From Desulfosporosinus acidiphilus SJ4 (lineage in GTDB: Bacteria > Bacillota > Desulfitobacteriia > Desulfitobacteriales > Desulfitobacteriaceae), in the NCBI RefSeq assembly GCF_000255115.2, contig NC_018068.1:1583977-1647976 (forward strand): DNA of 64,000 nucleotides, written 5' to 3'. Shown here in pieces: positions 1 through 64,000 of the stretch (position 1 is the first letter of the stretch; the number at the start of each line of letters is the position of its first letter). The notes under the pieces were generated by a model. That model did not search any database and was not told the origin of the DNA. It saw only the letters and a program-made list of their open reading frames with translations. Position numbers and translations under genes: made by a program.

Positions 1-975
1 CTCATGGCAGGGATCGCAATTATTCTTGTTATTGCCGCGAATACACCGTTTGTAGGTTTACCGATTCTTTTAAGTCTGATGGCTCGTGATGGATATGCCC
101 CTCGCTATTTCAAAAATCTTGGTGACAGGCTGGTTTACAGTGCCGGAATTTGGACATTGAGCATTATAAGTCTCATCTTAATTATTGTGTTTCGCGGAGA
201 TACCCATAGCATGTTGCCCTTATATGCTATTGGAGTATTTATAAGTTTTTCTTTGACTGGTTTCGGCCTGGCCAAACATTGCCTTGAAACAAAACCTAAA
301 ACATTCTATTCGGATTTAATAATATTCTTGTTTGGCGGGATCGTATCGTTTTTAATGTTTATGATATTTTTAATTACAAAATTTACCGAAGGAGCCTGGC
401 TGGTAGCTATTATTATTCCTTTACTGATGCTATTCTTTAACATGGTGTCAAATGTTTATAAGAGAGAAATTAAGCTTATTAAGCCTACTATGGAAGATAT
501 CGAAACTTTTAATCAAGAAATCACTAGGGTTAGGAATCGACGTTCTAGCGTTGAGCTTTCCGAATATCGAAGTAAAATAGTAGTCCCCGTTTTTGACTTG
601 AATAGAATCGTCCTTAAGGCCCTGCAATATGGATATGAACTGAGTCCTCAAGTATCGGCCATTCACATTGCATCGGACAAAGAACGGGCGGAAAAACTGC
701 GAAGACATTGGGAGAAAAGCAATATTCAAATCGAGTTAGTTATTGTGGAATCACCCTATAGGGCTACAGTCCAGGATTTATTACACTATGTTGATGAGCT
801 TGAAAAAGATCCTCAATTTTCCACTGTTACCCTTGTGATTCCAGAATTTGTCCCGCCAAAAATATGGCAGAACTTCTTGCATAATCAAACCGGACAATTA
901 ATGAAACTACTGCTTCTCCTGCATAAAAATATTCTGGTTACAAGCGTACCATATCATCCGCCCCTCAATGAATAA
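1..975 (+). CDS. KimA/APC-family permease, C-terminal part (5' end outside window)
   Basis: The reading frame is open from the first base, so the gene starts before the window. About the first 150 visible residues hold four or five hydrophobic membrane segments of an APC-superfamily transporter. The last 170 residues are a soluble domain with alternating strands and helices resembling a universal-stress-like fold. This order (APC core plus cytosolic C-terminal domain) matches KimA/YdaO-type potassium importers and related large amino-acid permeases. The substrate is inferred only. A strong hairpin terminator follows 25 bases after the stop. Because the promoter is outside, any c-di-AMP riboswitch of the KimA type cannot be seen. 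Confidence 0.75.
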   Translation, partial: LMAGIAIILVIAANTPFVGLPILLSLMARDGYAPRYFKNLGDRLVYSAGIWTLSIISLILIIVFRGDTHSMLPLYAIGVFISFSLTGFGLAKHCLETKPKTFYSDLIIFLFGGIVSFLMFMIFLITKFTEGAWLVAIIIPLLMLFFNMVSNVYKREIKLIKPTMEDIETFNQEITRVRNRRSSVELSEYRSKIVVPVFDLNRIVLKALQYGYELSPQVSAIHIASDKERAEKLRRHWEKSNIQIELVIVESPYRATVQDLLHYVDELEKDPQFSTVTLVIPEFVPPKIWQNFLHNQTGQLMKLLLLLHKNILVTSVPYHPPLNE

Positions 976-999
976 TTGAATATAAGACAGTGGATTCAT

Positions 1000-1042
1000 A
1001 AATTAAAGTGGAGCCAGTTAATCATTGGCTCCACTTTAATTT
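1000..1042. terminator. Bidirectional terminator hairpin
   Basis: Two 17-base arms (1000-1016 and 1026-1042) are perfectly complementary around a 9-base loop; the arms begin and end with A/T runs. It sits between the permease and the convergent small zinc-ribbon gene, whose last codons lie inside the right arm, so it can stop transcription from both sides. Confidence 0.85.
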
Positions 1043-1257
1043 ATTGCCGTTATCTCAATTACATCTTGGTAGTTACAGATTTTTTTACACATCGGGCACA
1101 CAAGGTTCTTAGATTTCTTAGGCTTGTTCCTGAAATTGAACGATACCGTGATTGTTCTTTTTTTGCATGATATTGTTGCCCATTGATTCGATTTACTAAG
1201 CTGTCCACAATTTGGACATAAAAAATTCGGTATCTCTAGATTATCCCCCAAAACCAT
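1036..1257 (-). CDS. Small zinc-ribbon protein
   Basis: A 73-residue protein with a CPNCG knuckle near residue 14 and a second CPMCKKIC knuckle near residue 55, the spacing of a zinc ribbon; the middle is basic (KKRT, RNKPKKSK). AAGGAAGG lies directly before the ATG, so spacing is short. No wider family is recognised. It is transcribed towards the permease and ends in the shared terminator. The paired cysteines make a chance frame unlikely; function (nucleic-acid or protein binding) is unknown. Confidence 0.55.
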   Translation of the reverse strand: MVLGDNLEIPNFLCPNCGQLSKSNQWATISCKKRTITVSFNFRNKPKKSKNLVCPMCKKICNYQDVIEITAIN

Positions 1258-1427
1258 TACCTTCCTTCAAGCGCATTAACCCCCAGTATTCTACTTTTAG
1301 ACAGCCTACTATCTAGAGTATTCAGCTTGATTATTCCGTGTTACTTATGACATTAAAGTTAATTCATGAAGAAAAATGCCGTCGTTTAAAATTCTTAGAG
1401 GTCAACTAGGCAAAGGAATAGGTTTTA

Positions 1428-1436
1428 TGTTACAAT
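1428..1436 (+). promoter_or_regulatory. Extended -10 promoter of the cobalt transporter leader
   Basis: TGtTACAAT is an extended -10 box, about 20 bases before the cobalamin riboswitch begins. No good -35 is visible at 16-18 bases, which fits an extended -10 promoter. Confidence 0.45.
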
Positions 1437-1454
1437 ATAAAAAACTGAATAATA

Positions 1455-1640
1455 CGGAATAAGTGATGCTTTCTTGAGGGAAAGCATTGAAAAGGGAAGT
1501 CAGTTAAAAGCTGACGCGGTGCCCGCCACTGTAAAAGGGAGTTAACTCACATGTGTCACTGGATTTGCTGGGAAGACGTGAGTTAATGTGGATCTTGAGC
1601 CAGGAGACCTGCTTCTTCCGCATAAAGCTACCTACGGGAA
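1455..1640 (+). ncRNA. Cobalamin (AdoCbl) riboswitch
   Basis: The conserved blocks of the B12 riboswitch are present in order: AAAAGGGAA near 1490, the GCGGTGCCCGCCACTGTAA block at about 1515-1533, GGGAAGACG near 1570, and the B12-box GAGCCAGGAGACCTGC at about 1597-1612. It lies in the leader of a cobalt uptake operon and is followed by a rho-independent terminator, so it should switch the operon off when cobalamin is plentiful. Confidence 0.96.
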
Positions 1641-1693
1641 GTTAGGGAGGTGTATGACTGTGTTCTCGATTTTGCTGAATACTGGTTGAACAT

Positions 1694-1728
1694 AAATCCT
1701 TCGGTAGTTGAAGGATTTTTTTATTTTG
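1694..1728 (+). terminator. Attenuator terminator of the cobalamin riboswitch
   Basis: AAATCCTTC (1694-1702) pairs with GAAGGATTT (1710-1718) and is followed by a long T tract. It ends about 40 bases before cbiM and is the likely expression platform of the riboswitch. Confidence 0.8.
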
Positions 1729-1765
1729 TTAATAATTTTGAATTCTATACATTGGAGGTTTTGGG

Positions 1766-2464
1766 ATGCATATTGAAGATGGTATTCTCTCTCCCCTGGC
1801 CTGGGGTTCATGGTACGCCGTCACTACCGGATTTATTATCCCGGGAATAAAAGAAATTAATAAGAAGGCCAAAGAAAATTTAGCCTATAAGCCCTTTTTA
1901 GCTATGACTGGTGTGGCAGTCTTTGTGATTTCGGCAATGCACCTCCCAGTGCCGGTGACAGGTTCTTGTTCCCATCCATGCGGTACGCCTCTGGCGGCAA
2001 TTATTGTGGGTCCCCTGGCAACCGCAGTAATTTCCGCAATCGTTCTCTTTTTTCAGGCTATTTTTTTGGGTCATGGTGGTATCACGACCATTGGTGCTAA
2101 CACATTTTCAATGGGAATTGTCGGAGGTATTTCCGGCTACATAACTTGGAAACTTTTGCGTTCTTTACGAAGTCCTCTCTGGCTGGCTGCAGGGGCAGCA
2201 GGGTTTGTCGGTGACATATTGACTTACTTAACAAGTTCGTTTGAACTTGCCCTGAGTCTACATGGTAATGTACCGTTGCTTAAACAGTGGATGATCTTTT
2301 TTATGGGTTATGGTCCCACTCAATTGCCTTTGGCTATAGCTGAGGCTGTTTTTACAGCAGCAGTTCTTCAAGTGATGGTTAATCGCCGGCCTGATTTGCT
2401 GCCTGGGATTAAACTTCTTCCTAAAACAAGCCGGGAGGTGAAACCAAATGGCAGTTACCAGTAA
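1766..2464 (+). CDS. cbiM: Cobalt ECF transporter S component CbiM
   Basis: Substrate-binding membrane component of the cobalt energy-coupling-factor transporter. The 232-residue length is normal. The N-terminus MHIEDG supplies the Met amine and His2 that bind Co(II) in this family, and further conserved His residues lie in the stretch after residue 65 (SAMHLPVPVTG). Six to seven hydrophobic segments follow. GGAGG 8-10 bases before the ATG fixes the start. It is the first gene of cbiM-cbiN-cbiQ-cbiO under the cobalamin riboswitch and overlaps cbiN by 17 bases. The imported cobalt serves corrinoid synthesis. Confidence 0.96.
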   Translation: MHIEDGILSPLAWGSWYAVTTGFIIPGIKEINKKAKENLAYKPFLAMTGVAVFVISAMHLPVPVTGSCSHPCGTPLAAIIVGPLATAVISAIVLFFQAIFLGHGGITTIGANTFSMGIVGGISGYITWKLLRSLRSPLWLAAGAAGFVGDILTYLTSSFELALSLHGNVPLLKQWMIFFMGYGPTQLPLAIAEAVFTAAVLQVMVNRRPDLLPGIKLLPKTSREVKPNGSYQ

Positions 2465-2795
2465 GGGACAGACATCAAACCAAGAAATTAAATGGTTCGA
2501 TTCCTATACTAAAGTCATGTTGTCCATAATGTTTGTTCTCTTGCTTTTTATTTTTGGAGCCGGCAAATACATGGCAAGCCATAACATGGATGCGGCCGGA
2601 ACCGATGAGATAGAAAACAATCTTGCCACAAAGGTAACTCAAGGGGAACATCATCCTTTTGCAGAATTGCCTGGAGATGCTCAGATTGGAGCTTTCTCCG
2701 TTGCCAATTTTTTTGCGGGCTTAATTGTCGGTCACCATTGGGAAAAGCTATTTGGCAAACCAATTAATGACGAAGAAACCCAAGAGGTGGAATAA
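2448..2795 (+). CDS. cbiN: CbiN-like accessory membrane subunit of the cobalt transporter
   Basis: A 115-residue protein with a membrane segment at about residues 25-42, an exposed acidic loop, and a second hydrophobic segment at about 82-96. Size, two-segment topology and position between cbiM and cbiQ are those of CbiN, which assists cobalt loading of CbiM. The sequence between the segments (GTDEIENN... HHPFAELPGDAQIGAF) is closer to the PDGLE type than to classical CbiN, so the exact subfamily is uncertain. Its start lies within the end of cbiM and its stop is two bases before the cbiQ ATG, indicating translational coupling. Confidence 0.8.
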   Translation: MAVTSKGQTSNQEIKWFDSYTKVMLSIMFVLLLFIFGAGKYMASHNMDAAGTDEIENNLATKVTQGEHHPFAELPGDAQIGAFSVANFFAGLIVGHHWEKLFGKPINDEETQEVE

Positions 2796-2797
2796 CT

Positions 2798-3577
2798 ATG
2801 GAATTAGCAGTTATAGATAAAATCGCTGCTGCCGATAGCCCTATGCATCGTTGGGATGGCCGCGTCAAAACAATCTTATTCTTAAGTGCTGTCATTGTCT
2901 CGACGACTCTTAATCATTGGTATCTGTTGGCCGGTCTTTGGCTTATCGCTTTAGCATCGTTTAGAACTCTGAATCTGCCCTGGCGTCATTTGTTCATCCG
3001 TCTCTCTATTCCATTTGGAATCGCTTGGCTCGTGTTTCTCAGTCTGATGTTCACCAATGGCAGACATGATTTATTTGCTGTTACTTTAGGTCCCATCAGA
3101 CTGACTGCCTATCAGGAAGGGCTGGAACTAGGTTTTCTCGTTGTCTTGCGGATTATGGCCGCAGTGACAATTGGGAGTATTCTCTCCTTTAGTACTCCTA
3201 TGATTGAGATCTTAGAAACGCTGCGTCTTTGTAAAGTTCCCAATGTGATGATAGATCTCGCGGCAATGATGTATCGCTATGTCTTTATCTTGACAGAAAC
3301 CAGTCATAACATGAGAAGAGCACAACTAAGCAGGATGGGTGACAGTAGTTCATGGCTGCATCAGGCACGGGATATTGGTAAAGTGGCAGGGTATATTTTA
3401 ACAAATTCCTTAGATCGCAGTATTCGAATTTATAAAGCAATGCTTTCCAGAGGGTACAACGAAGACAGCACAAGTGCCTCCTTTTTTACTACCCCCATTT
3501 CTGCGGCAGATAGGCAGACTGGAGTGTTGGGGGGCTCCTTATTAGCAGCCTTAGTAGTTTTTAACATAATTATTTAG
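2798..3577 (+). CDS. cbiQ: Cobalt ECF transporter T component CbiQ
   Basis: Energy-coupling transmembrane subunit that links the S component to the ATPase. The 259 residues contain four to five membrane helices in the first half, and the second half carries the cytoplasmic coupling helices with the Ala-Arg-Gly type motifs (here KAMLSRGYNED near residue 215). An RBS AGAGGTGG precedes the ATG by a few bases, inside the end of cbiN. The gap to cbiO is 17 bases. Start begins MELAVIDKIAAADSPMHRWDGRVK, typical of CbiQ. Confidence 0.94.
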   Translation: MELAVIDKIAAADSPMHRWDGRVKTILFLSAVIVSTTLNHWYLLAGLWLIALASFRTLNLPWRHLFIRLSIPFGIAWLVFLSLMFTNGRHDLFAVTLGPIRLTAYQEGLELGFLVVLRIMAAVTIGSILSFSTPMIEILETLRLCKVPNVMIDLAAMMYRYVFILTETSHNMRRAQLSRMGDSSSWLHQARDIGKVAGYILTNSLDRSIRIYKAMLSRGYNEDSTSASFFTTPISAADRQTGVLGGSLLAALVVFNIII

Positions 3578-3594
3578 TTAAGAAAGGAAGACAC

Positions 3595-4425
3595 ATGGAA
3601 CTAATCAAGGCTTCGGGTGTGAGTTATACTTACAATGATGGAAACCAAGCACTTAATAACATTAATCTTAAAGTAATGAAGGGGGAAAGAATCGCCATCC
3701 TTGGACCGAATGGTGCCGGTAAGTCCACGCTTTTTCAACTTTTTAACGGACTCCTCTTATCCACTTCAGGCACTGTGACCATTAAAGATTTGCCGGTGCA
3801 AAAAGAGAATTTCCCGGAAATCCGGCGCACTATCGGTATGGTTTTCCAAGACCCTGATGATCAACTTTTTAATTCTTCGGTTCGTCAAGAAATAGCCTAC
3901 GGCCTTATGAATATGCACGTTTCCGGGCAAGCCTTGGAAAATGCTATTGCTTGGGCGTTGGAAGTTGTCGGCATGCAAGGGTATGAGAATAAAAGTCCGC
4001 ATAATTTAAGCGGCGGCGAGAAAAAGCGCATTGCCTTAGCAAGTGTATTAGCTATGAAACCGGAAGTTTTGGTATTGGATGAGCCGACCGCTGCCCTGGA
4101 TCCACGCGGTGTAAGCAAGCTCATAGGGTTACTTAATGCAATAAATAAAGATTTGGGGATAACACTAATTTTTGCGACTCATGACGTTGACATTGTCCCC
4201 TTGCTTGCTGATCGTGTCTATCTGTTAAGCAAAGGGGAGATTATCTTGGAAGGCACTACCGCAGAGGTTTTTAATCATAAGGAGATTATTCGGGGAATTG
4301 ACCTGAGATTGCCCAGGGTCGCCCATCTGGCAGAGCTTCTCGCCCGAGATGGAAAATTGAGTATTTCTGATCTTCCTTTAACTATTGGTCAGGCCAAGAG
4401 CCTTTTAGGTAATCTCTGCAGGTGA
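3595..4425 (+). CDS. cbiO: Cobalt ECF transporter ATPase CbiO
   Basis: ABC ATPase that powers cobalt uptake. Walker A GPNGAGKST is at residues 37-45, the Q-loop lies in VFQDPDDQ near residue 85, the signature LSGGEKKR is near 138-145, Walker B VLVLDEP near 157-163, and the switch His is in FATHDVD near residue 195. Length 276 is normal for EcfA/CbiO. AAGGAAG precedes the ATG. It is the last gene of the operon; a GC-rich hairpin follows 40 bases after the stop. Confidence 0.96.
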   Translation: MELIKASGVSYTYNDGNQALNNINLKVMKGERIAILGPNGAGKSTLFQLFNGLLLSTSGTVTIKDLPVQKENFPEIRRTIGMVFQDPDDQLFNSSVRQEIAYGLMNMHVSGQALENAIAWALEVVGMQGYENKSPHNLSGGEKKRIALASVLAMKPEVLVLDEPTAALDPRGVSKLIGLLNAINKDLGITLIFATHDVDIVPLLADRVYLLSKGEIILEGTTAEVFNHKEIIRGIDLRLPRVAHLAELLARDGKLSISDLPLTIGQAKSLLGNLCR

Positions 4426-4464
4426 GTTAAAGTTTGCTCAACCAGGAAGTAACTAGTTATTAAA

Positions 4465-4493
4465 AGCCGGGGCATTTAATATGCATCCCGGCT
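4465..4493. terminator. Terminator between cbiO and the truncated Nramp gene
   Basis: AGCCGGG pairs with CCCGGCT around an inner GCAT/ATGC palindrome. The T-rich flank is better on the minus strand, so it may serve both converging genes. Confidence 0.55.
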
Positions 4494-4543
4494 GTATTTA
4501 TACTATCTGAACCATATGCTGCTGAGACTCGCTAATGATCTTT

Positions 4544-5215
4544 CTAAAGGCTTCCGCTAAATGTCAGGTAAAGCAGAACTGCATTTAAACCAACGATTAA
4601 AGCCGTAATAAGCCAGCCTAATATCTTGGTCAGAGGTTTATTAACGAAAATGCCCATCAAGTCTTTACGATTAGTAATTAGCAGCATTGGGACAATTGCA
4701 AAAGGCAGAGCGAAGCTCAAAACAACCTGACTCATAACAAGAGCATACATGGGGTTAACCCCTAAGGCAATGATTAGCAGGGCCGGAGTCATGGTGATTA
4801 TTCTCCGGATGTTGACAGGAATACTCAGGCCGACAAAACCTTTCATTATGGTTTGACCGGCTAATGTGCCAACCGCAGAGGAGGATAGCCCTGATGCTAA
4901 CAAGGCGATCCCAAATGCCCCGCTGGAAAGAGAACCCAGAAGGGGGGCTAATGATTTATGGGCCTCTTCGATTGTATTTACCACCATGCCATTTCTGAAA
5001 AAAACCGAAGCCGCGACAATAACCATAGCGGCATTGACGAGAAAAGCAATATTCATGGCGATGGCAATGTCGATTCTCTCCATGCGTAAATGTTTCCGTT
5101 TCTGCTCATCTGTCTGGCCTTTGTTGTTTCTGGCTTGAACCAACTGTGAATGAAGATAGATTACATGAGGCATTACCGCAACACCTATAATATCCAATGT
5201 CTCATCGAGACACAC
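4544..5215 (-). pseudogene. 5'-truncated Nramp-type metal transporter
   Basis: The frame from about 5191 down encodes the second half of an Nramp (MntH-like) transporter: GVAVMPHVIYLHS is the TM6 metal-binding motif, followed by TM7-TM11. About 220 N-terminal residues, including the essential DPGN motif of TM1, are missing. The eight residues before the homology (MCLDETLD) are unrelated, and a wall-protein gene starts just beyond. There is a small TGTCTC/GAGACA hairpin at the break (5198-5212). Without TM1 the product cannot transport, so this is a remnant, paralogous to the intact gene at 17.3-18.6 kb. Confidence 0.85.
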
Positions 5216-5251
5216 GTAACCAATATTATTGTCTCATTTTAAAACTTAAAA

Positions 5252-7705
5252 TTAGCCCGGTAAAAAGCTGGCCACGTCATAATCCGGTGTGCCCTCGAAT
5301 TGCCAGATTTGAGCTTGTTCGCTCGTTTGAGGGAATTCTACCCAATACTGATTAGATGTAGTCAGAATGCTTTGATCGGGTGTGCCCCCCGGATAATCTG
5401 CCACCCAATAATTTCCGGGCGTGAGCGGTACAAAATTTGTTCCCATGGTTTGAGTATTCCATTCGTGGGGGCTGGAATAGGTGCCTGGTTTTACCGTACT
5501 GTTTTGCTTTAGCCAATTGACAAAGGCCGTATAGATTGCTTGATTATTGGTATAGTCTTGAGCATCCAAACCGCCGCCGATGGCTTCAACATCCGCAAAG
5601 AGAACAAGTTTCACTTTTGAGCCGTAATACTGACTCATATCATTAAATGCCTTGTCTGCCGCTTGTGCTTGTTGTTGTCCCCAGGCTGTTGCCGAAGCTC
5701 CCGCCGGGGCCATACTCATGCCCGATATTAACCAATAACCGTAGATTTGCGTGGCATTTGAAGCACCTGTACTGTTAAAATACTTCCCGCCTGCATCATC
5801 GCCGCCTGCTTCAAAATGCTGATGTGTTCCATAACCTAATTGTCCAATATAAAAGTCATTTCCATATTGGTTGGAACTCGCGCCGGAATCTTCGCCGTTG
5901 TAGACGACTGCGACGCCGGTATTGAGGCCGGTGATTGAAGACAATGATGGTACTGCAATGTTTGTGGGCGAATTATTGACCAATGTCTGTACAGTGATGC
6001 TTGTTTTGGAGTTGTTGGTCAAGGATTGTACCCTTGTATTACTGCCAAGTTGTATAGCGGACGGGCTGGTTACTGTTACATTGGTGAATGGACCTTGCAG
6101 CGTAACGGTTTGACTTGAATTTTCTGCAGCCACAACGACATTGGCAACGCTTGCATTAGGGGCCACTACAACGGAAGCTGAATCATTAACAGTGATGGGC
6201 GGCTGCGTAAACGTTCCTGTGAATTCTACAGAAGGAGTTGGGTCTAATTGCGAGGCATTGGAGATGGTTATTTGACCAAAGGATCCCCCGCCTGTAGTAT
6301 CAACATTGGCTGACGAGGTAAATATTGTCTGGGATATGTTTGTTGTCCCGCTTGATATCAGGTAGACACTGGCGCCGCTTGCATCAATCAGTGAATTAGA
6401 CGTCACATCCTGAAGATCAATGCTGTTGGAAGCTCCGGAGAGGATAACAATATTGGCCGCCGTTACATTTTCCAGATTGACCGTCCCTATTGAATCAACA
6501 TCGACAAATATTGTTCCTTTCGTCTCTACATTGTTTAACGTGTCATTATTACCTTGAATATAGATGCTATCGTTGGCAGCTGAGTTGTTTAAGATTACAC
6601 TATTACCTGTTATTTTGAGTGCTGAATTAATTTGACTTCGATTCGTCGAGTCTGTCGCCCCTTGGGTCGTGCCATCTTGACTAATAACCTGCTGAGATGA
6701 TAGCTGAGTGAGATCACTGGAAGGAACAACAACTTCCCCCCCCAAGGCGATCACATTAGGAGATAAATTGGCTTGGGCATAGGACACGCTTGCAGAGGGC
6801 AAGGTTTGTGATGTTAAGAGGATCGGTGATCCGCTTTTGGCTGCCAGTGGTGAAACAGCTAAAGCATCAACGAGTGTGTCTCCATTGGCCAAATAAGTAT
6901 TTTTGTATTTCAAAATACCGGCAAAGGCCTGCAAAACCTGTATATTGGTATCATATTTATCTTGACCAGCTACTCGTTCAACCGTGCCGGATAGTTGGGA
7001 TGCTGCTGTATTACTGATGACTCCGGTCCCGCCAATAATATAGGTTTTAGTGAGAACGGATTTTATACCATTTAAGTAGGCGCTCACATAGCCGGAGAGA
7101 GTCTTTCCGGGGGAGTATAGAATAGGAATATCTTGGGCTCCCGCAATTGATGATACCGATAGGGCATCTACGCCATTTCCGCCGACAACAATTGCCTTAC
7201 TGATAGGTACCCCCAGTTTGGCCAGTTCATTCGCTACATTTACCGAGGTTTGTGAGGCATCAATCCCGCCAAGTACTTCCACATCTGTTACCGTTGGAAT
7301 GGCCTTTACTTGGTCTATGACTTGTTGATGAATAACGCCGGCACCGCTTGTGATATAGACCTTTTTAACGCCGAGTCGAGTTAGTTCTTGCCGGGCAAAG
7401 TTATTTAAGGAGTCTCCTTCAGTTAGCAATATCGGTGCATTAAGCTTGGCCGCAAGCGGACTTACTGTCAAAGCGTCTATTAGATTTGCATCCATGCCGG
7501 CAGATAAGATTGCATAATTAGAAGTTCCTGCCCAGCCCACTTCGGCTACTTTGGCAGCTGTTTCATATCGATCATTGCCATAGATACGTGTCATACTCGG
7601 ATCTATCTGATTACTTGCCGCCACCGTTTTAGCCGGCAGCAAGACACAAACCAATGTTAAAATCGTCACAATCCCACCAAGTAATTTTTGTTTAATTGCT
7701 TTCAT
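5252..7705 (-). CDS. Secreted CWB2 wall-anchored protein with beta-repeat stalk and GH25/DUF1906-like C-terminal domain
   Basis: The start at 7705 gives a signal peptide (MKAIKQKLLGG then a hydrophobic core ending AKTVAA) with AAAGGAAAG upstream; a longer frame to 7756 lacks a signal. Residues about 35-330 contain three CWB2 (PF04122-type) cell-wall-binding repeats, each beginning with the RxxGxDRYxT pattern and containing VDALAVSPLAAK-type helices. Residues about 360-590 are Ser/Thr/Asn/Val-rich repeats typical of a beta-solenoid stalk. The last 200 residues (KLVLFADVEAIGGG, GTYSSPHEW, AQIWQFE) resemble the glycosidase-like GH25/DUF1906 TIM barrel, suggesting peptidoglycan-related activity; that catalytic assignment is inferred. 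About 817 residues. Confidence 0.85.
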   Translation of the reverse strand: MKAIKQKLLGGIVTILTLVCVLLPAKTVAASNQIDPSMTRIYGNDRYETAAKVAEVGWAGTSNYAILSAGMDANLIDALTVSPLAAKLNAPILLTEGDSLNNFARQELTRLGVKKVYITSGAGVIHQQVIDQVKAIPTVTDVEVLGGIDASQTSVNVANELAKLGVPISKAIVVGGNGVDALSVSSIAGAQDIPILYSPGKTLSGYVSAYLNGIKSVLTKTYIIGGTGVISNTAASQLSGTVERVAGQDKYDTNIQVLQAFAGILKYKNTYLANGDTLVDALAVSPLAAKSGSPILLTSQTLPSASVSYAQANLSPNVIALGGEVVVPSSDLTQLSSQQVISQDGTTQGATDSTNRSQINSALKITGNSVILNNSAANDSIYIQGNNDTLNNVETKGTIFVDVDSIGTVNLENVTAANIVILSGASNSIDLQDVTSNSLIDASGASVYLISSGTTNISQTIFTSSANVDTTGGGSFGQITISNASQLDPTPSVEFTGTFTQPPITVNDSASVVVAPNASVANVVVAAENSSQTVTLQGPFTNVTVTSPSAIQLGSNTRVQSLTNNSKTSITVQTLVNNSPTNIAVPSLSSITGLNTGVAVVYNGEDSGASSNQYGNDFYIGQLGYGTHQHFEAGGDDAGGKYFNSTGASNATQIYGYWLISGMSMAPAGASATAWGQQQAQAADKAFNDMSQYYGSKVKLVLFADVEAIGGGLDAQDYTNNQAIYTAFVNWLKQNSTVKPGTYSSPHEWNTQTMGTNFVPLTPGNYWVADYPGGTPDQSILTTSNQYWVEFPQTSEQAQIWQFEGTPDYDVASFLPG

Positions 7706-8031
7706 TTCAAGTATATCTTTCCTTTCTTTATTTCCCACGATTTTTCTTGAGAACATTACTTTTTAAATCATTCAAAATTTGCAATAGTATATTTGTCCAA
7801 TTATTCACTTGCATAAATCAAATTAATTGGGCAGAGTTATTAATTATTAAATATATGAATATGGCAAAAGCTAAGAGTATTATTTGTAGAGATTTTGGGA
7901 TATGATTGGTTTAGATATGTCGAATGTTTTACTTTATGAATTGGAGCATACGGGTTACTTTAAAGGTGATTACTAGGACTTAGTTGATGAACCCATGAAA
8001 AGGTATAGAATGATTAATGGAGTGAGAAGGC

Positions 8032-8304
8032 ATGAATGAACGGGTCGAGGAAATAAAACCAATTAGCCTTATTCGTCCGGTACGAAAGCTTAAACTTCGT
8101 AACCCAAAAAGGGGTAGACGTGAATTGACGTATCAGTCCAACCGATATCATCAAGCTAAAAAGAGGGGGAGTTTGTCAAGGCAAGTTATTAATAAAACGT
8201 TGAATCACAATCACCCAAAAATCAGCTCTAATGACTTTTTTGAAGAAATTACGGATATAAGGAAGCGGTTAGCCTTTGACAGAGCTATGATTATCGGTAA
8301 TTAA
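8032..8304 (+). CDS. Hypothetical basic protein
   Basis: A 90-residue Lys/Arg-rich protein (net strongly positive) with no membrane segment. GTGAGAAGG lies before the ATG at a usable spacing. No family is recognised. It stands alone between the divergent wall-protein gene and a convergent small membrane gene. Basic composition would fit nucleic-acid binding, but nothing else supports that. Confidence 0.45.
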   Translation: MNERVEEIKPISLIRPVRKLKLRNPKRGRRELTYQSNRYHQAKKRGSLSRQVINKTLNHNHPKISSNDFFEEITDIRKRLAFDRAMIIGN

Positions 8305-8317
8305 TGTAAACTTGGAC

Positions 8318-8506
8318 TTATCGGATAAGATGAAAAGCTAAATTTAAGATGGGCAAACCAATAAGAAGAAGTATCGCAACAATAGCAAGAACGGAAGCTA
8401 TTCTGAATAATTGTTTGAAGATAAAGATTACAACCATGCTCGTTAAAACCAGGACCAAAATTCCTCTAAACCCCTTAAGCCCCATGGACAAAGTTAGATG
8501 ATGCAT
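8318..8506 (-). CDS. Small two-helix membrane protein
   Basis: The start at 8506 is chosen because TAGGAGAG lies six bases before that ATG; a longer frame to 8587 has no ribosome binding site. The 62-residue product has two hydrophobic helices (about residues 13-30 and 36-58) joined by a short basic loop. No family is recognised. It converges with the basic protein gene, stops 13 bases apart. Confidence 0.5.
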   Translation of the reverse strand: MHHLTLSMGLKGFRGILVLVLTSMVVIFIFKQLFRIASVLAIVAILLLIGLPILNLAFHLIR

Positions 8507-8659
8507 AAGACTCTCTCCTAACGGGTTTCTTCCCAAGAATAAAACTATAAACAAGTATATTGAATAGCCTTCAGCAATGTAGGTCATAGTTATTACGGGG
8601 AACCGATTTTATCTCAAAAAACGAGATCTTGTTAGAAAAAATTAAAAACAAGATTTAAA

Positions 8660-8692
8660 CAGCCTTAGTTCATTGAACCAAGGCTGCTTTTT
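8660..8692. terminator. Bidirectional terminator
   Basis: CAGCCTTaGTTC pairs with GAACcAAGGCTG with a three-base loop, flanked by CTTTTTC on the + side and TTTAAATC on the minus side. It lies downstream of the minus-strand CWB2 gene ending at 8790. Confidence 0.7.
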
Positions 8693-8789
8693 CATTTAGT
8701 AGAAAAGACGAGGTTTACAATTTTTGATCGGAAGGCTCTGATTCTGACCAAAAGTATGAATATCTTATCAGATCATCCTTACGTAAGGT

Positions 8790-9887
8790 TTAGTTGTTAA
8801 GTGGAAGCTGAATAGCACTGCTGGTCGTTGTTGTAGGAGGGGTAGGAGTGATAGAACTGTTTCCGATCCCAAGACGAGCATTAACACGATCGATTACCCA
8901 GTCAGGTAAGCCTATGTTTCCACCCAACACATTAACTTGCGGAGTAACTCCAGTCGTTCTGAGGGTAATAAGATAATCGCGAATTGCAGGTGGCAGCGCT
9001 TTGGCTTTAGGATCGACTAATAAGATGGGTGCATTGTTTTGTGCAGCTAAGGTACTGCCGGAAAGAGCATCGGCAAAATCGAAACCATTCGCTAAGTAGA
9101 TCTGCGTTGGATTAGGGTAAAATTTATACAAAATCTGAGATAAGGTTTCGAAACGATCCTGTCCGCCAAACCTTTGAATTTGGGCGTTAGGTGCAGCACT
9201 TTGGAGTTCCGTTTGAATGGAATTGTGCAAAACAAACGTCCCGCCGACAATATAAATATCCGATGGTTGATCCGAGGTAACGAAATCCTTTACAGTTTGC
9301 GGCAGTTGGTTAGGTCCGCATAATAGAATTGGCCATCCTTTGCTAGCAGCAATTGAAGCAACACCTAAAGCATCAGGGAAATCATAACCGCTGGCAATGA
9401 CGATCGGAGATCCAGTTGTAACATTGAGACTCTTGACAATAAGAGCATCGGTTGCAAAACGATCGGTTCCTCCCAAACGGGTTACGGTATAACCGGCATT
9501 TAGCAACCAGTCTTCAACTTTTCGAGGAACAACGGCAGTTCCCCCGACAATCGTAACAGCTCCACCAGATGTCATATGGTTCTTAATAAAGTTCAAGCTG
9601 GCCAGTGAGTCCTGCATGGTCGTGCCTACCAGGATAATGGGGGCTTGTTGCTTTGTCGCCAGTGTACTGGCCGCTAAAGCATCTGGAAAACTATAGGCAG
9701 AAGCAAGAATAACATTTTGCACTTGCTGTCCCTGAAATTCCTGACGAGCAATGGCTATGGATGTTTGGAATCGGTCTTGTCCGGCATAACGATTGTAAGT
9801 TGGAGCTGCTTGTACACTTCCAGCGAAAGAAAAGAGAAGCAGTGCACATGTTGTTATTACAGTTGCTAACTTTATGTTCTTTTTCAT
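8790..9887 (-). CDS. Secreted cell-wall-binding repeat (CWB2) protein
   Basis: The start at 9887 is set by AGGAGGG seven bases upstream and gives a clear signal peptide (MKKNIKLATVITTCALLLF, cleavage after SVQA). The mature protein is three CWB2 repeats: motifs NRYAGQDRFQTSIAIA, RLGGTDRFATDALI and RFGGQDRFETLSQI each open a repeat with a PDALAAS/ADALSGS helix. After residue about 340 there is only a short Thr/Pro-rich tail, so there is no effector domain; 365 residues. It probably binds anionic wall polymers as a surface-layer component. Same family as the larger protein at 5.3-7.7 kb. Confidence 0.88.
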   Translation of the reverse strand: MKKNIKLATVITTCALLLFSFAGSVQAAPTYNRYAGQDRFQTSIAIARQEFQGQQVQNVILASAYSFPDALAASTLATKQQAPIILVGTTMQDSLASLNFIKNHMTSGGAVTIVGGTAVVPRKVEDWLLNAGYTVTRLGGTDRFATDALIVKSLNVTTGSPIVIASGYDFPDALGVASIAASKGWPILLCGPNQLPQTVKDFVTSDQPSDIYIVGGTFVLHNSIQTELQSAAPNAQIQRFGGQDRFETLSQILYKFYPNPTQIYLANGFDFADALSGSTLAAQNNAPILLVDPKAKALPPAIRDYLITLRTTGVTPQVNVLGGNIGLPDWVIDRVNARLGIGNSSITPTPPTTTTSSAIQLPLNN

Positions 9888-10484
9888 TTCTTTACCCTCC
9901 TGATTTTTATATGGTGACTTCGGTAAGTAAATTTTATTATTCTGTAGCGATCCCTCCTGTTTTCGTTTGTAAATGATTAGTGTATTTAAAAGAGTAAGTA
10001 GTATTAATAACATATATAGTCTATTAAACGAAGCTGAGAGTTTCCTGAGAATGCCATAGGACTTAAGTCATATTTTGAATTTCAGAATTATTACTAAAGA
10101 ATAGACTAGACAGACTCCAGTATAAAAAATAAGTCTATTCTAAAGTTAACCCTTCGGTCCGAAACGATACTCTCTTTGGGGCTCGGAATTAAAAGCTGAG
10201 TTCCTGCCCTGTTGGATATTCTGTGTTGTTATCTAAGGCTATTGAGTTCCTTGCCACTGCATATCAAGAGATTAGAGAAGAATGATTGCTGTGAATTATA
10301 GAAGAAGCGATGATCACCATCGGAAGTCGCTAAAATTGGAATAAATTATAATATATAATCGATAGAAGTCATAACGTTGCTCTTTTTAAGAAGAAAGAGT
10401 CATTATTTATTATATCGTATCGAAAAATGAAGATATAGGTCGTAATATCTTATGACGGTTATATTTTTTTTTCATTGACAAGAG
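9888..10484. other. Gene-free stretch upstream of the CWB2 gene
   Basis: About 600 bases, AT-rich, without a supportable frame on either strand. It must contain the promoter of the minus-strand CWB2 gene; no box is clear enough to call. Confidence 0.5.
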
Positions 10485-10811
10485 TCAAACTAACCGTCCG
10501 GAGAAAATCAGCAAACCGAAACAAGTGAACTGGAGAGTAGACAATCGGGCCAGCCTATCCAAAGCTTTCCCATCCCCCCAAAGCTTCTTTTTATTGATGC
10601 GTTCCAGTAACTCAAAGACAATCATGAGAAAGGCCATATAGAGGCCATATATAATGTAATGCCACTCTATTCCGTGCCAAATTCCCATTATAAGAAAAAG
10701 CAAAAAGTAAAAAGTAAAAAGTAAAAAGTAACCGATAGCGGAAGCGGTGTAGCGCCTGTTAAAACGTTTCTTTTTGGCACTGTCGAGAACAAGTCCATGG
10801 ATTAGCTCGTC
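10485..10811 (-). pseudogene. 3' remnant of a dltB-like MBOAT acyltransferase gene
   Basis: Read on the minus strand from 10811, the frame gives a run ending in MGIWHGIEWHYIIYGLY and then a final IFSGRLV, the C-terminal part of DltB/MBOAT proteins, including the catalytic-His type WHG motif. A stop (10812-10814) closes the frame upstream, and no N-terminal 270-300 residues or other dlt genes are present. DltB normally D-alanylates teichoic acids together with DltA, C and D. Here only about 108 codons survive. Confidence 0.75.
10702..10729. repeat. Four tandem copies of a 7-base unit inside the dltB remnant
   Basis: AAAAAGT occurs four times in a row (28 bases). It lies in the frame of the MBOAT fragment, encoding a Phe/Leu/Tyr-rich part of a membrane helix. 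Because 7 is not a multiple of 3, gain or loss of one copy would shift the frame. Confidence 0.85.
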
Positions 10812-11038
10812 TTATTTCTATAGGTAAAATCCCTTTAACCGTGAATGATATGCCCCCCTTAATGTGAACTGCACTCCATTTGTTAGACAGAAAAGTATAT
10901 TCTAAACTGTGGCGCAGTTATCAGTTGTTTGCAATTATTGGTAATATTTGCTAGACTAACTTCGTTAGGTATTAAATCCTATCATGAGTTTTAGCGTAAT
11001 TTATTTAAGTTTGATAGCCATTATTTTGGAGTAAGCAG

Positions 11039-12358
11039 ATGATTAAACGTCTAAGTATGCGCTTTTTAATTTGTGGGATAATGTGGGTTGGACTTTATAC
11101 AGTTCAATGGGAGGGCCATAAGAACCAGCTCGTTTTGCCAGCTCTCATTCTTACGGGTATAGTCCTTCTTGGAAGTTTGCTGGAACAAGTCATAAACTAT
11201 CAAGGGGATCCCTATATTCTTCCAGTTGTTCAGGCTATTTTAGCTATCGGAATTGTATTTGTAGTACGAATTAGCCCAGACTCTGCAGTACGCCAATTCT
11301 GGTGGGTGATTATTGGCCAAATAATATTCTATGTGGTTCTATTGATAATTCGAGACTATCGTCAGTTAGGTAAGTATCGTTATCTTTCAGGGCTACTGGC
11401 AGTTGGATTGCTGTTGGCGACACTCTTATTCGGTTTTTCAGCCGGTGGAGCAAAAAGCTGGTTGAGAATCGCTGGAATTGGAATTGAACCAGAGGAATTT
11501 GTAAAACTGGCCTTACTACTATTTCTTACAACGTATTTGGAAGACAATGAAGAACTGTTAAGGATAGGGACCGTCCAAATAGGGAAATATTCGTTGCCTG
11601 ACTGGCGCACCATGGGGCCGTTTATGCTAATAGCTATATTTGTCTTAGGGATTTTAGCAGCTCAGAAGAGCTTAGGAGTAGCCTTGTTATTTTATTTGCT
11701 CTTCGTCCTTATGCTTTATGTTGTAACTGAGAGACCAATTTATCTAGCGATAGCTGTCCCAATTTTTTTACTTACAGGAACATTAGGTTATAAACTGTTT
11801 ACTCATGTGCGTGTCAGAGTTTCTGTGTGGATGAACCCTTGGCAGGACCCATCAGGAATGGGGTATCAAATTGCCCAATCTCTGTTCGCAATCGGTGGCG
11901 GAGGAATCTTAGGAACAGGGTTAGGTAATGGTATCGGTGCAGGAAGTGTACCCGTGGCCAGTTCGGATTTCATTTTCTCAATTATTGCGGAAGAGTTGGG
12001 GTTCATCGGGGCCATGGCGGTGCTATTACTTTTTCTTTTTGTTGTTATGCGAGCCTTTACGGTAAGCCTGAGAGCAAAAGATCGGTTTGGGCAAATATTA
12101 GCGGCAGGTATTGCGATTCTTATAGGGACGGAAACGTTGATTATTTTAGCTGGGGTTACTAAACTACTTCCTTTGACCGGTATACCACTTCCTTGGGTTA
12201 GTTATGGTGGAAGCTCAATCATAGTTCATTTTATCTTGCTAGGCGTGTTACTAAATATTTCAAACGCCACAGCAGTAGGTAATGATAAGAACATAAATGT
12301 AGTAAGAGAGTTGGGAAAACAGACAAAATTAAAATCAGCTGCTAAAAATAACTATTGA
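11039..12358 (+). CDS. FtsW/RodA/SpoVE-family (SEDS) peptidoglycan polymerase
   Basis: A 439-residue polytopic protein with about ten membrane helices. SEDS hallmarks are visible: GGAKSWLRIAGIGIEPEEFVKL near residue 140, the extracellular loop with WMNPWQDPSGMGYQIAQS near 270, GTGLGNGIGAG, the FIFSIIAEELGFIGA motif, and PLTGIPLPWVSYGGSS near the end. This family polymerises glycan strands from lipid II, usually with a class B PBP. The flanks contain no PBP, so which process it serves (elongation, division, sporulation) cannot be told. GGAG precedes the ATG. It appears monocistronic, with a terminator at 12507. Confidence 0.93.
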   Translation: MIKRLSMRFLICGIMWVGLYTVQWEGHKNQLVLPALILTGIVLLGSLLEQVINYQGDPYILPVVQAILAIGIVFVVRISPDSAVRQFWWVIIGQIIFYVVLLIIRDYRQLGKYRYLSGLLAVGLLLATLLFGFSAGGAKSWLRIAGIGIEPEEFVKLALLLFLTTYLEDNEELLRIGTVQIGKYSLPDWRTMGPFMLIAIFVLGILAAQKSLGVALLFYLLFVLMLYVVTERPIYLAIAVPIFLLTGTLGYKLFTHVRVRVSVWMNPWQDPSGMGYQIAQSLFAIGGGGILGTGLGNGIGAGSVPVASSDFIFSIIAEELGFIGAMAVLLLFLFVVMRAFTVSLRAKDRFGQILAAGIAILIGTETLIILAGVTKLLPLTGIPLPWVSYGGSSIIVHFILLGVLLNISNATAVGNDKNINVVRELGKQTKLKSAAKNNY

Positions 12359-12506
12359 GAGAACTAAGCCCCCAAATAAAACCATAATTGGAGAGGATTA
12401 TTATCTGGCATGATGAGATGTTTTTTTCAGCTTTGATTTGTTGCCGAGTATCAGTTATTTAACCTTCAAACTTAAAACAAAGAGTGTTTGAAAACACAAC
12501 CGAGAG

Positions 12507-12542
12507 AAACCGCTAGAAATCATAAGAATTCAGCGGTTTTTC
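12507..12542 (+). terminator. Terminator after the SEDS gene
   Basis: AAACCGCT (12507-12514) pairs with AGCGGTTT (12532-12539), followed by a T run. It lies in the 380-base gap before the YibE/F genes; the rest of that gap shows nothing coding. Confidence 0.7.
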
Positions 12543-12739
12543 TGCACATATTGAAGGAAAATAGTATAATTAAGACTAGGAAAGAACAATTGGTCAGGTG
12601 TTTCCAAATTGTCAAAGCCGGGGAAGAAAGTACATAGCCAAGTTGTTTTTAAGAAGTATAATCAGAACCAACTGAGCTTACCGATGGGTTTAGAAAGTCA
12701 AATTCCTCCCAATTATACAGTAGAGAAGGATTAATAGAG

Positions 12740-13882
12740 ATGACGGGAATACCTTTTGAAATTAATAAACTTAAGAAATATATTAAAGATTATATAAAGT
12801 ATAATAACTACAAACAACATCTTATTATTACAATTCTGTTAATTATTAGCATAGTTTGTCTTTGTCTTAAATTTAGCAATGAAAATTATTATGATAAGAC
12901 AATTGCTAAAATTACCTCAATAACTACCAAAAATTCCAATAATGAACAAATTAAAGAGCAACAAGTTAACGCAATTATTATGAACGGAGCTTATAAAGGA
13001 GAAAAAATTCAACTGCAGAATTCATCAACGTATTCTCATGCTACCGACTTGGATTTAAAATTAAATAATGAGGTTTTCGTCAAACTTCAAGTAAATCAGG
13101 ATAATAAGATTACAGCCGCCGTAATCCTAGATCTTAAACGGGATACATATCTTGCTTATGTTTGTATTTTATTTGTTTTGTTAATTTCTTTAATAGGAGG
13201 GGTTAAGGGATTAAGGTCTTTGACCAGCGCAATTATCAATGCGGTTATTATTTTTGTCGTTATCAGATTAATTTTACTTGGGTATAACATTATAGTTATT
13301 GCCTCATTGGCATGTATTATATTTATTATTGGGTCTTTATTATTGGCAACCGGAATACAAAAAAAGACTTTCGCCGCAATCTTAAGTACGATGGTTGGTA
13401 CTCTTATTTCCATGTTAATAACTTATACCGTAATAACGCTCTTGCATGCAAACGGAATCCATTACGAAGAAATGGAGTTTTTTAATTTTCCACCGGAACA
13501 AATATTTATGGCCGAGATATTAATTGGTACTTTAGGAGCAATCATGGATATTGCTATTTCAATTTCGTCGTCTCTACAGGAAATTTATAATAAAAATCCT
13601 TTAATAGAGAAGAATACCCTTCTAAAATCAGGGTTAGAGGTTGGGCAAGATATTATGGGTACGATGTCCAATACGTTAATTTTTGCTTATATTAGTGGAA
13701 GTATCCCTATTATTTTACTCAGATTAATCAATGATGTTTCGATTCTTGATATAATGAATATCAATATCTCTCTTGAAGTCGTACGGGCTCTTACCGGATG
13801 TATTGGAATTGTTATCAGTGTTCCTGTGAGCATCTATATTTCTGTGTTTCTGCTGAAAAGAAATAAAATTGGAGAATTTTGA
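12740..13882 (+). CDS. YibE/F-family membrane protein (first of pair)
   Basis: A 380-residue protein: one N-terminal membrane helix (residues about 27-45), an extracytoplasmic beta-rich domain (about 50-135), then seven to eight membrane helices. The YibE/F signature is clear: EILIGTLGAIMDIAISISSS followed by SGLEVGQDIMGTMSNTLIFAYISG. No biochemical role is established for the family. The next gene starts three bases after the stop and belongs to the same family, so the pair is an operon and may form a heteromeric complex. Strikingly low GC compared with neighbours. Confidence 0.85.
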   Translation: MTGIPFEINKLKKYIKDYIKYNNYKQHLIITILLIISIVCLCLKFSNENYYDKTIAKITSITTKNSNNEQIKEQQVNAIIMNGAYKGEKIQLQNSSTYSHATDLDLKLNNEVFVKLQVNQDNKITAAVILDLKRDTYLAYVCILFVLLISLIGGVKGLRSLTSAIINAVIIFVVIRLILLGYNIIVIASLACIIFIIGSLLLATGIQKKTFAAILSTMVGTLISMLITYTVITLLHANGIHYEEMEFFNFPPEQIFMAEILIGTLGAIMDIAISISSSLQEIYNKNPLIEKNTLLKSGLEVGQDIMGTMSNTLIFAYISGSIPIILLRLINDVSILDIMNINISLEVVRALTGCIGIVISVPVSIYISVFLLKRNKIGEF

Positions 13883-13885
13883 ATT

Positions 13886-14665
13886 ATGAATGTCTCAGCT
13901 ATTCTATTAATAATTCTATTGTTCCTTATGGTCATTATTGGAGGTGAAAAAGGGGCAAACTCCTTCTTAAGTTTATGTTTAAACTTCGTAACCTTTTTTG
14001 CTATGCTGATGCTAATAACTAATCAGCTTGACCCGATCAAAGTGACCATCATTGGGTGCATTGTTATTAGCTCCATGACTTTATTTATTATTAATGGTAT
14101 TAATAATAAATCTATATCATCACTATTATCTGTAATATTAGTTGTAATTTTAACAATGCTATTAACTTACAAAATGGGAACAGACGCAAATATACAGGGA
14201 TTTAACATTGAACAATTGGAGTATATTCCAATACAAACATCTGGCATTCCCTTGAATTTTTCTAAAGTAGTGTTTTGTGAGATTTTATTGGGATTGTTGG
14301 GCGCTATAATTGATGTCTCCATCTCGATCTCTTCTTCCATGAATGAACTATATAAAAATAGCTTAAATATTACTAAGAGTAGTTTATTCAAGTCAGGATT
14401 TAACATTGGTCAAGATATTCTGGGAACAATGACAAACACCTTGCTTTTCGCTTATATCGGAGGATTTATGACATTAATTATCAGGTTTGTAAAGCTTAAC
14501 TACTCTATTCTAGACATGTTAAATTCTAAAGCATTTTGCTCAGAAGTCTTTCAGATTATGTGCTGTGGCATAGGTATTATTCTAATAATTCCTATTACCG
14601 CATTTATTTCCTCAACAATTATATTTTTACAATCAGACAGGCTAAAGAATGACTTTTTCGATTAA
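13886..14665 (+). CDS. YibE/F-family membrane protein (second of pair)
   Basis: A 259-residue protein lacking the extracytoplasmic domain of its neighbour but with the same core: CEILLGLLGAIIDVSISISS and SGFNIGQDILGTMTNTLLFAYIGG, within seven or so membrane helices. It is three bases after the first YibE/F gene; the upstream ribosome binding site is GGAGAA within the end of that gene. The order long-then-short YibE/F is common in Firmicutes. Function unknown; codon use is as AT-rich as its partner. Confidence 0.85.
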   Translation: MNVSAILLIILLFLMVIIGGEKGANSFLSLCLNFVTFFAMLMLITNQLDPIKVTIIGCIVISSMTLFIINGINNKSISSLLSVILVVILTMLLTYKMGTDANIQGFNIEQLEYIPIQTSGIPLNFSKVVFCEILLGLLGAIIDVSISISSSMNELYKNSLNITKSSLFKSGFNIGQDILGTMTNTLLFAYIGGFMTLIIRFVKLNYSILDMLNSKAFCSEVFQIMCCGIGIILIIPITAFISSTIIFLQSDRLKNDFFD

Positions 14666-14836
14666 CTATTGAAATATAAACCTTGCACTTAGGAGGGTAT
14701 CCTTCATGGCAGATCATTTCTACTAATTCGCCCCGAAGATATATGGTATGGAGGGATCTAAGACTTTGATTTATTTATAAATCTAAGTTTAATATATTAT
14801 TGTCAAAAATCCCTCCGTAGCAGTATTGCTACAGTG

Positions 14837-15184
14837 TTTTCGGCTACGATACTTCCGATCGCTACAGCATTTTACGTATGCGAAGCATTTGGATTTGAAG
14901 CAGGAATTGATAAGAAACTCAAAGAAGCTCCCCAATTTTATACACTATTTACTGCGATCTTGATAATTTCTGTGGGCATTATCCTGATACCAAATGCCCC
15001 GCTTATCTTGATAAGCTTATGGTCACAGGTCTTAAATGGTGTATTGCTGCCTGTCGTACTCATTTGTATGATGCTTTTAATCAATAACAAGGAGATCATG
15101 GGCGAGCATACGAACAAGCTATTTCATAATATCGTCGGATGGACTACCACTATTATTTTAATTGGTTTAACGATTGCACTTCTT
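14837..15184 (+). pseudogene. 3' fragment of an Nramp-related (NrmT-like) metal transporter, copy 1
   Basis: The frame reads ATILPIATAFYVCEAFGFEAG through PNAPLILISLWSQVLNGVLLP to the last helix TTIILIGLTIALL, the C-terminal third of Nramp relatives of the magnesium/manganese type. There is no start codon with RBS and the first two thirds are absent. A GTAGCA/TGCTAC hairpin sits at the 5' break (14817-14832). At about 15184 the homology stops abruptly and an antisense CDF fragment begins. A second, more decayed copy of the same segment lies at 19.4-19.7 kb. Confidence 0.8.
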
Positions 15185-15490
15185 AAGATAAGACAGGCGA
15201 GAATTGAACTTAATAGGGTATCAATCCTTGACCAGTGAGTAAAATAAATGATTACGCCCCCGATTAGTACCCCTAAATCTGCCAGCGCATCTCCAGCAAA
15301 ATGGAGAAAGGCACTTTTTACATTTAAATTTTGGGTGTTTTGCCTAAGATTAAGGACAATTAGAAGATTAACAATCATCCCAGCAATTGCCACGATGATC
15401 ATTCCTTCAGGTTTAACAGCTTCCAGACCTTTTTTCTACCAAATAAACAAGGGCTAAAGCAATAAGTGATAATGAATGTGGGGATCATTG
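15185..15490 (-). pseudogene. Internal fragment of a CDF (CzcD/ZitB-like) cation efflux gene
   Basis: On the minus strand the frame from 15402 reads IVNLLIVLNLRQNTQNLNVK, then AFLHFAGDALADLGVLIGG, the TM4-TM5 region of cation diffusion facilitators with its HxxxD metal-site motif. Upstream of a frameshift near 15430, SLSLIALALVYLVEK gives the preceding helix. The fragment breaks into the Nramp remnant at about 15185. Both ends of the gene are missing. Confidence 0.75.
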
Positions 15491-15642
15491 CTCCTATGTG
15501 ATTCCTGGGTCTATAAACATCCATAGAATTAAAGAATCTCAAGTTGAGTTCCTTATTTAACCGGTTGAGGTTAATGTTCCTGATTTTCTCTCATGAATGG
15601 CTATCCCCATTCATACAAAACACCATCCTAGGATTTTTAACA

Positions 15643-15668
15643 AAGCCGGGGTATGCCCCCGGCTTATT
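15643..15668. terminator. GC-rich hairpin before the IS91-like element
   Basis: AAGCCGGGG pairs with CCCCCGGCTT around TATG and is followed by TATTTAATT. It could be a terminator or part of the left end of the insertion element. Confidence 0.5.
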
Positions 15669-15734
15669 TAATTAATCAGAAAGTATAAGTTTTGGGGGAT
15701 CCCCCTTTACTTGCGCGTTTGGTAAAATGGAGCT

Positions 15735-17033
15735 ATGGAAACGAACATTTTGAGATGGATATTTTTCGATGAGCATAAACATTGGGATCGATTTGTAGAA
15801 AAATACGGAATTCGAATAAGACCGATCGTGATTAAAGAAGTCGAGAAGTTTCGTAATTGTGGCAACCCTAAAAATGGGTTTAAGCTCTTAGTCTGTGAAG
15901 GCTGTCATGACATTCGAATCGTTCCCTATCGTTGTAAGGGGAGATTTTGCACAACATGTTCGAGTGGAGAAACCGAGGAATGGAGCCGAATGATGGCAGA
16001 AGATGTTATGCAGGTTAATCATCGACATGTCATTTTTACAATAGACGAAGGGCTAAGAGTTATCTTTCAAAAACACCGAAAGTTGCTAAAACCCCTAATG
16101 GATGAAGCGGTAAGAATTGTTCAAGAGTGGTTTAAGAAGAAGTTCAAATTAACTCCGGGAGTCATTGCAGGACTTCATACGTTTGGATCTCGAATTAACT
16201 TCAACCCGCATGTCCATATGCTTGTGACAATGGGTGGAATGAAGCAAAGTGGAGAATGGAAAACCTATGACTATATCCCTTTTTCAATGTTACGAAAGCA
16301 ATGGCAAACTGTCGTAATAAAACTAATCCGTAGTCACTTAAACGAAGGGGAAAAGAAGAAAGTACAACCCTTATTACAGAAGGCCTATTCAGCAAATGGA
16401 GAAGGTTTCTATGTCTATGCCCCGAAACAGAAAGGAAATGTAAAAGTACAACTCGGATATATAGGTCGTTATATTCGTCGACCCGCCATTGCATTGCATC
16501 GGATTGAGGAATATGACGGTCAATATGTTACATTCAAGTATCACGACAAAAATGACGGACAAGAGAAGCGAGAAACGCTAACAGTAGAAGAGTTTATCTC
16601 GCGATTGATCGTACACATTCCAGATGAACAATTTAAAACGATTTGATACTACGGTGTTTACTCTCGTAGGATTAAAACGCTATGCAAAACCCTTGTTTCT
16701 GCCTGGCAGAAAGAAGTGAGGAAGTGGATCGTCAAAGTTAAGAAGACAGTAACACGTAGGAAATGGGAAGAACGAATCAAAGAACAAACGGGAAAAGACC
16801 CAATGGAATGTCCTCATTGTCAGTGTTATTATGAATACAAGGGTGAAGTCTGTCTAAAAGAGGGACAACTTAAAATTAAGCATGCGAGATGTGAGACAAG
16901 TAGAGCATGCCTAGAAAGGATGATCTATAATTTCACCGGTATCCCAAAAACGAAAACCCCGCAAAAAGAAGAAGGCTCAAAGCGAGAAGAGCCTTCTAAA
17001 GAGTTCAGTCAATTACATTTGTTTGCAGTGTAA
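15735..17033 (+). pseudogene. IS91-type transposase interrupted by one in-frame TGA
   Basis: The N-terminal half has a Cys-rich zinc-binding region (CEGCHD, CKGRFCTTC, residues about 55-80) and an HUH motif in INFNPHVHMLVT near residue 158. At 16644-16646 a TGA interrupts the frame; the same frame continues at once with YYGVYSRR, which holds the catalytic tyrosine motif, and then a second Cys-rich segment (CPHCQCYYEY). Both halves are in one frame, so a single CGA-to-TGA change is the simplest cause. Unless read through, no intact transposase is made. AGGATCC-rich upstream sequence has no strong RBS. Confidence 0.85.
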
Positions 17034-17208
17034 TGAACAAGAGGCGATCCCTTTAGAAGTTGTAAGGAAATTTGACGCTATGGATGATGGGGATCCAACT
17101 GTGCCACCGCAGTTTAGTTGTGAGAAATGCGGTGGGGAGATGTATCCGGAGTATTATAAAGGACTTCATGGTTGCGAATATAAAATTTCGGATGTTAGAG
17201 AAAAATAA
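17023..17208 (+). CDS. Small zinc-ribbon passenger protein of the IS91-like element
   Basis: A 61-residue frame overlapping the transposase end by 11 bases, with CNEQ near the start and CEKCGGEMYPEYY in the middle, the look of a zinc ribbon. Frames of this type often trail IS91-family transposases in Bacilli (from memory). It ends just before the element's terminal hairpin. No ribosome binding site of its own is visible, so translation would depend on coupling. Confidence 0.5.
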   Translation: MQCNEQEAIPLEVVRKFDAMDDGDPTVPPQFSCEKCGGEMYPEYYKGLHGCEYKISDVREK

Positions 17209-17213
17209 AAGGA

Positions 17214-17235
17214 CCGAGGCGCAGCCTCGGTTTTT
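17214..17235 (+). terminator. Terminal hairpin of the IS91-like element
   Basis: CCGAGGC/GCCTCGG with a three-base loop followed by TTTTTC: a good rho-independent terminator for + transcription. Confidence 0.8.
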
Positions 17236-17259
17236 CTTAGATGTTGGTTGATTCCATGA

Positions 17260-18609
17260 TTAGTTTCCGATAAACGGTATACTACCTCCAAGTGTTTGAT
17301 AGATAAGTAAAAGGTTTAGAAACGAGATGACCACTGCACAAATAATTGATAAAGAAGTTATCAGCTTTTTGTTAACCAAGACTCCCATAATATCTTTACG
17401 CTTTGTAAAATAAATCAGAGCTATAATTGGGATTGGTAAAACGATACTTAATATCACCTGACTAATAACTAATGTCTGGGTGGGATCAACTCCTAATGCC
17501 ACAATGATCACTGTGGGCAACATAGTAACAATACGGCGTACCCAGACAGGTATACTAAATCCGACGAATCCCTGCATGATCACTTGGCCACCCATAGTAC
17601 CGACCACAGAACTGGAAATACCGGAGAAAAGTAATGATATTAAGAAAACACTTGCCGATGCCGAACCGAGAATTGGAGTTAATGTTTTATAGGCCGATTG
17701 AATATCAGCGACACCGCTATTACCCGTAGAATGGAACGCAGCTGCAGCCGTGTACATCATAGCAACATTAATTAATCCGGCAAAACCCAAGGCTATGAAT
17801 ACTTCTTTAGTGTTGAATTTTTGAAGTTGAATCTTTTCGTGATCATTCTGTGGCACAACTCTGTTTTGGGTTAATCCCGAATGGAGATAGATTGCATGGG
17901 GCATAACGGTTGCTCCAATAACTCCGACGGCAAGCATTATGCTTTCACTGTTACCAAGCCAAGGAACAACACAATGGTATGCAACCTGAGAAAAGTTAGG
18001 ACGAGAAAAAATTGTTTCGATCATATAACAGGCGCCGATCATGACCGCAAAGGCAGCAATAAATTTTTCCAAGGGCCTGAATCCGAAACGATCCAGCATT
18101 AGAATCAAATAAGTGGCTAAACCGGTCAAAATGGTGGCATAAAGCATTGGAATGCCAAACAATAAATTTAACCCTAGGGTTGCCCCCAAGAATTCTGCAA
18201 GATCGGTCGCCATCGCAGCTATTTCAGATACTCCCCACATGGAATAGGACATTCGTTTCGAAAAGTAAGTTCTGCAAAGTTCTGGCAAGTTCTTGCCCGT
18301 TGCAATACCGAGTTTAGCTGACATGTTTTGTAAGAGCATCGCCATCAGATTGGCGAGAACGACGACCCATAACATGTTATATCCGAACAAGGAACCACTT
18401 TGAATGTTGGTGGCAAAGTTTCCTGGATCAATGTAAGCAACAGAGGCGATGAAAGCTGGACCCAAAAACGGGAGCAAGGCCCTGATTCCTTTACGCTTTC
18501 CCATTATAGCTGAACGGCAAGCCTCTATGGTCTTATTCGTGTCGTTTAACTTTAAGGGAATTGAAACATTGCGAGTTACACCCTGAGAAATATTAAACCC
18601 ATCACTCAT
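17260..18609 (-). CDS. mntH: Nramp-family divalent metal (Mn/Fe) importer MntH
   Basis: A full-length 449-residue proton-coupled metal importer. The TM1 motif DPGN is at residues 61-64, and the TM6 motif GATVMPHAIYLHS follows near residue 240; together these give the Asp, Asn and Met ligands that select transition metals. Eleven helices are discernible after a 45-residue cytosolic N-terminal extension. GGAGGT six bases before the ATG fixes the start. It is divergent from an mntR-type gene 200 bases away, so Mn-dependent repression from that intergenic region is likely. This is the only intact Nramp gene among four Nramp sequences in the window. Confidence 0.94.
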   Translation of the reverse strand: MSDGFNISQGVTRNVSIPLKLNDTNKTIEACRSAIMGKRKGIRALLPFLGPAFIASVAYIDPGNFATNIQSGSLFGYNMLWVVVLANLMAMLLQNMSAKLGIATGKNLPELCRTYFSKRMSYSMWGVSEIAAMATDLAEFLGATLGLNLLFGIPMLYATILTGLATYLILMLDRFGFRPLEKFIAAFAVMIGACYMIETIFSRPNFSQVAYHCVVPWLGNSESIMLAVGVIGATVMPHAIYLHSGLTQNRVVPQNDHEKIQLQKFNTKEVFIALGFAGLINVAMMYTAAAAFHSTGNSGVADIQSAYKTLTPILGSASASVFLISLLFSGISSSVVGTMGGQVIMQGFVGFSIPVWVRRIVTMLPTVIIVALGVDPTQTLVISQVILSIVLPIPIIALIYFTKRKDIMGVLVNKKLITSLSIICAVVISFLNLLLIYQTLGGSIPFIGN

Positions 18610-18811
18610 TGAAATGTACCTCCTCGATAGTTATCCTAATTACACCCCGATTTGTTTAATATGATTTTTAAAGCATGGCAAATTAAGTGTAAGAAATATG
18701 AAATTAGCGAATATAATAAAGCAACTTGGATTGAGACCAACCTAAATATCACTTCACTTCCTTGGATAACATTTGTTTGATTCAGGGTACTTTTTAGAAG
18801 GGGTGTAAAAA

Positions 18812-19237
18812 TTGCTAACACCCAGCTTAGAAGATTATTTAGAGGAGATATATCGGTTTTCATTAACTCTCGATATTGTCAGGGTGACAGACATCAGTAA
18901 AAGGCTTGATGTTGCTTTGCCATCCGTTACGAAAGCCCTCTATAAATTAAGAGAAGAGCGTTATATAGATTACGAACGATATGGAGAGATCAGACTCACC
19001 GATAAAGGAAAAGAGTTTGGATCCTACTTAGTGGCTAGAAACCAATTGCTACAAGAGTTTCTTGGGTTAATATGTAGCAAATGTGACTTCGCTGCGGAGG
19101 CGGAAGCAATGGAACACTACCTCTCAACGGCAACGATCGAAGCCATCAAGACTCTCGTGGAGTTTATAAAAAGCAATTCAACTTGGCAATTAGCATTTAT
19201 CAATTTCATGGAGGGAAAAATTAAGCAGAATTCGTAG
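18812..19237 (+). CDS. mntR: DtxR/MntR-family metal-responsive regulator
   Basis: A 141-residue DtxR-type repressor starting at TTG, with AGAAGGGG eight bases upstream. Residues 1-65 are the winged helix; 70-140 the dimer domain. Compared with B. subtilis MntR ligands (D8, E11, H77, E99, E102, H103, from memory), D8 and E11 are present, and E98, E101 and H102 match with one-residue offset, but position 77 is Asn, and an added CSKC lies at 88-91. The site may therefore prefer another metal or have altered affinity. It is divergent from mntH, the likely target. Confidence 0.88.
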   Translation: MLTPSLEDYLEEIYRFSLTLDIVRVTDISKRLDVALPSVTKALYKLREERYIDYERYGEIRLTDKGKEFGSYLVARNQLLQEFLGLICSKCDFAAEAEAMEHYLSTATIEAIKTLVEFIKSNSTWQLAFINFMEGKIKQNS

Positions 19238-19298
19238 TGAAGTAGGGCAAGTTGACAATGTAATCCATCTATGTAACCTCCTTTAACTATTTCAACGG

Positions 19299-19314
19299 GT
19301 TAGCCTTAGCTAAC
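19299..19314. promoter_or_regulatory. Palindrome resembling a DtxR-type metal operator
   Basis: GTTAGC-CTTA-GCTAAC is a perfect 6-base inverted repeat within GGGTTAGCCTTAGCTAACTAA, similar in composition to DtxR/IdeR boxes (TTAGGTTAG-type), though the half-site spacing is not canonical. It lies before the Nramp remnant at 19.4 kb, where a metal operator would be expected. Confidence 0.4.
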
Positions 19315-19424
19315 TAAAGGGATGTTTTAAAAATAGAATACGTAAGATATTATAAAGTGCTACAAATCATGACTGACAATATAAGCCAAATAGCGTTTGT
19401 AAATAAAAATGATCCGGTGGTTTT

Positions 19425-19695
19425 ATGATATGCCCCAATTCTACACACTTTTTACCGCAATCCTGATATTTGCTGCGTGTATTATTCTTATACCTAATGC
19501 TCCGCTAATCTTGATAAGCCTTATGGTCACAGGTTCTAAACCGTGTATTGCTGCTAGTCGTTCTGATTTTCATGATGCTTTTAATAAATAACACGCATAA
19601 TGGGCGAGCATACGAACAAGTTATTTCATAATATAGTCGGATGGACTACTACGATAATTTTAATCGGTTTGACGATTGCTCTTTTAGTTCCTTTA
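19425..19695 (+). pseudogene. 3' fragment of an Nramp-related gene, copy 2
   Basis: Encodes PQFYTLFTAILIF, PNAPLILISL and, after a frameshift, MGEHTNKLFHNIVGWTTTII: the same C-terminal segment as the fragment at 14.8-15.2 kb, with at least two frame changes (near 19530 and 19595). It follows the mntR gene and a palindromic operator candidate, suggesting that a metal-regulated transporter gene once stood here. Confidence 0.8.
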
Positions 19696-19905
19696 TGTAA
19701 GAATTGGAATCATACGACTAGGGATCTTTCTTGTACTTCTCTTTCTCATGCAGGTGTAGATTGCACTTTCCGTGAGGCTCCACAATCATATAGCATGGAG
19801 CACTATGGCGATTATTGTGCCCCTGACACTCTTGTTAGTCGTAACCTCACTTTGCTCAAAGGTTTTTATTCAAACGATGGGGAAAATTGTTATATCTGAT
19901 CAGCA

Positions 19906-19961
19906 CTTAAGATGGAAAGAGTGATTGAGAATTAATATTCAATCACTCTTTCCATCTTAAG
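19906..19961. repeat. Perfect 23-base inverted repeat
   Basis: Left arm 19906-19928 and right arm 19939-19961 are exactly complementary, with a 10-base AT-rich loop. There is no T tract on either side, so it is not a standard intrinsic terminator, though it lies between converging units (Nramp remnant and LCP gene). Confidence 0.85.
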
Positions 19962-20037
19962 CATTGTCGTTTAGAAGGTTTAATAATTGTAAATCTCACT
20001 ATAAAAAACTGTTTCCTTGATTATCATCTAAGTTGTT

Positions 20038-21204
20038 CTAAAGGTTGCTACACTGTTCATTTTGACTAAATTGAATATCATAGGTTTTAAAGTTCTGTTC
20101 AGATTGGTTATTATTGGTTATTGGATTGATCTCTGGCAAACTATGAGGATTGCATAATAATGAATTGGATTTATTTTTGCGATTCGAGACATTAGTCTTA
20201 GGTGGTGTTTTGATGCATATATTTGCCGGACGCTTTGCAAAGACTTCGCTTGTTTTACCTTGTTCAAAAAGTCCAGAGGCTACCTTCTTAATATCATTGG
20301 GGTAAACATCCCAATAACTAATCTTATTTTCAGTCGAAAAATAGCCTGGCAACGTCTGAGAAACTACTTGTACACTATCCCAATGTAATATCATGCCTGA
20401 AAACGAAAGGAGCTTGGCCATACTGAGGTTAGTGTATATTGACTTATATGCCTGTGGTATCAACCAAGGTGATTTAAGAAGAGCCTTTGGTTGTTTCAGT
20501 TCTTGAACAATAGCTTTTAAAACTGCTTGTTGACGAGCACTTCTAGAGATGTCTGCTAATTGATCATGTCGAAACCGAACATATTGTAAAACCTGTGAGC
20601 CATTCAAAAGTTGACGCCCTTTTCTCAGATTTATAATGCCATCTTCTTTGTCACCTGTCTCAAAATACATGTTTTTTTCCACATTAACAGTTATCCCGCC
20701 TAAAATGTCTATGATTTTTTTGAATCCTGTAAAATCAACCAGGATAAATCCGTCGATTTTTTGGCCCAATAGTTGTTCAACCGTTCTTACAGTTGACTCT
20801 GGTCCGCTTTCAAGACGGGCTACGGCATTGATCTTTTGCTTATTATACTTAGGCAAAATTATCTGAGTGTCACGTGGAACTGAAAGAAATTCTACTCGAT
20901 TATGAGAAGGATCAATATGAGCAGCGATAATTGTATCGCTGTTACCCCAAGAATTATCATCTGGACGTTTATCTACTCCTAATAAGAGTATAGTTAATGA
21001 ACCTTTAGGGTTAGTTAAATTAATCGGAAATGATGAACTGCTACCCTTAGCTGTAGATGCAACAGATGTTGCCGAAGGATTATTTGTAACCTGCCTAGTA
21101 TTCTTCGGGTGGTGGGCAACTCTAGAAAGCAAAATACCGTAACTTGTTATTACGGTCAATAAAATTAGAATTACAATAGCTAATCTGTTTTTATGTAAAT
21201 TCAT
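20038..21204 (-). CDS. LytR-CpsA-Psr (LCP) family wall-polymer ligase
   Basis: A 388-residue membrane-anchored protein: one N-terminal helix (residues about 8-26), a Ser-rich spacer, and the LCP domain from about residue 65. Typical motifs are ILLLGVDKRPDD, FLSVPRDTQI (the conserved Arg), KINAVARLESG, DGFILVDFTGFKKIIDILGG and YVRFRHD..ADISRSARQQ. LCP enzymes transfer teichoic acids or capsular polymers from undecaprenyl carriers to peptidoglycan. The last 70 residues are a Lys/Asn-rich tail with Cys pairs, unlike most family members. The upstream GGGGTAAG is a weak RBS. Monocistronic. Confidence 0.88.
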   Translation of the reverse strand: MNLHKNRLAIVILILLTVITSYGILLSRVAHHPKNTRQVTNNPSATSVASTAKGSSSSFPINLTNPKGSLTILLLGVDKRPDDNSWGNSDTIIAAHIDPSHNRVEFLSVPRDTQIILPKYNKQKINAVARLESGPESTVRTVEQLLGQKIDGFILVDFTGFKKIIDILGGITVNVEKNMYFETGDKEDGIINLRKGRQLLNGSQVLQYVRFRHDQLADISRSARQQAVLKAIVQELKQPKALLKSPWLIPQAYKSIYTNLSMAKLLSFSGMILHWDSVQVVSQTLPGYFSTENKISYWDVYPNDIKKVASGLFEQGKTSEVFAKRPANICIKTPPKTNVSNRKNKSNSLLCNPHSLPEINPITNNNQSEQNFKTYDIQFSQNEQCSNL

Positions 21205-21322
21205 TATCTTACCCCATTAATCGCTTATCCATTTTATAGGATTGGTTTTGAGGTAGGATATTATACTTTGGATTTCTAAAAATACCTGTATTTCTAATAC
21301 TATAAGAAATATAACTTTTGAA

Positions 21323-21451
21323 TCAATGTTTTAATAAAACATATAATCCCACTCCGATAAGGATTAACCCTTCTAGTCTAGGGAGTAAAGAATTTACTCG
21401 GCTGATAAATTGAGTACTCTCTACAGTTGAGTCTTCAACCCTCTTATACAT
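21323..21451 (-). CDS. 42-residue single-pass membrane protein
   Basis: A short frame with AAAGGAG seven bases before its ATG. The product begins MYKRVEDSTVES with a charged amphipathic half and ends in one hydrophobic helix, EGLILIGVGLYVLLKH. It lies between the LCP gene and the MntP/YtaF gene, all on the minus strand. No family is recognised. Strong RBS and sensible topology support it despite its size. Confidence 0.5.
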   Translation of the reverse strand: MYKRVEDSTVESTQFISRVNSLLPRLEGLILIGVGLYVLLKH

Positions 21452-21558
21452 AAGTAATCGCTCCTTTTACTAAATAAAAGGATTTTGAAGAATATTTAAT
21501 GTCAAGCAGAAGGGATAGTTCCACTCCTGCTTTCTTCCGGAATAAAACAGAATAATCG

Positions 21559-22224
21559 TCAGTTCATTATTTGATGGATGCCTACCAATATAAGTAGAAT
21601 TGCTGAAATTGTAGTCGCTCTTTCGCCAAATCTTTCAGAAGCAAATTTAAGTCCAAGTATTGCACAGAGACCAGTGCATAAAAAGGAGAACAATCCGGAA
21701 ACCGTTGCCATCGTCAAAATGTTAAGTTTTGTTATACCAGCGCTAAACCCACCTGCCAAATTATTAAGGGATAAAGCTATCCCCAGAATTATTGATTCTG
21801 AAAGACTTATAGACTTTGAATTATCCAGATCGGCTTCCTCAGGGTTGCGTAACACACGAAGCAAATGATTATCTGTAAGTTGCTCGAACGTTTGATCAGT
21901 TTGGTGTTGCTGACTGAATACATAAACGGCTTCGGGAGCTTTTGTAAAAAACTGTTGAATTAAAACATAAATCCCAAGACTAATAAGAACTAGCATACTA
22001 ATTAATTGACATGTAAACGGGGTAAGCCAGTGTGAAATCAAATGTCCAAAGAGGCCCCCTGCGAGAGCCAATGCGAAGCCCATAAACGCAATAATGGTAT
22101 TAGCAATCAATGAAATTCTGACTTTCCTTACACCATATGCAATGCCTACTCCGGCGTTATCAATATTAGATGCGATTCCGATTGCAAAGATAAGTAACAG
22201 ATTATTTAATGCCACTTGAACCAC
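21559..22224 (-). CDS. ytaF: MntP/YtaF-family membrane protein
   Basis: A 221-residue protein with two three-helix halves: IASNIDNAGVGIAYGVRKVR near the start and ALSLNNLAGGFSAGITKLN near residue 155, the pseudo-repeat of the MntP (manganese exporter)/YtaF (sporulation membrane protein) superfamily. A hydrophilic loop (residues about 95-140) separates them and holds an NPEEADLDNSK stretch as in YtaF. Role in this organism is either cation export or sporulation; YtaF is preferred by the loop. GAGGAGTGG lies before the ATG. Confidence 0.8.
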   Translation of the reverse strand: MVQVALNNLLLIFAIGIASNIDNAGVGIAYGVRKVRISLIANTIIAFMGFALALAGGLFGHLISHWLTPFTCQLISMLVLISLGIYVLIQQFFTKAPEAVYVFSQQHQTDQTFEQLTDNHLLRVLRNPEEADLDNSKSISLSESIILGIALSLNNLAGGFSAGITKLNILTMATVSGLFSFLCTGLCAILGLKFASERFGERATTISAILLILVGIHQIMN

Positions 22225-22441
22225 TCCTCAATTTAATATGCTTCATCTTATTAATGTCTTTGAGGAGTTGCGCAAGTACCATGACCTTAGGGTAATCATG
22301 GTAAATAATTCTAGTTTCGTAATCTGTAAAAGTAATAGTATTTCCGAATAGGGGAGAATTTCTGTATGTTTTTGGCATCAATCATATAATTTAACCTTCA
22401 TGAATATTTCATAGATTGTTCGAGATTTACACAATTAGCAG

Positions 22442-22450
22442 TGCTATAAT
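22442..22450 (+). promoter_or_regulatory. Extended -10 promoter before pspA
   Basis: TGcTATAAT is a perfect extended -10 about 85 bases before the pspA ATG, in an otherwise gene-free 300-base stretch (22225-22533). No sigma-54 GG-GC pair, the usual enterobacterial psp signal, is seen. Confidence 0.5.
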
Positions 22451-22533
22451 GCTTACGATGAAATTAGAATTGAATTGAGAGTTTGAACGAGAAATTTTTC
22501 GGTTTTTAATGATTGAAAGGAGATTGGAAGCTA

Positions 22534-23220
22534 ATGGGGTTGTTTAGTAAGGTAAAGGATCTATTCCAAGCAAATACTATAGATCTTATATCTAAGGCCG
22601 AAGATCCAGAAAAAATGTTAAATCTTTATGTTGAACGTGCGACAGAGGAAGTTCACAATTTTCAAATTCAAGTTAACCGTGCTCTAGCGGATAAGATTCA
22701 ACTTGAGGAGCGTATTCAAGTCTTGAATAAGGAAATTAAAGTGAGGAGCGAACAAGCTGCACTTGCTGTCCAGCAGGGTAAGGATGACCTGGCGAGAACT
22801 GCTCTAACGTATAAAAACCAAGCTGTGTCCAGCAAGAGAGAGTATGAGTCTCAACTTGCCGAACAGGAAAAATCAGTTAAAGATCTTCAGGATAATCTCC
22901 ATGTACTTTCGGAGAAACTGGAAAAGGCAAAGATGGAGCGTAATAACCTGGTTATACGTCAACGGCGGGCAGAAACCATGAAAAAGGCAAATGAAACTGT
23001 ATCTGGCCTTTCTACCCACGACACCTTGGAAGATTTTGACCGGATGAAAGATCGTGTTGAACGTATGGAGGCGGAGGCCAAAGCTTCCGGTACAATGGTT
23101 CACACAAGTACAGTTGAAGACCAATTTGCTGAACTAGAAGCAAGCAAAGTTAATTCTGAGATTGAGGATGAGTTAGCTCGACTTAAAGCAGGAAATAAAA
23201 TTGAGTTAAATAAGAATTAG
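22534..23220 (+). CDS. pspA: PspA/IM30-family membrane-stress protein
   Basis: The start MGLFSKVKDLFQANTIDLIS is the amphipathic membrane-binding helix of PspA/Vipp1 proteins; AAAGGAG lies 11 bases upstream. The rest of the 228 residues is continuous heptad-rich helix (coiled coil), including EDPEKMLNLYVERATEEV. The family forms ESCRT-III-like rods that stabilise the cytoplasmic membrane. It is followed 65 bases later by a Tim44-like membrane protein, probably co-transcribed, as no terminator lies between them. Confidence 0.93.
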   Translation: MGLFSKVKDLFQANTIDLISKAEDPEKMLNLYVERATEEVHNFQIQVNRALADKIQLEERIQVLNKEIKVRSEQAALAVQQGKDDLARTALTYKNQAVSSKREYESQLAEQEKSVKDLQDNLHVLSEKLEKAKMERNNLVIRQRRAETMKKANETVSGLSTHDTLEDFDRMKDRVERMEAEAKASGTMVHTSTVEDQFAELEASKVNSEIEDELARLKAGNKIELNKN

Positions 23221-23285
23221 GTCTATTAAAATAATAGATAGTCATTACAAGTTTTCTAAAGAGACGCTTAGGATTGGTGATTGGC

Positions 23286-24218
23286 ATGAATTCTTGGATA
23301 AAACGCATAGCGATCATTCTAACGACTCTCGTTCTCTTGGGAAGTCAAGTTTCAATGGTCTTAGCCCGTGGCGGCGGAGGTCTGGGCGGAAGCTTGGGTG
23401 ATAGCTTGGGAGGAAGTTTTAGCGGGGGGTCTTTTTCTGGAGGCGGCTATTTGGGAGGTGGAGGACTCGGCGGGTTCTTTCCGATTCCTTTCTTCTTCGG
23501 GGGGTATGGGGGATCGGGGGGAGTATTTTTCCTCGTTATTCTGTATATTGCGTGGCGATTCTACAATGCAAGCCAAAATAGTGGAAGGTGGGGCCGTAAT
23601 GATCGTTTCCCTTCGATGACGAGTTCCAGATCTGTAAATAATGATGGCTATACAAGGGAGACACCGGTAGATTTAAATGGCCGGTCGTTTTCAAATTCGG
23701 AAAATCTTCAACGCTTTGGTAAAGCGATAAACTATACACGCGAGAACATGCGTTATTTGGCAGAAACCTTCCCTCGTTGGGATCGGGATTTTCTTATCGG
23801 AAGGGTTCGCCAGGTTTTCTTTTGGCTGCAAGATGGCTGGAGCCGACAGGATCTTTCGCCAGCGGAAGAGTATCTAGTAACTACGTTGAACAATAAATAC
23901 CAAACAGATCTTAAAGCCATGAAAGCTCGTGGAGAGCGGAATATAAACAAGGAACCTATTTTGAACACCTGGGATATTGAGTTTATCTATAGTCATCTAG
24001 ATGAGGAATCACAATATTTTATTGCCATGGTTTCCGCGAGTTTAATCGATTATACAGTAGATAACTCAGGAAAACTGATATCCGGAAACGATAATCATAG
24101 ACTTTATTTTACGGAATTCTGGAAGTTTGTATGGCAGGATGAGAAGTGGTTATTGGCAAGTATTTATCAGGAAGACGCATTGGAAATAGTTAAAATTGCT
24201 CGCGGAATAGAAGATTAG
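23286..24218 (+). CDS. Tim44-like domain membrane protein with Gly-rich linker
   Basis: The ATG at 23286 gives a signal-like helix (residues about 7-25), then a Gly/Ser-rich low-complexity segment (about 28-75), a second hydrophobic segment (about 80-95), and a C-terminal domain of about 150 residues (from RYLAETFPRWDRDFLIGRV to IVKIARG) with the Tim44/MRPL45-like fold pattern. Proteins of this layout are common in bacteria beside PspA-type or envelope genes; function is not established. A strong terminator follows. Confidence 0.8.
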   Translation: MNSWIKRIAIILTTLVLLGSQVSMVLARGGGGLGGSLGDSLGGSFSGGSFSGGGYLGGGGLGGFFPIPFFFGGYGGSGGVFFLVILYIAWRFYNASQNSGRWGRNDRFPSMTSSRSVNNDGYTRETPVDLNGRSFSNSENLQRFGKAINYTRENMRYLAETFPRWDRDFLIGRVRQVFFWLQDGWSRQDLSPAEEYLVTTLNNKYQTDLKAMKARGERNINKEPILNTWDIEFIYSHLDEESQYFIAMVSASLIDYTVDNSGKLISGNDNHRLYFTEFWKFVWQDEKWLLASIYQEDALEIVKIARGIED

Positions 24219-24252
24219 AAATGTTAAAGTTTAGGCAAATCTATAATTATTT

Positions 24253-24292
24253 AAGAGCCTGTTTTCTGATTGTTTAGAAAACAGGCTCTTTA
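24253..24292 (+). terminator. Terminator after the pspA operon
   Basis: AAGAGCCTGTTTTCT (24253-24267) pairs exactly with AGAAAACAGGCTCTT (24276-24290). Confidence 0.85.
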
Positions 24293-24699
24293 GTATTAGC
24301 GATTAATTATTTAGGGATCAGCAAAAAAGACAATCCCCATTGTAAAGATATATATAAAAAGAGAACTTCAAGAGTTACCAAAATTCTTGGGGCATCATTC
24401 ATGGGGGAGAAATCTCCCATGCAGGGCTTAGGAGAGTTGATGTCTCCCTTCCCTTCTTCGATAAATAGTGAACTTATAGGGCGCTGATGGGGCGGATACC
24501 AAATATGTGGAGGGTAACGACCTTTTAAATTATCCTTCTGACCCATAGTATAGACAATGTGACTCGGACATTTTCATCAATGTGTTTTCTATCGAGCCGA
24601 TTTGGCAACTCAAGGCACGTTGGAGTTACTTCATTGCTAATGTCTTAATTGCCTTCTGGCGGAGGAATTACAACGAACTAATACAAATGTGCAAAAAAT

Positions 24700-24760
24700 A
24701 ACCTAGCAGATAAGTTTAAACTGCCCCATGTCAAGGGGAGTATACTTGTTCTGCTAGGTT
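24700..24760 (-). terminator. Long hairpin terminator downstream of sleB
   Basis: AACCTAGCAGA (24700-24710) pairs with TCTGCTAGGTT (24750-24760), with an inner CCCC/GGGG stem. On the minus strand it is followed by TTATTTTTTGC, so it ends the sleB transcript. The rest of the 300 bases between 24547 and 24851 shows no gene. Confidence 0.75.
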
Positions 24761-24851
24761 TATAATTAGTCATTGTGAATTCATAATGCTTAATATTAAT
24801 TCGAATTGAGGCTAAACTCAAAAACTACTTGAGCATCGTACAATCCTTCCA

Positions 24852-25526
24852 TTATTTTGCGAATATTTGATTTCCGATTTGTGTAGTCTCTGGTTGTGAC
24901 CAAAGGAATTTATTGGTCGTTTTGGCTGGATTGAAAAAATATAGTGCTCCTCCAGTAGGGTCCACACCGCTTTCCGCCTCTTTTGCAGCACTTATAGCAG
25001 ATGCTGATGGAGTCAAATTGATTTGTCCGTCACTTACACTTGTAAAGGCTCCAGGTTGATAGATAACACCCGCGATAGTATTAGGAAATACAGGGTCAGC
25101 TACCCGATTGAGGACAACTGCAGCCACCGCAACTTGCCCCGAGTATGACTCTCCGCGTGCTTCCCCATTTACGACACGAGCCAAGAGGTTTGTATCGGTG
25201 TTACTATAACTAACAACCTTTCCTGATGTTTTCTCCAAGGCTGCTTGAGTTAAAGGACCATCAATGCCGTCCACTTGGAGGTGATCGCTTTGCTGAAAAG
25301 CCTCCACTGCTGCCAATGTTTTAGGGCCATATATTCCGTCCAATGTGCCGACAGAATATCCTAAATTGGACAATTCGCCTTGAAGTGTCAGGACGTCAGA
25401 ACCCCTTGAGCCAACTTTCAATATTGTCGCAGCCTGGGCCACCGGAGCAAACGCCATACTGCACATAAGTGCCAATGTTCCGATAACCAATAGTTTTTGC
25501 CATATCAACATTGTGTGTTTTTTCAT
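24852..25526 (-). CDS. sleB: Spore cortex-lytic enzyme SleB-type (PG-binding + Hydrolase_2)
   Basis: A 224-residue secreted protein: signal peptide ending VAQA (residues 1-32), a peptidoglycan-binding repeat (about 35-95, with LKVGSRGSDVLTLQGELSNLG and DGIYGPKTLAAVEAFQ), and a C-terminal cell-wall hydrolase domain starting NLLARVVNGEARGESYSGQVA with the catalytic-type Glu, through VAAVVLNRV. This is the SleB/CwlJ lytic transglycosylase layout that degrades cortex at germination. No ypeB follows, unlike the usual sleB-ypeB pair. AGGAGG precedes the ATG. Supports a spore-former. Confidence 0.9.
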   Translation of the reverse strand: MKKHTMLIWQKLLVIGTLALMCSMAFAPVAQAATILKVGSRGSDVLTLQGELSNLGYSVGTLDGIYGPKTLAAVEAFQQSDHLQVDGIDGPLTQAALEKTSGKVVSYSNTDTNLLARVVNGEARGESYSGQVAVAAVVLNRVADPVFPNTIAGVIYQPGAFTSVSDGQINLTPSASAISAAKEAESGVDPTGGALYFFNPAKTTNKFLWSQPETTQIGNQIFAK

Positions 25527-25922
25527 AATATCCTCCTAAATAAACTAAAAATGGAAGTAGAGCGCGATAAGCACTCTGTGGTTGGTCAAGCAATGCGTTA
25601 ATTCTAACATCTTAAAACCTTTAAGAAAAGTATAGGTTGTTGGTTTTTTAACCAACCATTTACATCTAAGATAAACATAAATAACCTGTAACCCTTGCGG
25701 AATCTTTCGCAACTGAAGATGTGATTGGACTGATTATGATGGTTGGGCACAAAATGGAATACATTAGCTGAGTTGTCGAGAGAATAGACATGCCATAGAA
25801 AGAACATACTGATAGACTTAATCAGCATATTAATAGTAAGAAATAATTTAGTTCTTTATAGCTGCCTAGGAACCTTTTTAAAAATAGGCATTGTAAACCT
25901 AGGATTAAAGGAAGTGCTGTAC

Positions 25923-26340
25923 TTGCTGCCCCCCAGCTTTGAAGATTACTTGGAGGAAATATATCGGTTTTCATTATCTCCCGATGCCGTTAGAGTAACG
26001 GATATTAGTAATAGACTTAACGTTGCACTGCCGTCGGTTACTAAAGCTCTTTATAAATTGAGAAAACGAGAATTATATTGAGTACGAACGTTATGGAGAG
26101 ATTAAGCTGACCGATTCAGGAAGAGAGTTTGGAAACTACTTAGTAGAGAGAAACCAGTTACTACAGGAGTTTCTAGCCCTAATATGTAGTAAATGTGATT
26201 TTGCTGCTGAGGCCGAGGCCATGGAACACTACCTTTCAACGGCAACTATCGATGCAATAAAGACTTTGGTTGGCTTTATGAAAGCTAATTCGTCTTGGCA
26301 TCATGCGTTTATTGATTATGTGGAGTTAAACTTGAAATGA
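25923..26340 (+). pseudogene. Frameshifted second copy of the MntR/DtxR-type regulator
   Basis: Starts at TTG like its paralogue at 18812 (LPPSFEDYLEEIYRFSLSPD) and is closely similar throughout, but one extra base near 26080 shifts the frame, so translation stops after about 52 codons. After correction it continues YIEYERYGEIKLTDSGREF to the end, with the same Asn in place of the His ligand, the CSKC motif and EAMEH. A CCTAGG pair (about 25864 and 25899) lies upstream. Recent decay is suggested by otherwise good conservation. Confidence 0.88.
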
Positions 26341-26422
26341 AACGGTGCATTTAAGAAAGAAAATATGCATAATTTGACCTCCTAATAAGTATCAAAAGAC
26401 AGTGGAAAAACAATGGGCGGAA

Positions 26423-26520
26423 ATAGCCAAAGGCGTTGTCACTTCAACATAGTGAAGGAGCAACGCCTTTGTTAAAAAATAAGGCAAGCAAAAGAGTGAA
26501 TACAATGATGAGGTGGATTG
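26423..26520 (+). repeat. Dispersed hairpin repeat, copy 1
   Basis: Core hairpin AAAGGCGTTG (26429-26438) with CAACGCCTTT (26461-26470), inner TTCA/TGAA stem, followed by a tail containing AAGCAAAAGAGTGA and an ATACAATGATGAGG block. Related copies are at about 41.65-41.77 kb and, inverted, 43.73-43.81 kb. Confidence 0.75.
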
Positions 26521-26604
26521 CAGGAAATAGGGGATAATGGTGGAATTAATACAAGGGAAACTTCTTCCTAGGAAAGTCAAAGAAGATCACAAGGAGGCAA
26601 TATT

Positions 26605-27039
26605 TTGAATAATTTTCAGGCCCCCGAATTGTTTATTGATAAAGAGGGACAATGGTATGCTGATGGTGTCCTGATGATCAGAAAAGAAATTATAGAGTTA
26701 TTTGCTTCCCATCTTAAAAAGGATGGTCATGATAACTATCATATTGATTGGCAAGGTCAATTGTATCCTGTAAAGGTTGAAGACGTCCCCTTTTTTGTTC
26801 AGTCGGTTTCCGAGCAAGTTGGTGTACTTATGATACATCTTTACGACGGGCGTATCTTTGCTCTGCCTCCGGGCAATATCGTCACGAAAAACAATATTCC
26901 TTATATCTCTTTATTTTCTCAGCAGGATACGAAGCTGTCTCGTGCTTCATATTGCGAATTGTGCAAAAACCTGATTGAGTGTGAAGGGCGATATTTGATC
27001 AAAATTGGTGGTAACGAATGGTTAGTTGAAGAAAATTAG
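26605..27039 (+). CDS. DUF1285-like hypothetical protein
   Basis: A 144-residue cytosolic protein starting at TTG with AAGGAGG seven bases upstream. The first half has the pattern of DUF1285-type proteins: DKEGQWYADGVLMIRKEII, LFASHLKKD, YHIDWQGQLYPVKVEDVPFFV. A CELC motif and a second Cys lie near the C-terminus. Function is unknown. It stands alone, ended by a terminator at 27074. Confidence 0.65.
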   Translation: MNNFQAPELFIDKEGQWYADGVLMIRKEIIELFASHLKKDGHDNYHIDWQGQLYPVKVEDVPFFVQSVSEQVGVLMIHLYDGRIFALPPGNIVTKNNIPYISLFSQQDTKLSRASYCELCKNLIECEGRYLIKIGGNEWLVEEN

Positions 27040-27073
27040 ATAATATTGAATCCACGAATTAGGCATGAAATAA

Positions 27074-27117
27074 AAACTCCATCCAATGTTATGACGTTGG
27101 AATGGAGTTTCATTTTT
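27074..27117 (+). terminator. Terminator
   Basis: AAACTCCATCCAA pairs with TTGGAATGGAGTTT (one bulge) and is followed by CATTTTTTAG. Confidence 0.8.
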
Positions 27118-27234
27118 TAGGGGAGTTTATAGGTGATTTAAGCTAAAGGAGAAAATTTTACGTAAAACAAATAATGGAAATATATGTATGTTATAATAAA
27201 GGTAAAATTTGTTAAATGGAAGGAAGGCTTTACA

Positions 27235-27309
27235 ATGAGATTGATTCTAACTATATTATCATGTGGTTTTATTTTTGCATTCTTAAAAAACCCACTAAAA
27301 AATAATTAA
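27235..27309 (+). CDS. 24-residue hydrophobic peptide
   Basis: A tiny frame beginning MRLILTILSCGFIFAFLK, with GGAAGG nine bases before the ATG and a TATAATAAAGG promoter-like box about 45 bases upstream. The product is one membrane-inserting helix with a basic tail. It could be a small membrane protein or type I toxin-like peptide; no antisense RNA is evident. Confidence 0.3.
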   Translation: MRLILTILSCGFIFAFLKNPLKNN

Positions 27310-27479
27310 AATTATAATGAAAATTATAATGAAATCTTTCGATCCCAGTGGAATTTTTATACAAAAAAATTAAAACAAGGGGAAAGTAGAACATATAGTC
27401 ATAATTTTAATCCTTAATTATAGTTCGTTCCCTTTAATCCCATGGTATAATGTTCAAAAGATATACAGAGGGCGAGATT

Positions 27480-27704
27480 ATGCAAATAATAACTAGTGAA
27501 GATATGAAAACAAATACAATTAAAATTCTGATCAATGAATTTTTGGTTACCCATGAAATTACATCAAAAGAAAGCATTTCTATTGAACTTTTAAATTATC
27601 TGCGAAATAAAGAGATGAAAATTGAAGATGGTGTATTATTTAACCAATTGCTTGATCTAATAGAAGAAAAAGTTATAGGTTTGATGGATGAAAAAATTGG
27701 TTAG
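27480..27704 (+). CDS. Hypothetical small helical protein
   Basis: The ATG at 27480 has AGAGGGCGAG upstream; a longer frame to 27450 lacks one. The 74-residue product is charged and predicted helical (MQIITSEDMKTNTIKILINE, then LLDLIEEKVIGLMDEK). No family recognised. A clear terminator follows at 27748, supporting a real transcription unit. Confidence 0.45.
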   Translation: MQIITSEDMKTNTIKILINEFLVTHEITSKESISIELLNYLRNKEMKIEDGVLFNQLLDLIEEKVIGLMDEKIG

Positions 27705-27747
27705 GTTGAAAAAGAATAAGTCCTTTTGCTTGGTTTCCGCTATGAAA

Positions 27748-27786
27748 AAAGGCTGGCCGAATAAATATTCGGGACAGCCTTTTCTA
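27748..27786 (+). terminator. Terminator
   Basis: AAAGGCTG-CCGAATA pairs with TATTCGG-CAGCCTTTT, followed by a T-rich tail. Confidence 0.8.
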
Positions 27787-28002
27787 TTTCGTCATAGGGG
27801 AACGAAGCAGCCATAAAATTTCTAAATATTAAAAATAGTCAAGAGGAAATTCTCATTTTTTGTCGAATATTATTAATATTTCTATAATATAGAATAATGC
27901 AATTTGCCTATGCAAATGAATCTGGCTGGTTAGATCCTATGTCGTAGAAAAGTCCTGTAAAGTTATTTGTGACAAATGGTTCAAGAATAAGGAGGTGTAA
28001 AT

Positions 28003-28194
28003 ATGAGTTGTCAATGTCCAAAGTGCAAAGGACAAGATTGTCTTTGCAAACTGTGTCTCGAAAAGCGAAAGTGTGGGTATGCTCGGGTTGATGATTGCCG
28101 ATGGGAAAGCACGAAGAGAAATAAGGGTCAACCCGTATTTTTAAAGAAAAGTAATAAAATTACATTATCCCCGTCAAATGGGCGGCTAACATGA
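28003..28194 (+). CDS. Small Cys-rich protein
   Basis: A 63-residue protein with nine Cys in the first half (CQCPKCKGQDCLCKLCLEKR..C...DDC), preceded by an ideal AAGGAGGTG at seven bases. The N-terminal half could bind zinc or an iron-sulfur cluster; the C-terminal half is basic. No family is recognised. It is monocistronic with a strong downstream terminator. Confidence 0.65.
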   Translation: MSCQCPKCKGQDCLCKLCLEKRKCGYARVDDCRWESTKRNKGQPVFLKKSNKITLSPSNGRLT

Positions 28195-28306
28195 TACAAT
28201 CACGTTTCTGGAGCCTGGCATTCTGAGCATAGATATAAGGTTTAGACTAAGAATTTATGCGGAATATTCAGTGTCGTAGTATGTATATGTAATAGTAAGG
28301 AATTAG

Positions 28307-28352
28307 AAAAAGTCTGAACATCCCATTTGAACGGGATGGTTCAGACTTTTTA
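28307..28352. terminator. Bidirectional terminator
   Basis: AAAAAGTCTGAACATCCC pairs with GGGATGgTTCAGACTTTTT. It separates the Cys-rich gene from the convergent lysine permease gene and has A/T tracts for both directions. Confidence 0.85.
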
Positions 28353-28378
28353 AGTATCGGTAAGACCTTTGGAGAGTA

Positions 28379-29782
28379 CTATTCCTTGAGCATTTCGTGC
28401 TTTGGCAGGAGCGGAACCAGTACTAACCCGGATACAATGAGTAACATTCCGAGAGCTAAGGTCTTAAGATCGCTTAATCCGGTTTTCAAAACCCAGAGGG
28501 AATAGAGAGAAGCACCCAAGGCCATAGTCCCGTCAAGAAAACGTTTACCAATCTTAATTTTGCCATAGTTTTCACCCTTTAAAACAACTTTCAGAGAATA
28601 AATGCCTGAGAAAAGGTAAGGAACTAAGTTGGCAAGGGTGGCGATGACAATCATTTCGTTAAAGGCATTAGCAATGGTATCGGAGATCATTGAGAGCAGG
28701 AACAATTGCGTGAGGCCATTCGTAATCCAGGCTGCACGGTAAGGGGCACCATTTTTATTTTCTTTAACAAACCAGTGCGGGAAGAGATTGAGGCGTGCGG
28801 ATTGGTAAGGGACCTCGACACTGAGTAAAATCCAACCAACCGTTGCGCCGAGCATGGAAAGGACACCGAGAGTTGCCATGATAAACGAACCTTTCGGTCC
28901 AATAATTTTCGTTAAGACATCAACTAAAGGTTTATCGGCAACCATCAATTCTTTGGCGGGTAAGGCCCCCATAGCCAAGAACGTAATAAGAAGGTAGATG
29001 GCTAATGCAATGAGTAAGCCGGTGAGTGTTGCCCATTTAACATCCTGCTGCCTCTTAGCTCGTCCGGAAAGCCATACTGCTGATTCCACACCGATAAAAG
29101 CCCAGAGGGTTAGAATCGCCCCTTGATTCATTTGTTGAAAAAGTCCGAGGGTTTCGCCGGATTTAAGGGTTTTTTCAGCGATAAAAGGATGGAGATAGGT
29201 TATATCGAAGATAGAAAGAGCAATAATTATGAAGAAGATGAATCCTAAGATTTTAGTTATCGTAGCAAAGAAGTTGATTTTACTTGCTGCGTATGTCCCT
29301 TTAAACATCAGATAATGAACAAACCAGAGCACCAGGGAAGCAATTATAAATGAGAGGAAATTGCCAACCTGAATGTTAAACAGACCCAAAGTGAAAAGAA
29401 CCGTTTTGCTTTGTAAAACAGGCAGGAAATACGTTAGATAACCTACAAGCGTTATGAGAATTGCTGCATTTCCAGGAGAGTTTGAGGTCCAATATCCCCA
29501 CGAGATTTCAAATCCCATGATTTGCCCCAGCTTGTTTTGGCCAAACAATTCCCTGGTGTAGCTGGGGGGACCGCCGATTAGTTCGGGTTTAAAATCTGAC
29601 AGCTGGCCATAAACGTGAGCAAGCATCAAAACACCAAGACCGGTAAACAGCCAGGCAAGCAATACTCCCGCAGGAGAACCAATGTTCGAGAGAGATTGCG
29701 GAAGCATGAAGATCGCCGATCCCACCATGTTTCCAGTGACGAGCGCTGTCAATAACCAAAAACCTAATTTTTTACTACTCAT
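28379..29782 (-). CDS. APC-family amino acid permease, probable lysine transporter
   Basis: The start at 29782 has GGAGGA six bases upstream. The 467-residue protein has 12 membrane helices. The TM1 motif TGNMVGSAIFMLP is that of basic amino acid/polyamine antiporter relatives (ArcD, AdiC, YvsH). Substrate inference comes from the lysine riboswitch in its leader: repression by lysine implies lysine import or exchange. Comparable riboswitch-controlled APC permeases (yvsH) are known in Bacillus. Monocistronic between its leader and a bidirectional terminator. Confidence 0.88.
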   Translation of the reverse strand: MSSKKLGFWLLTALVTGNMVGSAIFMLPQSLSNIGSPAGVLLAWLFTGLGVLMLAHVYGQLSDFKPELIGGPPSYTRELFGQNKLGQIMGFEISWGYWTSNSPGNAAILITLVGYLTYFLPVLQSKTVLFTLGLFNIQVGNFLSFIIASLVLWFVHYLMFKGTYAASKINFFATITKILGFIFFIIIALSIFDITYLHPFIAEKTLKSGETLGLFQQMNQGAILTLWAFIGVESAVWLSGRAKRQQDVKWATLTGLLIALAIYLLITFLAMGALPAKELMVADKPLVDVLTKIIGPKGSFIMATLGVLSMLGATVGWILLSVEVPYQSARLNLFPHWFVKENKNGAPYRAAWITNGLTQLFLLSMISDTIANAFNEMIVIATLANLVPYLFSGIYSLKVVLKGENYGKIKIGKRFLDGTMALGASLYSLWVLKTGLSDLKTLALGMLLIVSGLVLVPLLPKHEMLKE

Positions 29783-29810
29783 TTTAATCCTCCGTAAAAT
29801 TTCTGAATTT

Positions 29811-29860
29811 AAAATAAAATAAAATAAGCCCTTGAAGCTATGGTTGCTGCTCAAAGGCTT
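29811..29860 (-). terminator. Attenuator terminator of the lysine riboswitch
   Basis: On the minus strand AAGCCTTTGA (29851-29860) pairs with TCAAGGGCTT (29826-29835) and is followed by three TTTTA-type T blocks. It is placed between the aptamer and the permease RBS. Confidence 0.8.
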
Positions 29861-29889
29861 ACTTATACCAACAATTTTGAAGGCATATC

Positions 29890-30065
29890 ACCGAAGCAGG
29901 TAGCTCTCCACAACGATTTTGTGACAGTTATGCACCTTTCGGATACATACCCAGCATGTGAGTTTTTGGGCAATTATCTCACGTGCTTCGGCGATACTCC
30001 CTTTCAAGCCATTTTATTTCCCTGTCAGAAATGACCTTACTCTTGAGAATCGCGCCTCTACCTTG
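29890..30065 (-). ncRNA. Lysine riboswitch (L-box)
   Basis: The minus strand shows the conserved L-box blocks in order: AAGGTAGAGGCGCG (about 30064-30051), AAGAGTA, a GGGAGTATCGCCGAAGC block, GCTGGGTATG, CCGAAAGGTGCATAACTGTCAC, and GTGGAGAGCTACC (about 29914-29902). With the terminator that follows, it represses the permease gene when lysine is abundant. Confidence 0.93.
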
Positions 30066-30077
30066 TAATTAATGATA

Positions 30078-30105
30078 TTTATAGGAAAATTCCAAGTTTT
30101 GTCCA
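30078..30105 (-). promoter_or_regulatory. Promoter of the lysine riboswitch transcript
   Basis: On the minus strand TGGACA (30105-30100) and TATAAA (30083-30078) are separated by 16 bases and end about 13 bases before the aptamer. Confidence 0.6.
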
Positions 30106-30509
30106 TTAGTAATAGTAACCGGGATAAGTTATCTTGTCAATAAATAACCGTCAATCCTAATCTGTCAAAATTGTGGTATATCAATTTATTTATCCGCTTG
30201 TATATCCACTAATAACGCTGTGGGATTGGCTTATTTGTTGTAGAAGCGGGAGTCTTATAATTGGCAAAATTTTAATGTTTTCTTAGAGGGAATTCTCGAA
30301 ATATGTAGAATTACCCTTTATCGTGCTGATAATTGGAAGCGATTTGTATTTATAAATCTCTAAAGTTAGTAAGAGGAATAAACTTGATATGTTTTAGTAA
30401 CTATATCTAATGTTTTAGTTCCAGGCGATCCTTGGTAAGTTGTCGTTTATGTCCTGAGTATCATATTTACGGGTAATCTTGCTGTAATACTAAAAGAAGA
30501 GGAGAGGCG
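30106..30509. other. Gene-free leader region of the exopolysaccharide operon
   Basis: About 400 bases with no supportable frame. A TTGATA/TCTAAT pair with 16-base spacing (30384-30411) is a possible + strand promoter for the operon. I see no c-di-GMP riboswitch consensus. Confidence 0.4.
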
Positions 30510-30572
30510 CTAAAAATCAGAATCAAAGTCAAATTCAAAGTTTTTACCATCCTCCTAATTCCGTTTGTTTTA

Positions 30573-31658
30573 TTGTTTTTCATATATAGTTATAAAATCA
30601 ATCACTTAGAATCCGGCAAATTTGTGGTCAAATACCTGCTTAATAATGATGCATCGGATCCTATCGAAAAAGATATTAATCGATTGCTTTCGCAGCGATT
30701 TTTAACAAGTGATGGACTCTTTACTAGCTGTCAGGGTGCTGGAACAGAAAGTAATAAGTATATACTTTTGGAATCAGAGGGCCAACTGATGGAGTATGCT
30801 TTGCTTTTAAAGGACAAACATTTTTATGAATCAGTTCTTAATAACCTTCAAACGTATTTTCTGGCTTCCAAGGGATATTATTATTGGCGGTTAAATTTAC
30901 CGGATCTGCACTCGGAAAATGCCACAGCTTTGGTGGATGAACTAAGATTATTAAGGTGCTTGGATCAAGGCAGTACCATTTTTAATGAGCTTACTTATAA
31001 AATTAAAGCTTGCTTTTTAGCATTTAATCTCTATCGCTATAACCGAGAGGGAAATGTCTTTTGCGACAGCTACGACGGCAGAATTGGAAAGAGTGAAGGA
31101 AAAGTTTCTTTATTTTATATAGATCCTGTGGGACTGAAGATACTAGCGACTGATTTTCCTCTTGCTAAACAATCGGTGGAGAATACCATAAATCTTCTTA
31201 AAAATGCTCCTCTTAATAATTCGGGTTTTTTTCCGGCGTATTATGATTTGCGGAGTGGAAAGTATGTTTGGCCGGATAAATTTATGGCTGTTGAACAATT
31301 ATATACGATTAGTTATGCTCAGGATGCTGGGAAGAATGTAACTATACTCTTGGACTTTCTGCGTAATAGTATTCGTAATCATGGAAAAATATTTAATGCT
31401 TATCAAGCGGACGGAAGTCCGGTTGGAGAGGACGATTCGGCGGCTGTCTATGCGTTGGCGGCACGTATTTTTCATCAGGCGGGGGACACTAGGGATGAGA
31501 AATGGTGCTATGAACGAATGCTTGCCTATCGCATTAATGGACAAAGTGAATTAAAAGGGGCCTTTGGCTACGAGACTGCCCAGTCAGCTTTTGCCTTCGA
31601 TCAAATGGAAGCCTTATTAACACTCGGCCAAGAGGGGAAGACATCAAGTGAGCAATAA
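30573..31658 (+). CDS. ydaJ: GH8-like glycoside hydrolase of the exopolysaccharide operon (YdaJ-type)
   Basis: First gene of an operon ordered like B. subtilis ydaJKLMN. The protein shows alpha-barrel repeats of the GH8/cellulase clan (SENATALVDELRLLRCLDQG, YFPAYYDLRSG-like segments, DDSAAVYALAARIFHQAGD). TTG at 30573 is the first canonical start, but the frame is open from 30477 and encodes, before it, a basic stretch and hydrophobic helix (KIRIKVKFKVFTILLIPFVL) that look like the true signal anchor; GAGGAGAG at 30499-30506 is placed for a start near 30510-30516, where only CTA, AAA and ATC occur. The true start is therefore unclear. It overlaps the next gene by 11 bases. Confidence 0.75.
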   Translation: MFFIYSYKINHLESGKFVVKYLLNNDASDPIEKDINRLLSQRFLTSDGLFTSCQGAGTESNKYILLESEGQLMEYALLLKDKHFYESVLNNLQTYFLASKGYYYWRLNLPDLHSENATALVDELRLLRCLDQGSTIFNELTYKIKACFLAFNLYRYNREGNVFCDSYDGRIGKSEGKVSLFYIDPVGLKILATDFPLAKQSVENTINLLKNAPLNNSGFFPAYYDLRSGKYVWPDKFMAVEQLYTISYAQDAGKNVTILLDFLRNSIRNHGKIFNAYQADGSPVGEDDSAAVYALAARIFHQAGDTRDEKWCYERMLAYRINGQSELKGAFGYETAQSAFAFDQMEALLTLGQEGKTSSEQ

Positions 31659-32517
31659 AATCATCGATCATAAAGTAGTTCGGAAAGATTATCTTTTCTT
31701 TATGGAAATTTTCCTCCTTTGGTTAGTATTATTGGCAATCACTATATCAACAACTCCGGGTGCTAATTTATCAGCCTTTGTTCTAATGAGTTGTACTGTA
31801 GCCGCTTTTGTCATTGGCTACATCTTTGGGTCGATGACCGGGCTGATTACTTCCTTAGCTTTTGTTTTTATTTACGGTTCTTATTTAATTTATAGCGTCT
31901 TGGTGAGTGGGAGTATCACAGAACTCAAGGTTCAATATGTTGTTTGGCTGTTCGTCATTCCCTTTGGCTCCTATTTATCCGGACAGATGGGTTCATATGT
32001 GAATAATCTTGTCTGGCAGTTGGAGAAACAGACCGTTCTTGAAGACTTTGTTACTATTGATGAAACGACCAAATTTCTAAATCGTAAAGCCTTCTTCGGC
32101 AAGTTAGAAGAAGAAATATCTCGTTCCCGTCGATTTGATCAACCATTGACCCTTATGGTAATTGTTCTTGTTAATGAGACAGAAATGCGTACAGTTTTCG
32201 GACAACATGGGATGAGCAATATTATCGTCGAAATGGCTAAGGTCATTGAGGAGCACACACGTATTATCGATATGAAAGGCAGTATTGACGAAAAAACTAC
32301 TGCTGTAATTCTTCCTGGTACTTCCGGTGAAGGTGCTGCCGTTGTGGTAGAAAAGCTCAATAATTCATTAGACCGAGTGAGTGTTTCTCTTGATGGGAAG
32401 CGTAAAGTGCTAAAACTAAGGGTAAGGCTGGGAAAAGCCGAAGTAAGGAAAGGTGAGGATGATATCTTTGCACTTTATGACCGTGCCTTGGAAGAAACTA
32501 AGTATGATCTTGGCTAG
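31648..32517 (+). CDS. ydaK: Membrane protein with degenerate GGDEF domain, c-di-GMP receptor (YdaK-type)
   Basis: GTG start with AGAGGGGAAG upstream. Residues about 12-115 form four membrane helices; the rest is a GGDEF-fold domain (DETTKFLNRKAFFGKLEEEISRS onward). At the active-site position the signature is DEKTT instead of GGDEF, so no cyclase activity is expected. The inhibitory-site motif RxxD is kept (RIID), five residues before that position as in active enzymes. B. subtilis YdaK is a known inactive GGDEF c-di-GMP receptor controlling polymer synthesis by YdaLMN; the same role is inferred here. Confidence 0.88.
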   Translation: MSNKIIDHKVVRKDYLFFMEIFLLWLVLLAITISTTPGANLSAFVLMSCTVAAFVIGYIFGSMTGLITSLAFVFIYGSYLIYSVLVSGSITELKVQYVVWLFVIPFGSYLSGQMGSYVNNLVWQLEKQTVLEDFVTIDETTKFLNRKAFFGKLEEEISRSRRFDQPLTLMVIVLVNETEMRTVFGQHGMSNIIVEMAKVIEEHTRIIDMKGSIDEKTTAVILPGTSGEGAAVVVEKLNNSLDRVSVSLDGKRKVLKLRVRLGKAEVRKGEDDIFALYDRALEETKYDLG

Positions 32518-34114
32518 CTTCTTGGTATTATTTTTGATGGTTTCAGTTCCGCCTGCCCAAGGAAGCAGCCCTGAAAATACTCCTGGATTGCGGTCTCCAG
32601 CGAAAGTTCTGGTGTTTTATGAAAGATCGACGCGGTTTGGGGAAACATTTCCCCTTGTTAAGGCCTTAGAAGAGTACTTAGGCCATTTTGATGTTCAAGT
32701 TGAAGAAATGGCCTGTTCCCAGTGGACTCCGGGAAGTTTGAAAGGATATGACGTTATTTTTTATTTGGGAGATTATAAAAGGAGTCTGCCTAATAATTTG
32801 CTTTCAGAAATGAGTCAAGTTCATAAATTGTTTTGGTTTGAACAAAATATCGAGCAGTACGCGGGCTTTGAGAAATGGATTGACTTTCATGACTTGGGGT
32901 TGCTAAGTGATTATGTTTCTCTCCACTATAATGGGACCAATCTTTCGCTTAATCCCAGTGAAAAATTCAATTGCGCTTACCCAGACGATGCCCAAGATCG
33001 TGTCGTTGCCGACAATCTGCACGGGCTTGTTCCTTTCGTTTGGGAAAAAGATAATGTTGTATATTTTAGCAGATTAGATTTTCAAAATCCTTTTAACTTA
33101 ATTCTAGGTGGCATTTTAGAAGATATTCTTAGCGGAAATCAGGCCGCGAGCAAGCAGGTATTATTGCGAATTGAAGATGTTCAACCCCTTACTCCGCCTG
33201 ATACTTTGGTTAAACTCATCAACACTTTAGCAATTGCTAGAATTCCTTTTGCTCTGACAGTGACTCCGTTAATGGAACTCGATGGAAAGACTGTATCTTT
33301 GATAGATTATCCCCAATTAGTTAAAGTACTTCAGACCGTAGAATCCAACGGCGGCTGTATCATCCTGAAAGGTTATGAGGTCACTAATGGTACAGAATTG
33401 GAGTATTGGAACGCTAAAGGTGATAAACCTTTTGACGTGAGCAAGGAAAATGCCGCCCTAAGCGGGATAAGCAAAGGCATACAACTCTTGGCAGGGTTGA
33501 ATTTGTATCCGGTAGCTTTTGAAGTTCCAGGTTCCGCTATGTCGCTGCGCGGCTATAAAGTTTTAGCCCAGCATTTTACGACATTATCCGGAAGTGTTCA
33601 ATTATCCGATTTATCCTCCGCCCAGTCCATTGACGTTCCTTTCACTTATCGTTCAAAGTTGGCGGGAATGCTGGTATATCCGGAAAATCTTGGCTATTAT
33701 GACCCAAAACTATTAGATCCTTCCGGCACGATTCTTAACAAAGCTCGACAACTGTCGGTGGTTTCCGATTGCACAGCCGGATTTTTTTTTCACAGTTATT
33801 TGCAAGCGGATAAGTTATTGCCTATTATTAAAGGTCTTCATCAAATGAACTACCAATTTGTTGATCTGCGCTCAACAAAGTACCAGGTAACAGCTCCGAA
33901 TATTTCAATAGCAGCTCAGAATGGCTACCGGAATATTAAGTCCGATATTCCAGCAGTATCCATTGACCAAACCCTAAAAGGTTTGAGATTATCAGTACGT
34001 AATTTCTTTTATGCGCTGGTGGCTTTACTATTAATTATTCTGTTAATATTTTTATATATCCTAACGCGAATCCGCCGAAGCAAAAGCAATTTGTACGAAA
34101 AGAGGAGGAGCTAG
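32477..34114 (+). CDS. ydaL: DUF2334-type exopolysaccharide protein (YdaL-type)
   Basis: About 545 residues, secreted and anchored: signal-like helix near the start (ILASFLVLFLMVSVPPAQG), a large extracytoplasmic region, and a C-terminal membrane helix (about the last 45 residues) with a basic cytosolic tail. LLRIEDVQPLTPPDTLVKLI, followed by IPFALTVTPLM, matches the DUF2334 polysaccharide-deacetylase-like domain with its RxDDV-type motif. It may modify the polymer during export. The exact start is uncertain (32477 or 32501); either overlaps ydaK. Next gene follows after one base. Confidence 0.8.
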   Translation: MTVPWKKLSMILASFLVLFLMVSVPPAQGSSPENTPGLRSPAKVLVFYERSTRFGETFPLVKALEEYLGHFDVQVEEMACSQWTPGSLKGYDVIFYLGDYKRSLPNNLLSEMSQVHKLFWFEQNIEQYAGFEKWIDFHDLGLLSDYVSLHYNGTNLSLNPSEKFNCAYPDDAQDRVVADNLHGLVPFVWEKDNVVYFSRLDFQNPFNLILGGILEDILSGNQAASKQVLLRIEDVQPLTPPDTLVKLINTLAIARIPFALTVTPLMELDGKTVSLIDYPQLVKVLQTVESNGGCIILKGYEVTNGTELEYWNAKGDKPFDVSKENAALSGISKGIQLLAGLNLYPVAFEVPGSAMSLRGYKVLAQHFTTLSGSVQLSDLSSAQSIDVPFTYRSKLAGMLVYPENLGYYDPKLLDPSGTILNKARQLSVVSDCTAGFFFHSYLQADKLLPIIKGLHQMNYQFVDLRSTKYQVTAPNISIAAQNGYRNIKSDIPAVSIDQTLKGLRLSVRNFFYALVALLLIILLIFLYILTRIRRSKSNLYEKRRS

Positions 34115-34115
34115 C

Positions 34116-35384
34116 ATGGGAAATCTCACTTTGACGGATTGGTTTTTTATTTCAACGGTATTGGCAATCTGGATGCTGCTTTTTTACCACGTAATATTAA
34201 CCTTTGCCGGATATCGCCGGTTTGTATCTTCCTTCGCAGTTGAAGAGAATTCCACAGGAATAAGTTTAGAATCTTACCCAACAGTATCTGTTCTAGTTCC
34301 TGCTCATAATGAAGAAAAGGTTATTGGACGAACGGTAGAGGCTTTAGCAAGATTAGAATATCCTAAAGACCGGATTGAAATTATAGTTATAAACGATAGC
34401 TCCACGGATGGAACCGGTGATGTATTAGCTGAAAAACAGAACCTATACCCTTTTCTCAAAGTAGTTACGATTAACCCTCCTCAGGGCGCCAAGGGCAAGT
34501 CAAACGCGCTTAACCAAGGATTTCTCGCGTCCAGCGGTGAGTATATAGTAATTTATGATGCGGATAATACTCCTGAGAGAAGAGCCGTTCGCAGTCTGGT
34601 TGAAACCATTGTCAACGATCCTAGATTGGGAGCCGTCGTGGGAAAGTTTCGCACCCGCAACAGGAATGTCAATATCCTTACACGCTTTGTAAATATTGAA
34701 ACTCTTAATTTTCAATGGACCGTTCAAGCCGGCCGCTGCAGTTTATTTGGACTTACGACAATCACTGGTACGAATTTCTTGATCAGGCGCAGTATTCTGG
34801 AGAAAATTGAGGGGTGGAATATAAAAGCTTTAACTGAGGACACCGAGTTGACGGTCAGGGTTTATGATGAAGGCTACTACATTACTTGGGTTCCTGATTC
34901 TGTGACATGGGAGCAAGAACCTGAGAAATGGAGTGTCTGGATCAAGCAAAGAACCCGCTGGGCCCGAGGGAATTTAGGTGTAATCAGTTACTATATTAGG
35001 AACCTTTTTAATTTAAGAAACAAACGTATTGCCGGGGATATTATATATTTTTTCTTTACCTATGGAATTTTCTTCTTTTCCATACTCGTATCCGATATCA
35101 TCTTTCTCCTGGGGTTATTTGGTAAGAGCCATTTAACTCTCACGGGACCTTTTACGATCATATGGTTTATGGCTTATGCTATGTTTATTTTTGAATCGTT
35201 CATTTCTGTAAACTTTGAAGCAGGCGAGGGGACATTTCTTAATCTTCTTCTTATTTGTCTTATGTATTTCACCTATTGCCAGCTTTGGCTTTTAGTCGTC
35301 GTAAAGGCAGCTTATTCTGTGTTAAGCGATCGTATTTCGGGTACCAATGCTCGTTGGTATAAAACCGAACGGTCAGGAGGTTAG
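34116..35384 (+). CDS. ydaM: BcsA-like family 2 glycosyltransferase (YdaM-type polymer synthase)
   Basis: AGAGGAGGAG precedes the ATG by five bases. The 422 residues hold an N-terminal helix, the GT-A domain with VPAHNEEKVIG, the D motifs VINDSSTDGT and YDADNTP, the TEDTELT acceptor-base motif and QRTRW (the QxxRW motif of processive synthases), followed by three to four C-terminal membrane helices. It should polymerise and extrude a beta-linked exopolysaccharide. There is no C-terminal PilZ domain, unlike BcsA, which fits control through the separate c-di-GMP receptor YdaK. Confidence 0.92.
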   Translation: MGNLTLTDWFFISTVLAIWMLLFYHVILTFAGYRRFVSSFAVEENSTGISLESYPTVSVLVPAHNEEKVIGRTVEALARLEYPKDRIEIIVINDSSTDGTGDVLAEKQNLYPFLKVVTINPPQGAKGKSNALNQGFLASSGEYIVIYDADNTPERRAVRSLVETIVNDPRLGAVVGKFRTRNRNVNILTRFVNIETLNFQWTVQAGRCSLFGLTTITGTNFLIRRSILEKIEGWNIKALTEDTELTVRVYDEGYYITWVPDSVTWEQEPEKWSVWIKQRTRWARGNLGVISYYIRNLFNLRNKRIAGDIIYFFFTYGIFFFSILVSDIIFLLGLFGKSHLTLTGPFTIIWFMAYAMFIFESFISVNFEAGEGTFLNLLLICLMYFTYCQLWLLVVVKAAYSVLSDRISGTNARWYKTERSGG

Positions 35385-35389
35385 TTTCT

Positions 35390-37432
35390 TTGTCGAAAAG
35401 AATGATTGCATTAGCTATGATAATCATAATGCTTCTAGTTCCGGCTCGGGTTTTGGCGTCAGAGGCACCGAGACAGGAAATATCCAATCTCACTATATTT
35501 TCTAGTGATCAATTATTTAAAACACCTTTCAACCAAGCGACTTATTATTTTACGTTACAGCCCTATTTTCATGCCAGCGGGCAATGCTTTCTGGATCTGA
35601 ACTATACTCATTCATCGATTCTTGACTATGAAGCATCAAACATCAGTATTCTTTTCAACGGAATACCTATCGCCAGCCGGAAGTTTTCCCAAGAGGACGC
35701 AGAAAATGGCTCTTGGCGGGTGGACTTACCGATTGGGAATTTCGCTCAAGGGATCAATCAAATTCAGATTGCTACCAAACAAAATACTGGCGGCTCAAAC
35801 AATCAGGACATCGACAATACCGGTAATTGGGTAGTACTGTCACCCCATTCAAATTTGCATCTGGAATTGGCAGCGGACACAACAGGACTGTCCACATACC
35901 CTTATCCGTTTCTCAATCCTTTTACTCAGGATCCGGTTCATAGTACTTGGTATTTGCCAAACAATACAAATGTGGATGATATTAAGTCCATGTTGGATAC
36001 GGCCGCTGATTGGGGTTCCAAAGAACCCTATCAGCCGCTCAAGCTTAATGTTAAAGTTGGGAAGGTCAATTCCGGAGACGATAATAAAATTCTCTTCGGT
36101 CAACTTAAAGAATTGCCGGGCACAGGAAAACCTGTCTTGCCTCCGCAAGTAGGTGTTATTTCTTTTAACTCAAATAGTCCCCAAGGGGTTGGAGATACTC
36201 TTCTTGTTTCGGGTACAGACCCTGTCGGATTATCTAAAGCAACGGCGTCGTTAAGCAATCCCGACACGTTAAAACAAAGCAAAGGCAATACTCTGATCGT
36301 TCAAAATGCTCTTACCCCAAGTCAAGCCCAAAAACAAAGGATTGGCTTAGCAGGTTCTTATACTTTAGCAGATTTGGGATACTCGGATATAGTCCTGGGC
36401 GGGGTTTTTCACCAACAGACCAGTATTGTCCTCAATCGTCCTTTAAATTGGCAGCCTGGTAGTGCCAGTTATATCAATGTTCATTTCAGACATTCCGTGC
36501 AATTGGATCCTGGGAAGTCTGCGCTCACTGTTTACATAAACGGTATCCCGGTGAAGAGTACCTCTTTAGATGCCAATAATGCGGACAATGGAGAGCTTCA
36601 TTTAAATATCCCGGAGTCTGAACTAAATAAACCTACCTGGACGGTTAATTTTTCCTTCATGAATTATATGAACGTTAATGCCTCAACGAATCGATATGAT
36701 GAGGTGGCTTGGTCGGTACTATGTGCTGATACTGAAATTTATCTTGCTCCCGGAGCTATTAATAATTCCTGGGGATTGGCAGATTTCCCCACGATTTCGC
36801 GACCGGGGCAGCCTTCAACTCAAGCTACGATGTGGCTTTCCGCTCAGCCGGATCAGGAGGAACTGACCCTGGCAGCAATTATTGCTGCCCGAGCAGCGCA
36901 AAAAGGACAAAAAGTTGATTGGCATATTGTTCTGGGCTCAGAGACTAAAGCGGAAAATAACGGCCCCGTAATAATGCTTGGATATACTCAGGAAAAAGAT
37001 CGTTTAGCAGGATTGAGAAAATTTATTCCTGCTTGGCCTGATCAAAATGGCAGTTATGAAGTCGCACCTTTTGTAAGTTTCATTCCAAGTCAAAATAATG
37101 TAGCCGCTCTTATTGAGGCGGCCATATCCCCATGGAACAAGCAGCAAGCTCTCTTTGTTGTCCTTGGCACGAAGGCCGATTCTTTAAGTAAAGCGGCTGA
37201 AGTTCTTACCAGCAGTAAATTGGCTGACCAAGTCAATGGACAATTAACGGTTATTTCTGCTGATGGAACAATTACGGCCCTAACCTCGTCTGCCGAAACC
37301 AAAACCAATCAACCCAATATAATTCAGCAAAAACCGATTCTGGGATATGCTGCAATTATCGGAGCAGTGATTCTTTTCATGTTCTTTAGTTTATGGCTCG
37401 TGCGAAAAAGGAATAAGGGGGGGAATCCTTGA
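35390..37432 (+). CDS. ydaN: BcsB-like cellulose-synthase-regulator protein (YdaN-type)
   Basis: TTG start with AGGAGG nine bases upstream. A 680-residue secreted protein: signal peptide (residues 1-24), two BcsB-like carbohydrate-binding/flavodoxin-like repeats (for example HSSILDYEASNISILFNGIP and HSVQLDPGKSALTVYINGIP, each the same beta-sandwich motif), and a single C-terminal membrane helix with a basic tail. BcsB guides the nascent polymer outside the membrane; here it pairs with the BcsA-like synthase directly upstream. The stop overlaps the next start by four bases. Confidence 0.88.
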   Translation: MSKRMIALAMIIIMLLVPARVLASEAPRQEISNLTIFSSDQLFKTPFNQATYYFTLQPYFHASGQCFLDLNYTHSSILDYEASNISILFNGIPIASRKFSQEDAENGSWRVDLPIGNFAQGINQIQIATKQNTGGSNNQDIDNTGNWVVLSPHSNLHLELAADTTGLSTYPYPFLNPFTQDPVHSTWYLPNNTNVDDIKSMLDTAADWGSKEPYQPLKLNVKVGKVNSGDDNKILFGQLKELPGTGKPVLPPQVGVISFNSNSPQGVGDTLLVSGTDPVGLSKATASLSNPDTLKQSKGNTLIVQNALTPSQAQKQRIGLAGSYTLADLGYSDIVLGGVFHQQTSIVLNRPLNWQPGSASYINVHFRHSVQLDPGKSALTVYINGIPVKSTSLDANNADNGELHLNIPESELNKPTWTVNFSFMNYMNVNASTNRYDEVAWSVLCADTEIYLAPGAINNSWGLADFPTISRPGQPSTQATMWLSAQPDQEELTLAAIIAARAAQKGQKVDWHIVLGSETKAENNGPVIMLGYTQEKDRLAGLRKFIPAWPDQNGSYEVAPFVSFIPSQNNVAALIEAAISPWNKQQALFVVLGTKADSLSKAAEVLTSSKLADQVNGQLTVISADGTITALTSSAETKTNQPNIIQQKPILGYAAIIGAVILFMFFSLWLVRKRNKGGNP

Positions 37433-38073
37433 AAAGGAAGCAGATTATAATTCTTAGCATTCTTTTGCCGATAGCGATTATTTCCGGATTTTCGCTCTGG
37501 TTGCTTTGGGAGCATAAATCCGTTCCTAAAACCTATTCCACCACACGTTCTCTCATGCCGGTATCCGCTTCGACGCAGGCGACTATTCAACAAACACTCA
37601 ACAATTTTTGGCAAGAATATGCGCTGCAACATAAACCTCAGGGGGAGAAGAAAGACTCTGATTCCGATTTGAAATCAGAGTCAATAAACCCTAAAACCAA
37701 TGAAGCAGAAATAAATAGTCAAGTAAAAGCAACGACCCATCCGGAACTAGAAACAAAAATTCTTTATCCTGGGATACCTGAGGGGCTTGTAATTACTCCG
37801 GTAAGCAGTAAAAGCATTAAATTAAGCTGGAACCCCGCTATCTATGCTGCAACCTATAATGTTTACCGTTCCACTAAGCATGATCAAGGGTATCGTAAAA
37901 TTACTAACGTAAAGTCGACCCTGTTTGTGGATACAGGACTTAATCCGGGAACAGCATATTTTTATAAAATAAGTTCTGTGAAAAGCACGGGTGTTGAAAG
38001 TTATTTTGCAAATCCTGTGGGGACGGTAACCAATGCCATAGATTCTACGGTTAGTTCAATACCTTCCCGCTAA
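37429..38073 (+). CDS. Membrane-anchored fibronectin type III protein
   Basis: TTG start inside the BcsB-like stop (TTGA overlap) with AAGGGGGGG upstream. Residues about 6-27 are a membrane anchor, 28-120 an acidic/polar linker, and about 122-205 one FN3 domain (VSSKSIKLSWNPAIYAATYNVYR, then GLNPGTAYFYKISSV). It is not part of the B. subtilis yda operon and ends the transcription unit; it may bind the exported polysaccharide. The following hairpin at 38116 confirms the operon end. Confidence 0.8.
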   Translation: MKRKQIIILSILLPIAIISGFSLWLLWEHKSVPKTYSTTRSLMPVSASTQATIQQTLNNFWQEYALQHKPQGEKKDSDSDLKSESINPKTNEAEINSQVKATTHPELETKILYPGIPEGLVITPVSSKSIKLSWNPAIYAATYNVYRSTKHDQGYRKITNVKSTLFVDTGLNPGTAYFYKISSVKSTGVESYFANPVGTVTNAIDSTVSSIPSR

Positions 38074-38115
38074 AATTCTTCAGAAGAAATATTAAGATGC
38101 TCCTACATGTATATC

Positions 38116-38158
38116 GCGTTAGCAGAGAAGCTCAAGGCAATCTTGCTAACGCTTTTTT
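38116..38158 (+). terminator. Terminator of the exopolysaccharide operon
   Basis: GCGTTAGCA (38116-38124) pairs with TGCTAACGC (38144-38152) followed by TTTTTT. The next 400 bases (to 38576) hold only a second hairpin, GGGATAAT/ATTATCCC near 38328-38373, and no gene. Confidence 0.85.
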
Positions 38159-38576
38159 ATACGCTTGGACCTCTATGCCGCTTAGCGGGTCACTGATGAA
38201 GGGAAAATTATTTTTCCAGTGCGAAAGTATACCCTTCGGTTATAGACATAGGCTTGGCAGTAATATTGCAATAATGTATAAACTAGACCATAAATTACCA
38301 CCATCTCAGAGTGAGCTTTATCCTTTTGGGATAATTAAGCTGCATTTTTGGTTTTTTTTATTATCCCGCGAAGATAATAGAAAGTTTGTTTAGAAGTATT
38401 ATAATTTATTTATCTATACTATTTCACTAGACTATCGAAAGGAGCAAATGACTCTGAACTACTCGCTTAATTGCCTGAAACTAAAATTTAGGAAGATTTT
38501 TTAAGAAATATAGAATATAATACATTATCATAGAATATTGTCGATTTTAATAGAAATATAGAAAGGAAGTTGAAAG

Positions 38577-40556
38577 ATGATGAAGATTCGATTTGCGAAT
38601 TCGATTGGCGGAAGGTTAATCCTTTGGTTTCTAGTTTTTTCCTTAGTTCCCCTCCTGGGAATAAGTACTCTTAATTATTACACAACTAAGAATGATATGA
38701 CTCAAGACGCTATACATAATATGAATCAAACAGTAGACTTGACTGCTGAAGTATTAAATAATTGGTTAAGTGAGAAGATGGATGTTCTTAGTACCCTGGG
38801 GAAAAATCCCGTCTTTGCGACCGGAGATAAAGCACAGATTGCGGATTATTTGAAACGTGAATACCCAGCACTTCCTTATGCTGAGGATCTTCTTTGGGCG
38901 GATCAGAATGGACAGGCAATCAATTCATCGGGTAAAACATTAAATATTAGTGATCGTGGTTATTTTAAAACTGCTATCAAAGGGGAGCCTACAATTTCCA
39001 CAATGTTAGTTTCCAAAAGCACAGGAAATAATATTATTCCCATTGCTATACCAATAACAGGAACTCAAGGTCCTTGTGTATTAATGATGAGCCTTAAAGG
39101 GGATGCTATTCAAACAATCCTCAATAAAGCTAAATTTGGTCAAACGGGTTATACCTATTTGTTTGATAACACGGGTCTAGTCATCGCCCATCCCGAAAAA
39201 TCACAAGTTCTAAAACTTAATGTCGTAAAATCAGATTCCGAAAGTCTTAATAAAATAGGCTCTGAAATGTTAAAAAATAAACAAGGGAACGGTGAATATG
39301 TATTTCAAAATATAGATAAAGAAGTGGCATACACGACGGTTCCCAACACTGGCTGGCATTTGGTTATTACGGCTCCTATAATAGAATTCTACAGTTTCGC
39401 CACGAAGCTCTTTTATATGAGTTTAGGTGTAGGGCTGGGAGTAGCGCTGCTTGTTGCAATATTAGCTTGGTTTATAAGCAAACGTATTGCCGGACCCATT
39501 GTAACCTTAGCTGAACAGACGGATGTTTTGGCAACGGGTCAGCTCAATGTCAAGATCAACGATGGGTATATGGGCGAGCTTGGGACTCTTGGTCGGTCTT
39601 TGAAAATTATGACGGAAAATCTGAGAAATATAGTTTCGGAGGTGCACCAGAGTTCACGTGAAATACTAACTTCGGCACAGGAATTAAAGAATGCGACAGA
39701 AGAATCATCGTCTTCAGTTGAGCAAGTTGCTCGAGCAACTGAAGAAATGGCTGGAGGAGCAAGCAATCAAGCTGAAAGTTCTCAACAAATAGTTCAAATG
39801 GTTAATCAAATAGCCAGTGCCGTGGATCATGTCAACGTTATGATTAATAAAACAGTCGAAGATACAAATTTAGCAAAAGTATCGGTGGACGAAGGAATGG
39901 AAGCGGTAGCAAACCAAAATCAAAAGATGAGGGAAAACTCTGAGGCCGGACAACAAGTTGCAGTGGCTATTGAGCATTTGCTTAATCAGGCCAAAGAGGT
40001 GGGTGCCATCTTAAGCACTATATCCAACATAGCTGAACAGACGAATTTGCTTGCTTTGAATGCAGCGATTGAAGCAGCTCGTGCCGGTGAGCATGGGAAA
40101 GGGTTTGCAGTGGTTGCCGATGAGGTAAGAAAATTGGCTGAAGGTTCAAGAGATGCGACGGAAGAAATCGCGAAAATTTTAGGCGGCATCCAAAGTCGTG
40201 CCCAGGAAGCATGGGAGCAAACGAATAAAGCCAAAGCAGTCATCGAAGCACAGGAACAGGCCGTTGAGCATACCAATAGTTCTTTTGCAAAAATTTCCGA
40301 AATCGTGAAATCTATGGGCGAACAAATGCAAAAAGTTAAGACTTCGTCGGTGGAAATTGGTGAACATGTTAACGAAATTTCGGGGAGCATCGAAACCATT
40401 GCTTCGGTTGCCCAGGAAAATGCTGCCGGAGCAGAAGAGGTTTCCGCGAGTACAGAAGAATTAAGTGCCACAACAGAACAAATGGCTGCGGCTGCCCGTA
40501 CATTATCTCAGTTAGGAGAAAAATTGGACAAAGATGTAGCCATTTTCACGCTATAA
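38577..40556 (+). CDS. Methyl-accepting chemotaxis protein, dCache type
   Basis: A 659-residue receptor: TM1 at about residues 12-32, extracytoplasmic double-Cache domain (about 35-275, with [16 protein letters not shown] as in dCache_1), TM2 at about 280-302, HAMP (about 303-355), and a cytosolic signalling domain whose hairpin tip reads [20 protein letters not shown]. Cache receptors sense small organic molecules; the ligand is not predictable here. AAAGGAAG precedes two tandem ATGs. It is followed 125 bases later by cheV. Confidence 0.93.
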
Positions 40557-40681
40557 GGGAGCAAGTACTGGGTTAGAGGAAGATATATTTTAAATATTAA
40601 AGGAATTTTAAGATAATATAGCGAAATAGAACGAAAGCTTGAATTACAGAAAAAACGTGTTCGAAGATAAGGAGGATATGA

Positions 40682-41554
40682 TTGAAAACAGATATACTCT
40701 TAGAAAGTGGTACCAATGAATTAGAAATCGTAACCTTCAAAGTTGGGGATTCATTATTAGGAGTTAATGTTGCTAAAGTTGAGAGAATTATTACTTATCA
40801 GCCGATTACGGATATACCTCACTCAAGTAAGAACGTCAAAGGAGTCATAAACCATCGGGGCAATGTTTTACCTGTTCTTGATTTGAATACTGCTCTTAAA
40901 GAACGTTGTCAAAAAGCACCGACTGAGAGATTCTTAATTATAATTAATATCAATAAAAGCAGTTTCGCGGCTGAGGTGAGCTCTGTTATTGGTATCAGAC
41001 GACTTTCCTGGACTCAAATCGAGGCACCTTCTTCAATTCTGCTTAAGGGGAATGAAACCCCCATAACAGGTATAGTGAAGACGAATCAAGATGAAACTAT
41101 TCTGATGCTTGACTTTGAAAAGATACTAGCGGATATAGATCCTTCCTTAGCGTTAAAAGAGTCAACGGAGACTAACGGACTGGAAGGAAAAAAACTTATT
41201 GTTGCAGAGGATTCCACCTTCCTATTAAAAGTTGTCAATGAATCTCTGCTAAAAGCCGGGGCAACGGTTGAGAAATTCGGTAATGGAAGAGATGCCTTTG
41301 AGTATTTGCAAACCTGTCCTGTTGATGAAGTTTTCTGTGTCATTACTGATATTGAAATGCCTGTCATGGATGGAATGGCACTTACAAAGCAAATCAAAAG
41401 TAACCCGGACTTAAAAGAAATACCTGTCATTATCTTCTCGTCGATTTCCAACGAGGGCCTGCAAAATAAAATCTTAAGCGTAGGGGCTGATGCCCAGATT
41501 ACAAAGCCGGAAATCGATAAACTCGTTGAGCTCATTAAAACGTTTGAAAGATAG
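40682..41554 (+). CDS. cheV: CheV-type chemotaxis coupling protein (CheW + receiver)
   Basis: TTG start preceded by AAGGAGGA. Residues about 12-150 form a CheW domain (FKVGDSLLGVNVAKVERII, HRGNVLPVLDL). Residues about 168-290 form a receiver domain with the acidic pair in VAEDS, the phospho-acceptor Asp in TDIEMPVMDG, and Lys in ITKPE. CheV couples receptors to CheA and adapts through phosphorylation. It lies just after the MCP gene, suggesting a dedicated partner, although no other che genes are in the window. Confidence 0.93.
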   Translation: MKTDILLESGTNELEIVTFKVGDSLLGVNVAKVERIITYQPITDIPHSSKNVKGVINHRGNVLPVLDLNTALKERCQKAPTERFLIIININKSSFAAEVSSVIGIRRLSWTQIEAPSSILLKGNETPITGIVKTNQDETILMLDFEKILADIDPSLALKESTETNGLEGKKLIVAEDSTFLLKVVNESLLKAGATVEKFGNGRDAFEYLQTCPVDEVFCVITDIEMPVMDGMALTKQIKSNPDLKEIPVIIFSSISNEGLQNKILSVGADAQITKPEIDKLVELIKTFER

Positions 41555-41653
41555 CACACTACATGTTTCGCTCTATATTAAGGCCTAGACAAGTTCAAAG
41601 GAACTCCTTCAACAAGGGCTGCATAAAAGCTTACCTTGAAAATAGCAGGTTCA

Positions 41654-41770
41654 ATTAGCAAAAGGCGTTATCATTTCACTACTACAGTGGAGTGACAACG
41701 CCTTTCTTTAATGATTGACAAGCGGACAAGCAATCGTGGAATGCAATAAGAGTCGACAATTTTTTTGCAG
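41654..41770 (+). repeat. Dispersed hairpin repeat, copy 2
   Basis: AAAGGCGTT (41661-41669) pairs with AACGCCTTT (41697-41705) with an inner CACT/AGTG stem, followed by a tail with AATGATTGACAAGC and ATGCAATAAGAGTCGACAATTTTT. The tail matches the inverted copy at 43.73 kb. Nothing else is seen in the 400 bases from 41555 to 41962. Confidence 0.75.
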
Positions 41771-41962
41771 CCCTTATTAAAAGGATATAAGGCCAAACTC
41801 CGGTCATATTTAGTACTTGTTTTATTTATCTAACAGCAGCGTTGAAGCCAAGGACAGTGTAAAAATTATTTCATCCTTGGAGAGAGAATAGAGGGAATTG
41901 AGTAAATATGTGGAATACATTTGTGAAAAACAGTTGATCGATCATCAGAAGGAGGTGGCAAT

Positions 41963-42619
41963 TTGAGCTTCAGCCAGTTTCATAAGAAGCTTTCACCTGG
42001 TCTTTCCATTATACTTGAAGTTCTTGAAGGCGAGTATAAAGGGAAATATCGAAGCCGTATCGAAGAAGTAGAAGAAATGTTCATAACAGTAGGTGCCCCC
42101 TTCGTAAAGGGTGACCTAATACCCCTAAGATTAGGAATGGAGTTAAATGTTGTATTTTGGGACGAGATATCGGCCTATTCATTTTCCACCAAGATCGTTA
42201 AACGAGCTGCAGACCCCATCTATATCTTAGTTTTAGATATGCCGGGGACAATCGTGAAGACACAACGCCGCAATTATGTTCGGGTTACATCTATATTCCC
42301 TTTAATATTCCAGTTGCCCAGCGAAGGACTTAGTAAAAATTATAAAGGAACTATGTTAGATTTTAGTGGTGGCGGGATACGCTTTCTAACAGAGAAACAT
42401 GTGGAAGAAGAATCGATACTGAATGTTCATTTAGAATTCGCTAAAGAAGGTATCGCAACTAAGGTCCGCGTCGTAAGGACTGAAGAGATTGAAGACAGTA
42501 AGCCAAAACGTTACCGTGTATCGGCAGAATTCGTTGAAATATCTGAGCGAACTCGTGATCAGATTATCCGTCACATTTTTGAAATTCAAAGGACGCTGCG
42601 TAAGAAAGGGTTAGAATAA
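41963..42619 (+). CDS. YcgR-like PilZ-domain c-di-GMP effector
   Basis: TTG start with AGGAGGTGG six bases upstream. Residues about 1-95 are a YcgR-N/PilZN-type beta domain; about 98-210 are a PilZ domain with the c-di-GMP binding motifs QRRNYVRV (RxxxR) and DFSGGGIRF (DxSxxG). Such proteins slow flagellar rotation or bind stators when c-di-GMP rises. It lies between chemotaxis genes, which supports a motility role, and near the c-di-GMP-controlled polysaccharide operon. Confidence 0.9.
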   Translation: MSFSQFHKKLSPGLSIILEVLEGEYKGKYRSRIEEVEEMFITVGAPFVKGDLIPLRLGMELNVVFWDEISAYSFSTKIVKRAADPIYILVLDMPGTIVKTQRRNYVRVTSIFPLIFQLPSEGLSKNYKGTMLDFSGGGIRFLTEKHVEEESILNVHLEFAKEGIATKVRVVRTEEIEDSKPKRYRVSAEFVEISERTRDQIIRHIFEIQRTLRKKGLE

Positions 42620-42650
42620 TTGTATGGATATCTTTCTTACAAACTTAGAT

Positions 42651-42691
42651 AAAACACCTACTGCAGTCAAAAAGGCAGTAGGTGTTTTAAA
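42651..42691 (+). terminator. Terminator after the PilZ gene
   Basis: AAAACACCTACTGC (42651-42664) pairs exactly with GCAGTAGGTGTTTT (42675-42688). Confidence 0.85.
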
Positions 42692-42795
42692 ATTATTCTT
42701 GTAAAAACGAGAGATCCCATTAAATTAGTTAGGTCCTTAAAGAATAGTTGTCACCTTTTCGGACAAGATCCATACTATATACTAAGAAAGGAAGG

Positions 42796-42843
42796 AACAC
42801 TAAGAAACACTAAGAAATAAGAAATAATAAGAAATAAGAAACA
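42796..42843. repeat. Purine-rich imperfect tandem repeat
   Basis: AACACTAAGA occurs twice, followed by AATAAGAA units (about three), giving a 48-base A/G-rich stretch 120 bases before the paired hypothetical genes. It is almost free of secondary structure and may be a slipped-strand tract. Confidence 0.6.
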
Positions 42844-42960
42844 TCATCAAACATTAGGAACGGTCCTAACTCTTAATCTCAAAATTTCTAGATCTCTGAT
42901 AGAAGCATTGTCTTATAAAGACTGGCTTACCAGTCGAAAAGAGAAAGGGGATTTTGAGTT

Positions 42961-43191
42961 ATGGGCGGTTTAAGACCAAATTTGGTTGTCTTGTTTGATA
43001 CGCTTCCCATTGGCGCAAGAGTTATCGTTGGAACCGATTCAAGCGAATGGGTCGGAAATTATGGCGGCGTAATCGATGGCGTATTATTCCTGACTAATGC
43101 CCGGCTGTTTTCTAATGTCGGCAACCCTATTGACGGAATACAATCCGTTGTTAGAATTCCGATCATTAATCTCCAATATGTTAGCTATTAA
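42961..43191 (+). CDS. Hypothetical small beta-rich protein, tandem paralogue A
   Basis: A 76-residue protein with GAAAGGGG before the ATG. From LFDTLPIGARVIVG to the C-terminal Tyr it is about 85-90% identical to the end of the next gene's product. Alternating hydrophobic residues and Gly turns (ARVIVGTDSSEWVGNYGGVIDG, VVRIPIINLQYVSY) suggest a compact beta barrel of SH3/LSm size; this fold is a guess. No family is recognised. A hairpin separates it from its paralogue. Confidence 0.6.
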   Translation: MGGLRPNLVVLFDTLPIGARVIVGTDSSEWVGNYGGVIDGVLFLTNARLFSNVGNPIDGIQSVVRIPIINLQYVSY

Positions 43192-43197
43192 ATTCCC

Positions 43198-43237
43198 TGG
43201 GGCCGGAAAATTTCCAATCTGGATTTTCCCGGCTCCC
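43198..43237 (+). terminator. Hairpin between the tandem paralogues
   Basis: GGGGCCGG-AAAAT pairs with ATTTTCCCGGCTCCCC (one bulge). It is not followed by a T run and could be a processing site or weak terminator setting the ratio of the two proteins. Confidence 0.5.
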
Positions 43238-43297
43238 CCTCCCAATTTATTTTCTTATGCTGGCCACAGAGGCCTATTTTCAGAGGAGGGAATTTAA

Positions 43298-43618
43298 ATG
43301 CTAAGATTACCACCCTATCCACCTTTTGTCCCGCATACTCCCGGACAACCCACGGTTCGCTGGCCGCATGTACCTTATCCACCGGTAGGAACTACGGCAT
43401 ATCCTAATGTGTGTATTTTATTTGATACTCTTCCGATTGGTGCAAGAGTCGTGGTGGGACTTGGCTCAAGTGAATGGGTAGGAAATTATGGCGGAGTTAT
43501 TGATGGGGTATTATTCCTGACCAATGCCCAACTGTTTTCCAATGTTGGAAATCCCATCGACGGAATTCAATCCGTGGTGAGGATTCCGGTCATTAATCTT
43601 CAATTTATCAGTTATTAA
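43298..43618 (+). CDS. Hypothetical small beta-rich protein, tandem paralogue B with Pro-rich N-terminus
   Basis: GAGGAGGG lies six bases before the ATG. The 106-residue product has a Pro/Tyr-rich N-terminal extension (MLRLPPYPPFVPHTPGQP) of about 35 residues, then the domain shared with paralogue A (LFDTLPIGARVVVG to LQFISY). The extension is reminiscent of spore-coat-like sequences, but no motif proves it. Strong RBS, duplication and a following terminator make both genes real. Confidence 0.65.
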   Translation: MLRLPPYPPFVPHTPGQPTVRWPHVPYPPVGTTAYPNVCILFDTLPIGARVVVGLGSSEWVGNYGGVIDGVLFLTNAQLFSNVGNPIDGIQSVVRIPVINLQFISY

Positions 43619-43624
43619 AACGCT

Positions 43625-43655
43625 GGGGATATCCTAAACGGGATATCCCTTTTTG
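43625..43655 (+). terminator. Terminator
   Basis: GGGATATCC and GGATATCCC form a hairpin followed by TTTTTG. Confidence 0.8.
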
Positions 43656-43726
43656 AGTGAAAGCGTTCAGCTAAAACTGAACCACGGGGCCTTGCTGTAA
43701 TGATCACAACAAAGGTCTGATCAAAA

Positions 43727-43814
43727 ATTGTTGGCCTCCTCAATGCATCACTCTTTTGCTTCTGATGATTAATAGCCAAGGCGCTGTCACTATAGTGACA
43801 ACGCCTTGGCTATT
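43727..43814 (-). repeat. Dispersed hairpin repeat, copy 3 (inverted)
   Basis: A 22+22 base near-perfect palindrome (43771-43814; one C/A mismatch) containing the AGCCAAGGCG/CGCCTTGGCT core and TGTCACT/AGTGACA inner stem. Read on the minus strand, the tail carries AAGCAAAAGAGTGATGCATTGAGGAGG and ACAATTTTTG, matching the tails of copies 1 and 2. Confidence 0.8.
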
Positions 43815-43924
43815 TACTGCCACTTTGCGTTTTTTAAGTTGGGTCTTTACACAACCTTCTAAAAACGATTAATTAGCGAACTGGGCAGATGTTAGAGAAC
43901 TTATGCAAGTAGGGAAGAAGCAGC

Positions 43925-45988
43925 TTAGAACTGGAATTTTTTAATTTCCTCTTTCAGTTTGTTTGTACTTTCCGTAGTTTTTAGGACTTGTTCTTTGACC
44001 TCATTGGATCTGGTTTTTACTTCAGCGGCTCGATTGGCAATATTTGTAATTCCCATAGCCCCTTCATTAGCTGCATTCGCCACACCATCAATAGCAGCTA
44101 AAATATTACTTATTGAATTCAGAAGACCTTTAGATGTCTCGCTGAATTCAGTGACAAGTTCATCGACAAAGTTGGCATCCTCTTTATATTTTCCAGCGAC
44201 ATTGAGCATAACCTCATAATCGTTATGCACATCGCCAGAGACAAAGGAAAGCAGATTATCGGAATTGCTTGAGAGATTATTGACAGAGATTGTTACCTTT
44301 GTTGTGACATCCTGAATTTGCATGACGGCACCTTTTGATTGTTCCGCAAGTTTTCGGATTTCTTCTGAAACAACTGAGAAACCTCTGCCTGCTTCACCGG
44401 CCCTGGCGGCTTCAATCGCTGCGTTTAAGGCCAGTAAGTTAGTTTGTTCGGTGATTTGCATAATGGACTGGGTTAATAAATTAATTTGTTCAACGACTTT
44501 AGAATCAGCGATTGCCTGTTCCAGCGTTCCTTTGGTGACTTGGAAGACGTCGGATGCTTTTTGTTGGGCTGCATCAACGTTTCTCTTGGTATCTTCGGCT
44601 CTATCCGCAATTTTCTTTGCGGATACCTCGCCTTCCCGGGACTTTTCGGCAATTAACTGGACTGATTTTTCGATTTCCTGGGAAGTTGCTGCCATTTCCT
44701 CTGATGAGGCAGAAGTTTCTTCCATACTGGCAGCTAATTCTTCGGTAGTCGCGGAAATTTCTTCGAAGTTCTCGGTTAAAATCAGGACATTATTCATTAC
44801 TTCCTGAACTTCTTGTTCGATAATCGAAGATTCGTTCCTGATGCTGGTTATCAGTTGTTTGATAGAATTCTTCATGTCGTTAATAGCCTTTGTGATTGCT
44901 CCAATTTCATCGAACCTCGCCAGGTAACTAGCATCTATCTCTTGAGTAAAGTCTCCTGTAGCAACGGTCATTAAATACTCAGATGACTTTATGATGGGCT
45001 CAGTGATTCGTTTTGTCGTGATAACAATTAAGAATACCGTAATGAGGAGAATAAGGGCGGAAACAATTAATACCATCAGTGATATTTTTCTGGCACCTTG
45101 AGTTAATTCACTTTCGGCCATGAACGATGCTAAAATCCAGTCTGTTCCGGAAACCCTATAGGGATTAACTATGTACGTCTCGCCGTTTATGTTGACATCG
45201 AAAGGTTTTAAGTCTTTGGCAAGGAGATTTTCCAAGCCGGGTATTTTAACGTCTGAGAGTTTCTTGAAATTATTTTTAGGATCATTACCATCTGCTAAAA
45301 TAACCCCAGTATTATGGACAATCATATAATATCCGGTTTTACCGGTTTTCATGGAACTTAACATGTTGCTGATAACAGATTGCTGAACGTCAATCCCTAT
45401 TGTCCCGATGAGGTTTCCGTTAGCATCGGTGAAGGATCTGACGTTGCTTGTGATCATTTGATGGGAAATACCATCAACATAAGGAGCTGTTCTTACAATC
45501 GCTCCTTTGCCGCTTATACCGGTTTTATACCAGCCTTTTTCGGGGGGATTGAATTTAGCTGCGATATCTGTTTCGGGCCACTGAAGATAAGCGCCGTTTT
45601 GCGTACCGAAATATACATACATGGTCCCTGGATGGCTTTTGGCGTATTGATCAAATACATTATAAATTTGTTGCTCTAACCCTCCGTTTTTTGAAGGAGT
45701 CATTTTTACTGAGCCGTCGTTGTTAGCATAGGAAGTTATATTGCCTGTATTAGCTTCCATAACTAAAGGGTTTGTAGCCATCATGTTAATATCTTTATCA
45801 ATTTGGTCATAAAAGTTTTTTATTGCTTTTTCGGCAATTTTCATTTGTTCGTTGGAATTATTAAAATAATCACTTCTGGCCTGAGTAGTTACCTCGTAGC
45901 TCGCAATAGCCCCTACCGTGGCTAAGGCAACAATAATAATTAACAATGAAAGCGCTAGAAATCTTGCTCGTATACTTCTAAATTTCAT
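43925..45988 (-). CDS. Methyl-accepting chemotaxis protein, dCache type
   Basis: A 687-residue receptor with AAAGGAGGT before the ATG. TM1 is at about residues 10-30; the extracytoplasmic dCache region (about 35-290) includes [20 protein letters not shown] and [18 protein letters not shown]2 is at about 300-322; HAMP follows, and the signalling tip reads [20 protein letters not shown]. Convergent with the hypothetical pair and divergent from the microcompartment operon 600 bases away. That position raises the possibility of sensing choline or a related amine, but the sequence does not show it. Confidence 0.93.
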
Positions 45989-46255
45989 TCATAAACCTCC
46001 TTTACAAAATAAGCATTGAGAAATTTCGGCAATCCTCAAATTACAACACAACAATACCTTAAAGTTCTACAAATTTCAATATTCATTATTTCGGTTTTAG
46101 ATCAAATTAAGTTATGCGTAGAGCAAAAAAGTGTTCATTTTATGTAAATGATTTGGGGTATTTAAGGAAGTTTCCAGTGGAAGTATAGGTAAGTGAATAA
46201 ATGTAAATAGAATTAACGAGAAAGGAATAGAAAATAGCTAATAAAACTACAAAAT

Positions 46256-46317
46256 GAGCGCTTCATGAGGTAAATATGGATTATTTTAGCTAATTTAGCC
46301 TCATGGTGCGCTTTTTT
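46256..46317 (+). terminator. Long hairpin with T tract upstream of the microcompartment operon
   Basis: GCGCttCATGAGG pairs with CCTCATGgtGCGC across a 28-base AT-rich loop, followed by TTTTTTAAT. No + strand gene precedes it, so it may insulate the operon or end a short leader RNA. The rest of 45989-46586 has only a promoter candidate. Confidence 0.6.
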
Positions 46318-46399
46318 AATAAGAAATTGAGGGGACTTTACCTATTATAGCTTTAATAAGGCTTTTGTTTAGCTTATATCCCGTATAAGTGTTTGGTAT

Positions 46400-46428
46400 A
46401 TTACAGTTTCGGCTGGAGGTACTATAAT
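46400..46428 (+). promoter_or_regulatory. Candidate promoter of the microcompartment operon
   Basis: ATTACA (46400-46405) and TATAAT (46423-46428) are spaced by 17 bases, giving a leader of about 150 bases before the first shell gene. Confidence 0.55.
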
Positions 46429-46586
46429 TTAAAAAGTATAGAAGATTGTCGAAACTAGAGCAAGAATTAAGCAGTTAAACAGTCCTGCTACTCTAAAAGT
46501 GAACTATATAGCGCCAAATGAGTGAGAATATAGGGTTCTTTGCTTATCCGGTCAAAGCTTTAATCAATATAAAGAGGAGTTTTTTC

Positions 46587-46883
46587 ATGGAATATTTCGG
46601 AGAAGAAGCCTTGGGCCTTGTTGAAACAAGGGGGATGGTTCCGGCTATTCAAGCGGTGGATGTTATGTGTAAAACAGCCGACGTTGTTCTTGTTTCCTAT
46701 GAAAATATGGGTTCCGGTCTTGTCACCGTGATGGTGAAAGGCGATGTTGCTGCAGTGAGGTCTGCTGTTGAAAAAGGATCAGCGGCGGCAGCTGCCATCG
46801 GTGAAATGGTAGCTGCCCATGTAATTCCACGCCCCGTCAGCCGGGTAGGCAAAATTGTCTCGCGACATGATATAGATAACTGA
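46587..46883 (+). CDS. BMC-H shell protein
   Basis: The ATG at 46587 (MEYFGEEALGLVETRGMVPA) has AGAGGAG eight bases upstream; a longer frame lacks one. The 98-residue product is one BMC domain (PF00936): ALGLVETRGMVPAIQAVDVM, SGLVTVMVKGDVAAVRSAVE, HVIPRP. It forms hexameric facets of the shell. The pore loop reads YENMGSG rather than the usual RELVGGG/EKIGSG types, so substrate passage may differ. First gene of the operon; the next shell gene starts 42 bases after it. Confidence 0.93.
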   Translation: MEYFGEEALGLVETRGMVPAIQAVDVMCKTADVVLVSYENMGSGLVTVMVKGDVAAVRSAVEKGSAAAAAIGEMVAAHVIPRPVSRVGKIVSRHDIDN

Positions 46884-46925
46884 CATCAAAATGACATCAT
46901 GATGACTTCGAAAGAGGAGAATTGC

Positions 46926-47216
46926 ATGGAGAGAAATGATGCCTTGGGATTTATTGAGACCTATGGACTAGTATCGGTACTGGAAGCAGCAGATGCCATG
47001 TGTAAGGCGGCGGATGTGGAATTGGTAGGCTATGAGAATGTAGCTTCCGGGTTGATTTCAGTTGTCGTGCGCGGTGATGTAGGTGCCGTAAAAACAGCGG
47101 TGGAGGCCGGCGTTAAAGCAGCTGCCTTGGTAGGCAAGATTTATAGTACCAATGTTATTGCCAATCCTCATCCGGATGTAGAAAAAATCATTGCCAAGCA
47201 TGTGATTGATTGGTAA
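46926..47216 (+). CDS. BMC-H shell protein
   Basis: The ATG at 46926 (MERNDALGFIETYGLVSVLE) has AGAGGAG six bases upstream. A single-BMC-domain hexamer protein of 96 residues: [40 protein letters not shown] and NVIANPHPDV. Its pore loop YENVASG resembles that of the preceding gene, and the two probably arose by duplication; both have C-terminal KHVIDW/RHDIDN type tails. It directly precedes the first aldehyde dehydrogenase. Confidence 0.93.
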   Translation: MERNDALGFIETYGLVSVLEAADAMCKAADVELVGYENVASGLISVVVRGDVGAVKTAVEAGVKAAALVGKIYSTNVIANPHPDVEKIIAKHVIDW

Positions 47217-47260
47217 GGGGTGCTGTTAAGTTATCATTTTCTTGAGGAGGGAGGACGAGT

Positions 47261-48760
47261 ATGAAGCGGATTGACAATGATTTGCTTTCCATTCAAGAGG
47301 CACGGATCCTTGTGGAAAATGCTCGCGAAGCGCAAAAGTCTTTAGCAGCATTTCCCCAGGAAAAGTTAGATAAAATTGTTGAATGTATGGCTGCAGAAGT
47401 CGTAAAAAATGCTCGGGACCTTGCGGTAATGTCTCAGGAAGAAACGGGATTTGGCAGATGGCAGGATAAACTGATAAAAAATATATTTGCCAGCGACTAT
47501 CTCTTTAAGAAACTTAAGACTATGAAGGTTGTCGGTATTGTTGCAGAAGACAAAATCAATAAGACCATGGATATCGGTGTACCTCTGGGAGTTATTGTCG
47601 CTTTGCCGCCGGCCACGAATCCGGTGTCGACAACGATCTATAAAGCCTTAATCGCCATAAAATCCGGAAATGCCATTGTTTTTTCTCCCCATCCCAAAGC
47701 TAAAAGAACCATCGGCAAAGCGCTTGAGGTGCTCATACGAGCGGCGGAGGGCAACGGCTTGCCCTCTGGGGCTATCGGATATTTGCAGACAATCACAGCC
47801 CAGGGTACTGCAGAAATGATGAAACATAATGACACAGCCCTGATTCTGGTGACGGGTGTGCCCAAGATGTTGGAAGCTGCTCATAAAGCAGGAAAACCTG
47901 TTATTTATGGCGGACCCGGCAACGGACCGGCCTTTATCGAGCGTTCTGCCGACATAAAGCAAGCGGTCAAAGACATAATTTCCAGCAGAACCTTCGACCA
48001 TGGCATTATCTCAGCTTCAGAACAATCCATTGTCGTTGAGGAATGTATTGCTGATGAAGTAAGGCGTGAACTTAGAAATCATGGAGCTTGTTTCCTTTCC
48101 GAGGGAGAATCGCAGGAACTCAGTAAATTATTCCTGCGGTCTGATGGGACGATCAATTCAGAAATTGTCGGCAGATCGGCCGGTGAGATAGCTGCGAAAA
48201 TTGGGATGCAAGTTCCGGAAGAAACCAAGGTATTAATTTCCGAGCAAAAATATGTTTCTGATGACAATCCTTATTCTAAAGAAAAACTCTGCCCTGTCCT
48301 GGCTTTTTATGTTGAAAAGGATTGGCTTAATGCCTGTGAAAAGTGCATTGAATTGCTTTTGAATGAAGGTCAAGGCCATACTCTTGTGATTCATTCCCAG
48401 AATGAACATGTGATTCGCGAATTTGCTCTCAAAAAACCGGTATCTAGGGTCCTGGTCAATACACCTGCTACCTTAGGTGGTATCGGAGCGACAACCAATC
48501 TCTTTCCGGCCTTGACCTTAGGCTGCGGTGCGGCCGGTGGAGCGTCAACATCCGATAATGTCTCCCCCATGAATTTGATAAATATTCGTAAAGTCGGTTA
48601 TGGTGTGCGCACCTTAGAGGATATAACCAAGATTTCCCCGCCGGGTAGTGAGGTCCGCTCCAAGGATGACGGCCAATTTGTTGTACAGCGCTCCGGAGAG
48701 AGCTCACAAGATTTAAAAAATCTTCTGGTGGAATTGTTGGAAGAGCTTAGAACTCGCTAA
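47261..48760 (+). CDS. Acylating aldehyde dehydrogenase paralogue lacking the catalytic Cys
   Basis: A 499-residue EutE/PduP-type aldehyde dehydrogenase by its full length: cofactor motif LPPATNPVSTTIYKALIAIK, GGPGNGPAFIERSAD, and C-terminal LGCGAAGGASTSDNVSP. At residue 251, where the catalytic Cys belongs (C251 in the downstream paralogue), the codon is TCA (Ser): FDHGIISASEQS. Acyl-CoA formation is therefore not expected. It may be a structural or regulatory partner, or carry out another reaction. The C-terminus (SQDLKNLLVELLEELR) is an amphipathic helix like an encapsulation peptide. It lies directly upstream of cutC. GGAGGGAGG precedes the ATG. Confidence 0.88.
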   Translation: MKRIDNDLLSIQEARILVENAREAQKSLAAFPQEKLDKIVECMAAEVVKNARDLAVMSQEETGFGRWQDKLIKNIFASDYLFKKLKTMKVVGIVAEDKINKTMDIGVPLGVIVALPPATNPVSTTIYKALIAIKSGNAIVFSPHPKAKRTIGKALEVLIRAAEGNGLPSGAIGYLQTITAQGTAEMMKHNDTALILVTGVPKMLEAAHKAGKPVIYGGPGNGPAFIERSADIKQAVKDIISSRTFDHGIISASEQSIVVEECIADEVRRELRNHGACFLSEGESQELSKLFLRSDGTINSEIVGRSAGEIAAKIGMQVPEETKVLISEQKYVSDDNPYSKEKLCPVLAFYVEKDWLNACEKCIELLLNEGQGHTLVIHSQNEHVIREFALKKPVSRVLVNTPATLGGIGATTNLFPALTLGCGAAGGASTSDNVSPMNLINIRKVGYGVRTLEDITKISPPGSEVRSKDDGQFVVQRSGESSQDLKNLLVELLEELRTR

Positions 48761-48787
48761 AGAGTTAAGTAAAGGGAGGACTATGAT

Positions 48788-51337
48788 TTGAATCTCAAAG
48801 ATTTTTCAGCGAAATTCGCCGATGCTACTAAAAACATGTCGCCGGAAGAAACAGCGGCTATTATGAAACTGTTTGAGGGGATTTCAAAGGAACTGACTGC
48901 CAAGACAACGCGTACTGCAGTTCAGAACGCAACAAAATCTCCCGTATTTGAAGGGGAAATTACCGCTCTAACGCCGCGTTTGAAACGACTGCGTGAAGCT
49001 TATCTAAAAGCAAAACCAAGTGTCAGCATTTATCGCGCCAGAGCGTTCACTCAAGTGGCCAAAGAAAATGGGGGTCTGCCGAAAATTTTGCTGCGGGCTA
49101 AGTGCTTTCGCAAAGCTTGTGAGACTGCCCCCTTGTTAATCCAAAAGGACGAGCTGATTGTCGGGCATCCTTGTGGAAAACCGCGGACAGGGGCTATTTC
49201 TCCGGACATTGCCTGGAGATGGGTTCGGGATGAACTGGATACAATGGCGACAAGACCGCAGGATCCCTTTCAAATCAGTGAAGAGGATAAACGTGTTTTA
49301 CGAGAGGAGATTTTCCCATTCTGGGAAGGCAAGAGCGTCGATGAAATCTGCCAGCAACAATATGAAGAAGCTGGTGTCTGGTCTTTTTCCGGTGAGTCAT
49401 TTGTCAGCGATCTTTCCTATCATCAGCAAAATGGCGGGGGAGATACCTGCCCGGGTTACGATATTATTCTCATTAAAAAAGGAATTAATGGTGTAAAGCA
49501 AGAGGCTGTAGATAAGCTAAGTAAGTTGTCCATGGAAAATCCCGAGGACATTGATAAGATCTACTTCTATAAAGCAGAAATTGAGACTTGCGACGGAATC
49601 TTAGCCTATGCCAAACGACTTTCAGATTATGCCAGGGAACTTGCCGACGGAGAAAAAGACTTAGGGCGGAAGAAAGAACTGGCTAAGATCTCCGAGATCT
49701 TGACAAATGTACCTGCCAATCCGCCGCGTACGTTCCAAGAAGCGCTTCAGTCTGTCTGGACTTTAGAATCACTCTTTATGGTGGAAGAAAACCAAACGGG
49801 AATTTCCCTCGGACGTTTGGATCAATATATTTACCCCATGTTCAAGGCCGACCTGGAAGCAGGCCGTCTTAACAAATTGGAAGCCTTTGAATTGTTAAGC
49901 TGTTTCATTATCAAGTGTGCTGAAGTAATGTGGCTGTCCAGTGAAATGGGTGCCAAATATTTCGCAGGCTATCAGCCCTTTATCAACTGTACGGTGGGCG
50001 GACAGAAAAGAAGCGGCGGTGATGCTACCAATGATTTGACCTATCTGATCATGGATGCCGTTCGGATTACCAGGATGTATCAACCAGCCCTTGCCTGTCG
50101 GATTCACAATAAATCACCCCATGAGTATTTGAAGAAAATCGTAGACGTTGTTAAAGCCGGCCTTGGTTTTCCGGCTTGCCACTTTGATGATACTCATATC
50201 AAGATGATGCTCTCTAAAGGTTTCAATATTGAAGATGCTCGCGATTACTGTTTGATGGGGTGTGTTGAACCGCAAAAGTCCGGGAGAATTTATCAGTGGA
50301 CATCTACGGGATATACCCAATGGCCCATTGCCATCGAATTTGTCTTGAACCGCGGCATGATGAAATGGCACGGAACGATGGAGGGGCTTGACACAGGAGA
50401 CCTGGACAATTTTAAGACTTACGAAGAATTCGATTCAGCCTGCAAAAAGCAAATTGAACATATTGTTCGCTTATCGGCCATCGGAACTGTCGTCAGTCAA
50501 CGAGTTCATAGAGAACAAGTACCGAAACCGCTTATGTCTTTGCTGATCGAAGGCTGCATGGAAAAAGGCACCGATGTAACCAACGGCGGAGCGCTGATTA
50601 ATTACGGTCCGGGACTCATCTTCTCCGGCTTAGGAACTTACGCAGATTCAATGGCTGCCATTAAAAAGCTGGTTTTTGATGAGGAGAAGTACACATTGAA
50701 ACAGATGCGTGATGCGTTGGCTGCAAACTTTGAAGGCTATGAAGCCTTGCGAACAGATTGCCTAAATGCTCCGAAATATGGAAATGACGATGACTATGCG
50801 GATTTTATTGCCTCAGATATTATCTCTTGGACAGAACGGGTTCACAATTCCTTTAAGATGTTGTACTCCTACTTAAGTCATGGTACCCTCTCCATTTCTA
50901 ACAATACGCCGATCGGAGAAATTACCGGTGCTACTCCTAATGGACGACTTGCCTGGACGCCGCTTTCTGATGGAATCAGCCCGACACAAGGCGCTGATAA
51001 ATTAGGCCCCACGGCCATTATTAAATCGGTAAGCAAGTTGAATAATGAGGCTATGAACATCGGTATGGTGCATAATTTCAAACTTTTACGGGGTATTTTA
51101 GAAACTCCGGAGGGGGAGAATGGTCTGATTACCTTACTTCGGACGGCATCAATTCTCGGCAATGGGGAAATGCAATTCAGCTACGTAGACAATGAGGTTT
51201 TGAAGAAGGCCCAAGTGGAACCAGAGAAATACAGAGATTTGATCATTCGCGTTGCCGGGTATAGTGCCTACTTTGTAGAACTCTGCAAAGAAGTCCAGGA
51301 TGAAATTATCAGCAGAACTGTCTTGGATCATTTTTAA
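48788..51337 (+). CDS. cutC: Choline trimethylamine-lyase, glycyl radical enzyme CutC
   Basis: Cleaves choline to trimethylamine and acetaldehyde. The 849-residue sequence keeps the residues I recall from Desulfovibrio alaskensis CutC with a constant +3 shift: Y211, D219 ([10 protein letters not shown]), C492 and E494 ([10 protein letters not shown]), T505 and Y509 (TSTGYTQWP), and the radical Gly824 in [12 protein letters not shown]. Length is that of type I CutC. The first 40 residues include an amphipathic helix ([19 protein letters not shown]) likely to direct encapsulation. TTG start with GGGAGG nine bases upstream. Between the Ser-type aldehyde dehydrogenase and its activase cutD. Confidence 0.97.
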
Positions 51338-51358
51338 TTTCGTTTAAAGGAACAAAAC

Positions 51359-52348
51359 ATGATGAGTACAGAATCCACAGGCTGCATAGAACGCAAAGCG
51401 AGGATCTTCAACGTTCAGAAGTATTCTATCTATGACGGGCCGGGCATAAGAACATTGATCTTCTTCAAAGGCTGCCCCTTAAGATGTCAATGGTGTTCTA
51501 ACCCTGAGGGTCTTGAACGGAAATTTCAGGTCATGTATATGGAAGATTTGTGTATCCATTGCGGAAGCTGTGTCTCAGTTTGCCCGGAGACTATTCATTA
51601 TTTCAGTGCTGATGAGGATGAGTCAGTTCAAAAGCCAGACGGCATGAAGCCCAGGCATAAAGTCCACCGAGATATTAACTGCAGTGGCTGCCGTAAGTGT
51701 GAATCCATATGCCCCCAAAAAGCACTGTCTATTGTCGGTATGGACAAAAGAATTTCTGAGGTCCTGGAAATCATACGGCAAGATACTCTCTTCTACTTAA
51801 GTTCCGGAGGAGGTGTCACTCTTGGAGGCGGCGAGGTCACCATGCAGCCGGAATTTGCTGCCAATCTCCTCATGGAATGCCGAAGCATGGGGATTCATAC
51901 AGCGATTGAGACCTGCGGTTATGCCAAACTGGATTCACTGCTTGCCGTTGCCCAGTTCACCGATTTGATTCTCTTTGACATCAAGCACATTGACTCTGAG
52001 AGACACTACGAACTGACGGGAGTACGCAACGAACGTATTCTCGATAACCTGGGTGAACTCATCCGCCGGGGCTTCAATGTGAAAATCAGAATGCCTCTTT
52101 TGCGCGGCATGAATGAATCATCGTCAATTATCCGGCAAACCATGGAGTTTTTAAAACCCTTTGCCAATTATAAAAACTTTCAGGGCATTGATTTGCTCCC
52201 CTATCATAAATTAGGCATCAATAAGTACAAGCAATTGGATAGGACATACCCTATTACTGAAGATCTGAGTTTCGAAGCCGAAGAATTGGAACGTATTGCA
52301 GAGGTCATTAAAGATTATGACCTTCAGGTCAAAATAATCAAGCACTAG
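51359..52348 (+). CDS. cutD: CutC-activating radical SAM enzyme CutD
   Basis: Generates the glycyl radical on CutC using S-adenosylmethionine. The radical SAM motif CPLRCQWC is at about residues 39-46; an inserted ferredoxin-like region binds two further 4Fe-4S clusters (CIHCGSCVSVCP about 65-76, CSGCRKCESICP about 104-115). SGGGVTLGGGEVTMQ is the Gly-rich SAM site, and DIKHIDSERHYELTG is typical of glycyl-radical activases. 329 residues, normal. AAAGGA precedes two tandem ATGs, 21 bases after cutC. Confidence 0.96.
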   Translation: MMSTESTGCIERKARIFNVQKYSIYDGPGIRTLIFFKGCPLRCQWCSNPEGLERKFQVMYMEDLCIHCGSCVSVCPETIHYFSADEDESVQKPDGMKPRHKVHRDINCSGCRKCESICPQKALSIVGMDKRISEVLEIIRQDTLFYLSSGGGVTLGGGEVTMQPEFAANLLMECRSMGIHTAIETCGYAKLDSLLAVAQFTDLILFDIKHIDSERHYELTGVRNERILDNLGELIRRGFNVKIRMPLLRGMNESSSIIRQTMEFLKPFANYKNFQGIDLLPYHKLGINKYKQLDRTYPITEDLSFEAEELERIAEVIKDYDLQVKIIKH

Positions 52349-52391
52349 AAAAGGCCAAGAGTAATTCACGAGGGGCGAACGGAGGGATGTT

Positions 52392-52745
52392 ATGGGTGCC
52401 GATGAAGCATTTGATCGAAAACGTATAATTCAGGAATATGTGCCTGGAAAGCAAGTTACCCTGGCTCATATCATAGCTTCGCCCGTTCAGGATTTATATG
52501 AACGCTTGGGAATTGAAGAGAAGGGAGCCATTGGGATTTCAACGCTTACGCCCAGCGAGACTGCGATTATCGCAGCCGACATTGCAACGAAGACGTCTGA
52601 TGTAGATATTGGTTTTTTGGATCGCTTTACCGGTTCCCTGGTCATATCCGGTGACGTAGCCAGTGTTGAAGAAGCTATGATTGCCATCAATGATACGTTG
52701 GAAAAGCTGTTGGGATTTACTCCGGCGAAGATTACGCGCACATGA
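52392..52745 (+). CDS. eutS: EutS/PduU-type circularly permuted BMC shell protein
   Basis: A 117-residue BMC protein with GGAGGGATG upstream. The start, [20 protein letters not shown], is the N-terminal extension that builds the beta-barrel plug in EutS/PduU; the permuted BMC fold follows ([36 protein letters not shown]). In the family it occupies shell edges or caps a pore. Its stop overlaps the next start by four bases, coupling it to the EutP-type GTPase as in eut operons. Confidence 0.93.
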
Positions 52746-53182
52746 AGAAACGCATTATGATCGTTGGACCTACCCAAGCCGGAAAATCCACTCTGGCGAA
52801 TGCCTTAAATGATAGCGACAGACCCTTAAAGAAAACCCAGGATGTTATTTATGGTAAAAATACCATTGATACGCCCGGTTCATATATTGAAAACGCTTCA
52901 ATGTATAAATACTTAATTGCCACGGCTCAAACCGCGTCTCATGTGCTTCTGCTTCTGGATTCCTCCAGGATGATTGATGTATATCCGCCAGGATTTGCAA
53001 AAACGTTCAACTGCCCGGTGATTGGTGTCATCACTAAGACCGATGCAGCCCCGGAAAATATCGATTTGTGTACTCAGAAGCTCTTGCGCATCGGTGTTTC
53101 TGAGCCGTATTACCGGATTTCCTGCAAAGACAATACGGGTGTAGAAGCTTTAAGATCACAGTTACTGGCCGATCAGAGTTAG
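52742..53182 (+). CDS. eutP: EutP/PduV-type small GTPase
   Basis: A 146-residue P-loop protein: Walker [10 protein letters not shown] at residues 9-17, the DTPGSY switch near residue 43, TKTD (the NKxD guanine motif) near residue 99. It belongs to the EutP/PduV family associated with microcompartments; PduV has been linked to compartment localisation and some EutP proteins to acetate kinase activity, so its role is not settled. Translationally coupled to eutS. Confidence 0.92.
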
Positions 53183-53345
53183 TTTTTAGATTCAGAGTTA
53201 TTTTTCAGATTAAAAGTTGGTTTTTAATAACGTGTTAGTTTCTAAGCTAACGACCCGTTGATTTTAGCGAAACTATGATTAGATAGCGATATTGGCAGTT
53301 ATAGGTTAATTCCCGAATTGTGATTTCAGAAAGTGGGGTGAGGCT

Positions 53346-54011
53346 ATGAAATTTATTACCGAGATGGAACTGCGAGAACGATATAAAGCTGAGCCATTTA
53401 CCACGTATTTTCTGGAACACCAGATAAAAATTACTCCGGGTGCCCGCCAATTTTTAGTCGATAGAGGGGTGAAACTGGTACAGGCACAAGGACGTGATGA
53501 TGGGGGAGCGAAAAAATCCGGCAATGAAAATTCGCTTCAAGTGCGGCAAAGCTGGCTGGTACAGAGATTGCAAGGCAAGATGGAATGTCTAAAGGCTCTC
53601 TTGCTGATGGTGGGGTCAGATCTTTTAAAGGACAGTGACGCTGAGCGGGCTGAAGAAGTCTTGGATCTAGCTCGATACTTTCAAAGTTTAATCACTGCCG
53701 AACGCGAAGGGACAGTTCCGGATGACATAAAGTTCTGGGGCTGGGCAGAAGAGGAAATCAAAACATGTGCTGACAACTTGGGCAAGTTTTTTGAAATTAA
53801 TGATTTTCACGCTCGGTTGGAGAATGGCAAAACGATGACTGCCTTAAACTATATACACGCTTCCCTCTGTGAGATGGAACCTGCGATTTTGAAAGTCTAT
53901 TGGGTTGAAGAACTGGGCGCTTGTTCGCGCCAAGACTTAATTGATAAAGTCCATTTGATCAATAACATTCTCTGTATCATGATGTGGAAGTGTCTGGGAG
54001 GACAGAAATGA
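53346..54011 (+). CDS. EutT-N-like microcompartment-associated protein
   Basis: A 221-residue protein. The N-terminus FITEMELRERYKAEPFTTYFLE..IKITPGARQFLVDRG has the pattern that begins EutT-type proteins and some EutQ relatives. The remaining 150 residues are helical, with LQGKMECLKALLLMVG and DLARYFQSLITA, and could be a degenerate adenosyltransferase-like four-helix bundle. Since no B12-dependent enzyme is present here, a cobalamin adenosyltransferase function would be surprising. GTGGGGTGAGG precedes the ATG; it overlaps eutJ by four bases. Confidence 0.6.
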   Translation: MKFITEMELRERYKAEPFTTYFLEHQIKITPGARQFLVDRGVKLVQAQGRDDGGAKKSGNENSLQVRQSWLVQRLQGKMECLKALLLMVGSDLLKDSDAERAEEVLDLARYFQSLITAEREGTVPDDIKFWGWAEEEIKTCADNLGKFFEINDFHARLENGKTMTALNYIHASLCEMEPAILKVYWVEELGACSRQDLIDKVHLINNILCIMMWKCLGGQK

Positions 54012-54850
54012 ACACCGTAAATTCAGCGTTTCAATATTGCGATCAACTTGTTCAGGATTTCGAGAAGGTTATAGTCCAACCTATCGTCAAACCATCCTCA
54101 GTTTATTACACCGGAATTGACCTGGGGACAGCCTATATTGTCTTGACAGTTCTTGATGAACGTTATCAGCCGGTTGCAGGGGCTTATCGTTTTGCCAATG
54201 TGGTTAAAGACGGAATGGTAGTGGATTATATCGGCGCCATACGTATTGTCAAAGAATTAAAACAAGAGCTTGAAGAAAAACTCGGCACTGAACTGCTTTT
54301 TGCTTCCGCTGCCCTTCCTCCGGGAACCTTTACTTTGGATTCGGGCGCCATAAAGCATGTAGTCCAAGGAGCCGGGTTTGAAATTACAAAACTGTTGGAT
54401 GAACCGACGGCGGCCAATGCTGTTTTAAAAATTAAAAATGGAGCAATTGTAGATATTGGCGGCGGTACCACAGGAATCGCGATTTTAAAAGACGGCGAAG
54501 TGATTTATGTCGCCGATGAGCCAACGGGTGGTACCCATTTTTCCCTGGTCATTGCCGGAGCCTGCAAAATGAGTTTCGAGGAAGCTGAACAATATAAACG
54601 AAATTCTCAAAATCACCGGGAATTAACCCCAGTCTTGCGTCCTGTGATTGAGAAAGTTTCTTCCATCATTAGCCGTCATGTACAGGATTACTCGGTTCCG
54701 GAAATCTATCTTGTAGGGGGAACCTGTTGTCTGGAGGGCATCGAAACAATTATTGCCAAACAGACAAACCTGCCAACTTTCAAACCGCGCAACCCTATGT
54801 TTGTGACTCCCTTGGGTATAGCCATGAACTGTACGCAGGAGATCCTATAG
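54008..54850 (+). CDS. eutJ: EutJ-type Hsp70-like chaperone
   Basis: The ATG at 54008 has GGGAGG eight bases upstream and overlaps the preceding stop by four bases. The 280-residue actin/Hsp70-fold protein shows the phosphate-1 loop YTGIDLGTAYIVL, the connect motif LLDEPTAANAVL, phosphate-2 IVDIGGGTTGIAIL, and the adenosine motif IYLVGGTCCLEGI. There is no substrate-binding or lid domain. In eut and cut loci it is thought to assist folding or assembly of encapsulated enzymes. Confidence 0.92.
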   Translation: MNTVNSAFQYCDQLVQDFEKVIVQPIVKPSSVYYTGIDLGTAYIVLTVLDERYQPVAGAYRFANVVKDGMVVDYIGAIRIVKELKQELEEKLGTELLFASAALPPGTFTLDSGAIKHVVQGAGFEITKLLDEPTAANAVLKIKNGAIVDIGGGTTGIAILKDGEVIYVADEPTGGTHFSLVIAGACKMSFEEAEQYKRNSQNHRELTPVLRPVIEKVSSIISRHVQDYSVPEIYLVGGTCCLEGIETIIAKQTNLPTFKPRNPMFVTPLGIAMNCTQEIL

Positions 54851-54864
54851 ATGAGGTGACTTTT

Positions 54865-55158
54865 ATGGAATATCGAATCATTAAATCTCCTTCTAAAGGA
54901 ACTGTGGATTTGCTTATGCGGCGCAAAGGTTCCGCGCCATCTGTTCCCATTGATGACTATGATGCCATAGGTTTGGTTCAGGGACGGTTGATCGATATGG
55001 TTTTTGCAGCCGATATTGCCGAAAAAGCAGCCGGAGTTATTGTGGAAGATATCAAGGGGCACTGCCCGCAAAATCTAATCATGATTGCTATCTTTGGTGA
55101 TACTGCGGCAGTGGAAGCAGCTATTCAGGATATACAAGCAAAATTAAAGGTTCATTAA
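54865..55158 (+). CDS. Divergent BMC-domain shell protein
   Basis: The ATG at 54865 has GAGGTG six bases upstream. The 97-residue product begins EYRIIKSPSKGTVDLLMRR, which is not standard BMC-H, then continues AIGLVQGRLIDMVFAADIAEK, NLIMIAIFGDTAAVEAAIQDI with the BMC pattern. The short N-terminal extension of about 38 residues recalls the EutS/PduU type permuted proteins. Position between eutJ and eutN is usual for GRM-type operons. Confidence 0.8.
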   Translation: MEYRIIKSPSKGTVDLLMRRKGSAPSVPIDDYDAIGLVQGRLIDMVFAADIAEKAAGVIVEDIKGHCPQNLIMIAIFGDTAAVEAAIQDIQAKLKVH

Positions 55159-55271
55159 AGTTTTTGAAAGATTAACAAAAAAGGCGTATCTCAAAATGCA
55201 TTACTAAATCCCAATCCAAATCTTAAATCCTATTTACTTAATGTCATGAAAGAAAAAACAGGTGAAATGTA

Positions 55272-55532
55272 ATGATAGCAGCAAAAGTAATTGATAATAT
55301 TTGGGCGACCCGCAAAGCCGATTCGCTCCGGGGCCTAAAGTTCATGCTGGTGGAAGTTTTAGGGGGAATTGATGCTGGACGTCTCATGATCGCTGCCGAT
55401 ACGATCGGAGCCGGTATCGGTGAACGTGTCCTTGTTTGCACCGGGAGTTCCGCCCGTAAAATGCTTGACCATGACAATACCCCTATAGATGCCGTTATTA
55501 CGGGAATTATTGACGAAGACTGTACATTTTAA
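55272..55532 (+). CDS. eutN: EutN/CcmL-type BMC vertex protein
   Basis: An 86-residue pentameric vertex protein: AAKVIDNIWATRKADSLRGLKFMLV, AADTIGAGIGERVLVCTGSSAR and DAVITGIID are the EutN/CcmL (PF03319) signature. It closes the shell corners. AGGTG lies upstream at a usable distance, but it is a weak site, consistent with the few copies needed. It is the only vertex gene in the locus. Confidence 0.95.
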   Translation: MIAAKVIDNIWATRKADSLRGLKFMLVEVLGGIDAGRLMIAADTIGAGIGERVLVCTGSSARKMLDHDNTPIDAVITGIIDEDCTF

Positions 55533-55553
55533 GAAATTCGGAGGTGGAGAACG

Positions 55554-56891
55554 TTGGATCTGCTGAACATGATTAGGGATGCTGGGGTAATCGGGGCAGG
55601 GGGCGCTGGATTTCCCACTCATGCCAAACTAACTTCGAAAGCAGAGTATATATTGCTGAACGGTGCTGAATGTGAGCCGCTGCTGCGCGTAGACCAACAA
55701 TTGATGGAGCAGTTCGCTGATGAAATTATCAAAGGACTGGAGGCCGCCGGGCGCTATATTGAGGCCGGAAAAGCTATTATTGGGATTAAGGGCAAACATA
55801 AAGATGTCATTGCCCGTCTGCGTGAGAGAATTACAGCTTTGGGTCTTGAAACCTTTATGGAGGTTATGGAACTTAGAGATATGTATCCTGCCGGGGATGA
55901 ACAGGTTTTGGTCCATGAGTTAACTCAACGAATTGTTCCTGAAGCATCGATCCCTCTTAAAGTGGGCTGCGTCGTTATCAATGCTGAAACAGCCCTTAAT
56001 ATTTTTAATGCGCTATCGGGAAAGCCAGTGACGGAAACTTACATTACCATAGCCGGTGATGTTCCCCAGCGCTTCACTGTCAGAGTACCGGTAGGTTTGC
56101 CCATCCGGGATTTACTCAGCAAATGCGGGGTGGAAAATCTCGCTGATTATGCAGTCATTGACGGGGGCCCCATGATGGGTTCAATCCTGAATAGTCTTGA
56201 CGGACACGTTACCAAAAAAAGCAAAGGCTATGTCTTGCTAAAAAAGGATCATTTTCTCATCCGCAAAAAATCCGTTAATCTCGACCAGGCCCGGATCATC
56301 GGCAAAACAGCCTGCGAACAATGCCGGATGTGTACCGACCTGTGCCCGCGCTATCTCTTAGGTCATAATATGCAGCCTCATAAGGTGATGAGAGCCTTGA
56401 GCTATAATCTTGAAGACGTTAAGGAACAACAAATCGCCCAACTATGTTGTGAATGTAATGCCTGCGAATTATTTTCCTGTCCGGCAAATCTTCATCCGAA
56501 ATCGGTTAATATTTTTTACAAACGTAAGTTGGCTGAAGAGGGAGTTAAATACCAGCCGACACCGATGGAGTATCAGACAAGGTCAGCCCGAGAATATCGC
56601 CTGATTCCGAGTAAACGGCTGATCGCCAAAATCGGCTTGACTGCATTTGACAAACCGGCACCGCTGACCCCTACGGATTTTCAGCCTGAGTATATAGAGA
56701 TTTCCCTGCGTCAGCATATCGGCGCACCGGCGGTTCCCATCGTTGCCGTTGGTGAACAAGTTCAGGCCGGGCAAATGATTGGGAAGATTCCCGACAATAG
56801 TCTGGGGGCTCCGGTACACGCCAGTTTGTCAGGTACTGTTCAAGAGATCAGAAACAACTCTATTGTGATAAGGGTGGGTTCGTATGTATAG
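55554..56891 (+). CDS. pduS: PduS-type flavin/iron-sulfur oxidoreductase
   Basis: TTG start with CGGAGGTGG upstream. The 445-residue RnfC-like protein has the nucleotide/FMN-binding Gly-rich motif GAGGAGFPTHAKL (residues about 15-27), an SLBB region, two 4Fe-4S sites (CEQCRMCTDLCP near 254 and CCECNACELFSCP near 298), and a C-terminal biotinyl-like/RnfC sandwich domain (GEQVQAGQMIGKIPD). In pdu it moves electrons and docks on PduT. Its gene overlaps the PduT-type gene by eight bases. Here it may reoxidise the NADH made by the aldehyde dehydrogenase. Confidence 0.92.
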   Translation: MDLLNMIRDAGVIGAGGAGFPTHAKLTSKAEYILLNGAECEPLLRVDQQLMEQFADEIIKGLEAAGRYIEAGKAIIGIKGKHKDVIARLRERITALGLETFMEVMELRDMYPAGDEQVLVHELTQRIVPEASIPLKVGCVVINAETALNIFNALSGKPVTETYITIAGDVPQRFTVRVPVGLPIRDLLSKCGVENLADYAVIDGGPMMGSILNSLDGHVTKKSKGYVLLKKDHFLIRKKSVNLDQARIIGKTACEQCRMCTDLCPRYLLGHNMQPHKVMRALSYNLEDVKEQQIAQLCCECNACELFSCPANLHPKSVNIFYKRKLAEEGVKYQPTPMEYQTRSAREYRLIPSKRLIAKIGLTAFDKPAPLTPTDFQPEYIEISLRQHIGAPAVPIVAVGEQVQAGQMIGKIPDNSLGAPVHASLSGTVQEIRNNSIVIRVGSYV

Positions 56892-57432
56892 AGCAATAGG
56901 TATGATTGAGGTTACGAGTATTGCGAGAGGAATTTATGCCTCTGACCAGATGCTGAAAACTGCTTACGTTGATGTAGTCAGTGCAACATCAGTCTGTCCC
57001 GGTAAATTTGTGACAATTATTCATGGAGACGTTGCCGCGGTTGAAAGTTCTGTCAGTGCAGGAGTGGCCATTGCCGGCGAATATTTGGTAGACAGCTTCA
57101 TTCTCCCCAATGTTCATCCCGGTGTTTTTCCCGCTATTACTGCGACATCTATGCCGGAGGGAACCGGTGCCCTGGGAATTATGGAATCCTTTTCTATGGC
57201 CTCTATGGTTACCGCTGCCGATGCGGCCTTAAAAGCTGCCGACATTCAGGCTTTAGAACTTCGCTTGGGCAGGGGACTGGGCGGGAAAGCCTATTTCACC
57301 TTTACTGGAGATGTTGCCGCTGTAGAAGCCGGCATCGAAGCTGGGAAGGCTATTGCCCTGGAAAAAGGTTTACTCGTTGACACGGAAGTTATCCCTTCGC
57401 CTTCTAAACGATTATGGAGTTCCTTATTCTAA
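56884..57432 (+). CDS. pduT: PduT-type tandem-BMC trimer with a pore Cys
   Basis: A 182-residue BMC-T protein with two BMC domains: MYRAIGMIEVTSIARGIYAS onward, and GALGIMESFSMASMVTAADAAL onward. The first-domain pore loop reads SATSVCPGKF with Cys at residue 38, the same number as the Cys that binds a 4Fe-4S cluster at the trimer axis in PduT (recalled from Citrobacter). It is coupled to pduS, supporting electron transfer across the shell. Confidence 0.94.
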   Translation: MYRAIGMIEVTSIARGIYASDQMLKTAYVDVVSATSVCPGKFVTIIHGDVAAVESSVSAGVAIAGEYLVDSFILPNVHPGVFPAITATSMPEGTGALGIMESFSMASMVTAADAALKAADIQALELRLGRGLGGKAYFTFTGDVAAVEAGIEAGKAIALEKGLLVDTEVIPSPSKRLWSSLF

Positions 57433-57524
57433 CCTTGTAATTTTTTCTTCCTATTTATATACAGTTATAGATTATATAGAGTTTTAGACAGCCGAGTTTA
57501 GAGGGAGCGAAAGGAGGTGTGATC

Positions 57525-58202
57525 TTGAAGAAACTTGTGAGCGCAAATGAGATTAAAACAGCAGCAGAAAAGGGACAAAAACTATTCTATGTCGATGGTA
57601 ATACAATCATTACACCATCTGCTAAGGATCTTGCCAAAGAATTAGGCGTAGAATTCAGCACCTGCTCAACTGCTGCGGAAGATCATAGTTGTAATACCGC
57701 CGGCACACAGAAAAATGTAAACTTGGGAACTGAGCTGAACCGAGATGTCATTTACCAAGTTGTAAAAGCAGTACTAACCAATAAGTTTTTGCAAAATATT
57801 TCCGGGCAGGTTCCTGAATCACCGTTTTTGTCTGAGAGTGAACCGAAAAGCGGATTAAAAATTGTGCGGGGCAGGTCTGTAAACTTCGAGACATTTGACA
57901 CAGGTAATCCAAATACCAATGTTGCTTACCGTGAAGTTGTCAGTAAAAATGACTCCCAAATGAGTGCCGGTTTTCTAACCATCGAAAAGTCCAGCTTTGA
58001 CTGGGAGTTATGCTATGAAGAGATTGATATAATCCTCGAAGGAAGCCTTTCTATCACAATCAATGAAAAAACCTACGAAGCATGCCAGGGAGATGTTCTC
58101 TTTGTTCCGAAAGGTTCGAAAGTAACCTGGAGTTCCTCCAGTTATGTAAAACTGTTCTATGTAACCTATCCTGCGAATTGGCCTGACCTTATGGCACAAT
58201 AG
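57525..58202 (+). CDS. eutQ: EutQ-type cupin protein
   Basis: Start TTG at 57525 is chosen because AAAGGAGG lies seven bases before it; GTG at 57519 is too close. The 225-residue protein has an N-terminal EutQ-specific region (KLVSANEIKTAAEKGQKLFYVDGNTIITPSA) and a C-terminal cupin (about 130-222: TIEKSSFDWELCYEEIDIIL, EACQGDVLFVPKGS). EutQ has been reported as acetate kinase-like in Salmonella, and the family is common in microcompartment loci. An acetate-kinase role would complete PduL here, which is inference. Confidence 0.85.
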   Translation: MKKLVSANEIKTAAEKGQKLFYVDGNTIITPSAKDLAKELGVEFSTCSTAAEDHSCNTAGTQKNVNLGTELNRDVIYQVVKAVLTNKFLQNISGQVPESPFLSESEPKSGLKIVRGRSVNFETFDTGNPNTNVAYREVVSKNDSQMSAGFLTIEKSSFDWELCYEEIDIILEGSLSITINEKTYEACQGDVLFVPKGSKVTWSSSSYVKLFYVTYPANWPDLMAQ

Positions 58203-58213
58203 GAGGGAAAACG

Positions 58214-58873
58214 ATGCAAGCGCTTGGCCTAATTGAGACACGAGGACTCCTTGCAGCGATTGAATGCGCAGACGTTATGCTCAAGACGGCGCAAGTGGAA
58301 CTTGTAGGGAGAACTTTTGTTGGCGGCGGTCTGGTAACCATTGCTGTAACCGGTGAGGTGGGAGCTGTTAAAGCTTCTGTGGAGGCAGGCGCAATGGCGG
58401 TTAAAACGATTAGGGACTTGTCATTAGTTTCCCAACATGTAATTCCCAGACCGGATGATGACATAGAACGCTTGATCGTTTCAGGCGTAAATCCCGTGAA
58501 TAAACCATGGCTCTCGTCTTCTGACGATGAAGACCGCTCAGCGAATTCTGACCTAAAAATCAATAATGAAGAATCTCTACCTAAAAAGGAAACATTACCA
58601 CAAGTCATTGAAACGAAGCCCAAGACAGAAAACGGAAATACTTCGCAAATAAAACTAACCAACGCCAGCAAAGAGGAAGTTGCAGCTCTTGTTCGTAACT
58701 TCGGGCCGGAAAAGAGCTTGGAGGTACTAAAAGCTCTTCCCATGGCAAAACTTCGAAAATTAGCCAGAGAATGCAAAGAGCTTGACCTGGCAGACCATGT
58801 TATATCCCGAGCAAATAAGGACTTGCTTATTCAGAAGTTCAAGGGATTTTTTGAACTGCGGAAGGAGGAATAG
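58214..58873 (+). CDS. BMC shell protein with C-terminal SAP/Rho-N-like domain
   Basis: Residues 1-90 are a standard BMC-H domain (ALGLIETRGLLAAIECADVM, GGGLVTIAVTGEVGAVKAS, HVIPRPDDD). Residues about 95-145 are an acidic, polar linker. The last 70 residues form a helical domain whose ALPMAKLRKLARECKEL and ISRANKDLLIQKFKGFF recall SAP/HeH/Rho N-terminal helix-extended-helix motifs that bind nucleic acid. EutK has a comparable BMC plus C-terminal helical layout. AGGAGGG precedes the ATG. Confidence 0.85.
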   Translation: MQALGLIETRGLLAAIECADVMLKTAQVELVGRTFVGGGLVTIAVTGEVGAVKASVEAGAMAVKTIRDLSLVSQHVIPRPDDDIERLIVSGVNPVNKPWLSSSDDEDRSANSDLKINNEESLPKKETLPQVIETKPKTENGNTSQIKLTNASKEEVAALVRNFGPEKSLEVLKALPMAKLRKLARECKELDLADHVISRANKDLLIQKFKGFFELRKEE

Positions 58874-58879
58874 TTTACA

Positions 58880-60367
58880 TTGGAAAACTTTGATTATGAT
58901 TTGCAATCTGTACAGGAGACTAGGAATCTAGCTCGTCAGGCTAAATTGGCCCAAGCTGAACTTGCAAAATTTAGTTGTGAGCAGATTGATAAAATCATTC
59001 GCAACATGGTAAAAGCTGCTGAAGAAAATGCAGTCTCTCTAGCCAAAATGGCGGTGGAAGAAACCGGTTTTGGTAAAGTTGAAGATAAAGCCTTCAAAAA
59101 TCGTTTTGCTTCCTCGGAACTTTACGAATTCATTCAAGCTATGCCTACCATTGGAGTCATTAGAGAAGATAAGGTTAATAAAGTGATGGAAATCGCCGAG
59201 CCGGTGGGATTACTCATGGGGATTGTTCCTTCAACAAACCCTACCTCCACGGCTATCTACAAATCCATCATTGCGCTTAAATCACGCAATGGGATTGTCT
59301 TCTCACCACATCCTTCGGCCTTGAAATGTACCTATCAGGCGGCAAAATTAATGCATGATGCTGCAGTAGCAGCCGGCGCTCCCGCCAATATTATCGGCTG
59401 CATCTCCAAGCCTTCCATGGATGCTACCAATGAACTGATGAAGTGCAATGAAGTGGCTATGATCATAGCTACCGGCGGGTCAGCTATGGTGAAGGCTGCC
59501 TACAGTGCCGGAAAACCGGCTTTGGGTGTCGGCCCTGGCAACGTTCCGGCATTTATTGAAAGAACGGCCAATGTGCCGAAAGCCGTAAGTAATATTATTG
59601 CCAGCAAAACCTTTGACAATGGTACTATCTGTGCATCTGAGCAATCGGTAATTGTTGAAGAATGTATCCGTGATCAGGTGATGGAAGAGTTTAAGCGTCA
59701 AGGCGGCTATTTTATGACTCCTGCGGAAACGGCTCAAGTCAGTAAAAAATTATTTATTAAGGGCCATGCCATGAACGCCAAGATGGTTGGCAGGTCTGCG
59801 CAAGTCATTGCCGAGACTGCCGGAATATCTATTCCAGCGGGAACAAAAGTCCTGCTGGGGGAACAACAGGGCGTAGGCGAAGAATATCCGCTGTCTTATG
59901 AAAAGTTAACTACGGTCTTAGCTTTCTATACCGTTAAGGACTGGCAAGAAGCCTGTGATTTGAGTATTCGCTTACTAAATAACGGCGGTGTGGGCCACAG
60001 CATCTCCATTCACACCGAAAATCATGACCTTGTCATGAAGTTCTCTGAAAAACCTGTCTTTCGAATTTTAGTCAATACGTCTTCAAGTCAAGGCGGCGTG
60101 GGAGCAAGTACCGGACTTTCCCCGGCCTTTACCTTAGGCTGCGGCACTTGGGGCGGCAGTGCAACCTCCGATAATGTAACCCCCATGCACTTGATTAATA
60201 TCAAACGGGTTGCTTATGGAATTAAAGACTTCACGTCAAACACAAGCTCAACCTATTCAGCTTGCTCTGCTCAGAGTTCCAATCCATCCAATGGCATCAG
60301 TGAAGATCAAATTCAAAACCTTGTGGAAGAAGTGCTCACACTCCTGAAAAAAAGAGGTGACTACTAA
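58880..60367 (+). CDS. cutF: CoA-acylating acetaldehyde dehydrogenase (EutE/CutF type)
   Basis: Oxidises acetaldehyde to acetyl-CoA with NAD and CoA. 495 residues, with [38 protein letters not shown], and the catalytic Cys251 in [10 protein letters not shown]. The C-terminal 60 residues are a Ser/Asn-rich linker plus amphipathic helix ([20 protein letters not shown]), the pattern of an encapsulation peptide. It is about half identical to the Ser-type paralogue at 47.3 kb but retains the active Cys. TTG start with GGAGGA about 12 bases upstream; next gene overlaps or follows within two bases. Confidence 0.93.
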
Positions 60368-60368
60368 A

Positions 60369-61010
60369 GTGGGAAAGTATGACACTTTAGTAGATCTTTT
60401 GCTCGAAGTGATCAAAGAGGGAGGGGATACTAGGGAGAAGGATAACTCCATCCCGGTGGGAATCTCAAATCGTCATATTCATCTCTCCCAGGCGGATTTG
60501 GATGTTTTGTTTGGTGCAGGCTACCAATTAACCAAAACCAAAGATTTATCTCAACCGATGCAATTTGCTTGTCAGGAAACCCTGACCATCTGCGGACCTA
60601 AAGGCGCCATTGAAAAAGTTCGCATTCTTGGACCGGTGCGCAATGAATCACAGGTTGAAATCCTTCTGGCAGATTGTTTTAAACTCGGGATAACAGCGCC
60701 GGTGAGGTTATCCGGTGATTTGCAGGGAACTCCAGGCATCACTCTTGTTGGCCCCAAAGGAAGTGTCTTTCTGACCAAAGGTCTCATGATCGCCCAAAGA
60801 CACATTCATATGTCCTTGGAAGATGCTAAACGCCTTGATGTTAGTGATGGACAAAAGGTAACGATCCAAACAGATGGCTTGCGGGGTGGGACATACACGA
60901 ATGTTGTTGTCCGGGCCAACAATACCTCGAGTCTTGAATGTCATATTGACACGGAAGAAGCAAATGCCATGAATCTTAAATCAACTTCCAAAATTACCAT
61001 CACAAAATAA
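60369..61010 (+). CDS. pduL: PduL-type phosphotransacylase
   Basis: Converts acetyl-CoA to acetyl phosphate and recycles CoA inside the shell. The GTG at 60369 has GAGGTG at ten bases; an upstream GTG at 60357 would overlap the previous gene. Two copies of the metal-binding PduL domain show NRHIHLS (near residue 44) and QRHIHMS (near residue 143), the paired His ligands for zinc. An N-terminal amphipathic helix (YDTLVDLLLEVIKEG) resembles PduL encapsulation peptides. Confidence 0.95.
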   Translation: MGKYDTLVDLLLEVIKEGGDTREKDNSIPVGISNRHIHLSQADLDVLFGAGYQLTKTKDLSQPMQFACQETLTICGPKGAIEKVRILGPVRNESQVEILLADCFKLGITAPVRLSGDLQGTPGITLVGPKGSVFLTKGLMIAQRHIHMSLEDAKRLDVSDGQKVTIQTDGLRGGTYTNVVVRANNTSSLECHIDTEEANAMNLKSTSKITITK

Positions 61011-61035
61011 ATGAAATAGTAGGAGGCAAACAACA

Positions 61036-61326
61036 ATGAATAAAACTGAAGCATTAGGATTAATCGAAACCAAAGGTCTCGTAGGAGCTATTGAAGCAGC
61101 AGATGCCATGGTTAAAGCTGCAAACGTCTATTTAATTGGCCGGGAACTCGTCGGCGGCGGTTTGGTAACTGTTATGGTAAGAGGCGACGTTGGTGCCGTA
61201 AAAGCTGCTACCGATGCAGGTGCTGCTGCAGCTCAGCGGGTTGGCGAACTGATTTCCGTTCATGTTATTCCTCGTCCACATGGTGATGTGGAAATGATTC
61301 TTCCTCAGGCTAAGAAAGAAGCTTAA
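61036..61326 (+). CDS. eutM: BMC-H major shell protein (EutM/PduA type)
   Basis: A 96-residue hexamer protein with GTAGGAGG before the [56 protein letters not shown]. The pore loop (RELVGGG) is that of the major PduA/EutM facets, which pass small polar molecules. Last gene of the operon, followed by a GC-rich hairpin, so it may be the most abundant shell component. Confidence 0.95.
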
Positions 61327-61355
61327 TAATTCGTCGTAACTGCGAATAGATTGCA

Positions 61356-61392
61356 AAGGCCCAAACTTCCTGCTGGAGGTTTGGGCCTTCGT
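61356..61392 (+). terminator. Hairpin at the end of the microcompartment operon
   Basis: AAGGCCCAAACTTCC (61356-61370) pairs with GGAGGTTTGGGCCTT (61375-61389), but only TTC follows, so termination may be incomplete. Confidence 0.7.
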
Positions 61393-61436
61393 CGCAGTGC
61401 CAGCAGATGATAAAACAGTTTATGTTCTCGGGTCGT

Positions 61437-61663
61437 GTAGCTTCGCCCACATCGTTCACTCAGCAATCCGAGGCTTGCTCACTCGCATGCGTGGGAGCTA
61501 CGCCGAACCTCAGGGTAGTACTTGATGTGAACCGCTGGCCAGACGATAAGCGGATGAGCTTATCGCCACACTGCAACTGATTACGCAGATTCCTGCAGTG
61601 TGGATTGGCCGAGTGTCCCCGAAGCCAAGGACGGCGAGTAAAAGACCGTCGGTGTTTGTGGCT
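61437..61663. ncRNA. Highly structured non-coding stretch (candidate RNA)
   Basis: Four consecutive stems are visible: GTAGCT..CCCAC with GTGGG-AGCTAC (61437-61501), enclosing AGCAA/TTGCT; CGATAAGC/GCTTATCG (61544-61565); CCACACTGCA/TGCAGTGTGG (61566-61603); AGCCA with GACGG/CCGTC and TGGCT (61623-61663). The GC content is above the surroundings and no frame is convincing. It may be a read-through RNA of the operon, an independent small RNA or a decayed mobile element. Orientation unknown. Confidence 0.45.
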
Positions 61664-61682
61664 AAAATCCAAAGAAAATAAA

Positions 61683-61722
61683 AAGCACCGAAATCCGACG
61701 ATATGTCAGAATCGGTGCTTGT
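61683..61722 (-). terminator. Terminator of the LysR-EamA-HTH operon
   Basis: AAGCACCGA (61683-61691) pairs with TCGGTGCTT (61712-61720); on the minus strand it is followed by TTTTATTTTC. It ends 15 bases past the last stop. Confidence 0.8.
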
Positions 61723-61736
61723 TTAGTGAGGCTTAA

Positions 61737-62003
61737 TTAACTTACATATTTCATGAGGCTTTTACCATAATCGGTAATACTATAGCTTAGTTCAAGATTT
61801 CCGCTCTGATCAAGGACAGCATTTTTTAATTCAATCAGACCTGTTGCCGTTAGGGTGAGAAGATAATCTTCAACACCTTTTTCATTAACGCTTCGGTCGT
61901 GGGGATATTCCTTTTTAAGGATATCTAAGATCTTATGATTTGAGAGATTGTCGTTTTGAGAAATTACTTGTAATAATCTAAATTTCACCGGTATTTGACA
62001 CAT
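61737..62003 (-). CDS. Small winged-helix-like protein
   Basis: An 88-residue protein with GAGGAGG before the ATG. Its pattern VKFRLLQVISQNDNLSNHKI, VNEKGVEDYLLTLTATGLIEL, YSITDYGKSLMKYV resembles a winged helix-turn-helix with a C-terminal helix as in MarR/PadR-like or DUF-type small regulators. It is the third gene of a minus-strand operon after a LysR regulator and an EamA transporter. Targets unknown. Confidence 0.6.
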   Translation of the reverse strand: MCQIPVKFRLLQVISQNDNLSNHKILDILKKEYPHDRSVNEKGVEDYLLTLTATGLIELKNAVLDQSGNLELSYSITDYGKSLMKYVS

Positions 62004-62014
62004 GGGGAACCTCC

Positions 62015-63016
62015 TCAGCGAGTTTTGAGATTGAGTAAATCCTTGGGATTGCCTAGTGAAAGGACTGTTCCCAAAAAGATAATGACGACTCCGATAATGA
62101 GGTTTGGCGCTAGTTGCAAGTTATTCAGCAGCCAGCCAAAGAAGACGGACCATAAGGCAAAGGTCACACTCAAGCCCATTGTCCTGCCGACTCCGGTCAT
62201 ATTCATAGCGCGATACCAGGATAAAAAGGACGTTCCGCCTACTAAACCGACTACAGCAATATACCAACCGGCAGGGGAAGCAAGGCTAGCCGTAAGAATT
62301 CGGAAAGAGACTCCACCAACCAATGGAAGGATGACAACGATATAAACGAGAAAAGAAGTGGCTTCTCGAATACCAATAGCAATATCAGAATCGACTAAAT
62401 CCATACCGTAAGTAGATAAGACCCCTTCCACAGCCCAACCTAGTGCACCAACGACAGCTAAGCCAATACCGAGATAAAAATGAGGGTAATTTGAACTGTT
62501 GGGCGGCACAAAGCCGACAATAAATGAGCCGAAAATAGCCATAATAATACCGAACCAGAGACGCCGCGATATTTTTTCCTTAAGAAAGACTGATCCGAGG
62601 AGGGCGCCAACGGCCGGATATGCGGCCGTGATTGCGGCTGTATAAGAGGCACCGGCAAAATAGATCCCAAGTAAATTGCCGGACATTCCGATAGGTCCGC
62701 CTAGAATTGCGGCGAGCATAATCATTTTAGCGGGGCGAGTTTTTAAGGTGCGCGCGTAATCTCGCCATTTGCCGTTTATGATATTATAAATAAATAACCA
62801 TAACGCGGCGAACCCATCATGTAAACAGGCTCCAACTAATGGAGCCGCAAAAATACTTTGATTATTTGTAAAAGGGGCTAGCCCAAGAACCATCCCCATT
62901 AAAACCCCGTCCAGCCCCCAGGCGGCACCCGATAATAGTCCTCTGCCGACGCCCTTTTTGGCAAAGGTTAAGTTCCTCTTCTGTAATAGTAATTGTGCAC
63001 TTTGTTCCATTGACAT
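62015..63016 (-). CDS. DMT superfamily (EamA-type) transporter
   Basis: A 333-residue protein with ten membrane helices in two EamA halves: the first includes GAAWGLDGVLMGMVLGLAPF and AYPAVGALLGSVFLKEKISRR, the second ALGWAVEGVLSTYGMDLVDS and GRTMGLSVTFALWSVFFGWL. An N-terminal 25-residue extension is unusual. AAGGAG lies before two in-frame ATGs. It lies beside the choline microcompartment operon and is the nearest transporter; import of choline or export of a product is possible but not shown. Eleven bases separate it from the small HTH gene. Confidence 0.85.
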   Translation of the reverse strand: MSMEQSAQLLLQKRNLTFAKKGVGRGLLSGAAWGLDGVLMGMVLGLAPFTNNQSIFAAPLVGACLHDGFAALWLFIYNIINGKWRDYARTLKTRPAKMIMLAAILGGPIGMSGNLLGIYFAGASYTAAITAAYPAVGALLGSVFLKEKISRRLWFGIIMAIFGSFIVGFVPPNSSNYPHFYLGIGLAVVGALGWAVEGVLSTYGMDLVDSDIAIGIREATSFLVYIVVILPLVGGVSFRILTASLASPAGWYIAVVGLVGGTSFLSWYRAMNMTGVGRTMGLSVTFALWSVFFGWLLNNLQLAPNLIIGVVIIFLGTVLSLGNPKDLLNLKTR

Positions 63017-63052
63017 GTAACTCCTTAAATTAAAGATACCGGTCAGTAGAAT

Positions 63053-63958
63053 TTAAACCGCTTGCCGTTCCTTGGAACAGCAGGCTTTTATTACTCGGAT
63101 AAATTCTTTTTCTACCAGTGAAAGATGGTGCCGGCTAGACCAAATTAAGACGATGGATGCTTCTAGATGAGCACCGTCTATGATTATTTTCCTAATCTTA
63201 TTTGACTTTGCGAACTCATCTGCCATGAATTGCGGAACAAAAGCAATACTTTCACCATTGGATAAGATTTTCTCCATCATTTCTAAATTATCTACCCGGT
63301 AAGAGACATTTATATCACCATATTTTCGCAAGAGACTTGATACACCGCAATTTGTGATATATTCCGTATTGTATAAAAGAACAGGCAGGGAAAGCGCCTG
63401 ATTCAGAGTTATAGTCTTTTGAGTGATTTTGGAGTTTGAACCGGTTATTATGACAAATTCATCTGTGAACAATTCTTTACAGTTAATGTCTTTTGCTTGG
63501 CAAGATTCTTCAGTATTAAAGATAATCCCAAAGTTAGCCTTTCCGGTTTTTACGTCCTGTAATATATTGTTGGACTCTCCGACTTTCAGCAAGGTATTGA
63601 CTTTAGGGTGATTATGTTTGAAGGTTGTTAATATTTCAGGCATTATGGTTATATTAACACTAGGATCAGCGGCCACAGAGATATTTCCATTAAGCTCAAC
63701 AGAGTTGCCTCTCCCTAAGGAGCGGATATCATCAATGATGTTTAATACTTCTTTAGCCTTAATGATAATCGATTCCGCGACTTCAGTTAATTGGGCCCCG
63801 GAGCTTGTACGGGTCAACAGAACGACACCTAGTTCATCTTCAAGTTTGCTGATAGCTGAGCTAAGAGCAGGTTGAGAAATATGGGCACGTTCGGCTGCAA
63901 GTGAAATAGACTTTGATTCTTGGACCGCTACTAAATAGGCTAATTGTTCAAGACGCAT
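63053..63958 (-). CDS. LysR-family transcriptional regulator
   Basis: A 301-residue LysR protein: N-terminal winged helix (residues 1-60: AVQESKSISLAAERAHISQP, ALSSAISKLEDELGVVLL), linker helix, and a two-lobed effector domain from about 90 (GNISVAADPSVNITIMPEIL). GGAGGG precedes the ATG. It is first in the minus-strand operon LysR-EamA-HTH, 36 bases before the transporter. Because it shares the strand with the transporter rather than facing it, autoregulation of the operon is likely; control of the convergent choline operon is possible but unproven. Confidence 0.92.
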   Translation of the reverse strand: MRLEQLAYLVAVQESKSISLAAERAHISQPALSSAISKLEDELGVVLLTRTSSGAQLTEVAESIIIKAKEVLNIIDDIRSLGRGNSVELNGNISVAADPSVNITIMPEILTTFKHNHPKVNTLLKVGESNNILQDVKTGKANFGIIFNTEESCQAKDINCKELFTDEFVIITGSNSKITQKTITLNQALSLPVLLYNTEYITNCGVSSLLRKYGDINVSYRVDNLEMMEKILSNGESIAFVPQFMADEFAKSNKIRKIIIDGAHLEASIVLIWSSRHHLSLVEKEFIRVIKACCSKERQAV

Positions 63959-64000
63959 ATTTCATAACCCTCCACATATTTCATAACCTCCGATAAATGA

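Follow-up and report, generated by a model that had tools for sequence, protein, structure and literature searches.

A cysteine-less aldehyde dehydrogenase related to CutF beside the choline lyase gene of Desulfosporosinus acidiphilus SJ4

Why does a choline microcompartment locus keep, immediately upstream of its lyase gene, an aldehyde dehydrogenase (AldDH) that lacks the catalytic cysteine? The question is raised by a 64,000-nucleotide stretch of Desulfosporosinus acidiphilus SJ4 (NC_018068.1, positions 1,583,977 to 1,647,976; hereafter the window), in which two EutE-like AldDHs are encoded in one cluster (Table 1). An earlier note on this DNA had reported serine (codon TCA) at residue 251 of the upstream protein and cysteine at residue 251 of the downstream one, and this was confirmed by reading both ORFs: the upstream ORF has an ATG start and encodes 499 aa, with Ser251 located within FDHGIISASEQS (pseudo-AldDH), and the downstream ORF has a TTG start and encodes 495 aa (partner AldDH). 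The two proteins share 45% identity across an alignment of 499 columns, and the C-terminal amphipathic helix described in the note was likewise recovered in the pseudo-AldDH, by alignment and as a predicted helix. While the pseudo-AldDH passes the cut-off of TIGR02518 (acetylating acetaldehyde dehydrogenase), it bears Ser251 in place of the catalytic cysteine, and is thus a member of this family by descent and not by inferred function.

The locus and its published counterparts

The cluster is of the GRM1 type, as indicated by its CutC, CutD, PduS/PduT-like, EutP/Q/J-like, PduL and BMC genes, by a second, cysteine-bearing AldDH in the same locus and by the serine in the other copy, GRM1 loci being known for a putatively inactive second AldDH in which the catalytic cysteine is replaced by serine or proline. 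The earlier note had spoken of type I cut loci; the locus is indeed of the GRM1 kind, but in the CutC tree the window CutC, a short form, groups with the type II (II.b) branch and with the enterobacterial GRM2 CutC proteins, and not with type I, the CutC types, including a II.b group that branches with enterobacterial CutC, being as published (PMC5026066). Any conflict between the CutC and AldDH trees would depend on where the CutC tree is rooted, and as long outgroup branches determine that root, the point is not pressed.

Table 1. Features of the choline microcompartment cluster in the window (positions are those of the window)
Feature	Position	Strand	Basis
BMC-domain shell protein, first gene of cluster	46518..46883	+	ORF; homologue at same place in relatives
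BMC-domain shell protein directly upstream of pseudo-AldDH	46899..47216	+	ORF; relatives
Shine-Dalgarno-like GAGGAGGGAGG, AGGAGG-type	47244..47254	+	6 nt before pseudo-AldDH ATG; sequence read
Pseudo-AldDH, EutE/CutF-like, without catalytic Cys	47261..48760	+	ORF; TIGR02518, 653.6 bits (cut-off 620.1); tree
Codon TCA, Ser251, at catalytic Cys position of pseudo-AldDH	48011..48013	+	
C-terminal amphipathic helix of pseudo-AldDH, residues 481-498, encapsulation-peptide-like	48701..48754	+	predicted helix 482-498; C-termini aligned
cutC, choline trimethylamine-lyase, short form, 849 aa, without GRM2-type N-terminal extension	48788..51337	+	TIGR04394, 1555.7 bits; N-termini; tree
cutD, choline TMA-lyase activating enzyme	51359..52348	+	TIGR04395, 519.9 bits
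BMC shell, EutP-, EutT-like, EutJ-like, BMC, EutN, PduS-like and PduT-like genes of GRM1 locus	52392..57432	+	ORFs, profile matches
EutQ-like and BMC-domain genes	57519..58873	+	ORFs, profile matches
Partner AldDH, acetylating acetaldehyde dehydrogenase, Cys251	58880..60367	+	TIGR02518, 749.5 bits
PduL-type phosphotransacylase	60357..61010	+	NF011652, 278.2 bits
BMC-domain shell protein, last gene of cluster	61036..61326	+	ORF

The loss of the cysteine has been in the literature since 2014, which settles a point on which the earlier note was unsure. In passages of Axen 2014 (PMC4207490), the second AldDH of GRM1 is described as having serine or proline at the catalytic position and is proposed to act as a scaffold or regulator, and in those of Sutter 2021 (PMC8217296) a 'putatively inactive second copy' is marked in both GRM1A and GRM1B. 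Locus type, the presence of two AldDHs and the replacement of the cysteine by serine or proline in one of them are shared with the window, and nothing essential differs from these published passages, except that alanine at residue 251 (L047, L052) goes beyond their 'serine or proline'. What the present analysis adds is that the pseudo-AldDH is not a duplicate of its partner, its closest cysteine-bearing relative being CutF of enterobacterial GRM2 loci, at the same position in the locus. No statement that the dead GRM1 copy is the sister of GRM2 CutF was found in article text, and the relation may be known; no experimental paper on the pseudo-AldDH was found in the open-access literature searched.

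Many relatives encode a CutO-type alcohol dehydrogenase between the pseudo-AldDH and cutC, a gene that is absent from the window cluster (46518-61326). Of the Fe-ADHs that the genome encodes outside the cluster, the best shares just 38% identity with Klebsiella CutO; perhaps PduS/PduT export electrons in place of CutO. Downstream of the cluster, and inverted, lie genes for a transporter of the DMT type and for a protein of 88 aa (61737-63016, minus strand), homologues of which (39% and 34% identity) are found between cutC and cutD in relatives such as L040 (15277-16604).

Occurrence and descent of the cysteine-less protein

Loci were gathered first with the pseudo-AldDH as query and then, without that bias, through CutC, and were cut out of the genomes. 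The CutC-centred scans yielded 23 CutC genes that score above the family cut-off, 22 of which lie among BMC genes (two of these loci, in G336 and G334, also served as scan centres picked from the first search); in G360 (L105), cutC and cutD are found with no BMC genes around them. Scoring residue 251 in the AldDHs upstream of cutC, as the earlier note had suggested, gave a residue other than cysteine in 20 of the 22 microcompartment-linked loci (14 Ser, five Pro and one Ala) and cysteine in none, while the partner AldDH of the same loci has cysteine in every case where it was seen. The remaining two clusters (G095 and G134; L082 and L083) are of the same kind and have no pseudo-AldDH gene, and a whole-genome search identified no close copy elsewhere in either genome, the next-best AldDH of G095 bearing cysteine. 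Furthermore, in L089 (G003:C1:5642923-5644366), from a congeneric genome assembled into one contig, the gene is frameshifted and a short stretch of it is missing. These absences and the frameshift indicate that the pseudo-AldDH is not strictly required.

Additional observations were made in the course of this sampling. The pseudo-AldDHs upstream of cutC in L084 and L110 are extremely divergent (branches of 2.1 and 6.3 changes per column, respectively) and have Pro251, and that of L110 has lost most catalytic motifs. Clostridium aminobutyricum (G334, L050) has three CutC genes over the cut-off, two of them in full microcompartment clusters that each contain a Ser-type AldDH. Among plasmid records (PLSDB), only relatives with less than 60% identity to the pseudo-AldDH were found, the best of which come from EUT and GRM2 loci. 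Four records labelled as plasmids (CP125156.1, NZ_OL790811.1, NZ_CP030101.1 and NZ_CP084075.1) are chromosome-sized (2.1-5.4 Mb), and in CP125156.1 CutF is split over two frames.

In a maximum likelihood tree of 78 AldDHs, from which the columns around residue 251 were left out, all 32 non-Cys proteins form one clade (support 100/100), which places a single loss of the catalytic cysteine in the ancestor of that clade. Serine, proline and alanine would then have interchanged after this loss, indicating that a nucleophile at residue 251 is not under selection as such. The earlier note had considered that orthologues might carry cysteine; none within the clade does, and the nearest cysteine-bearing relative, sister to the clade (100/98), is the CutF found in GRM2 loci of Klebsiella and Proteus, both groups nesting within the EutE proteins of ethanolamine loci. 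A second tree, with the fastest rows removed and full-length E. coli CutF added, returned the clade at 100/100 and CutF as its sister at 100/99, with a bootstrap that had not fully settled. The gene order BMC-BMC-AldDH-(CutO)-cutC-cutD is common to window-type and GRM2 loci, which supports the link between the pseudo-AldDH and CutF. The partner AldDHs lie elsewhere in the tree, in one clade for Firmicutes and in another for Desulfomicrobium-type genomes.

Two alternative topologies were rejected. Forcing the pseudo-AldDHs together with the Firmicutes partners, as expected from local duplication of the operon partner, lowered the log-likelihood by 65 (p-AU 0.003), so that the term 'paralogue' used in the earlier note holds in a wide sense only and not for a duplication within the operon. 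A clade of the window-type (II.b) pseudo-AldDHs with GRM2 CutF, implying two losses or a regained cysteine, was likewise rejected (p-AU 0.0002).

Among known proteins, CutF of GRM2 (Klebsiella, Proteus and E. coli) thus resembles the pseudo-AldDH in its sister-group position, in its place after BMC genes and before CutO/cutC and in a similar C-terminal helix; it differs in having Cys251, in being the sole AldDH identified in the cluster and in being paired with a CutC that has a long N-terminal extension, which the window CutC lacks. The EutE-like AldDH of EUT loci (Listeria, PDB 3k9d) has the same fold and approximately 54-55% identity to the pseudo-AldDH, but retains the active-site cysteine and belongs to an ethanolamine and not a choline locus. 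The partner AldDH shares the family and a similar C-terminal helix, but has the cysteine and stems from a different clade.

Active site and selection

Active-site residues were assigned by reference to Cphy1178 (PMC4762007), using a mapping of our own that rests on motifs and their spacing and is offset by two residues beyond residue 251; the oxyanion Asn138, His162, Cys269, Glu357 and His387 of that enzyme correspond to N120, H144, residue 251, E341 and H373 of the window protein. The earlier note had described everything other than residue 251, including the cofactor motifs, as conserved. This is borne out for N120, H144, E341, H373 and T374, but the window protein differs at no fewer than 17 positions where the 46 Cys-bearing AldDHs sampled show 95.5% identity or more, including T122V, A197V, G200V, G216Y and V217G. 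Across the clade, 83 of the 126 positions that are near-invariant in the 46 Cys-bearing proteins are retained in at least 90% of members (the two fastest rows being left out of this count), N120 is replaced by serine in 13 of 32 members and H373 by glutamine or asparagine in six of 32, while G200V and G216Y are nearly fixed.

Clade-wide replacements include several at positions lining the cofactor/CoA tunnel. G200V lies in the adenine-site loop, whose shift separates NAD-bound from CoA-bound Cphy1178; G216Y and V217G lie at or beside the general-base site of hydrolytic AldDHs (by our own motif alignment); T122V is next to the oxyanion asparagine; and Phe415 lies close to the main-chain segment that binds the nicotinamide. 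Cofactor-lining positions are in this way fixed to other, mostly bulkier residues, and GRM2 CutF has V217G but not G200V, G216Y or Phe415. These changes suggest a pocket that is no longer bound to catalysis and has in part been filled. A structure prediction of moderate quality (mean pLDDT 77.6) shows the Listeria EutE fold, with a TM-score by target of 0.88; since the active-site loop 246-252 and residues 405-433 are below 50, the filling of the pocket is argued from the alignment and not from coordinates.

The clade is under purifying selection, in agreement with the earlier note's view that the protein is not decaying. Across 136 genome pairs, the median pN/pS of the pseudo-AldDH was 0.157, within the 0.10-0.22 range of the other locus genes (cutC 0.101, partner 0.108, pduS 0.166, cutD 0.202 and pduL 0.217), with synonymous sites near saturation in many of these pairs; in close genome pairs its dN/dS was approximately 0.05-0.14. 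Decay is therefore not supported by codon statistics. The oligomerisation hairpin (residues 91-115) has a mean identity of 0.79 in the pseudo-AldDH clade versus 0.76 in the partners, a small difference, whereas the Rossmann part (116-219) has 0.75 versus 0.83; both groups retain the C-terminal helix.

Candidate roles

On balance, we lean towards the pseudo-AldDH being a catalytically dead CutF relative that is retained for a structural role in the core of the GRM1 choline microcompartment. The protein would fold and oligomerise like CutF and, by analogy with relatives in which a Cys-to-Ser or Cys-to-Ala change abolishes activity (PMC5311937; C269A in PMC4762007), would no longer make acetyl-CoA, the oxidation of the aldehyde presumably being left to the separate, cysteine-bearing partner. 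It may act as a cross-linker that gathers CutC and other enzymes into the core, which its C-terminal helix may join to the shell. A role in the core is suggested by the recurrence of a non-Cys AldDH upstream of cutC, and by the gene order and sister relation shared with GRM2 CutF, which interacts with CutC, enlarges complexes in vitro and has been proposed as a multivalent cross-linker (Kalnins 2020). The loss of catalysis is further suggested by the changes at N120 and H373 in some members and by the near fixation of G200V and G216Y, and a structural function by the low pN/pS together with a hairpin that is as conserved as in the partners, the Rossmann part being less so. Also in favour, the AldDH gene adjoining the lyase in the GRM1 locus of C. 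ljungdahlii (CLJU_RS19625), presumably the counterpart of the pseudo-AldDH, is choline-induced (log2 7.2; PMC12016505).

The main weak point concerns the contact with the lyase. Recruitment of GRM2 CutF needs the N-terminal extension of CutC, of approximately 330 residues (Kalnins 2020), which has been described as similar to the N-terminal part of GRM1 lyases. The earlier note's suggestion that the protein may scaffold the CutC core is reasonable for a CutF relative, but with this extension absent from the window CutC the contact would have to differ. Moreover, the clusters of G095 and G134 and the frameshift in G003 count against core building as a strict need. A more detailed account, which we put forward tentatively and at somewhat less than even likelihood, is that of a dedicated structural pseudoenzyme of CutF descent, its pocket partly filled by Val200, Tyr216 and Phe415, that was relieved of catalysis on the arrival in the locus of a second AldDH from a different clade and has since been retained as an organiser of the choline-lyase core.

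Of the competing explanations, a regulatory or buffering subunit, which would form mixed oligomers with the Cys-bearing AldDH, or bind NAD or CoA without turnover, and so tune activity or cofactor balance, fares best, although we regard it as unlikely. It draws on the shared family and the 45% identity of the partner, on the conserved hairpin and on FSPHP, GPGN-type and EKL motifs that are largely kept in the clade, but in nearly all members Gly200 of the adenine-site loop is valine and Gly216 of the pocket is tyrosine; additionally, the partner switches clade between Firmicutes and Desulfomicrobium-type genomes while the dead protein stays one clade, which is a poor fit to a co-evolved heteromer. 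A redundant enzyme heading for loss is improbable: a single ancient loss of the cysteine has left the gene intact in nearly all descendants, and its median pN/pS, below those of cutD and pduL of the same loci, weakens this explanation despite the gene's absence from two clusters, its frameshift in a third genome and the very fast evolution in L110 and L084. We consider it highly doubtful that a residual activity of another kind, for example the hydrolysis of esters or another acyl transfer, depends on Ser251 or a different residue, as proline and alanine replace the serine in separate lineages, the oxyanion asparagine and the catalytic histidine are lost in others and Cys-to-Ser mutants are reported inactive (PMC5311937), even if the window protein retains Asn120, Glu341, His373 and Thr374. 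Finally, the sequencing or assembly error at codon 251 that the earlier note had allowed for is of negligible probability, since TCA is two bases away from both cysteine codons, which one base-calling error cannot explain, and since non-Cys residues recur in the independent genomes sampled and the AldDH tree refutes it.

Through its connection with GRM2 CutF, the scaffold proposal of 2014 becomes directly testable, as it can be asked whether the dead protein in GRM1 fills the role that CutF has in GRM2, and the G095 and G134 clusters, which do without it, offer natural test cases. The findings also speak against the label of acetaldehyde dehydrogenase that TIGR02518 gives to this gene. More broadly, the retention of a pseudoenzyme next to the lyase by most GRM1 loci would suggest that core assembly is selected separately from catalysis.
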